A DNA stretch of 32,972 nt from Thiobacillus sp. 0-1251 (lineage in GTDB: Bacteria > Pseudomonadota > Gammaproteobacteria > Burkholderiales > Thiobacillaceae), in contig MKWL01000020.1 in the NCBI GenBank assembly GCA_001899305.1, positions 196,108-229,079 on the forward strand. Direction: 5' to 3'. The position numbers and the translations under genes are program-made. Each line of letters begins with the position of its first letter. Position 1 is the first letter of the stretch. Shown here piece by piece: positions 1 through 32,972 of the stretch. The notes beneath the pieces are model-generated. The model saw only the letters and a program-made list of their open reading frames with translations. It did not search any database and had not been told where the DNA came from.

Positions 1-230
1 CGAGCGTCATGCAGGTTGCGCAGATTGAGACCCTTCTGGAAGACAACCAGTCGCTTGCCTTGTCGCTGTCCCGCCGCCGCCCCTACATCGACCCCATCAA
101 CCACATCCAGGTCCGCATGCTGAAACGCTATCGTTCCGAAAGCGTATGGGATGCCGAGCAGGAATCATGGCTGACGCCGCTGATGCGATCGATCAACGCC
201 ATCGCGTCCGGGATGCGCAACACCGGTTGA
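1..230 (+). CDS. ppc: phosphoenolpyruvate carboxylase, C-terminal fragment
   Basis: Only the last 75 codons are in the window; the frame is open from base 3 and the gene is cut by the left edge. PEP carboxylase adds bicarbonate to PEP to give oxaloacetate (anaplerosis) in the cytoplasm. The visible part carries the family's C-terminal signature: a segment RRPYIDPINHIQVRMLKRYR, matching the conserved YxDPLNxLQxELL region, and the invariant ending GMRNTG, where the C-terminal Gly lies in the active/allosteric region of the family. The stop is at 228-230, and the next gene starts 2 bases later. Recognition rests on these two motifs; nothing can be said about the N-terminal part. Confidence 0.92.
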   Translation, partial: SVMQVAQIETLLEDNQSLALSLSRRRPYIDPINHIQVRMLKRYRSESVWDAEQESWLTPLMRSINAIASGMRNTG

Positions 231-232
231 GC

Positions 233-808
233 ATGAACACGAGCGCAGGCACGTCCTCTCCTGCTCGGCCGAGACGCCGTGGGCTGTTCGTGTCGCTCGG
301 CCTGAATGTCGTGCTGCTATTGCTGGTGTGCGGTCTGGCGCTGTATGCCTTCATGCTCAACGTCGACCTGGGCGATATGAAGCGGCGGCTGTCCAAGGAG
401 ACCGAGTCGCACCAGCAGAGCGAGCGCTATCTGATCGAGACGCGCAACCAGCTGACCGAAAGCCTGCGCGAAATCGAGCAGCTGAAAGCGCAACTGGCCT
501 ACAAGGAAACCGATGTCCAGGCGGCTGCGGTCGCGGCCAAACCGGCCCTTCCGGTTGTCATCGGTTTCCGCTCGTCAATACTGGGCAGGGGGCTGGTGGC
601 TGAAATCGAGAATACCAGCGACCGCTATCTCACCGTGATCCTCGCCGTGCGCAACCCCACGCTGTCGACGGCGCGTCGTTTCAAACTCGATCTGGAACCG
701 CGGTCACGCACCGAGTTCGGCCATCTGGAAGGCTGGCAGTTCGCGTCGGGCGATGAGGTGGGAATATTCAACGACGAATTCGGCGCGCTGAAAGTCACGG
801 TGCCGTGA
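233..808 (+). CDS. small membrane-anchored coiled-coil protein, unknown function
   Basis: A 191-residue protein I do not recognise as a named family. The start at 233 is chosen because it lies two bases after the ppc stop; a longer reading would overlap ppc. The N-terminus is basic (RPRRR around residues 12-16), followed by one transmembrane segment at about 18-41. A charged heptad-like stretch at about 45-100, rich in E/Q/R/L, is probably coiled coil. A C-terminal part (about 110-191) has alternating hydrophobic residues that suggest a small beta domain, predicted on the periplasmic side. The gene is probably co-transcribed with ppc. Its last 14 bases overlap the 3' end of the convergent RND exporter gene. 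Function unknown. Confidence 0.75.
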   Translation: MNTSAGTSSPARPRRRGLFVSLGLNVVLLLLVCGLALYAFMLNVDLGDMKRRLSKETESHQQSERYLIETRNQLTESLREIEQLKAQLAYKETDVQAAAVAAKPALPVVIGFRSSILGRGLVAEIENTSDRYLTVILAVRNPTLSTARRFKLDLEPRSRTEFGHLEGWQFASGDEVGIFNDEFGALKVTVP

Positions 809-3086
809 CGGCGACGGGACGCGGCTTGCGCAATTGCATGCCGAGCAGGGCGGGCATCAGCAGCAACTCGAACACCTGACCGGCGAACAGGCCGACAGCG
901 CACAGCATGCCGAAATGGGCCGTGGGACGATAGTCGGACAACCCGAGCAGGCTGAACTGCGCAATCAGCACCACCGAAATCGCGATCACCGCGCGGCCCG
1001 AGCTTTCCACGCTACGGATGATGGCAAACACTGGACCGGCGCCATGCTTGAGACGGTGCAGATAGCCGTGATACAGATGGATGGTGTCGTCCACGGTGAT
1101 GCCGAGGATGATGCCGGCGATCAGCACGGTGGCGACGTCGAGTGCGATGCCTGACACGCCCATCACCACGAAGATGAAGAACAGCGGCGCCAGGTTGGGG
1201 ATCAGGCAGATGAGACCGGCCTTGAGCGAGCGGAACAGAAGCGCCATCAGCAGCAGGATCTGCAGGAAGGACGACGTGAAGCTTTTGATCTGGCCGTTGA
1301 CGATGCGATCCGTCTGGTCTGCAAACAGCTGGCCGAATCCGGAAATATCGTAGCGCACACCGGCAATGGGGTGGGCGGCAAGGTGCGCGCGGATCCGGTC
1401 GATCACCTGGCCTGTTTCGTTGGAACCGTGCACGTTGAGGCTGAGCGCGATGCGACCCCGCTGGAATTCGTGGTTGACCAGTTCATACATATCCCTGCCG
1501 TCGTAAATCAACAGCAGTTGCTCGACCAGTTTTCGGCTGGTCGGCAGCGCGTCCGCGTTGGGCGCGATGCCGCTGAGCGCCCGATTCATTTCCTCCAGCA
1601 CGTTGACCAGCGAAAGGCTGCGGTCGATTTCCGGTTGCTGTTCCAGCCAGGTCTGCAGAGCTCTGATCTGGGCCAGGCGGCCGGGATCTTTCAGGCTGTC
1701 GCGACCGGAGCCGGTGAGCACGATTTCGAGCCCGGTGACGCCGGACAGTTTGCTTTCGATCCGTTCGGTGCCACGGCTGAGCGGATGGTCGGGCGCGAAG
1801 AATTCCAGGATGTTGGACTCGACCTTGACCTGCATCACCAGCGGGATGGTCGCCAGCACCAAGAGGACCGAGGTAATCAGTACAGCTTTCGCGTGCCGCA
1901 GACTGAATACGGCCACCACCGCCGCGATCCGACGGGCATGCGCCAGGCCCGAGCGGCGGCGCGGCCAACGCGGTGTGTCCCATTTCAACAGGATGGGCGG
2001 CACCAGGATGAACACCACCAGGAACACCATGAGCGTGCCGATGGCACCCGCCAGGCCAAAGGTCTGAACCGGAGGGATGCTGATCCACAGCATGCTCAGC
2101 ATGCCGGCGCCGGTCGTCAGAATGTTGAACAGGCCGGGGACGAAGGTGTCCTTCAGCGCGCGGGCGATGCGCTGCCGCCGCGGCAGCAACGCGATGCGGC
2201 CGCGCTGGATGCCGGCATACAGGTGCAGCAGCGTGGCGACCGTATAGGCCGCCATCAGGGTGGGGATCATCGCGGTGATCGGCGTGTAGGGTTGGTCGAA
2301 TGCCACCAACCCGGCCACGCTGGCCGATACCACCATGCCCATGGCCAGCCCGCCGATCACGACCGGACGGATGCGTCCGACCACCCACCACAGCAACACC
2401 ATGCCGATGACGAAGGTGAGCGGAATGAAGATCGCGCTGTCGCGCCAGAGCGAGCGCAGTTCCGCAACCGTCTGCGCCACCGTGCCTCCGGTGGCGGTGT
2501 GGTGGCTATCGAGGTTCTCGGCGGTGATCGTTTTTTCGAGTGCGTTCTCGATGTCGCGTCGGGCGAGGCTTTCCTTGAGGAATTTCGGACGTACCACCAG
2601 TGCGACGGCGCGGCCGTCGCGCGAGGCGATCAAGCCGGGCGCGATGGGGTCGCCGAGCACGCGGGCCTTCCACTGCGCCGGCGTGCGCTCGGCCAAATGT
2701 TTCGGATCGACCAGCAGCGATACGGCAAAACCGTCGTCGGTGGCGTCGATGTGCTCGACCGTGGTGAGCGTCAGGACCCGGTCGACCGCAGGCAGTGCGG
2801 CCATTCTCTTCGCGGCGCGGTCGAGCGCGGCGAGAAACGTCGGGGTGTACAGGTCGTCGCCTTCGAACAGGGCGATGACGGCCTCGTCGTTGGGGAATTC
2901 CTTGAACAGTGATTCGCGCAGCTGGATGGTGGGCGAATCAGGGGGCGAGTAGATGTCCGGCGCGTTGTTGAAATGAAGTTTCAACAGGAATGGTATCGAA
3001 ATCAACTGGATCCCGAGCAGGATGGCCAGCGCCAGCCAGGGTGGCAGCATGCGGCTGCCATCGAGCCAGGGTTTCAGCAGTTTCAT
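795..3086 (-). CDS. RND/MMPL superfamily exporter
   Basis: A 763-residue inner-membrane transporter with the two-fold RND/MMPL layout. There is one transmembrane helix at about 15-36, a large periplasmic loop to about 215, then a cluster of helices (about 217-365). The arrangement repeats, with a helix at about 400-420, a second loop to about 600, and a final helix cluster. Family members are proton-driven exporters of lipids or other hydrophobic molecules; HpnN-type and MMPL exporters are the nearest groups I can name. It is the last gene of a minus-strand operon after a LolA-like periplasmic protein and an outer-membrane-like protein. That arrangement suggests an envelope lipid or lipoprotein transport system spanning both membranes (inference). 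The gap from the preceding gene is 13 bases. Substrate unknown. Confidence 0.88.
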   Translation of the reverse strand: MKLLKPWLDGSRMLPPWLALAILLGIQLISIPFLLKLHFNNAPDIYSPPDSPTIQLRESLFKEFPNDEAVIALFEGDDLYTPTFLAALDRAAKRMAALPAVDRVLTLTTVEHIDATDDGFAVSLLVDPKHLAERTPAQWKARVLGDPIAPGLIASRDGRAVALVVRPKFLKESLARRDIENALEKTITAENLDSHHTATGGTVAQTVAELRSLWRDSAIFIPLTFVIGMVLLWWVVGRIRPVVIGGLAMGMVVSASVAGLVAFDQPYTPITAMIPTLMAAYTVATLLHLYAGIQRGRIALLPRRQRIARALKDTFVPGLFNILTTGAGMLSMLWISIPPVQTFGLAGAIGTLMVFLVVFILVPPILLKWDTPRWPRRRSGLAHARRIAAVVAVFSLRHAKAVLITSVLLVLATIPLVMQVKVESNILEFFAPDHPLSRGTERIESKLSGVTGLEIVLTGSGRDSLKDPGRLAQIRALQTWLEQQPEIDRSLSLVNVLEEMNRALSGIAPNADALPTSRKLVEQLLLIYDGRDMYELVNHEFQRGRIALSLNVHGSNETGQVIDRIRAHLAAHPIAGVRYDISGFGQLFADQTDRIVNGQIKSFTSSFLQILLLMALLFRSLKAGLICLIPNLAPLFFIFVVMGVSGIALDVATVLIAGIILGITVDDTIHLYHGYLHRLKHGAGPVFAIIRSVESSGRAVIAISVVLIAQFSLLGLSDYRPTAHFGMLCAVGLFAGQVFELLLMPALLGMQLRKPRPVAVTAP

Positions 3087-3099
3087 GCGCCGGTCCTGG

Positions 3100-4560
3100 T
3101 CAGAACTTGGTGCGCAGGCCCAACGTGATCAGCGAATGATCCTGGTGGAAGCCGCCCAGGGTACGCGCTTCGCCGTCGAAGTAATGTGCGGCGACGTAGA
3201 GTTCGTACGGCTCCCAGCCCACGTAGCTGAGCTTGGGGCTGAGGTAGACATCGCGCACGTTGAAGCCGCTGGCGAAACGCAGTCCGGCTTTCCAGCGCCC
3301 CTGGCCGAAGTTCGTCTCGATCTCGCCGTTGGCGCCGTAGTATTCCTTCAGCTCGAGGATACTGCGGTCGGTCTGCAGCGCGTGCGCGACCAGTTGCAGG
3401 TTGACGCGGGTATCCGCCCCGCCGGGAAAGAATTCCAGTGCGCCGACCCAGTCGAGCGAATGCGTGGTGTCCATCACAGTCGTGGGCAGGGTCACCGGCA
3501 CGTCGCCGGTGTAGCCGGCTTCCATGCGCCAGGTAAGGCCGTCGTGCTCGAGTTCCATGTCGGCGCCGACGAAGGTGTTGAACGGATGCACTGCGGTGAG
3601 CCTGAGCGCAGCCAGGTCGAGCCGGTAATACGGCAGCGACTGCCGGGTGCGCGCGAGCGTCACGCCGAAATCGAAGGGATCGCCGGTCTTGGTGAGTCGC
3701 AGTGCGCCGCCGCCGCTGCCGTGCTCGTCCTCGTCGATGCGCGCGGCGCTGACCCAGGGGGTGGTGAGCGCAGGGTCGATGCCGATGATCTGGCCGGTGG
3801 TGCGGTTGACCGGGCTCCAGATGCTGGCCACGTCCGGCAGCTGCGCGGCACGGAATACCGGCAGCCACACCGCATCCAGCTTGTAGTCGCCAAAATTCTG
3901 TTCCCAGCGGGTGGCGAGCTGTGCGCGGCGGCGGTCGGCCAGGTCGTCGAGGGCGAACCGGGTCAGGTCGACCCGGCTGACGCGGTCAGCCAGCGGGATT
4001 TCATCGACGCGGCCCCAGATGATGGTCTGCGCGCCGAGGGTGAGGCGGGTGTCGCCGCTGCGGTAGCGGACATAGGTGTCGCCGTAGTCGGCCAGCAGTT
4101 CGCGGTGACTGGCCAGGCCGCCATCCTGCGTCATGCCGTCGAGCCGCGCACCGGCGCGGAATTCCCAGTTGAGGCTGGGCTGCCACTGGACGTAGGCGCT
4201 CGTGCGCAGGGTGGAATAGGTATCGGCCTCGGGCGCGTCGGGCAGGCTGCCACCTTCCAGCAGCAGGTCGTCGATGCCGACCTTGAGCGAGGGTTGGAAA
4301 CCGCGTGCTTTCGGCTTGTGGCTGCGGGGGGGCGGAGGTGGCAGATCGTCGGCCGTGCTGGTGGATTGGGCGCTGTCGGCAGGCGAGGGCTCGGCAGTTT
4401 GCGCGCGCGGTTTGCGCGTCGTGGTGCGTGGCGGTGGCAGGTCGTCCGGCGCATCCTGCGCGACGGTGCGCGGTGGCGGCAGGTCATCGGCCGCATGGGC
4501 TGGGATGAGCGCGGGCAGGGTGGCGAGCGACAGGCTCAGGGGCAGCAACAGGTTTTTCAT
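3100..4560 (-). CDS. outer-membrane protein (DUF1302-like) with proline-rich repeats
   Basis: A 486-residue exported protein. A Sec signal peptide covers about residues 1-23 (cleavage after PAHA). It is followed by three copies of a DDLPPPR/DDLPPPP motif in a Pro/Thr/Lys-rich linker up to about residue 85. The rest alternates hydrophobic and polar residues like a beta-barrel, has a WGRVDEIPLAD segment reminiscent of DUF1302 proteins, and ends in Phe as typical for outer-membrane barrels. Its start codon overlaps the stop of the upstream LolA-like gene (ATGA), and an RND exporter follows, so it probably forms the outer-membrane part of one system. The DUF1302 assignment is from remembered motif style and context, not a search. 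Confidence 0.7.
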   Translation of the reverse strand: MKNLLLPLSLSLATLPALIPAHAADDLPPPRTVAQDAPDDLPPPRTTTRKPRAQTAEPSPADSAQSTSTADDLPPPPPRSHKPKARGFQPSLKVGIDDLLLEGGSLPDAPEADTYSTLRTSAYVQWQPSLNWEFRAGARLDGMTQDGGLASHRELLADYGDTYVRYRSGDTRLTLGAQTIIWGRVDEIPLADRVSRVDLTRFALDDLADRRRAQLATRWEQNFGDYKLDAVWLPVFRAAQLPDVASIWSPVNRTTGQIIGIDPALTTPWVSAARIDEDEHGSGGGALRLTKTGDPFDFGVTLARTRQSLPYYRLDLAALRLTAVHPFNTFVGADMELEHDGLTWRMEAGYTGDVPVTLPTTVMDTTHSLDWVGALEFFPGGADTRVNLQLVAHALQTDRSILELKEYYGANGEIETNFGQGRWKAGLRFASGFNVRDVYLSPKLSYVGWEPYELYVAAHYFDGEARTLGGFHQDHSLITLGLRTKF

Positions 4561-5369
4561 GGGCGATATTCCGATTCCAGGCTTTCGTCGGCAAGGGCTT
4601 GCGAGGTGAAGAGTTTGGCGGGCAGTTTCTGGTCGTACAGCGCGGTATCGATCACCAGCCGGGTTTCGTGCCCGCTTTCCAGATCGATCATGCGGCTGTC
4701 GGTGAGCGTCCAGTAGCCCTGGGTGCGTTTTTTGCTGCGTAGCAGCCAGCGCTTGCTGGGTGTGTTGCCGCCCTGCTCGAAATAATCCACGCGCTGCGGG
4801 ATTGCGGTGGCGGGATCGATCCAGCTGATGCGTTTCTTGTACACCGAATCGTCGGGGTCAAGCGGTACGCTCTCGAGCACGTCACAGAGAATGCCGTTTT
4901 CGAGCTGCTTGCCGAGCAGGCGCTGGCGATCTTTCGAGGGTTTGCGCTCCTGCAGGTCCTCGAAATAGAGGTCGGAACCGACGAAGCGTCCGCCCTTGCG
5001 GTTGCTGGAAATGCGCCGTACCCGGTCGAGCGCGGGCAGATACAGCCACTGGTCGGTGCTGCCATCGGCCTTGTCGATGCTGAGCAGGCCGGTTCCCGCG
5101 ATGTCCTCGGGATCGAGAAAGCGGATCAGATTGGCGGTTTCGCCGCGCGCCTTGTCGAGGCGGTAGGTGACCAGTTCGCGGATGCGCGGCGCCTGGCCTT
5201 TCTCGGTGAGCACCATGCGGCCGAGCGTGGTGAGGTCGCGTCCGTTGGGACGGTCGTAGACGCGCTGTGCCAGATCGGATGCATCGTCAGCGCGGACGGT
5301 GGCGGCCCCGAGCAACAACGCGACCAGCAGCAGGAAACGAACCAGAGACGGCGGCGGAATGGATGACAT
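4557..5369 (-). CDS. outer-membrane lipoprotein-sorting (LolA-like, PF17131-type) protein
   Basis: A 270-residue periplasmic protein. I place the start at 5369 because a GGA ribosome-binding site lies just upstream; an in-frame ATG at 5393 has no such site. The signal peptide is about residues 1-27, ending in VRA. The mature part has the pattern of the LolA/LolB-fold family found beside RND exporters: LIRFLDPEDIAGTGLL, then WLYLPALDRVRRI, then GSDLYFEDL. These proteins are thought to carry lipid or lipoprotein between membranes; the ligand here is unknown. It is the first gene of the operon with the outer-membrane protein (4-base overlap) and the RND exporter. It diverges from hemN across about 145 bases. 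Confidence 0.85.
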   Translation of the reverse strand: MSSIPPPSLVRFLLLVALLLGAATVRADDASDLAQRVYDRPNGRDLTTLGRMVLTEKGQAPRIRELVTYRLDKARGETANLIRFLDPEDIAGTGLLSIDKADGSTDQWLYLPALDRVRRISSNRKGGRFVGSDLYFEDLQERKPSKDRQRLLGKQLENGILCDVLESVPLDPDDSVYKKRISWIDPATAIPQRVDYFEQGGNTPSKRWLLRSKKRTQGYWTLTDSRMIDLESGHETRLVIDTALYDQKLPAKLFTSQALADESLESEYRP

Positions 5370-5515
5370 GTGATTTCCGGGTGAGCAGCGCATACCAACG
5401 GCTTTGTCAGCCCGAACTTTACCGCAAAACCCGCTGTGCTCCCCAGCCCGGAGGTGCTGGATTTCGCGTTCGTACTATGATAAAAAGACATCGTTATCTG
5501 ATGGTGGGCGCCTCC

Positions 5516-6886
5516 ATGACTTCGACTCTTCTGGAACTGCTCCAGAAATACAGCGTACCCGGCCCCCGTTATACGTCCTATCCGACCGCACCGTATTTCC
5601 GCACTGGCTTCAGCGAGACGGACTGGACCGATGAGCTGGCTGCGGCATCCCCTGACCGCGGGTTGTCGCTGTACGCCCACATCCCCTTCTGCGACACGCT
5701 CTGTCACTTCTGCGGCTGCAACATGGTGGCAACGCGAGACTACAGCAAGACCCAGCCCTATCTGGCCTACCTCGACCAGGAAATGGCGCATACGGCGCAA
5801 CGGGTGGATCCCGGCCGCCTGGTTCGCCAATTGCATTGGGGTGGCGGGACGCCCACTTACCTGAATCCCGGTGATATTCGCCGCCTGATGGACATGATGC
5901 GTCGGCACTTCACGCTGGCTGCCGACGCCGAGATCAGCTGCGAGATCGACCCGCGCGAGCTGACGCGCGCGCATCTGGTGGCCTTGCGCGAATCCGGCTT
6001 CAATCGCGTCTCGTTTGGCGTGCAGGACATGGATCCGGCGGTGCAGCAAGCTGTGAACCGCATTCAGTCGCAGTCCCTGATCCAGCAGGTGCTCGACTGG
6101 TCGCGCGAGCTGGGATTCTCCAGCATCAATCTGGATCTGATCGTGGGACTGCCGAAACAGACGGTCGCCAGCTTCCGCCATACGCTGGAACAGGTCACCG
6201 AATGGTCGCCGGATCGCCTGGCGGTGTTCGCATATGCCCATGTGCCATGGTTGAAAAAGCACCAGCGCCTGATCAAGGAAGAGGACCTGCCGGATTCCGC
6301 GACGCGTCTCGGCCTGCAGCAGGCGGTGAACGAGATGCTGGGCGCAGTGGGCTACGTCAACATCGGCCTCGACCACTTCGCCCGTCCGGACGACGAACTG
6401 GTACGCGCGCAGCAGAACAAGACGCTATGGCGCAATTTCCAGGGCTATACCACGCACAAGGACTGCGACATCCTGGCCTTCGGTGTCTCCAGCATCAGCC
6501 AGACGGCCGACGTGTACATGCAGAACGAGAAGAATCTCAAGCGCTACCAGGAGCGCATCGCAGCAACCGGCCTGGCCGTCGAGCGCGGCCTAAGGCTCAC
6601 GCGCGACGACCAGATCCGACGCGACGCGATCACGCGCGTGATGTGCGACCTGGAGCTCGACTTTACGGCCTTCGGCCAGGAATGGAACATTGCCTTCACC
6701 GATTATTTCGCTGACGCATTGACCGATCTGCGCCCGCTCGCCGACGACGGGCTGGTCACGGTTGCGTCGGACCGGATCAGCGTCACCCCGCGCGGCCGGC
6801 TGTTCCTGCGCAACATCGGCATGTGCTTCGACCGCTATCTGAAGGAAACTGCCAGCACGCAGCCCCGTTATTCGCGTACCGCCTGA
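5516..6886 (+). CDS. hemN: oxygen-independent coproporphyrinogen III oxidase (radical SAM)
   Basis: A 456-residue cytoplasmic radical-SAM enzyme that decarboxylates coproporphyrinogen III to protoporphyrinogen IX without oxygen, for haem synthesis under low oxygen. The HemN N-terminus is clear: QKYSVPGPRYTSYPTAPYF at about residues 10-28, then the cluster/SAM motif C59-x3-C63-x2-C66 plus C68 in HIPFCDTLCHFCGCN. HWGGGTPTYL follows at about 105. The start at 5516 is chosen by alignment to known HemN; in-frame ATGs at 5501 and 5477 and a much longer upstream reading exist without a good ribosome-binding site. A TATGAT box at 5476-5481 could be its -10 element, though no good -35 is visible. The enzyme would supply haem for the cbb3 oxidase encoded nearby. 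Confidence 0.95.
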   Translation: MTSTLLELLQKYSVPGPRYTSYPTAPYFRTGFSETDWTDELAAASPDRGLSLYAHIPFCDTLCHFCGCNMVATRDYSKTQPYLAYLDQEMAHTAQRVDPGRLVRQLHWGGGTPTYLNPGDIRRLMDMMRRHFTLAADAEISCEIDPRELTRAHLVALRESGFNRVSFGVQDMDPAVQQAVNRIQSQSLIQQVLDWSRELGFSSINLDLIVGLPKQTVASFRHTLEQVTEWSPDRLAVFAYAHVPWLKKHQRLIKEEDLPDSATRLGLQQAVNEMLGAVGYVNIGLDHFARPDDELVRAQQNKTLWRNFQGYTTHKDCDILAFGVSSISQTADVYMQNEKNLKRYQERIAATGLAVERGLRLTRDDQIRRDAITRVMCDLELDFTAFGQEWNIAFTDYFADALTDLRPLADDGLVTVASDRISVTPRGRLFLRNIGMCFDRYLKETASTQPRYSRTA

Positions 6887-6922
6887 GTCCCGCCGCACCT
6901 GCAGGGTGGTTGACGAATGCCA

Positions 6923-6952
6923 TTGACAATCCCGCTGCGGCCTCGCGATAGT
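6923..6952 (+). promoter_or_regulatory. candidate sigma-70 promoter for the diguanylate cyclase
   Basis: A perfect -35 hexamer TTGACA (6923-6928) is followed after 18 bases by GATAGT (6947-6952), a 4/6 match to TATAAT. It lies about 90 bases before the preferred start of the MASE1-GGDEF gene. This is a sequence match only. Confidence 0.4.
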
Positions 6953-7044
6953 TGGTGACATAACAAGCGGAGGGAAGCGGGCGGTGCGTATTGCGCATTC
7001 ACGCGCCGTACCCGATAGACATGGCATTCAATAAGGCCGGGACG

Positions 7045-8484
7045 ATGTCCGCGAGACCGCTGCGCTTGCTTGCGGTCGGGCTGGGGTATTACCTGGGGGC
7101 TGTGCTCGGCGTGGCCGCCTCGTCCATGTCCGAGGGCATCTCTATCTTCTGGCTGCCCAACGGCATCCTGCTGGCGGCGCTGTTGCTGGCGCCGCGGCGC
7201 GACTGGCCGCTCTACCTGCTGGCGGCCGTGGCGGCGGAAATCGCCGCCGACCTACCCACCTTCAACCTCGCGCAGGCGATCGGTTTTGCTGCCGTCAACC
7301 TGTTTGAATGCCTGCTGGCGGCCTGGCTGCTGCAGCGTGTCGCCTGCCCCTTTGCGCTCGATCGGTTGCGCCACGTCGCCCTGTTCGGGCTGGTCCTGGT
7401 TCTGGCCAGCGGACTGGCGGCCATGCTGGGCGCATCGATCTATTCACTGAGCGCTCCGACCACCACGTCGTTCTGGGACTTATGGACAATCTGGTGGCTG
7501 GGCGACGCCATGGGCGTGCTGCTGGTCACGCCGCTCATACTGGGCTGGCTGCAGGGCTCGTCGCAACCCGCCATACGCCGCCCCCTGGAAGCCGCCGCGC
7601 TATTGACGCTGACCCTGCTGTTCACCGTCTGGGTGTTCTCGCAGGGCACCACCGACAGCTTCCCCAGAAGACCCTTCCTGTTGTTCCCGCTTCCCCTCTG
7701 GGCGGCCGTCCGTTTCGGAGTGCGGGGTGCGGCCAGTATCGCGCTGCTGATCGCCGCCATCGCCATCACGGCCACGCTCAACGACGTGGGCCCCCTCCTT
7801 GCAAATGCGCCGGCCGATACGGTTCTGCTGCTGCAGGAATATCTGGCCGTGCTGGCATTCTCGTCGCTCGCGCTGGCCGCGCTACTACAGGACCTGCGGG
7901 CGACCCATGACGAACTCGACCGCCTCAACCGCGAACTCGAAGCACGCGTGGAGGCGCGTACCCATGACTTGCAGCTGGCCAACCAGCATCTGGAGAAGTT
8001 GGCCTCGATCGACCCCCTGACCGGTGCCAGCAACCGTCGCCATTTTATGGGGCTGGCCAAGGTCGAGATCAGCCGAGCCAAGCGTCAAGGGTTGCCATTG
8101 TCGGTGATCATGCTGGACATCGATTTCTTCAAATCGGTCAACGACCGTTTTGGTCACGAAATCGGCGACAAGGTGCTGGTGGCACTGGCTGCCACTATCC
8201 ATGCCACGTTGCGCGGGGGCGATATCTTCGCGCGCTTGGGAGGCGAAGAGTTTGTCGTCATGCTGCCAGGCCAGGAGCTGTCTGAAGCCTTGCCGATGGC
8301 CGAGCGCCTGCGGTTGCTGATTGCGCAAAACGTGGTCCCCGGGTGCCCGGCCCAAATTACCGTCAGTGCCGGGCTTGCTGCGCTGGAGGATGCATCGGAA
8401 GAAATCGATGACCTGCTACGGCGCGCCGACGCGGGGCTCTATCGGGCCAAGAACCAGGGTCGCAACCAGGTTTGCCCGGGTTAG
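7045..8484 (+). CDS. MASE1-domain diguanylate cyclase
   Basis: A 479-residue inner-membrane sensor that should make cyclic di-GMP from two GTP. About residues 1-290 form a multi-helix MASE1 sensory domain, with the typical EGISIFWLPNGILLAALLL segment near the start. A short coiled coil (about 290-325, LNRELEARVEARTHDL) leads into a GGDEF domain. The active-site loop is GGEEF at about residue 399, and an RxxD product-inhibition site (RGGD) sits five residues upstream, so the enzyme is predicted active and feedback-regulated. Start choice: the ATG at 7045 has an AAGG upstream; the in-frame ATG at 7021 and TTG at 6991 are alternatives with poorer sites. The sensed signal is unknown; MASE1 ligands are poorly defined. 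Confidence 0.92.
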   Translation: MSARPLRLLAVGLGYYLGAVLGVAASSMSEGISIFWLPNGILLAALLLAPRRDWPLYLLAAVAAEIAADLPTFNLAQAIGFAAVNLFECLLAAWLLQRVACPFALDRLRHVALFGLVLVLASGLAAMLGASIYSLSAPTTTSFWDLWTIWWLGDAMGVLLVTPLILGWLQGSSQPAIRRPLEAAALLTLTLLFTVWVFSQGTTDSFPRRPFLLFPLPLWAAVRFGVRGAASIALLIAAIAITATLNDVGPLLANAPADTVLLLQEYLAVLAFSSLALAALLQDLRATHDELDRLNRELEARVEARTHDLQLANQHLEKLASIDPLTGASNRRHFMGLAKVEISRAKRQGLPLSVIMLDIDFFKSVNDRFGHEIGDKVLVALAATIHATLRGGDIFARLGGEEFVVMLPGQELSEALPMAERLRLLIAQNVVPGCPAQITVSAGLAALEDASEEIDDLLRRADAGLYRAKNQGRNQVCPG

Positions 8485-8517
8485 GCTGCAGCGCCGGTCA
8501 CCATGATGGCCGGATTT

Positions 8518-8817
8518 TCAGCAGCAGCCACTGCCATCATCGCGCTTGGGGCAGCCCTCGGGCCGCTTGCGCGGTGGCAAGGGGCAACGGTTGATTTCAT
8601 CCGCGCTGCGCTGGAAATAGCAGGTCATGGCGCTGGACGCGATACCCAGCAGCCAGAACACGAAGAAGCCGATGGTATACGCGGCCAGGCGCTGCTCGAT
8701 CACCGCTTCGCCGTGGTACATGATCTCCAGCGGATCGAACAAGGTGGTGAAGACGATGTCGGCCATGCCGGCCACAAGGAAGGACGGCCACAGAATGTGG
8801 ATCAGGCGCTGCATCAT
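8518..8817 (-). CDS. small two-helix membrane protein at the end of the cbb3 locus
   Basis: A 99-residue protein I do not recognise. It has two predicted transmembrane segments (about residues 8-28 and 45-66). The polar C-terminal tail is cysteine- and proline-rich, with Cys at 66, 78, 89, 98 and 99. A GAGGAG ribosome-binding site stands six bases before the start. It is the last gene on the strand after ccoG, ccoH and a 44-residue membrane protein, so it is probably co-transcribed with the oxidase. A role in oxidase assembly or metal handling is conceivable from position and the Cys-rich tail, but this is inference. Confidence 0.7.
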   Translation of the reverse strand: MMQRLIHILWPSFLVAGMADIVFTTLFDPLEIMYHGEAVIEQRLAAYTIGFFVFWLLGIASSAMTCYFQRSADEINRCPLPPRKRPEGCPKRDDGSGCC

Positions 8818-8842
8818 GGCGTACTCCTCGTCTGGGTGGACG

Positions 8843-8977
8843 TCATTCTTCGGGGTTGTTCATCTTGCGCTTGTACCAGACCATCAGTGTGATCGCCATG
8901 CCGATGATGAAGAGGATGGTAAACAGGCTCAAGAGGCCGATCGGGCTGCTGAATAGCAGATTGAGTACAACGTCCAT
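8843..8977 (-). CDS. DUF3149-like single-helix membrane peptide
   Basis: A 44-residue protein: a short amphipathic start with the segment SSPIGLLSLFTILFIIGMA, one transmembrane helix (about residues 12-34), then a basic/acidic tail WYKRKMNNPEE. The pattern (two-word PxGLLSL start, single helix, charged C-terminus) matches small DUF3149 proteins as I remember them. The start at 8977 is supported by a strong AGGGAG site and lies one base after the ccoH stop, implying translational coupling. A longer in-frame reading from 9082 would overlap ccoH and is not favoured. Function unknown; position points to a cbb3-oxidase accessory role. Confidence 0.72.
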   Translation of the reverse strand: MDVVLNLLFSSPIGLLSLFTILFIIGMAITLMVWYKRKMNNPEE

Positions 8978-8978
8978 T

Positions 8979-9506
8979 TTATTCTCCCTGTGGTTGATGA
9001 ACGGCTGAGCCGGATGACAGCGTGACGGCTTGCTTGAATGGGGAATGCAGCACGCCGGCAAGGCGCCAGGTGGATGCGGCATCGGTCAGCTGGGCATGCC
9101 ATTTCCCGTCGGGCATGGCGGGAAGCGTGGCGCGATAGCGGCTGCCGCCGGCGTAGTGCAAGGTGAGCGTGTGATCCATGCCTTGGTGTGTGGGATGAGC
9201 CAGGGTAAGGGTCAATTGGCCGGGATAGGTCGTCAGATGGCCGGCCAACGTGAGCACCAGCGCACCATCCTCGCCTTTCACGGTGGCGGCGAGCGCCAGG
9301 GCACGTGCGGCGTCGTCGCGTTCCAGCGTCTGGTTGATGGCGAGTCCTTCCTTGTAGTAATCGCCCACCACCAGCCCGTCGGCGCTCTGGTAGGCGATCC
9401 ACACGGTAGTCAGCCCGGCGGCGACTGCGGTGGCGGGCAGGCTCATGAGGAACCAGGGCCAGGGTTCGCGATACCAGGGTTTGGCATGAAGGGCTGTATT
9501 CGTCAT
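8979..9506 (-). CDS. ccoH: FixH/CcoH family cbb3 oxidase assembly protein
   Basis: A 175-residue inner-membrane protein. The FixH signature is clear: PWYREPWPWFLMSLP at about 9-23, a single transmembrane helix at about 17-40, then DGLVVGDYYKEGLAINQTLER at about 43-63 and a periplasmic beta-rich domain. CcoH/FixH is required for assembly or stability of the cbb3 oxidase. It follows ccoG after a short gap and is one base from the next small gene, consistent with one operon. The symbol follows the ccoNOQP-GH naming; no catalytic residues are expected. Confidence 0.9.
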   Translation of the reverse strand: MTNTALHAKPWYREPWPWFLMSLPATAVAAGLTTVWIAYQSADGLVVGDYYKEGLAINQTLERDDAARALALAATVKGEDGALVLTLAGHLTTYPGQLTLTLAHPTHQGMDHTLTLHYAGGSRYRATLPAMPDGKWHAQLTDAASTWRLAGVLHSPFKQAVTLSSGSAVHQPQGE

Positions 9507-9524
9507 GGCGCCGTGCCTCGCAAT

Positions 9525-10940
9525 CTAACGGTTGAAGAACTTGGTGGCGACGTCCTGTCTGATGCGCGGGTCGTCGGTGGCTTGTATCGTGAACGTGATG
9601 GCGATCGAGCGACCCTTCAGTTCTTCGGGGTCGGCTGTCAGGCTGACGGGAATGTCGATGGTCTGCAAAGGCGCGGCCGCGATATCGCGCGTGGCGGCCG
9701 TGACCCGAAGATCTTCGATGCCATGTGCCTGGATCGTATAGCGGTGAGCCTGGCCGTCCTTGTTGATGATCTGCAGGCGATAGACGTTCTCGATCAAGCC
9801 GTCGTCGGTTTCCTTCGACAGCGCCACGCGATCGCGCACCACGCCGACATTGAGCGGCACCCGGGTGGCGAGGCTATAAAGGAACGCACCGGCGATCAGC
9901 GTCAGCAGCACGGTGTAAATGATGGTGCGCGGACGCAGGATGTGCCTGACGATGCCGGTGTCCGGGTATTTTCCTTTCACCACGTTTTCCGTCGTGTAGC
10001 GGATCAAGCCGCGCGGATAGCCCATCTTGTCCATGATCTGGTCGCAGCCGTCGATGCAGGCGGCGCAACCGATGCATTCATACTGCAGGCCATTGCGGAT
10101 GTCGATGCCGGTGGGGCAGACCTGCACGCAGACGTTGCAGTCGACGCAGGTGCCGAGGCCGGCCGCTTTGTAGTCGGCTTTCTTGCTCCGTGGGCCGCGT
10201 GGCTCGCCGAGGGAGTTGTCGTAGGTCACGGTCAGCGTGTCGGAGTCGAACATCACGCTCTGGAAGCGCGCGTACGGACACATGTATTTGCAGACCTGCT
10301 CGCGCATGAAACCGGCGTTGCCCCAGGTGGCAAAGGCGTAGAACAGGATCCAGAAGGTTTCCCACGGACCGAGGTTGGCTTGAATCGTCTCGGCCGCCAG
10401 CGTCTGGATCGGGGTGAAATACCCGACAAAGGTGAAGCCCGTCCACAGCGCGATCGCGAACCAGACAGCGTGCTTGAGTCCGCGCTTCTTCAGCTTGTTG
10501 GCGTTCCACGGCGACTGGTCGAGTTTTCTGCGGGCGAGATGGTCACCCTCCAGCCAGTTTTCCACCCACATGAAAATCTCGGTGTACACGGTCTGCGGGC
10601 AGGCGTAGCCGCACCACAGTCGGCCGGCCACCGCGGTAAACAGGAACAGCGAGAGCGCCGACAGGATCAACAGACCGGTGAGATAGACGAAATCCTGCGG
10701 CCAGAACACCAGGCCGAATATGTAGAACTTGCGCGCGGCCAGATCGAACAGCACCGCCTGCCGGTGGTCCCATTGCAGCCAGGGCATGCCGTAGTAGAGG
10801 GTCTGGGTCAGCAGTACCAGCGCGACACGCCAGTTGGCGAATACGCCATGTACTGCGCGCGGCTGGATCTTCTGCCGGATCGCATAGAGCTGCTGCTCGG
10901 TCGCTGCATCGGCGGAGGCGGGCTGCTTGTCGTTGGTCAC
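9525..10940 (-). CDS. ccoG: cbb3 oxidase accessory iron-sulfur protein CcoG (FixG/RdxA)
   Basis: A 471-residue membrane protein with two ferredoxin-type [4Fe-4S] motifs. It is implicated in copper reduction or handling for cbb3 oxidase maturation in this family. Several transmembrane helices lie in the N-terminal half, with the conserved CGYACPQTVYTEIFMWVE segment near residue 110. The iron-sulfur region has CVDCNVCVQVCPTGIDIRNG followed by CIGCAACIDGCDQIMDK at about 265-310. A further helix and an Ig-like periplasmic C-terminal domain follow. It lies between ccoP and ccoH; two hairpins and a heptamer repeat occupy the gap to ccoP. Confidence 0.95.
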   Translation of the reverse strand: MTNDKQPASADAATEQQLYAIRQKIQPRAVHGVFANWRVALVLLTQTLYYGMPWLQWDHRQAVLFDLAARKFYIFGLVFWPQDFVYLTGLLILSALSLFLFTAVAGRLWCGYACPQTVYTEIFMWVENWLEGDHLARRKLDQSPWNANKLKKRGLKHAVWFAIALWTGFTFVGYFTPIQTLAAETIQANLGPWETFWILFYAFATWGNAGFMREQVCKYMCPYARFQSVMFDSDTLTVTYDNSLGEPRGPRSKKADYKAAGLGTCVDCNVCVQVCPTGIDIRNGLQYECIGCAACIDGCDQIMDKMGYPRGLIRYTTENVVKGKYPDTGIVRHILRPRTIIYTVLLTLIAGAFLYSLATRVPLNVGVVRDRVALSKETDDGLIENVYRLQIINKDGQAHRYTIQAHGIEDLRVTAATRDIAAAPLQTIDIPVSLTADPEELKGRSIAITFTIQATDDPRIRQDVATKFFNR

Positions 10941-10961
10941 TGCGTTTGTCCGTGAAAGTCT

Positions 10962-11020
10962 GAGCCGCTTGAACGCACTGTAGGCAATACGCTCAAGCGG
11001 CTCGCCGGTTCTTTACCGGC
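10962..11020 (-). repeat. two consecutive hairpins in the ccoP-ccoG gap
   Basis: An 11-bp perfect inverted repeat, GAGCCGCTTGA (10962-10972) against 10993-11003, has a 20-base loop. Directly beside it is a 6-bp hairpin GCCGGT/ACCGGC (11004-11009 and 11015-11020) with a 5-base loop. Neither is followed by a U-run, so they look like mRNA processing, stabilising or partial attenuation structures between the oxidase structural genes and the accessory genes, not full terminators. The role is inferred. Confidence 0.5.
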
Positions 11021-11028
11021 AAGTACCG

Positions 11029-11049
11029 CTCACTACTCACCACTCACTT
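11029..11049 (-). repeat. heptamer tandem repeat at the ccoP stop codon (3 units)
   Basis: Read on the minus strand, three 7-base units AAGTGAG, TGGTGAG and TAGTGAG run in tandem. The TGA in the first unit is the ccoP stop codon. The same period-7 pattern occurs at three places in the pyruvate dehydrogenase operon. Confidence 0.6.
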
Positions 11050-11964
11050 CTGCTGCGACAACCCATACACATAGGCGGCCAGCAGGTGCAGCTTGGCTTC
11101 CTTGTTGGACGTGGTGCCGAGCGTCTGGGTCAGGGCAGGCATGACCCCGTTGCGTCCCTTGCTGATGGTCTCGATGATCGTGGCCTCGCTGCCGCCATAC
11201 AGCCATACCTTGTCGGTGAGATTGGGCGCGCCCAGCGCCTTCATGCCGGTGCCATCCGGCATGTGGCAGGCGGCGCAGTTCTCGGCAAATTTCGCTTTGC
11301 CTGCCTCGGCCAGAGCGGCATCGTGTTTGCGGCCCGACAGCGAGAGCACATAGTTGGCCACCTGCTTGACGCCTTGTGCACCGAGGATCGGTTCCCATGC
11401 CGGCATCACCCCGGCACGGCCGTTGGTGATGGTGGCCACGATGGTGTCGGGTTCGCCACCATAGAGCCAGTCGTTGTCGGTCAGGTTAGGGAAGCCCTTG
11501 GCACCCATTGCATCGGAGCCGTGGCACTGCGAGCAGTAGGTCAGGAACAGGTGCTTGCCGATGGCGCGCGCGTTCGGGTCGGCCGCCACGGTGGCGACAT
11601 CCTGCTTCATGAAGCCAGCATACATCGGCTGGAACTTGGCTTCGGCGGCTTTCACCTCGGCCTGGTATTCCCCTTTGGACGTCCAGCCCAACAAACCGGC
11701 GAAATTGCCCAGTCCCGGCCACAAGGCCAGGTAGCCCAGCCCGAAAATCATGGTGCCGTAGAACAGCCCCAGCCACCAGCGCGGCAGGGGGTTGTTGAGG
11801 TCCTGCAAGTCGCCGTCCCAGGTATGTTCCATGAGCTCGGCCTTCTCACCGGGCGCAAACTTGCGGGTGGTCTGCGATTTGAGAAATACCCAGGTACCGA
11901 GGATGCTCACCAGGGTCAGGACGCTGATGTAGATCGGCCAGAAGCCGCTTGTGAAATCGCTCAT
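11044..11964 (-). CDS. ccoP: cbb3-type cytochrome c oxidase subunit III (dihaem)
   Basis: A 306-residue inner-membrane dihaem cytochrome c that passes electrons to the CcoN catalytic subunit. There is an N-terminal helix (about residues 8-28), the CcoP signature HTWDGDLQDLNNPLPRWW at about 47-64, and a second helix at about 65-85. Two cytochrome c domains follow, with haem sites CSQCH and CAACH and downstream Met-containing segments VMPAW and VMPAL as likely axial-ligand regions. The length is typical. The start codon overlaps the ccoQ stop (ATGA), so the two are translationally coupled. Confidence 0.97.
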   Translation of the reverse strand: MSDFTSGFWPIYISVLTLVSILGTWVFLKSQTTRKFAPGEKAELMEHTWDGDLQDLNNPLPRWWLGLFYGTMIFGLGYLALWPGLGNFAGLLGWTSKGEYQAEVKAAEAKFQPMYAGFMKQDVATVAADPNARAIGKHLFLTYCSQCHGSDAMGAKGFPNLTDNDWLYGGEPDTIVATITNGRAGVMPAWEPILGAQGVKQVANYVLSLSGRKHDAALAEAGKAKFAENCAACHMPDGTGMKALGAPNLTDKVWLYGGSEATIIETISKGRNGVMPALTQTLGTTSNKEAKLHLLAAYVYGLSQQK

Positions 11965-12131
11965 TGCTTGTCTCCTTGTTTGGCGGGCAGGTCGTCGTCA
12001 TCCTCGAAAGGCAGTCTGGCGTCCTCTTCGAAGCGCTGCTTGTTGCGCGTGCTGAAGGCCCACCAGACGATGCCGATGAACACTACGATGAAGGCGACCG
12101 TAATGATGCCGCTGAGAGTTCCGCTGTCCAT
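11961..12131 (-). CDS. ccoQ: cbb3-type cytochrome c oxidase subunit CcoQ/FixQ
   Basis: A 56-residue single-helix protein. The helix is about residues 6-28, ending in WWAFSTRNKQRFEEDARLPF, the usual CcoQ pattern of a helix followed by a basic then acidic tail. It ends with a DDDDLP stretch. CcoQ stabilises the assembled cbb3 complex. The start at 12131 is chosen because the protein then has normal CcoQ length and an AGACAGG site is nearby. A longer in-frame reading to 12194 would run into ccoO. The stop overlaps the ccoP start by 4 bases. Confidence 0.92.
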   Translation of the reverse strand: MDSGTLSGIITVAFIVVFIGIVWWAFSTRNKQRFEEDARLPFEDDDDLPAKQGDKQ

Positions 12132-12138
12132 GCCTGTC

Positions 12139-12744
12139 TCAGTTCTTCGGGGCGTGGGTGCCGAGCACCTGCAGGTAGGCGATGACGGCATCAAGCTCGG
12201 TCTTGCCTTGGAGCGCCGCGGGTGCCTCGGCGATTTCCTGCTCGGTGTAGCCGTGGCCGACGATGTCCAGCGTGCGCATCTTGGCCTGGATACCGGTGTC
12301 CTTGAGCGGACGGTCCAGCCAGGGGTAGGCGGGCATGATGGATTCCGGTACCACGTCGCGCGGGTTCATCAGGTGCGCGACCTGCCAGGCGTCCGAATAA
12401 CGACCGCCGACACGTGCCAGGTCGGGACCGGTACGCTTGGAGCCCCACAGGAAGGGGCGGTCGTAGACATATTCGCCGGCGACCGAGTAGTGGCCGTAGC
12501 GCTCGGTCTCGGCGCGGAACGGACGGATCATCTGCGAATGGCAGCCGACGCAACCTTCGCGGATGTAGATGTCGCGCCCCATCAGCTGCAGCGCCGTGTA
12601 GGGCTTCAGACCTTCAACCGGTGTGGTGGTGGACGTCTGGAAGAACAGCGGCACGATCTGCACCAGGCCGCCGACGCTGACGATGAGGATGGTCAGCACG
12701 ATCAGCAGACCGAGGTTCTTTTCGATATTTTCATGCGAAATCAT
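12139..12744 (-). CDS. ccoO: cbb3-type cytochrome c oxidase subunit II (monohaem)
   Basis: A 201-residue monohaem cytochrome c anchored by one N-terminal helix (about residues 10-35). The haem site CVGCH sits in [15 protein letters not shown], followed by ETERYGHYS, both hallmark CcoO segments; [14 protein letters not shown] and a Met-containing region follow. The start at 12744 has an AGGAG site. A longer in-frame reading to 12792 overlaps the ccoN 3' end and is not favoured. It is the second gene of the oxidase operon, 13 bases after ccoN. Confidence 0.96.
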
Positions 12745-12757
12745 GTTCGGTCTCCTA

Positions 12758-14200
12758 TCAGGCGTGGACGGCTTGCGGGATGGGGGCGTCATTGACGACG
12801 CGTCCGGCTCGGACGGTCTGCCAGACGTTGTAGGCCATCATCAGCATGCCGCCGAAGAACAGCGCCCCACCGGCGAGACGGATGCCGTAGAACGGATGCA
12901 TGGTGGCGACCACCTGAGCGAAGCTGTAGGTCAGCGTGCCGTCGGGATTGGCTGCACGCCACATCAGGCCTTGCGCCACCCCGGCGATCCACATCGAGGC
13001 GATATACAGCACCACCCCGATGGTGGAGAACCAGAAATGCCATTCGATCAGCTTGGTGCTGTACATCGATTCGCGGCCGAACAGGCGCGGAATCAGGTAG
13101 TACATCGAACCGATGGTGATCATCGCCACCCAGCCCAGCGCGCCGGAGTGCACGTGGCCGATGGTCCATTCGGTGTAGTGGGAAAGTGCGTTGACGGTCT
13201 TGATCGACATCATCGGACCTTCGAAGGTCGACATGCCGTAGAACGACAGCGCGGTGACCATGAACTTCAGGATGGGGTCGGTGCGCAGCTTATGCCAGGC
13301 GCCGGACAGCGTCATGATGCCGTTCATCATGCCGCCCCAGCTCGGAGCCAGCAGCATCAGCGAGAACACCATGCCGAGCGACTGTGCCCAGTCGGGCAGC
13401 GCGGTGTACTGCAGGTGGTGCGGGCCGGCCCACATGTAGATGAAGTTGAGCGACCAGAAGTGTACGACCGACAGGCGGTAGGAATAGATCGGGCGACCGG
13501 CCTGCTTGGGAATGAAGTAGTACATCATGCCGAGGAAGGCGGTGGTGAGGAAGAAGCCCACCGCGTTATGGCCGTACCACCACTGCACCATCGCGTCCTG
13601 CACGCCGGCGTAGGCGGAGTAGGACTTGTACCAGGCGCTCGTGCTGCCGCCGAGGATCCAGGGTAGTTCGGCGCTGTTGACGAGATGCAGCAGCGCGATC
13701 ACCAGGATGTAGGCCCCGAAGAACCAGTTCGACACGTAGATGTGCTTGGTCTTGCGCTTGATGATGGTGCCGAAGAACACCAGTGCGTAGGAAACCCACA
13801 CCACCGTGATCAGTAGATCGATCGGCCATTCGAGTTCGGCGTATTCCTTCGAAGTGGTGATGCCGAGCGGCAGCGTGACGGCTGCCAGCACGATCACGGC
13901 CGTCCATCCCCAGAACGTGAACTCGGCCAGCTTCTCTGCCCACAGCCTAACCTGGCAGGTGCGCTGCACGATGTAGTACGACACCGCAAACATCGCGGAG
14001 CCGCCGAAGGCGAAGATCACCGCATTGGTATGCAGCGGCCTGAGACGGCCATATGACAGCCATTCGATGCCAAAGGTCAGGTCCGGCCAGATCAGTTGCG
14101 AGGCCAGGATGAGCCCGACCAGCATACCGACGATCCCCCACACCACCGTCATGATGGCGAACTGGCGGACGACCTTATAGTTGTAGGTTGTCGCTTCCAT
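12758..14200 (-). CDS. ccoN: cbb3-type cytochrome c oxidase catalytic subunit I
   Basis: A 480-residue, roughly 12-helix subunit carrying low-spin haem b and the haem b3-CuB centre where oxygen is reduced. Conserved segments include [18 protein letters not shown] (haem-ligand His), [19 protein letters not shown] (CuB-ligand His), the [15 protein letters not shown] loop with paired His, and [13 protein letters not shown]. It opens the operon ccoN-O-Q-P, with a GGGAG site before the start and a good sigma-70 promoter upstream (14271-14298). cbb3 oxidases have very high oxygen affinity, which fits a micro-oxic or facultative lifestyle. Confidence 0.98.
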
Positions 14201-14234
14201 ACACGTCTCCCGTGATTGATGACTTGATTAGTAC

Positions 14235-14261
14235 ATGCGAATTTAATGACATGTTTCGCAT
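14235..14261. promoter_or_regulatory. inverted repeat in the ccoN leader
   Basis: ATGCGAA (14235-14241) pairs with TTCGCAT (14255-14261) around a 13-base AT-rich spacer. It lies between the predicted ccoN promoter and the ccoN start, so it could be an operator or a leader hairpin. It does not match the FNR/ANR box. The protein that would bind it is unknown. Confidence 0.35.
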
Positions 14262-14270
14262 ATGAAGATA

Positions 14271-14298
14271 AATATATCTATTTATTATGGTGTGTCAA
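14271..14298 (-). promoter_or_regulatory. sigma-70 promoter of the cco operon
   Basis: On the minus strand a perfect TTGACA (14298-14293) is followed after 16 bases by TATATT (14276-14271, 5/6 match). The spacer and surroundings are AT-rich. Transcription would start near 14264, giving a leader of about 64 bases with a GGGAG ribosome-binding site. No clear FNR box overlaps it. Confidence 0.6.
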
Positions 14299-14419
14299 GT
14301 TGTCGCACCCGGCGCTGGCGGATCGGCCGGCCAAGTGTTGTTTCGTTGCGAATAAAGCGCATCCCTGTTTTTTTATGCCAAATTTGGATTCGGTATAGAT
14401 CAGATCTTGTGCAATTGAT

Positions 14420-15073
14420 ATGCATCCGTTTTCCAGACCGACAGGCACCCGCATCTGCGTCATCCGCCATGGCGAAACCGGATGGAACGTGGAGAAGCGC
14501 ATCCAGGGCCACACCGACATTCCGCTCAACGAGACCGGGCGGGCGCAAGCGCTGGCGATGGCATTCAACGCGGCGCACCATCGATTCGGCGCGATCTACA
14601 GCAGCGATCTGACGCGGGCGCTGGAAACGGCACGGGTGCTGGCCCAGCGCGAGGAGATGGAGGTGAAATACCTGCCGCAACTGCGCGAACGGCATTTCGG
14701 GTTGTTTCAGGGGCTCACGGCGGCAGAGGGCGCCGAACGGTATCCGAAGGCCTATGCGCACTATGTGGCGCGCGATCTCGACTACGATTTCGGGACGGGT
14801 GAGTCGCTGCGCAGCTTTGCCGGACGGGTGGGCGAGGCGATCGACTGGCTGGTGCGGCATCACGGCGGCCAGACGATCGCCGCGGTCAGCCATAGCGGCG
14901 TGCTCGATGTGATCTACCGCAAGGCTACCGGCCGCCCGCTGCACACGCCGCGTGATTTCACGATCCCCAACTGCGCGCTCAATTGGTTTCATTTCGACGG
15001 GCAGGGTTGGCATCTGGAGGCCTGGGGCGACCGCCATCATCTGCACGACGTGCTGACGGAACCGCCCGAATGA
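14420..15073 (+). CDS. histidine phosphatase family protein (GpmB/CobC-like)
   Basis: A 217-residue cytoplasmic phosphatase of the phosphoglycerate-mutase superfamily. The phosphohistidine motif is IRHGETGWN (His about residue 17), with YSSDLTRALETA around 61-72 and the second catalytic His in AAVSHSGVLD. This family includes cofactor-independent-named GpmB, alpha-ribazole phosphatase and broad phosphatases; the sequence does not settle which. It diverges from ccoN across about 220 bases. Its stop overlaps the next gene's start (ATGA), so two superfamily members are translationally coupled. Confidence 0.88.
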   Translation: MHPFSRPTGTRICVIRHGETGWNVEKRIQGHTDIPLNETGRAQALAMAFNAAHHRFGAIYSSDLTRALETARVLAQREEMEVKYLPQLRERHFGLFQGLTAAEGAERYPKAYAHYVARDLDYDFGTGESLRSFAGRVGEAIDWLVRHHGGQTIAAVSHSGVLDVIYRKATGRPLHTPRDFTIPNCALNWFHFDGQGWHLEAWGDRHHLHDVLTEPPE

Positions 15074-15792
15074 ACGCGCCGGTCCACTGGATGGTGCTGT
15101 TTCGCCACGGCCACAGCGAATGGAACCTGTCTGATCGCTTCACCGGCTGGGCCGATATTCCGCTGACCGAAACCGGCCTGGCCGAGGCGGCCGCGGCGGG
15201 GCGACAGCTGGCGCAGGCGGGTTACGCCTTCGACGAGGTGCATGGTTCGGTATTGCAGCGCACCCGCCAGACCGCCGCCGCGCTGCTGGCAGCGATGGGC
15301 ACGCCCGGGGTGCCGTTGTTCACGACCTGGCGCCTCAACGAGCGGCATTACGGCGCGCTGCAGGGCATGAACAAGCGCGAGATCTTCGCCACCTGGGGCG
15401 AGGCGGCATCGCGCCGCTGGTGGCGCGGCTATTTCGAACCGCCGCCGCCGCTGTCGCGCGACGACCCGCGCCATCCGCGCTTCGATCCGCTGTATGCCGC
15501 GCTTACCCCCGACGAATTGCCAGCCAGCGAGAGCCTGCGCGATTGCCAGCAGCGCATGCTGCCGTACTGGAACGACGTGCTGGTGCCGCGTTTGCGTGCG
15601 GGGCGGCGCCTGCTGGTGGTGAGCCACGGCAATACGCTGCGTGGGCTGGTGATGCATCTGGATGCGCTGGATGCGGTGACGATGGAGCAGGTGGAGATCC
15701 CGTCCGGGGTGCCGCTGGTATACCGCTTTGACGCGGCGGGTAACGTGCTCGGGCGCGAGTGGCTGGCGTTGCCTGCGTCAACGCCGTCGTGA
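15070..15792 (+). CDS. gpmA: 2,3-bisphosphoglycerate-dependent phosphoglycerate mutase
   Basis: A 240-residue glycolytic/gluconeogenic enzyme interconverting 3- and 2-phosphoglycerate. GpmA-specific segments are present: RFTGWADIPLTETG, WRLNERHYGALQGMNK, the PPPPLSRDDPRHP loop, LPASESLRDCQQRMLPYWN, and the second catalytic His in VVSHGNTLRGL, ending with the IPSGVPLVYRFD motif. Oddity: the phosphohistidine motif reads RHGHSEWN, with His where most GpmA have Glu (RHGES). The C-terminus is shorter than in E. coli. It begins inside the stop of the preceding phosphatase gene and ends one base before the convergent ald stop. Confidence 0.93.
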   Translation: MNAPVHWMVLFRHGHSEWNLSDRFTGWADIPLTETGLAEAAAAGRQLAQAGYAFDEVHGSVLQRTRQTAAALLAAMGTPGVPLFTTWRLNERHYGALQGMNKREIFATWGEAASRRWWRGYFEPPPPLSRDDPRHPRFDPLYAALTPDELPASESLRDCQQRMLPYWNDVLVPRLRAGRRLLVVSHGNTLRGLVMHLDALDAVTMEQVEIPSGVPLVYRFDAAGNVLGREWLALPASTPS

Positions 15793-15793
15793 T

Positions 15794-16876
15794 TCAGCCC
15801 AGTCCCAGATCCTGGGCCAGCCCGGCGTGCATGATTTGGCCAGCGTGCACGTGCAGCCCGGCCTTCAGTCCGGCATCCGTATCCAGTGCGGCGAGGCCCT
15901 GTGCAGCCAGTGCCTGGACGTAGGGCAGGGTGGCATGGGTGAGCGCGTCGGTGGCGGTGCGCGCCACCGCGCCGGGCATGTTGGTGACGCAATAATGGAC
16001 GACGCCTTCGGCCACGAAGAACGGCGCACTGTGGGTGGTGGGGCGCGAAGTCTCGGCAATGCCGCCCTGGTCGATGGCGACATCCACCAGTACGGAGCCG
16101 GATGGCATCTGCTTCAATAATTCCCGGCTGATCAGCCGCGGCGCATGACGTCCCGGGATCTGGGCGGCACCGATGACGATGTCGGCCTGTGCAAGAAACG
16201 CCGCAATCGCCTCGGGCGAGGAAAAGCGCGAGGCCACCCGAGCACCGAACAGCGTTTCGGCATGCGCGAGCCTGTCGGCCTGGCGGTCGATCAGCGTGAC
16301 CTGAGCGCCCAGCCCAACGGCCATGCGCGCGGCGCTCATGCCGACCGCGCCGGCGCCGATGATGAGCACATGGGCGGGCGGTACCCCGGGCATGCCGCTG
16401 ATCAGCTTGCCATTGCCGCCGTGGGAAGTGTGCAGGCCCAGCGCACCCATCTGCGGCGCGAGCCGTCCGGCAATGTCCGACATCGGTTGCAGGAGCGGCA
16501 GGCCGCCAGCGGGGTTGCTCACGGTTTCATAGGCAATCGCCGTCACGCCGCGCGCCATCAGCTCTCGCGCCAGTTCCGGCGCGGCCGCCAGGTGCAGATA
16601 GCAGAACAGCAACTGGCCTGCGCGCAACAGCGCCACTTCGTCCGTTTGCGGTTCCTTCACTTTCACCACCAGGTCGGCGGCATAGACTTCGGCCGCAGTG
16701 TCAGTGATGACCGCGCCGGCGGCACGGTAGGCATCGTCGTCGAATCCCACGGTGGCGCCGGCACGCGTCTCGACGCTCACCCGGTGCCCGGCCTGGGCCA
16801 GTACCCGTACCCCCTCGGGCGTGAGCGCCACCCGGTATTCGTGGTTCTTGATTTCCTTGGGAATGCCGATGTGCAT
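15794..16876 (-). CDS. ald: alanine dehydrogenase
   Basis: A 360-residue cytoplasmic enzyme that oxidatively deaminates L-alanine to pyruvate and ammonia with NAD+, or runs in reverse. The N-terminus MHIGIPKEIKNHEYRVALTP is classic for Ald/transhydrogenase-like proteins. The catalytic Lys lies in VVKVKEP (about 75) and the catalytic His in CYLHLAAAPEL (about 96). The Rossmann fold carries IIGAGAVGMSAARMAVGLGA at about 170-190. The length is close to the usual 370. It may link ammonia assimilation to the pyruvate pool. It faces gpmA tail-to-tail with a single base between stops. Confidence 0.95.
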   Translation of the reverse strand: MHIGIPKEIKNHEYRVALTPEGVRVLAQAGHRVSVETRAGATVGFDDDAYRAAGAVITDTAAEVYAADLVVKVKEPQTDEVALLRAGQLLFCYLHLAAAPELARELMARGVTAIAYETVSNPAGGLPLLQPMSDIAGRLAPQMGALGLHTSHGGNGKLISGMPGVPPAHVLIIGAGAVGMSAARMAVGLGAQVTLIDRQADRLAHAETLFGARVASRFSSPEAIAAFLAQADIVIGAAQIPGRHAPRLISRELLKQMPSGSVLVDVAIDQGGIAETSRPTTHSAPFFVAEGVVHYCVTNMPGAVARTATDALTHATLPYVQALAAQGLAALDTDAGLKAGLHVHAGQIMHAGLAQDLGLG

Positions 16877-16944
16877 GGCGAGCCTCGTGCGGGATGGATA
16901 ATCTGCAGCATAGTCAAAGCCACACCGCGCCAGAAGTGCCGGCT

Positions 16945-18192
16945 TTATTGTGCCGGTGCGGATTCGGCGCGGCGTTCGAACCGGTAATAGGCTGGCGGAA
17001 CGTGCTCGAGCCTGATCCGGCGTGTTCCCCAGGCGATGGCCATGCGGCCGACGCTGCGGTAGGGACCGATCATCGACGGCGCGGCTTGCACCTCATAGAG
17101 TCCTGGCGTGAGCAAGCGCGCCGACAGGGTCAAGCCGCCGCCGCGGGTATCGTGACGGATGCCGGCAAACGGGCGCGCCAGCGGTTCGCCGATGAAAATG
17201 CCCTGTCCCGGCATCTGCACGCTTTTCCAATAGGCCTCGATCAGCGTTTCGCCTTGCAGGTAGTGCGCCATGACAATGCCGGGAACCGGAAACTTGGCGG
17301 GGAAATTGCACGGCTCGACCACCGCGCCGTAGCTGCCGGTGGCGCCGGCTTCCAGCCAGCGCAGGCTGCTCATCTGGCCGCCGCCGAACAGGTCGCCGCC
17401 GGCCGAAGTGAGATGATCCGCGATGGCGCCGGGCAGGAAACGGTTGCTGTCGATGCCCGCTACCTGAGTCAGTCCGGTGAAGTAGAACATCACGTCGGGC
17501 TTGTTTTCGAGGGTGTTGGCTTCGACGATGTCGGTCGGCATGACGGACTGCATCAGCGCGCGCACGGATGCGTAGCCGGCAGCACGCACGTTGCGGTTCT
17601 TGTCATTCGTGCTGACGAGGTAGGCGGTGCCGGCCGGATTGCTGCCGTCGGACGCCACGCCGCGGTCGATCAGCTTCTTCGCTTCGGCCACGCTGGCCCC
17701 GGCCAGACTCATGGCCGGGCGCATGTGATAGACGGCATAGGGCCGCGTCACGCTGCTGTTGAAATACGGGCTCGGCTGCGTCGGTTTGCAGCTGTTGGCA
17801 CACCAGGCGGGATCGAAGCCGAAGGCGAAGGCGGACGTGATCGACATGCAGTCCACCCGATAGGGCTGCGCCCAGGTCAACGCATAAGCTTGCACGTTCT
17901 TCGGCGTCTTGCGGTCGACAAGACGTTTGAGGTTGACGAATTCCTCGCGTGAGAGCGTGCTGCGTCCGGGCTTGAAGCGCACATGAATCAAATTGACGAC
18001 GGGGATGCCGCGCTTTTCCCGGTAGTACGCGGCGATCGCCACGCTGTCGGGATCGTCGTCGTTGACGATCACGCCGAGCTGGTTGGCATCGAGGCCGGGT
18101 TGCGGAAAATGGGTCAGGACCGGCTCCGGCGGCGCGGCATGCGCGCCGGCATGCAACAGCCACGTCGCAACGACGGCACGCGCAAACCGCAT
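16945..18192 (-). CDS. TIGR03790-family exported protein
   Basis: A 415-residue protein with a signal peptide of about 19 residues (MRFARAVVATWLLHAGAHA). The start at 18192 lies five bases after the pyrD stop; an alternative ATG at 18219 would overlap pyrD. Features include NDDDPDSVAIAAYYREKRGIP at about 45-65 and an AYALTWAQPYRVDCMSIT segment. A Cys-containing stretch WCANSCKPTQP, and a later TGSYGAVVEPC segment, resemble the TIGR03790 family of secreted or lipoprotein-like proteins of unknown function as I remember it. The NDDDPDS and PYRVDCMS regions may place it in a caspase/gingipain-like fold superfamily, but that is a guess. It is probably co-transcribed with pyrD. Confidence 0.72.
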   Translation of the reverse strand: MRFARAVVATWLLHAGAHAAPPEPVLTHFPQPGLDANQLGVIVNDDDPDSVAIAAYYREKRGIPVVNLIHVRFKPGRSTLSREEFVNLKRLVDRKTPKNVQAYALTWAQPYRVDCMSITSAFAFGFDPAWCANSCKPTQPSPYFNSSVTRPYAVYHMRPAMSLAGASVAEAKKLIDRGVASDGSNPAGTAYLVSTNDKNRNVRAAGYASVRALMQSVMPTDIVEANTLENKPDVMFYFTGLTQVAGIDSNRFLPGAIADHLTSAGGDLFGGGQMSSLRWLEAGATGSYGAVVEPCNFPAKFPVPGIVMAHYLQGETLIEAYWKSVQMPGQGIFIGEPLARPFAGIRHDTRGGGLTLSARLLTPGLYEVQAAPSMIGPYRSVGRMAIAWGTRRIRLEHVPPAYYRFERRAESAPAQ

Positions 18193-18197
18193 GGCCG

Positions 18198-19208
18198 TCA
18201 GGCGAGGCGTTGCACGCATTCCCGCACCAGCGCCGGGCCGCGATAGATCAGGCCGGAATACAGCTGCACCAGCGACGCGCCGGCATCGATCTTTTCGCGC
18301 GCATCGTCGCCCGAGAGGATGCCACCGACGCCGATGATCGGCACTTCATTCTTCAGATGGCGCGCCAGTTCGCGTACCACCCGGGTGGATGCCGCACGCA
18401 CCGGCGCGCCGGACAGGCCGCCGGTCTCCTCAGCATTGGGCAGGCCGGCGACGGCATCGCGCGCGATCGTGGTGTTGGTGGCGATCACCGCGTCGATGCG
18501 GTGCATCATCAGCAGCGCGGCGATCGCGGCGATCTGCGCGTCGTCGAGGTCGGGCGCGATCTTCAGCGCAATGGGGACATATTTGCCGTGCTGTTGCGCC
18601 AGCTCGGACTGGCGCAGCTTGATTGCTGAGAGCAGTGCGTCGAGCGCCTCGTCTCTCTGCAGCTCGCGCAGGTTCTGCGTGTTGGGCGAGGAGATGTTCA
18701 CCGTCACGTAACGTGCATGCGCGTAGACCTTGTCGAGGCAGGTCAGGTAATCGTCGACCGCATGCTCGTTCGGCGTGTCCTTGTTCTTGCCGATGTTGAT
18801 CCCGAGCACGCCCCTGAAGCTGCTCGACTGGACATTGCGCACCAGATTGTCGACCCCAAGATTGTTGAAGCCCATGCGGTTGATGATGGCTTCGGCCGCG
18901 GGCAGGCGGAACATGCGCGGCGTGGGGTTGCCCGGTTGCGGGCGCGGTGTCACCGTGCCGATCTCGATGAAGCCGAAGCCCAGGTCGGCCAGCGCGCCGA
19001 TGTGCGCGCCGTCCTTGTCGAGCCCGGCAGCGAGGCCCACGGCATTGGGGAAGTCGATGCCCATCACGTGCACGGGCGTTCCCGCCGCGCGCGGCAGCAG
19101 CTTCAACAGGCCCAGTGCGTGCGCGACGTCGAGGCTGGCGAGAGTGAAGCCGTGCGCGTCTTCGGGGTCGAGCGAGAAGAGGGCAGGCCGGATCAGCGGA
19201 TAAAACAT
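18198..19208 (-). CDS. pyrD: quinone-dependent dihydroorotate dehydrogenase (class 2)
   Basis: A 336-residue FMN enzyme of the inner-membrane face that oxidises dihydroorotate to orotate with quinone, in pyrimidine synthesis. The N-terminal helix [19 protein letters not shown] is the class 2 membrane-binding extension. Class signatures include [10 protein letters not shown], the catalytic-Ser loop [13 protein letters not shown], and the flavin/phosphate loops [12 protein letters not shown] and [11 protein letters not shown]. The length is normal. It is flanked by the symporter gene upstream (4 bases) and the TIGR03790-like gene downstream. Confidence 0.97.
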
Positions 19209-19212
19209 GGGA

Positions 19213-20526
19213 TCAGGAAGCGGAATGGGAGGGAAGAGGGCGGCGGGTGGCCGCCTCGACCGAACCGGCCGAGGGGTCGTCGAACACCGCCTGGTCGAAG
19301 GCTTTTTCGCTCTTGGCGACGATGCAGCTGACCGCGCAGTCGCCGGTGACGTTGGTCACGGTGCGCATCATGTCGAGCAGGCGGTCGACGCCGATGATGA
19401 GGGCGATGCCTTCGACCGGCAGGCCCACCTGGCCGAGCACCATGGTGAGCGTGACCAGGCCGACTGCAGGGATGGCGGCGGTGCCGATCGAGGCCAGCGT
19501 GGCGGTCAGCACGACCAGCAGGTAATCGGTGAATCCCAGGTCGATGCCGTAGACATTGGCGATGAACACGGTGGCCACGCCCTGCATCATGGCAGTGCCG
19601 TCCATGTTGATGGTGGCGCCCATCGGCACCGTGAACGAGGCGACGCTGTTCTTCACGCCCATCTTGTATTCCACCGTGCGCAGCGTGACCGGAATGGTGG
19701 CGCCGGAGCTGGCGGTGGAAAAGGCGAACGCCGCCGGGTCGCGCATTTTTCTCAGGAAGGTGAGCGGATTGAGCGAGGCCAGCAGCTTCAGCAGCAGGGG
19801 ATAGACGCCGAAGACCTGGATGGCCAGCGCGCCGGTCAGGGTGAGGAAATAGGCGGCGAGCGGCAGCAGGATGTCCAGGCCCTGGCTGGCGAAGGTCCGG
19901 GTGATCAGCGCGAAGACGCCATACGGGGCGAGCCGCATGATCCATTCGACCATGTGCATGATGACTACGTCGAGATCACCGAAGAAATTGAGCACATGCT
20001 TGCCGCGTGTGCCTGACATCGTCACCGCCACGCCGAACAGCAATGCGAACACGATGATCTGCAGCATGTTGCCTTCGGCCATGGCTGCGACCGGGTTGGT
20101 CGGCACCATGTCGATCAGCACCTGGGTGAGCGGCGGCGCCGGCTTGCCGCTGAAGCTGGCGGCCGTGCTGCCGGCATTGAAGCCCTGTCCTGGCCCGACG
20201 ATTCCCGCCAGTGTCAGCGCGATCGTGACGGCGATCGCTGTCGTGGCCAGGTACAGCGCCAGCGACTTGATGCCGATGCGGCCCAGCGCATTCAGGTCCG
20301 ACAGCGAGGTGACGCCGGCCACCAGCGACACGAACACCAGCGGCACCACCATCATTTTCAATGCCGCCACGAAGACCGAGCCGACCACATATAGCAGGCC
20401 ATCGACCAGAACCAGTTGCACCCAGTCTGCCGTCCCCAGCCGATTGAGGACGACGCCCAGCACGATGCCCACAAGCATCGCGATCACGATCTGGCGGGTG
20501 AGGTGGCGGGATCCGGGCGCGGGCAT
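19213..20526 (-). CDS. dicarboxylate/amino acid:cation symporter (DAACS family)
   Basis: A 437-residue, glutamate-transporter-fold membrane protein that imports dicarboxylates or acidic amino acids with H+ or Na+. The hairpin HP1 motif appears as [12 protein letters not shown] (around 275), followed by the conserved [18 protein letters not shown] substrate/cation site (around 310). Near the C-terminus, [15 protein letters not shown] matches the family's substrate-binding helix with Asp, Thr and Asn. Substrate cannot be set from sequence alone (GltP- or DctA-like). It sits 4 bases ahead of pyrD and diverges from dacC. Confidence 0.92.
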
Positions 20527-20682
20527 GCGGTTCAGTGCAGTTTCGACATGGCGCGAGTTTAACAGGGCAGCGCCACGAAGCTGTCGCAGAGCGGGCGGGC
20601 GATGTTATCCTGAACTTACGCGCGCTTGTGCGTGTCTGTCTGGTCCAATGCCAACCTTGTTTGTTCACTCATCGACGAATCC

Positions 20683-21840
20683 ATGACTACCCCGTTCTTT
20701 CTGCAAAGACTCATATTGATTTTCAGCGTACTGATCGCCCCGGCTGCCTGGAGCGCCTCCCTCGTCCCACCGCCCCCGGAGTTGGCCGCCAAATCCTGGG
20801 TGCTGATGGACGCGGCCAGCGGCAACGTTCTGGTCGACCACCAGGGTGAGATGCATTTGCCGCCCGCCAGCCTGACCAAGCTGATGACCGCCTACATCGC
20901 GACGCAGGAAATCAAGCATGGCCGGCTGCACGAAAACGACATGGTTACCATCAGCGAAAAAGCCTGGCGTACGGGCGGTTCGAAGATGTTCGTCAAAGTG
21001 GGGAACAAGGTCTCGGTCGATGACCTGTTCCACGGCATCATCATCCAGTCGGGCAACGACGCCAGCGTGGCGCTGGCCGAGCATATCGCCGGCGACGAAG
21101 ATGCTTTCGCCGCGATGATGAACGCGGAAGCCAAGCGGCTCGGCATGAAGGACACCCACTTCATGGACGCCACCGGCCTGCCCAATCCCGGCCATTATTC
21201 GAGCGCCCGCGACATGGCTGTCCTGGCGCGCGCCATCATCTATGCCGATCCTGCCCACTATGCGCTCTATGCGCAGAAGGATTTCACCTGGAACGGCATC
21301 CACCAGCCCAACCGCAACCTGCTGCTGTGGCGCGATGACGGCGTCGATGGCCTGAAGACTGGCCATACGGAAGAAGCCGGCTACTGCATGGTGGCCTCGG
21401 CCCAGAAGAATGGCGAACGTCTGATTGCCGTCGTATTCGGTACAGACAGCGAGGCCGCGCGCGCCACCGAAACCGCCAAGCTGCTGGGCTATGGCTTCCG
21501 CTTCTTCGAGACCAAGATGTTCAACAAGAAGGGTGACGTACTGGCTGCAGCGCCCGTCTGGAAAGGGGCTGCGCGCACCGTCAAGGCGGGCGCAAGCGAA
21601 GATCTGGCCGCCACCGTGGCCCGCGGCGAAGCCGCCAAGCTCACCACCCAGCTCGTGTTGAAGCCGACCCTGATCGCTCCGGTGAAACAGGGCGACGTCA
21701 TTGGCAAGGTCGAAATCCGCCAGGGTGACAAGGTGATCAAGCAGGCCGACGTGGTCGCATTGGAGAACGTGGATGAAGGCGGCTTCTTCCGCCGCATGTG
21801 GGACAGCATCCGGCTGTTCTTCAAGGGCTTGTTCGGCTGA
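20683..21840 (+). CDS. dacC: D-alanyl-D-alanine carboxypeptidase (PBP5/6 type)
   Basis: A 385-residue periplasmic penicillin-binding protein that removes the terminal D-Ala from peptidoglycan pentapeptides. The signal peptide is about residues 1-25. Active-site motifs are SLTK (Ser63, Lys66), SGN in IIIQSGNDASVA, and KTG in GLKTGHTEEAGYC. A C-terminal beta domain follows from about 285, ending in an amphipathic helix (FFRRMWDSIRLFFKGLFG) that anchors it to the inner membrane, as in PBP5/6. The start at 20683 gives a proper signal peptide. An extended -10 element TGTTATCCT lies at 20603-20611, without a clear -35. Whether it is dacA or dacC is a naming matter. Confidence 0.93.
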   Translation: MTTPFFLQRLILIFSVLIAPAAWSASLVPPPPELAAKSWVLMDAASGNVLVDHQGEMHLPPASLTKLMTAYIATQEIKHGRLHENDMVTISEKAWRTGGSKMFVKVGNKVSVDDLFHGIIIQSGNDASVALAEHIAGDEDAFAAMMNAEAKRLGMKDTHFMDATGLPNPGHYSSARDMAVLARAIIYADPAHYALYAQKDFTWNGIHQPNRNLLLWRDDGVDGLKTGHTEEAGYCMVASAQKNGERLIAVVFGTDSEAARATETAKLLGYGFRFFETKMFNKKGDVLAAAPVWKGAARTVKAGASEDLAATVARGEAAKLTTQLVLKPTLIAPVKQGDVIGKVEIRQGDKVIKQADVVALENVDEGGFFRRMWDSIRLFFKGLFG

Positions 21841-21864
21841 GTAGTCATACGTAAATGAGAGAGA

Positions 21865-21896
21865 GCGACCCCTCGAGAGAGGGGTCGCTTTTTTTT
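21865..21896 (+). terminator. rho-independent terminator of dacC
   Basis: A 10-bp perfect stem GCGACCCCTC / GAGGGGTCGC around a GAGA loop is followed by eight Ts. It sits 24 bases after the dacC stop. Confidence 0.93.
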
Positions 21897-22083
21897 GCCG
21901 CTGGCGTTGGGTTCTTTGTCCGGTATCGGCCGCGGATTCAACCTGCCATTGTCGCCGACCACTATGAACCGTTGGCATGGCTACGCAAACGGGATGATGC
22001 AGCCAGCGTTTGAACGACAGTATTGCAACTGGCTCGAGAGCGTCCGGTAACGCGGGGTAAGGATTCAAGGGGGGAGTGGTTTC

Positions 22084-22099
22084 TGGCACGACAATTGCT
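22084..22099 (+). promoter_or_regulatory. sigma-54 (RpoN) -24/-12 promoter upstream of soxC
   Basis: TGGCACG, four bases, then TTGCT: an exact match to the sigma-54 consensus TGGCAC-N5-TTGCW with the invariant GG and GC correctly spaced. Transcription would begin near 22110, about 200 bases before soxC. Such promoters need an enhancer-binding activator, which is not encoded in this window. Confidence 0.65.
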
Positions 22100-22123
22100 C
22101 GGTGTAAATCCAGCGTCAAAATC

Positions 22124-22252
22124 ATGATGTTCAGCGCCCCGAATCTGGAACACTTTGTTTCAAATCGTTCAATGCCCGGGCGGTCCACGATCCAGAAATT
22201 GCAGGAAGGAGATCTTGTCACTGCAACGTTCGGTTTTACGGCTTCAGTTTAA
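22124..22252 (+). CDS. possible 42-residue leader peptide upstream of soxC
   Basis: An ATG at 22124 opens 42 codons that end 56 bases before the preferred soxC start, all downstream of the predicted sigma-54 start site. The peptide begins MMFSAPNLEHFVSN and ends in GFTASV. No good ribosome-binding site is visible, and no family is recognised. It may be a chance frame. Confidence 0.2.
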   Translation: MMFSAPNLEHFVSNRSMPGRSTIQKLQEGDLVTATFGFTASV

Positions 22253-22308
22253 GTAAGAAAGATACTGTCGAGTTCAACGGCTTAATCAATAAAAGTGGAG
22301 GAATGAAG

Positions 22309-23775
22309 ATGTCCATTCTTGATCCAAATAGCGACGCCAAGAACAAATTGAAAATAGCGTCTTTGGTTGAGGCCGAAGAAGCCTTTCTCGCCAAAGCCAG
22401 AACAAACGCCAATTCAGTTTATTTTAGTCAGCATCATATTGAGCCGGCAAAGCCTGTAAAAGGTGACTCTTCTAAAGGCGTTGATCCTCTTCAGCGACCA
22501 CAAAATCGGCGTCATTTCCTGGCTTCCGTCGCAGTGCTCGCCAGTTCAAGCGTTGCTGGAAGGGCCATTGCGCAAACCACAACGCCCCCGGAAGGCAAAG
22601 CGCCCCCCGGTGCGGTATGGCGGTCGGTCCCCGAAGATGCCACGAAAATTCCAGGCACCGCCATTGGCGAAGACGGGGGTTACGGGACGCGCTCCCAGTT
22701 CGAAACTGAGGTTCGTTGGCGCTTTGGTACCAAGACCCCCCTCTCCTCTTGGTCGATGACGCCACTGGAGCATGGCGTAGGCATTATTACTCCGTCAGGG
22801 CTGCATTTCGAACGGGATCATGGTGGCATCGCCACAATTGATCCGGCCACGCACAAGGTGTTTGTGCACGGGATGGTGAAACAGCCAAAGAAATTCTCGA
22901 TGCTGGACGTGAAGCGCTTCCCGTCGATATCCCGAATTCTTTTCATTGAATGTTCTGGCAATGGTCTCACGGAGTGGTCGAAGCCCACGTTGAAAACCGT
23001 ACAAGGCACGCACGGTCTCGTCTCGACTTCCGAATGGACAGGGGTTCCGCTGTCGACCATCCTGAACGAAGTGGGTGTCAAATCCGGCGCCAAATGGTTG
23101 CTCGTGGAGGGCGGCGACGCTGCGGTCATGACGCGAAGCATCCCAATCGACAAGGCAATGAAAGATTGTTTCCTGGCCTATGGACAGAATGGGGAGGCGA
23201 TCCGTCCTGAACAAGGCTATCCGTTACGCCTGATCGCGCCGGGATACGAGGGCAATACGCATATCAAGTGGGTTCGCCGAATCGAGTTGTCGGACAAGCC
23301 GTTCATGACGCGTGAAGAAACCTCGAAATATACCGACCTGCTTCCCAGCGGCAAGGCGGTGCAATTTTCCTTGATTATGGATGCCAAGTCGGTCATTACG
23401 CGACCATCCGGAGAAATGACGCTCTCAGGCCCCGGTTTTTATGAAATTACGGGATTGGCGTGGTCCGGACGCGGACGCATAAAACGTGTCGATGTATCTA
23501 CGGATGGAGGGAGAACATGGAAGCCTGCGGGCCTGCAGGGGCCGATCCTGCCTATTTGCCAGACACGCTTTCGTTTTCCCTGGGTATGGGACGGTAAAGA
23601 AGCGATTTTGCAAAGCCGTTGCGTGGATGAAACAGGCTACGTCCAACCCACGCTTGGGCAACTAATTGAGGTTCGGGGTTTAAATGGCCCGATTGGCTCG
23701 ATCTACCATCTCAATGCAATCCAAAGCTGGAAAGTTGATACCGAGGGGAGAGTCAGCAATGTTCACTACTACTAA
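22309..23775 (+). CDS. soxC: SoxC-like sulfane dehydrogenase, molybdenum subunit
   Basis: A 488-residue periplasmic molybdopterin protein of the sulfite-oxidase family. In the Sox pathway SoxCD oxidises the SoxY-bound sulfane sulfur, passing electrons to cytochrome c. The Mo-ligand Cys is in IECSGNGLTEW (about residue 215). SoxC-like segments follow: STSEWTGVPLSTILNEVG, then YGQNGEAIRPEQGYPLRLIA. The C-terminal dimerisation domain ends near WKVDTEG. A Tat signal (NRRHFLASVAVLA, RR at about 67-68) comes unusually late. Start choice: TGGAGGA is seven bases from the ATG at 22309 but only one base from the ATG at 22303. GC is lower than in neighbours. It overlaps soxD by 17 bases. SorA is the alternative. 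Confidence 0.85.
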   Translation: MSILDPNSDAKNKLKIASLVEAEEAFLAKARTNANSVYFSQHHIEPAKPVKGDSSKGVDPLQRPQNRRHFLASVAVLASSSVAGRAIAQTTTPPEGKAPPGAVWRSVPEDATKIPGTAIGEDGGYGTRSQFETEVRWRFGTKTPLSSWSMTPLEHGVGIITPSGLHFERDHGGIATIDPATHKVFVHGMVKQPKKFSMLDVKRFPSISRILFIECSGNGLTEWSKPTLKTVQGTHGLVSTSEWTGVPLSTILNEVGVKSGAKWLLVEGGDAAVMTRSIPIDKAMKDCFLAYGQNGEAIRPEQGYPLRLIAPGYEGNTHIKWVRRIELSDKPFMTREETSKYTDLLPSGKAVQFSLIMDAKSVITRPSGEMTLSGPGFYEITGLAWSGRGRIKRVDVSTDGGRTWKPAGLQGPILPICQTRFRFPWVWDGKEAILQSRCVDETGYVQPTLGQLIEVRGLNGPIGSIYHLNAIQSWKVDTEGRVSNVHYY

Positions 23776-24349
23776 ACTCTTTTTACAGGTAACGGCGTGC
23801 GGCGCTCTATTCGCATTGAATACGTATGCCGTGGGCGCAGATCCGGTGCGGTATGGATTTGGAGAACCGGCATCTGCACACGACCTGCAGGATTTCGTGT
23901 CGTCTTTGCCGGATGGACGGGATCTGCCGGCGGGCAGTGGCACGATTTCAAGGGGCAAACAGGTTTACGACGAAAAGTGTGCCTCCTGCCATGGGCAAAA
24001 AATGGAGGGTGGCGTAGGCGATCGCCTGCTCGGCGGAAGGGGAACACTGGTGAACAATGATCCCAAGAAAGCGCCGGTCAAGACGGTTGAAAGCTATTGG
24101 CCCTACGCAACGACATTGTTTGACTACATCAAGCGTGCCATGCCGTTCTATACGCCAGGGTCATTGACGAATGACGAGGTCTATTCGGTAACCGGGTACA
24201 TCCTGTCTGAAGCCAATATTCTTAAAGGCGATGAGCCCATCACTGCGGAAAGTCTGGCAAAAGTCGCCATGCCGAATCGCGACGGATTCATCCCGGATCA
24301 CCGGCCGGATCATTTTAAACCGGCAGACAAGCATCCTCGCCTGCGCTAG
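23759..24349 (+). CDS. soxD: SoxD-like monohaem cytochrome c subunit
   Basis: A 196-residue exported cytochrome c, the presumed electron acceptor of the SoxC-like protein. The signal peptide is about residues 1-26 (ending YAVGA). The SoxD-type segment YGFGEPASAHDLQDF follows, then one haem site CASCH (about residue 75) with GGRGTL after it. TVESYWPYATTLFDYIKRAMPF holds a Met that may be the axial ligand. The tail MPNRDGFIPDHRPDHF is also typical of SoxD. Classical SoxD has two haem domains and is nearly twice as long; this has only one. The start at 23759 lies inside soxC, with a GGGGAG site, so the genes are coupled. Confidence 0.83.
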   Translation: MFTTTKLFLQVTACGALFALNTYAVGADPVRYGFGEPASAHDLQDFVSSLPDGRDLPAGSGTISRGKQVYDEKCASCHGQKMEGGVGDRLLGGRGTLVNNDPKKAPVKTVESYWPYATTLFDYIKRAMPFYTPGSLTNDEVYSVTGYILSEANILKGDEPITAESLAKVAMPNRDGFIPDHRPDHFKPADKHPRLR

Positions 24350-24430
24350 TCGAGTGCTCCATATGGTGTCCACTTCTGACGGCATATCCGAAAAAGTCTG
24401 ACACTGGGTTCATTCTCATTCTTTGTTTCC

Positions 24431-24472
24431 CTGACGTAAAAAGAGCCGCTGATGCGGCTCTTTTTACGTCAG
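24431..24472. terminator. bidirectional terminator between soxD and the PDH operon
   Basis: A perfect 19-bp inverted repeat (24431-24449 and 24454-24472) has a TGAT loop. The GC-rich core GAGCCGC/GCGGCTC is flanked by A-run and T-run on both sides, so it should terminate both soxD (plus) and the PDH operon (minus), whose last stop is 14 bases away. Confidence 0.92.
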
Positions 24473-24485
24473 ATGACAGGGTTGC

Positions 24486-27400
24486 TTACTTCTTCGCCGT
24501 CCGCCGCAGGCGGTTCAACAACCGCCGCGCCAACTCGCCGAACAGCTCGGTCTGTGTCGGATGCGGGAAGATCGCCTTGGCGACCTGGGTCAGCGTCATC
24601 TCGCCCGCCACCATCATCACGCCGATACCGATCAGGGTGTCGGTATGGTCGGCGAGGTAGTGCACGCCGATGATGCGGCCCGTGGCCTTGTCGGCCACCA
24701 GCTTGATCATGCCCTCGGTTTCGCCGGTGATCATCGCCTTGGCGTCGATGCTCATCGGCATCTTGGCTTCCACCGCGTCGATGCCCTTGGCCTTGGCCTG
24801 CGCCACCGACAGGCCGACGAAGCCGGCCTGCGGACGCGAGAAGGTGACACCACAGTCCTTGTCCTGGTCGTATTCGCTGGAATGGCCGAGCAGGTTGCTG
24901 GCGGCGACACGGCCCTGGGTGGCGGCGGTGTGGGCCAGCATGTAGCCGCCGATGACGTCGCCCACCGCGTAGATATGCGGCGCACTGGTCTGGCAGCGGG
25001 CGTTGACCTTGATCGCCGCGCCGTCGAGCTCGACGCCGACCTTGTCGAGGTTGAGCTTGCGGGTGTCGGGGCGCTTGCCGGTCGCCATCAGGATGACATC
25101 GCAGTCGAATACCGACTCGACGCCTTCTTTATTTGCGTAGCGCAGCTTCATCGTGCCCGGTTTGCCGCTCGCTTCCTTGATGTCGGCGCTGGTGACGACG
25201 GTGATTTCCTTCTCCAGCGAGGCGATCAGGGTCCTGGCGATTTCCTCCTCGACTTCGGCGAGGATGCGTTCGTTGCGCTCCAGCATCAGCACCTCGGTGC
25301 CGAAGTCGCGGAAGATCTGCGCCATTTCCACGCCGATCACGCCGCCGCCGACGATGCCGAGTTTCTTCGGCGGGGTGGCGAGGTTCCAGATGGTGTCGGA
25401 GGTGACCACGCCGCCCGTCGCCAGATTCTCGCGCGCGCCGGGAATCGGCGGCACGAAGGCGGGGGCGCCGGTGGCGATGACCGCCGCGCCGAAGCTGACG
25501 GTGTAGGGCTCGCCCTCGACCGGGGTGATCTTCAGCGTGTGGGCGTCGACGAATTCGCCGTAGCCTTCGCGCACGTCGATCTTCATGCCCTTGTCGGCCT
25601 TCAGCGCCATGTCGCCGCGGCTGCTTTGCACCCAGCGGCGGTGCTTCTCGACCTGAGCCCAGTTGAGCGCCGGCGTATTGGTGCCGTCGACGCCCATTTC
25701 GGCGTCGTGCGCGCGGTTGCGGATGACGTCGGCGGCAGCGCGCCAGGCCTTGGACGGGATGCAGCCGCGCCACAGGCATTCGCCGCCGGGGAAGGGCTCG
25801 TTGTTGACCATCATGACCTTGATGCCGTGATCGGCGAGGTCACGTGCGCAGTCTTCGCCGCCGGGGCCGCCGCCCACGACGACCACCGGGAAGTCCCAGT
25901 TGCCTTCGGGGATCGGCGACACCGGGGCGCTGGTGGTGACGGCTGCCGTGCCCGTTGCCTCACCCCTCACCCCTGACGCCTCACCGGCAATCCACGCCTC
26001 GGGTGCCTCGATGGTCTGCTTCAGGGTTGCCAGGTACAGGGCGACGTCGGCACCATTCAGCACGCGGTGGTCGCCAGTGATGGTGAACGGGGTGCCCTGC
26101 GGGCCATTGGCGGCAATCGCCAGGATCGCGGAAATGCCGGGGGTGGGGATCGCGGTGAAGTGCGACACGCCCAGCATGCCCATGTTGGAAATGGTGAAGG
26201 TGGGATTGGAATACTCGGCCGGCGCCAGTTTCCTGACCCGGGCGCGCTCGACGAGGCCGGTCCAGTCTGACTGCAGCGCCTCCAGCGGCTTCTTCTCGAT
26301 GCCGTGCAGGATCGGCACCACCAGGCCGCCGTCGTTCGACATCACGGCCACGCCGAAGTCGTGGTTGCTGCGCTCGACCAGCTTGTCGACCGGCTGGTAG
26401 GCCCAGTTCATGCGCGGGAATTTCGCCATCGCGACCGAACAGGCCTTGGCGATCGCCACCGTCACCGAAACCTTGTTTGCCTTGGCGGCGGCGGTCAGCG
26501 CGGCGGTATTGATGTTCACCGTGACGTTGAAGGTCGGTAGCGTGAGCGAGGCGGTCATCGCATGGCTGACGGCCTTTTCCATCGAGGTCATCGCGCGACC
26601 CTGGCCCGGCACGTCGACCTGCGGCAGTGAATGGGCGACTTCCTGCATCGAGGGACGTGCGCGCGCCACGTCGGCGGCGACGATGACGCCGGACGGGCCG
26701 GTACCGGCAAGGCCAGTGAGGTTCACCCCCAGCTGCGCCGCCACCTTGCGCGCATAGGGACTGGCCTGGCGGCCTTGCGGACGCGCCACCGGCGGCACGT
26801 TGCCGGCCGCGGAAATCTGCGCGGGCGCAGCCTTGGGCGTGGGAATGTGCGCTGGTTTGTTGGCGGACGGCGGTGCCACCTTGTGGGTGTTCTGGACCTT
26901 GTGGTCGGCACTGATGGTGACGCCGGTATCGTTCGCTTTCGATGCGTCGTCGACGATGAAGGCCATCGGGTGGCCGACCTCGACCACGCTGCCGACGTCG
27001 GCGATCGGGCCGGAGAGGAAGCCCTCCTGGAATACCTCGACGTCCATGATGGCCTTGTCGGTTTCCACGGTGGCGACGATGTCGCCGCGCTTGATGACGT
27101 CGCCCGGCTGTTTTTCCCAGGTGACGACCACGCCCTCGGTCATGGTGTCCGAGAGTTGCGGCATCACGATCGGCGTGCCGGCGTGGTGCGGGATCATCTC
27201 GGTCTGCGCCTGTTCTTCCACCACTTCGTCGGCGGCAATCGCCACGTCGCCTGCGGTGTCGGTGATGTAGCCAAGTGCCGCGCCGACGGCGATGGTCGCG
27301 CCGACGTCGGCCAGCGGACCGGCCAGATAACCGGCCTTGAACACTTCGACGTCCATGATGGCCTTGTCGGTCTCGACCGTGGCGACGATGTCGCCGCGTT

Positions 27401-27497
27401 CGACCTTGTCGCCCGGCTGTTTTTCCCAGGTGACGACCACGCCCTCGGTCATGGTGTCCGAGAGCTGCGGCATCGTGATGGCGTAATGTTGGGACAT
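24486..27497 (-). CDS. fused pyruvate dehydrogenase E2 (acetyltransferase) and E3 (lipoamide dehydrogenase)
   Basis: A single 1003-residue protein with both E2 and E3 of the pyruvate dehydrogenase complex. Two lipoyl domains (about 1-80, 105-185) carry lipoyl-Lys45 and Lys148 in ETDKAIMDVE. Next come a subunit-binding domain (about 244-280), the acetyltransferase core (about 295-500), a Gly/Ala-rich linker (about 500-535) and a full E3 from VVVVGGGPGGEDCA (about 537) to the C-terminus. E3 has its redox pair C574/C579 in GGECLWRGCIPSK, an NAD fold GIVGGGVIGVEMAQ, and the HPTQTE active-site tail. Oddities: the E2 motif DHRxxDG reads DHRVLNG (Asn481), and the linker is encoded by heptamer repeats. 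It is the third gene after E1-alpha and E1-beta. Confidence 0.95.
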   Translation of the reverse strand: MSQHYAITMPQLSDTMTEGVVVTWEKQPGDKVERGDIVATVETDKAIMDVEVFKAGYLAGPLADVGATIAVGAALGYITDTAGDVAIAADEVVEEQAQTEMIPHHAGTPIVMPQLSDTMTEGVVVTWEKQPGDVIKRGDIVATVETDKAIMDVEVFQEGFLSGPIADVGSVVEVGHPMAFIVDDASKANDTGVTISADHKVQNTHKVAPPSANKPAHIPTPKAAPAQISAAGNVPPVARPQGRQASPYARKVAAQLGVNLTGLAGTGPSGVIVAADVARARPSMQEVAHSLPQVDVPGQGRAMTSMEKAVSHAMTASLTLPTFNVTVNINTAALTAAAKANKVSVTVAIAKACSVAMAKFPRMNWAYQPVDKLVERSNHDFGVAVMSNDGGLVVPILHGIEKKPLEALQSDWTGLVERARVRKLAPAEYSNPTFTISNMGMLGVSHFTAIPTPGISAILAIAANGPQGTPFTITGDHRVLNGADVALYLATLKQTIEAPEAWIAGEASGVRGEATGTAAVTTSAPVSPIPEGNWDFPVVVVGGGPGGEDCARDLADHGIKVMMVNNEPFPGGECLWRGCIPSKAWRAAADVIRNRAHDAEMGVDGTNTPALNWAQVEKHRRWVQSSRGDMALKADKGMKIDVREGYGEFVDAHTLKITPVEGEPYTVSFGAAVIATGAPAFVPPIPGARENLATGGVVTSDTIWNLATPPKKLGIVGGGVIGVEMAQIFRDFGTEVLMLERNERILAEVEEEIARTLIASLEKEITVVTSADIKEASGKPGTMKLRYANKEGVESVFDCDVILMATGKRPDTRKLNLDKVGVELDGAAIKVNARCQTSAPHIYAVGDVIGGYMLAHTAATQGRVAASNLLGHSSEYDQDKDCGVTFSRPQAGFVGLSVAQAKAKGIDAVEAKMPMSIDAKAMITGETEGMIKLVADKATGRIIGVHYLADHTDTLIGIGVMMVAGEMTLTQVAKAIFPHPTQTELFGELARRLLNRLRRTAKK
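25957..25984 (-). repeat. heptamer tandem repeat inside the E2-E3 linker (4 units)
   Basis: On the minus strand the units are GTGAGGC, GTCAGGG, GTGAGGG and GTGAGGC. They encode linker residues about 506-514. Only the second unit puts its central triplet in the reading frame, and there it is TCA (Ser508) instead of TGA. Confidence 0.7.
27099..27166. repeat. direct repeat within lipoyl-domain coding sequence (copy 1)
   Basis: This stretch recurs 309 bases (103 codons) away at 27408-27475 with only about one or two differences. It encodes the same part of the two lipoyl domains, indicating recent duplication or gene conversion. Confidence 0.6.
27408..27475. repeat. direct repeat within lipoyl-domain coding sequence (copy 2)
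   Basis: Partner of 27099-27166, in the first lipoyl domain. Near-identity includes third codon positions, beyond what conservation of the protein alone would need. Confidence 0.6.
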
Positions 27498-27507
27498 ATG
27501 TATTTCC

Positions 27508-27535
27508 GTGAGGGGTTAGGGGTGAAGGGTGAGGA
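27508..27535 (+). repeat. heptamer tandem repeat upstream of the E2-E3 gene (4 units)
   Basis: On plus: GTGAGGG, GTTAGGG, GTGAAGG, GTGAGGA. It lies 10 bases ahead of the E2-E3 start, in inverted orientation to the copy at 27561-27588. Confidence 0.65.
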
Positions 27536-27560
27536 CAGGTAATGACGCCAGCGAATGCTC

Positions 27561-27588
27561 CTGACGCCTTACCCCTTACGCCTTACTC
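27561..27588 (-). repeat. heptamer tandem repeat just after the E1-beta stop (4 units)
   Basis: On plus: CTGACGC, CTTACCC, CTTACGC, CTTACTC; on the coding strand these give TAA- and TCA-containing units right after the E1-beta stop (27593-27595). With 27508-27535 it could form an imperfect stem in the mRNA. Confidence 0.65.
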
Positions 27589-27592
27589 TCAA

Positions 27593-28576
27593 TCACGCCT
27601 TACCGAAAATCTTCAGAACGGCCTTCACCACGTCCTCGTGGTCGGGAATCGCCGCTTTTTCCAGCGTGTGGTTGTAAGGCTGCGGCACCAGTGCCGAATG
27701 CACGCGCACCGGCGCTGCATCCAGTTCGAAGAAGCATTCCTCGTTGATGATGGCGATGACCTCGGAGCCGACGCCAACCGGCGCTTCGTCTTCTTCGGCG
27801 ATGACGGCGCGGTGGGTCTTGCTGACCGATGCCTTGATGCCGGCGCGATCCAGCGGCGACAACGAATAGAGGTCGACGACTTCCGCAGAAATGCCGTACT
27901 GCTTGTCGAGGATCTCGGCGGCCTTGAGGCACCAGTGCACCGAGATGTTGTAGCCGAAGAGCGTCACGTCGGTGCCGGCACGCGCGATGTCGGAGCCTTC
28001 CAGCGGGTGGAAATATTCGCCGTCCGGCACTTCGCCCTTCATGTTGTACATGAGTTCGTGTTCGTTGATGAACACCGGGTCGTCGCAACGGATCGCCGAT
28101 TTCAACAGGCCGTAGGCCTGTTTGGGGTTGGATGGGGTGACGACGCGCAGGCCGGCGATGCCCATGAACACCTTTTCCATGCGCGCCGAGTGCTGCGCGC
28201 CGAGCTGGTGCGCGGCACCGCCGGCGGAGCGGAACACGCACGGCGCGGTAAGCTGGCCGCCCGACATGTAGCGCACCTTGGCGGCGGAGTTGAACATCTG
28301 GTCCATCGCCAGCCAGGCGAAGTTGACCGACATGATCTCGATGACAGGGCGCACGCCGAGGAAGGAGGCGCCGATGCCGAGACCGGTGAAGCCGCCTTCG
28401 GAGATGGGGGTATCCATGACGCGCAGCGGGCCGTATTTTTCGTACAGGCCCTTGGTCGCCTTGTAGGTGCCGCCGGCCACGCCGATGTCCTCGCCCATGC
28501 AGATGACGAGCGGGTCGCGTGCCATTTCTTCGTCGTGGGCGCGTTGAATCGCTTCCCAGTACATGATGTTTGCCAT
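27593..28576 (-). CDS. pdhB: pyruvate dehydrogenase E1 component, beta subunit
   Basis: A 327-residue subunit of the thiamine-diphosphate E1 heterotetramer that decarboxylates pyruvate and loads the acetyl group on lipoyl-E2. Beta-subunit signatures include MGEDIGVAGGTYKATKGL, RVMDTPISEGGFTGLGIGAS, the FRSAGGAAHQLGAQHSARME segment near 125-145 and the EEDEAPVGVGSEV region. The length (about 325) is standard. An AAGGA site precedes the start. It lies 20 bases after the alpha gene and about 95 bases before the E2-E3 gene; that gap is filled by heptamer repeats. Confidence 0.95.
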   Translation of the reverse strand: MANIMYWEAIQRAHDEEMARDPLVICMGEDIGVAGGTYKATKGLYEKYGPLRVMDTPISEGGFTGLGIGASFLGVRPVIEIMSVNFAWLAMDQMFNSAAKVRYMSGGQLTAPCVFRSAGGAAHQLGAQHSARMEKVFMGIAGLRVVTPSNPKQAYGLLKSAIRCDDPVFINEHELMYNMKGEVPDGEYFHPLEGSDIARAGTDVTLFGYNISVHWCLKAAEILDKQYGISAEVVDLYSLSPLDRAGIKASVSKTHRAVIAEEDEAPVGVGSEVIAIINEECFFELDAAPVRVHSALVPQPYNHTLEKAAIPDHEDVVKAVLKIFGKA

Positions 28577-28596
28577 GCTGTCTTTTCCTTAAAACC

Positions 28597-29598
28597 TTAA
28601 GCGGCCTTGCCCGTGAGCCACGGGAGCTGGGTTGCGCGATCGGCAAAAACGTATTTCTCGAGATCCTCGACGCGCGGTTCTGGCGATTCCTCGGCGAACT
28701 TGATGACTTCGTTCTCGATGTAGGCGTCGGTCTCCTTTTCCAGCGTCTCGAAGTCGGCCATGCTCATCGCGCCGTCCTTGATCAGGCGGTCGCGCAGGAT
28801 GAAGATGGGGTCGCGCTGTTTCCACAGTTCTTCCTCTTCGCGCGAACGGTAGCCGCGTGAATCGGACATCGAATGGCCGCGATAGCGGTAGGTCATCAGT
28901 TCGAGGAAGTAGGGGCCGTTGCCCGAGCGCACATGGTCGACTGCCTTGCGCGCGGCTTCGTAAACGATTTCGATATCCTGGCCGTCGCATTCGTCGGCCG
29001 GGATGTTGTAGGCGGCGACGCGCTTGTGCTGGTGCACCACGGCGGTGGAACGCTCGATCGAGGTGCCGATGCCGTACAGGTTGTTTTCGCAGACGAACAG
29101 CACCGGCAGTTTCCACAGCGCGGCCATGTTCAGCGTCTCGTGGAACACGCCCTGGTTGTTGGCGGCATCGCCGAGGAAACAGATGGCGATCTCGTCGCCG
29201 CCCTTGAGCTGGATCGCCTTGGCGATGCCGGCCGCGAGCGGGAAGGGGCCGCCGACCAGGGCGTAGCCGCCCATGAAGCGCTTGTCGCCGTCGAAGATGT
29301 GCATCGAACCGCCGCGTCCCTTGGAGGAGCCGGTTTCCTTGCCATACAGTTCGGCCATCACGGCTTTCGGATCGGCGCCGCACTTGATCGCGTGGACGTG
29401 ATCGCGGTAGCCGGTGATCACATAGTCGTGGCCGGGGCGTGCGGCCTCCATCACGCCGTTGCAGCAGGCTTCCTGGCCGGGATAGAGGTGGAGGAAGCCG
29501 CCGATCTTGCGTTCGATGTAGGCCTGATAGCAGCGCTCTTCAAAACGGCGGTGCAACACCATTTCGCGCAGCACGCGTTTCTTGTCTTCAATCTTCAT
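28597..29598 (-). CDS. pdhA: pyruvate dehydrogenase E1 component, alpha subunit
   Basis: A 333-residue E1-alpha. The thiamine-diphosphate motif is GDAANNQGVFHETLN (around 145-160), and the conserved active-site loop appears as YRYRGHSMSDSRGYR. N-terminal hallmarks RRFEERCYQAYIERKIGGF and HLYPGQEA are typical of the alpha/beta (mitochondrial, plastid and alphaproteobacterial) E1 type, unlike the homodimeric AceE of enteric bacteria. It is first in the operon pdhA-pdhB-E2E3, with an AAGGG site and a good promoter at 29655-29683. It diverges from the aminopeptidase gene. Confidence 0.95.
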   Translation of the reverse strand: MKIEDKKRVLREMVLHRRFEERCYQAYIERKIGGFLHLYPGQEACCNGVMEAARPGHDYVITGYRDHVHAIKCGADPKAVMAELYGKETGSSKGRGGSMHIFDGDKRFMGGYALVGGPFPLAAGIAKAIQLKGGDEIAICFLGDAANNQGVFHETLNMAALWKLPVLFVCENNLYGIGTSIERSTAVVHQHKRVAAYNIPADECDGQDIEIVYEAARKAVDHVRSGNGPYFLELMTYRYRGHSMSDSRGYRSREEEELWKQRDPIFILRDRLIKDGAMSMADFETLEKETDAYIENEVIKFAEESPEPRVEDLEKYVFADRATQLPWLTGKAA

Positions 29599-29654
29599 TC
29601 GGTTACCCTTAATGGATGGGCTCGGAAAAAGCGCCGGAAAAATTCAAACGCGCA

Positions 29655-29683
29655 ATTATCCGGTAAACCCCGCCAACCATCAA
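29655..29683 (-). promoter_or_regulatory. sigma-70 promoter of the pdh operon
   Basis: On the minus strand TTGATG (29683-29678) is followed after 17 bases by GATAAT (29660-29655, 5/6 match). The start site would be near 29648, leaving a leader of about 50 bases before pdhA. Confidence 0.5.
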
Positions 29684-29710
29684 GAAAAACGCCACCCCCA
29701 AGGAACCCAC

Positions 29711-31165
29711 ATGCTGCCTAAACTCGCTGAAAACAAACAGGAAATCACAGCCAAATCACTGGAGGATGCAGGCCATGCGATCGTGCTGTTGCCGGTGTCG
29801 AAAACCCTGCCTGAACTCCCTGGCAGCGCTGAACTCAAGGCCGTGATGAAGCGACGCGAGCTCAAGGTGGACGCGCTGGCGAAGTCGCCGGTGGCGGTGC
29901 AGCTGACCGGCGGCACGCTTGCGGTGTTCGCCATGCTCAAGGCCGATGCCAGCACCTTCGAAACCCATGAACTGGTGCGCAAGGCGCTTGCGCACCTGAT
30001 GGCCGAGCATCCGAAATCGCTGGCGCTGGCCGTGTTCGGCGACGAGGCATTCAAGGCGCGTGCTGCCGAGGCGGCGGTGTATACCGCGTTGGTCAACGCC
30101 GTGCCGCTGCCGTCGCGCAAATCCAAAACCGACACGGTGCTCAAGCGCGTGCAGCTGTTCGGCTACAAGTCGGCCAGCGGCTTTGCCCGCGCGCAGGCCC
30201 TGGCCGAAGGCAATCTCCTGACCCGTAGCCTCACTGTGCAGGGGCCGGACGAACTCACGCCCGGCGTCTACCGCAAACGGATCAAGACGCTGGCCAAGCA
30301 GTACGGCTGGACGGTCGAGGAATACAGCTTCGACAAACTGAAGAAGATGGGTGCCGGTGCCTTCTGCGCGGTGGCGCAGGGCTCGCCTGCCAGGGATGCG
30401 GCGATCGTGCGCATCAGCTACCAGGGCAAGGCCGGCAAGGCCAGGCCCGTCGCCTTCGTCGGCAAGGGCATCTGCTTCGACACCGGCGGCCACAACCTCA
30501 AGCCGGCCAAGTACATGCAGGGCATGCACGAGGACATGAACGGTTCGGCGGTCGTGCTGGGCATCCTCGCCACGGCCTCGAAGCTGAAACTGCCGGTCGC
30601 GCTGGACGGCTGGGTCGCGCTCGCCGAAAACCACATCAGCCCGCAAGCCTACCGGCAGAACGAAGTGGTCACGGCGCTGAACGGCACCACCATCGAAGTC
30701 GTCCATACCGACGCCGAAGGCCGCATGGTGCTGGCCGACACGCTGACGCTGGCGGCCAGGGCCAAGCCCGCGCTCATCGCCGACTTCGCCACACTCACCG
30801 GCTCCATGCACTACGCGCTCGGCAGCCGAATGTCCGGCGTGTTCGCCACCTCCAGCGCGCTCGCGCACTCGGCTTCGCGCGCGGCGACGGTGAGTGGCGA
30901 ACGCATCGTCGTCTTTCCCTACCCCGAGGACTACGACAGCAGCCTCGATTCGACCGTGGCCGACGTCAAGCAGTGCAGCATGGAAGGCGAAGCCGACCAC
31001 ATCCTCGCCACCCGCTTCCTGTCGCGCTTTGTCGGTGACACGCCGTGGCTGCACATGGACCTGTCGGGCCACAGCTGCAAGGGCGGGCTGGGTGCGGTGA
31101 TGAGCGACGCCAATGGCTTTGGCGTGGCGTGGGGGCTGGCATTGCTGGACGGGCTTCAGGCGTAA
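29711..31165 (+). CDS. M17 leucyl aminopeptidase family protein
   Basis: A 484-residue cytosolic di-metal aminopeptidase that removes N-terminal residues from peptides. Catalytic-domain motifs are GKGICFDTGGHNLKPAKYM (metal/active-site Lys and Asp, about residue 250), MHEDMNGSAVVLG, and the family signature HTDAEGRMVLADTLTLA (about 335-350) with the metal ligands Asp and Glu. The N-terminal domain (about 1-180) is poorly conserved, as usual. The start at 29711 has an AAGGAA site; an upstream ATG at 29582 would run into the pdhA start region. Members include PepA and PepB; this length and motif set do not decide between them. Confidence 0.92.
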   Translation: MLPKLAENKQEITAKSLEDAGHAIVLLPVSKTLPELPGSAELKAVMKRRELKVDALAKSPVAVQLTGGTLAVFAMLKADASTFETHELVRKALAHLMAEHPKSLALAVFGDEAFKARAAEAAVYTALVNAVPLPSRKSKTDTVLKRVQLFGYKSASGFARAQALAEGNLLTRSLTVQGPDELTPGVYRKRIKTLAKQYGWTVEEYSFDKLKKMGAGAFCAVAQGSPARDAAIVRISYQGKAGKARPVAFVGKGICFDTGGHNLKPAKYMQGMHEDMNGSAVVLGILATASKLKLPVALDGWVALAENHISPQAYRQNEVVTALNGTTIEVVHTDAEGRMVLADTLTLAARAKPALIADFATLTGSMHYALGSRMSGVFATSSALAHSASRAATVSGERIVVFPYPEDYDSSLDSTVADVKQCSMEGEADHILATRFLSRFVGDTPWLHMDLSGHSCKGGLGAVMSDANGFGVAWGLALLDGLQA

Positions 31166-31190
31166 GAAAAACCCCACTCGATCGGTGACC

Positions 31191-31850
31191 ATGACGCCGA
31201 CCCCAGGCAGCGTTGCCATCGAGCCTCTCTACGCCGACGACACCCTGCTGGTATTCGACAAGCCCAGCGGCCTGCTGGCCGTGCCGGGGCGCGGTGTCGA
31301 CAAGCAGGATTGCCTGAGTGCGCGGGCGCAGGCCCGTTATCCCGATGCCTTGATCGTACATCGGCTCGACATGGCCACGTCCGGTTTGATGGTGATGGCG
31401 CGCGGCGCGGAGGCGCAGCGCGCACTGAGCGTGGCCTTCGCGGCACGCGAGGTGTCGAAGCGCTACGTCGCAATCGTGGCCGGCAGACTGGACGCTGTGC
31501 CGGGCGGTTGGGGAACGATCGACCTGCCCATCATCGTCGACTGGCCCAGGCGGCCACTGCGGATGGTCGATCGCATTCACGGCAAGCCGAGTCTCACTCG
31601 CTGGCGCGTGCTGGAAGTCGACGAAACCGGAACGCGCACGCGCGTCGAGCTCGAACCCGTCACCGGCCGTTCGCATCAGTTGCGCGTCCATCTGCGCGAG
31701 TTGGGCCATCCCATCCTGGGCGATACCCTGTATGCGCCGCCGGATGTGCAGGCCCAGGCTGGGCGTCTGCTCTTGCATGCCTGCGCCTTGCGCTTCGCCC
31801 ATCCGCTGACCGGCGAAGCGCTCGTGTTCGAGCGTTCGGCGCCATTCTGA
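31191..31850 (+). CDS. rluA: RluA-family 23S rRNA/tRNA pseudouridine synthase
   Basis: A 219-residue enzyme, the same length as E. coli RluA, which makes pseudouridine at 23S rRNA position 746 and tRNA position 32. The catalytic Asp is in HRLDMATSGLMVMA (about 63). RluA-type segments DKPSGLLAVPGR, DLPIIVDWPRRP, VTGRSHQLRVHLRELGHPILGD and RLLLHACALRFAHP are all present. There is no N-terminal S4 domain, consistent with RluA as opposed to RluC/D. It begins 25 bases after the aminopeptidase stop. Specificity is inferred from similarity. Confidence 0.93.
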   Translation: MTPTPGSVAIEPLYADDTLLVFDKPSGLLAVPGRGVDKQDCLSARAQARYPDALIVHRLDMATSGLMVMARGAEAQRALSVAFAAREVSKRYVAIVAGRLDAVPGGWGTIDLPIIVDWPRRPLRMVDRIHGKPSLTRWRVLEVDETGTRTRVELEPVTGRSHQLRVHLRELGHPILGDTLYAPPDVQAQAGRLLLHACALRFAHPLTGEALVFERSAPF

Positions 31851-32056
31851 CGGATTCCGATCGGGAGCTCTGCTTCGATCTCATCGGGCCTTGCCCATGA
31901 CTGTGCGGCACGCTGTCGTCACACGCAGTCACACCGCTGTCATTTGGCACAAGTACATTCCCCATCCTCTCTGCTCCATCCTTGGCGTCGTATGCCGACC
32001 GAACCCGGAATTCGGGCGTTCGAGGAATCCGTACTCGTTCAATACATAGGTAGGAA

Positions 32057-32972
32057 ATGTCGTTCGCAAACATGAAAATTGGCGCCCGGATGGGCGCCGG
32101 ATTCGGTCTGGTTCTGGCCCTGATGCTGCTGGTTGCAGCGTTCGGCCTGATACGGATGTCGCAGATTCAGGGCCATCTTGACCAGGTGACGGGGGATCAC
32201 ATGGTCAAGATCAAACTGGTCGGCACCATGCGCGATACGTTGCAAACCGTCGCCATCTCGGTCCGCAATCTTGTCCTGCTGACGGACGACGGCGCCATGG
32301 AAGCCGAAGCGAAGCGTATCCAGGCGGAGCGGACGCTGTATGCCGAGGCAAGCAGGAAACTGGCAGCCATGGTAACGGGCGAGGAGGAAAAATCACGGCT
32401 CGCCAGGATTGCAGCGGCGCGCGCAAAGACCGATCCCCTACTCGACAAGGCAATGGGGTTTGCGCTTGGTAACCCCATTGCGGCGACCCAGGTGCTGGTC
32501 GGTGAGGCACGCCCGGCACAGGAGCAATGGATCAAGGCCCTGGAAGACATGGCCGGGCTTCAGGAAAAAGGAAGTGCCCGGGCCGTGGCGGACGCGGAGG
32601 CGGCCTATGCCAGTGCGCGCGTGTTCATGCTTTTCATGATGGTCTTGTCGCTGGGTCTCGGCAGCCTGGCCGCCTGGCTGATCACGCGTTCCATCACGAC
32701 TCCGATCAAGCATGCAGTGAAGCTTGCCCGCATTGTTTCAACCGGCGACCTGACGCAGCGTATCGACATCCACTCCACGGATGAAGTCGGCCAGCTGATG
32801 CAAGCACTCAAAGACATGAACGCCAGCCTCGTGACCATCGTTGGCCAGGTGCGTCACGGCACCGAGACCATCGCCGTCGCCTCGCGCGAGATCGCCTCCG
32901 GCAACGCCGACCTGTCGTCGCGTACCGAATCGCAGGCCTCGAGCCTGGAAGAGACCGCCTCCTCGATGGAAG
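32057..32972 (+). CDS. methyl-accepting chemotaxis protein, N-terminal part (cut by window edge)
   Basis: Reading frame open to the right edge (305 codons visible). An AGGTAGGAA ribosome-binding site precedes the ATG. The order is: transmembrane helix 1 (about residues 10-33); a periplasmic, mostly helical four-helix-bundle type sensor (about 35-187); transmembrane helix 2 (about 188-213); a HAMP domain (about 212-265, with ITRSITTPIKHAVKLARIV and DEVGQLMQALKDM). The start of the signalling domain follows, with the betaproteobacterial SGNADLSSRTESQASSLEE segment. It would signal to CheA/CheW to control motility. Ligand unknown. About 200 bases upstream hold no recognised gene. Confidence 0.93.
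   Translation, partial: MSFANMKIGARMGAGFGLVLALMLLVAAFGLIRMSQIQGHLDQVTGDHMVKIKLVGTMRDTLQTVAISVRNLVLLTDDGAMEAEAKRIQAERTLYAEASRKLAAMVTGEEEKSRLARIAAARAKTDPLLDKAMGFALGNPIAATQVLVGEARPAQEQWIKALEDMAGLQEKGSARAVADAEAAYASARVFMLFMMVLSLGLGSLAAWLITRSITTPIKHAVKLARIVSTGDLTQRIDIHSTDEVGQLMQALKDMNASLVTIVGQVRHGTETIAVASREIASGNADLSSRTESQASSLEETASSME

Follow-up and report, generated by a model that had tools for sequence, protein, structure and literature searches.

In pyruvate dehydrogenase (PDH) complexes of the Geobacillus type, the E1 component consists of alpha and beta subunits. Lipoyl–dihydrolipoyl dehydrogenase (E3) fusions of the P64K type contain, to our knowledge, neither an acyltransferase core nor a peripheral subunit-binding domain (PSBD). 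In the E2 component, passages of PMC8421416 and PMC9681731 describe the C-terminal helix H7 as the knob that joins E2 trimers and helix H2 as helping to form the socket for this knob, and bovine E2p, in a passage of PMC9681731, has an H2 of 14 residues. In actinobacterial OdhA, as described in PMC10415282, E2 trimers and E1 dimers form a hexamer, and in eukaryotic E2o, which lacks a PSBD, E3 is recruited by MRPS36, according to a passage of PMC9974300. The reason for the giant cages of E2, and the way in which lipoyl enzymes share E3, are old questions.

Here we analyse a 32,972-nucleotide stretch of DNA (the window) from a sulfur-oxidizing bacterium, Thiobacillus sp. 0-1251. The locus is ordinary in that it encodes a PDH of known domains; what sets it apart is a widespread E2–E3 fusion whose cage interface is changed and which, in some species, is the sole E3 candidate of the cell. 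Among the matches listed in a search of the open-access literature, we found no description of a full E2–E3 fusion, which suggests that a common central-enzyme architecture has gone largely unremarked, judging by that literature. The fusion probably changes how the PDH machine is built and shared, and its wide distribution, predicted fixed 1:1 ratio and altered interface make both old questions testable in cultivable Thiobacillus and Sulfuriferula.

Domain organization of the fusion

The fusion gene is one unbroken frame from ATG to stop (Table 1). The Pfam matches above the curated cut-offs are Biotin_lipoyl (two stretches), E3_binding, 2-oxoacid_dh, Pyr_redox_2 (residues 537–862) and Pyr_redox_dim (residues 884–989). 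An earlier note, made from the letters alone, had read here a single frame with two lipoyl domains, a PSBD, an acyltransferase core and a lipoamide dehydrogenase, that is, a full E2 and a full E3 in one polypeptide. The frame and the Pfam matches bear this out; the note's coordinates were correct, and we add the strand.

Table 1 Features of the fusion locus, with positions in the window
Feature	Position	Strand	Details
E2–E3 fusion gene	24486..27497	complement	1003 aa; frame and Pfam/family-model matches
Lipoyl domain 1	27267..27479	complement	residues 7–77; Lys45 kept in 112/114 aligned relatives, 2 gaps
Lipoyl domain 2	26958..27170	complement	Lys148 kept in 112/114 aligned relatives, 2 gaps
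PSBD	26667..26768	complement	residues 244–277 (E3_binding); Val271 replaces the usual Arg of unfused E2s
E2 acyltransferase core	25989..26594	complement	residues 302–503 (2-oxoacid_dh); active-site motif DHRVLNG
Shortened socket helix H2	26478..26504	complement	residues 332–340, from structure model
Knob helix H7 equivalent, PEAWI	25989..26003	complement	residues 499–503; usual E2 end, here running on into E3
Tether, E2 core to E3	25896..25988	complement	residues 504–534; length varies; conserved PIPEGxWD at end
E3 (dihydrolipoyl dehydrogenase-like) module	24531..25889	complement	residues 537–989
E3 redox motif GGECLWRGCIPSK	25749..25787	complement	Cys574, Cys579; identical in 118 frames
E3 His979/Glu984 pair (HPTQTE)	24546..24563	complement	107/114 relatives (6 gaps, 1 other)
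E1-beta	27593..28576	complement	NF006667, 357.5 bits (cut-off 321); 95 nt upstream of fusion
E1-alpha	28597..29598	complement	TIGR03182, 414.6 bits (cut-off 393.85); 20 nt from E1-beta

The N-terminal half has the defining parts of an E2, namely a lipoyl domain with a lipoylatable lysine, a PSBD and a 2-oxoacid_dh core with the DHR motif, and the C-terminal half has those of an E3, namely a FAD/NAD fold, a redox cysteine pair, a C-terminal dimerisation domain and a His–Glu pair. The Pfam search found no E1 domain on the chain, which therefore differs from an E2–E1 protein of the OdhA type. Conservation was counted in an alignment of 115 distinct frames including the window's own, the denominators being the 114 others; because these frames were chosen by the motif GGECLWRGC and a length of more than 800 codons, counts of the cysteines would be circular and were not used. 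The E2 residues His477, Asn481 and Ser437 are kept in 114 of 114 aligned relatives. The E2 half scores 285.2 bits with TIGR01349, under the NCBIfam equivalog cut-off of 445, which is a rule for naming rather than a statement on mechanism. The catalytic parts compared look intact, but both halves have diverged in sequence and the family rules give no guarantee of activity, which is predicted here. A structure prediction made with 15 sequences (pLDDT 58.5) was set aside.

Distribution of the fusion

Shuffling the window 100 times gave stop-free frames of at most 390 codons, and the same fusion is present across many genomes; a chance frame is rejected on both counts. Within the genus, the E2/E3 junction lies in one stop-free frame in 20 of 24 sampled genomes, and G007, G008, G016 and G021 show contig-end cuts, frame breaks or no fusion match. 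At the order level, the threshold of E ≤ 1e-80 is passed by 30 of 300 genomes. Of these, 27 carry the fusion in one stop-free frame (cut at residue 933 in G285), and three contain internal stop codons, which we read as neighbouring separate genes. In the class sample, matches at E ≤ 1e-90 come from 79 of 369 genomes. The junction is free of stops in 76, a row count made by hand that takes in some stretches truncated by contig ends; the remaining three have an E2 only (G545), two separate pieces (G620) and an E3 end only (G641). Three genomes of a 398-genome phylum sample, for which the share from outside the class is not given, match at E ≤ 1e-95; they include the window's own and all belong to the same order.

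A scan of named genomes gave 400 confirmed stretches, of which the best 80 were kept. The motifs of both halves lie in a single open frame at 79 of these loci (the exception being L104), and carriers include Thiobacillus thioparus DSM 505, T. denitrificans strain RG and Sulfuriferula multivorans; identities to named relatives reach 95%, from which the window is assigned to Thiobacillus. When 111 fusions are compared in pairs, the distances between their E2 cores track those between their E3 modules (r = 0.906, a value reached by none of 500 permutations); the halves therefore travel together, and by this measure the fusion is one evolutionary unit.

Judged from these genome sequences, the E2–E3 fusion is real and widespread, and the earlier note was wrong to think it uncommon. 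The search of other sequenced genomes that it had proposed finds the same fusion across genus, order and class. It had also raised an assembly error between E2 and E3. We found nothing in favour of a sequencing or assembly error that merged two genes, and the recurrence of the junction frame, with the identical fusion in many genomes, single-contig ones among them, leaves it practically no chance.

E1 partner and identity of the complex

E1-beta and then E1-alpha lie upstream of the fusion on the same strand, and E1-alpha passes the PDH-specific model TIGR03182. Relatives of both genes occupy the same position and strand in 70 of the 71 fusion loci with at least 2.5 kb of upstream sequence (some being the same organism from two collections), so that a PDH-type E1 partner stands beside the fusion there as in the window; L090 has E1-beta only. 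These genes uphold the earlier assignment to pyruvate dehydrogenase. A different 2-oxoacid dehydrogenase or an acetoin dehydrogenase could be suspected because the E2 and E3 halves score under the PDH/E3 equivalog cut-offs and the window's own genome holds a second E1-alpha/beta pair elsewhere. We nevertheless give this little credence: E1-alpha and E1-beta beside the fusion exceed their PDH-specific and subfamily cut-offs, respectively, the second E1-alpha stays under its cut-off (248.1 bits against 393.85), and the genome contains no AceE and no E2 core besides SucB. An autotroph requires acetyl-CoA.

The E3 module and the E3 supply of the cell

In the redox motif, CLWRGC takes the place of the usual E3 sequence CLNVGC. 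The entire motif, GGECLWRGCIPSK, was invariant among the frames selected by a less strict pattern, GC[IVM]P[ST]K, which include a partial stretch of the window's own gene (L140). The best family model for the flavoprotein module is lipoamide_DH (367.9 bits). Since this score lies under the TIGR01350 equivalog cut-off of 408.8, we describe the module as probably acting like an E3 rather than as an E3 by the NCBI rule. A fold search with the fusion returned a list of matches filled by E3. The structure matches 1ojt/1bhy and 5u25 belong to the P64K type, which has a lipoyl domain. The module might instead be a diverged reductase, for example one resembling mercuric reductase, but this is highly improbable, as the MerA model scores lower (290.5 bits), the His/Glu pair is kept in most relatives (Table 1), the module is tied to a lipoyl-bearing E2 over 111 relatives, and G023 has no other TIGR01350 match at E 1e-60, yet three lipoyl systems. 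As a lipoamide dehydrogenase, the fused E3 would oxidise dihydrolipoamide with NAD+, and because the link is covalent the E2:E3 ratio would be fixed at 1:1 unless a separate E3 also joins.

We surveyed 40 genomes of the genus for other sources of E3. A separate match above the TIGR01350 cut-off occurs in four, each time beside a GcvH-like gene, and 38 of the 40 have a GcvH-family match above cut-off. Many of the others have extra TIGR01350 matches under the cut-off, which were mercuric reductases or other flavoproteins where examined. The fusion is the sole TIGR01350 match at E ≤ 1e-60 in G015, G023, G324, G334 and G336 (completeness at least 97%, contamination at most 1%), all of which have GcvH; the sole-E3 status is shown for these five genomes. 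The single-contig genome G023 encodes GcvT, GcvPA, GcvPB, SucA and SucB, each above its family cut-off, and thus has 2-oxoglutarate dehydrogenase (OGDH) and glycine cleavage; no second E3 candidate was found there by the same model and threshold. The genome from which the window comes encodes a single true E3 apart from the fusion (L006, 453.3 bits), so sharing of the fused E3 is possible there but unforced.

In nine Thiobacillus genomes (G000, G001, G004, G005, G006, G013, G019, G023 and G024), SucB has no E3_binding match at E ≤ 0.1, and in G000 the fusion provides the only E3_binding match of the whole genome; the PSBD motif is also absent by eye from the SucB linker of G008, and that of G010 was partly read. 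OGDH in these Thiobacillus must therefore meet E3 in another way, and the fused E3 may serve the lipoyl enzymes of the whole cell. That SucB lost its PSBD as a consequence of the fusion is a weakened proposal, because the SucB of G112, from another genus of the same family with no fusion match, likewise has no E3_binding match at E ≤ 0.1.

The subunit-binding domain

The arginine missing from the fusion's PSBD is a putative E3 contact. Position 271 is Arg in 0 of 115 fusions, which share one origin and are thus non-independent cases, whereas among 40 unfused PSBDs that ranked in the middle or low in the E3_binding matches it is Arg in 36 (30 by pattern and 6 by eye; absent in 4). Among 30 top-ranked unfused PSBDs, ranks that are biased to the consensus, Arg was found by pattern in 25, and five could not be parsed. 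The same arginine is absent from an unfused relative (G545, L251) and from the Pyrobaculum E2 (1w4i), which weakens the case that its absence proves a loss of E3 binding. All 114 aligned relatives retain Arg250, and the first PSBD helix, on which a passage of PMC9974300 places the E3-binding charges, is kept in the fusions.

Loss of E3 binding by the fusion PSBD is accordingly put forward here as a possibility. The retention of the domain in all 114 aligned relatives makes it look non-dispensable, and it is most likely retained for E1 binding. The earlier suggestion that fusion makes the PSBD unnecessary for E3 recruitment therefore stands in part: the missing arginine fits it without proving it, but the domain as such is kept and likely has E1 as its partner.

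The E2 core and the cage interface

Aligned with human E2, the fusion E2 lacks 8 residues at one place and 14 at another. We compared it with 34 unfused E2 cores (39 sources, less four without an E2 core, with the relative L251 counted apart), which are mostly top-ranked E3_binding matches and include two Thiobacillus SucBs. The span with helix H2 measures 23 residues in the window versus 30–33 in these controls (7–10 shorter), and the hairpin span before DHR measures 13 versus 25–30. The H2 stretch is equally short throughout the 115 aligned fusions (measured in a slice one residue shorter), and H2 in the structure model has nine residues. At the C-terminal end, 31 of the 34 controls extend 6–8 residues beyond the point at which the fusion runs on into E3, and the others 3, 11 and 34. 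From Trp502 to the first FAD glycine, the 115 sequences have 20 to 47 residues (median 24, window 39); in 38 of them the spacing is just 20, with the first E3 strand included. The fusion therefore has neither the free C-terminal H7 knob nor the full-length H2 socket helix of a cage-forming E2, and E3 after the knob together with a shortened H2 means that the usual trimer–trimer contact is probably altered or lost.

These features bear on an alternative in which the E2 cage is ordinary and the tether suspends E3 from each C terminus, with neutral interface changes and a difference in E3 delivery alone. The knob residues are in keeping with it, Trp502 being kept in 114 of 114 relatives and position 503 being Met, Leu, Ile or Val, as is the fairly long tether of the window. 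The uniform shortness of H2 across the aligned fusions, the minimal spacing in a third of the sequences and the position of E3 behind the helix with which one trimer docks on the next speak against it, and we regard an ordinary cage as conceivable but rather doubtful. We favour the view that the classical E2 cage is probably altered or absent in the fusion PDH.

The unfused E2 of the same lineage in G545 is a 436-residue frame with one lipoyl domain, a short H2 and no PSBD arginine, and the E3-like proteins of that genome share only about 30% identity. Either the interface changes predate the fusion, or the E3 module was lost in the G545 lineage, a loss made plausible by G647, a fused member of that family. 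Because the unfused L251 shares both the short H2 and the altered PSBD, these features need not result from fusion.

Proposed mechanism

We consider it quite likely that the gene encodes a bifunctional E2p–E3 subunit of PDH, with E1 (alpha/beta) as the sole separate partner, an altered trimer contact, E3-linked trimers and E3 service in trans. From the architecture, its conservation, the operon, the interface changes and the lack of another E3 candidate in one single-contig genome, all read from sequence, we infer the activities, the assembly and the trans service as follows. E1, held by the PSBD, would reductively acetylate the lipoyl arms of the fusion, which would visit the acyltransferase core, where acetyl-CoA would form. 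The dihydrolipoyl arms would then be re-oxidised by the C-terminal E3, either of their own chain or of an adjacent one. E3 dimerisation would link E2 trimers, as E1 dimers do in actinobacterial OdhA, and in cells with no other E3 the fused E3 would act in trans to re-oxidise the lipoyl groups of both 2-oxoglutarate dehydrogenase and the glycine cleavage H-protein.

The complex is thus probably a PDH with a built-in E3 rather than a classical cage, its E3 also serving other lipoyl enzymes. A more specific form, which we offer tentatively and would not yet bet on, is a cage-less PDH in which trimers are cross-linked by E3 dimers, either as a three-bladed hexamer of two E2 trimers and three E3 dimers or as an open network, and which acts as the E3 hub of the cell for PSBD-less OGDH and H-protein. 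If true, this would add a second case in which the giant E2 cage is abandoned, the partner being unlike that of Actinobacteria.

Comparison with known systems

Neisseria P64K-type fusions resemble the present protein in that a single chain carries both a lipoyl domain and E3. The eukaryotic E2o finds its parallel in the SucB proteins of the nine Thiobacillus genomes without a PSBD match, although the candidate source of E3 here is the fused E3 of PDH. With the classical PDHs of E. coli and Geobacillus the fusion shares the lipoyl domains, the PSBD, the acyltransferase core and the E3 fold, and with the Geobacillus type also an E1 of alpha and beta subunits; it differs from them in that E3 is joined to the E2 C terminus, H2 and the pre-DHR hairpin are shortened, and the PSBD arginine is missing. 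Actinobacterial OdhA/KGD, as described in PMC10415282, likewise has a trimeric E2 domain fused to a dimeric dehydrogenase partner directly past the E2 C-terminal helix, whereas here the partner is E3 instead of E1, the system is PDH, and the lipoyl domains are carried on the same chain.

Other components in the genome of the window

The only E2 cores matched in the genome carrying the window were those of the fusion and of SucB, the E2 of 2-oxoglutarate dehydrogenase (E2o). The same genome encodes a second E1 pair and a true, stand-alone lipoamide dehydrogenase (E3), the latter next to a GcvH-like protein that is possibly LbpA. According to PMC6067878, the hdr-like clusters of bacteria have no apparent E3 gene of this kind. 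A scan of 13 other open reading frames in the L141 stretch, several of which lacked any match and may not be genes, revealed no Hdr-like protein. Three mercuric-reductase-type flavoproteins (L002, L003 and L005), each scoring above the MerA cut-off, are also encoded in this genome.

Coordinates of features in the window and in the sampled loci
Feature	Location	Genome	Remark
SoxC sulfite dehydrogenase and cytochrome c	window 22303-24349	G000	+ strand; convergent to the fusion gene
Second E1-alpha/E1-beta pair	L143:3447-5788	G000, C15	E1-alpha below PDH cut-off (TIGR03182)
Lipoamide dehydrogenase, GcvH-like protein, rhodanese	L141:6778-8995	G000, C18	consecutive
Unfused E2 of the fusion lineage	L251:1584-2894	G545	socket helix H2 equally short
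SucB	L142:5414-6511		PSBD not detectable
SucB	L145:8574-9701		PSBD not detectable
SucB with repeat-like linkers	L277:1560-2855, L278:1441-2667	G004, G010	GEGxxVMPTPMASPP segments

Unfused and split relatives of the fusion

The fusion lineage includes an unfused E2, and a close stand-alone E3 was not found in the genome that carries it (G545). In a second genome from the class-level sample (G620, 72% complete), the E2 and E3 parts of the fusion lie on the same contig, separated by approximately 2 Mb, which reflects either a true split or a misassembly.

SucB architecture

The repeat-like segments in two SucB linkers look as if an intergenic repeat had been inserted into the reading frame. The peripheral subunit-binding domain (PSBD) is also undetectable in SucB from seven further Thiobacillus genomes; in this respect these SucB proteins resemble eukaryotic E2o, which likewise lacks the domain.
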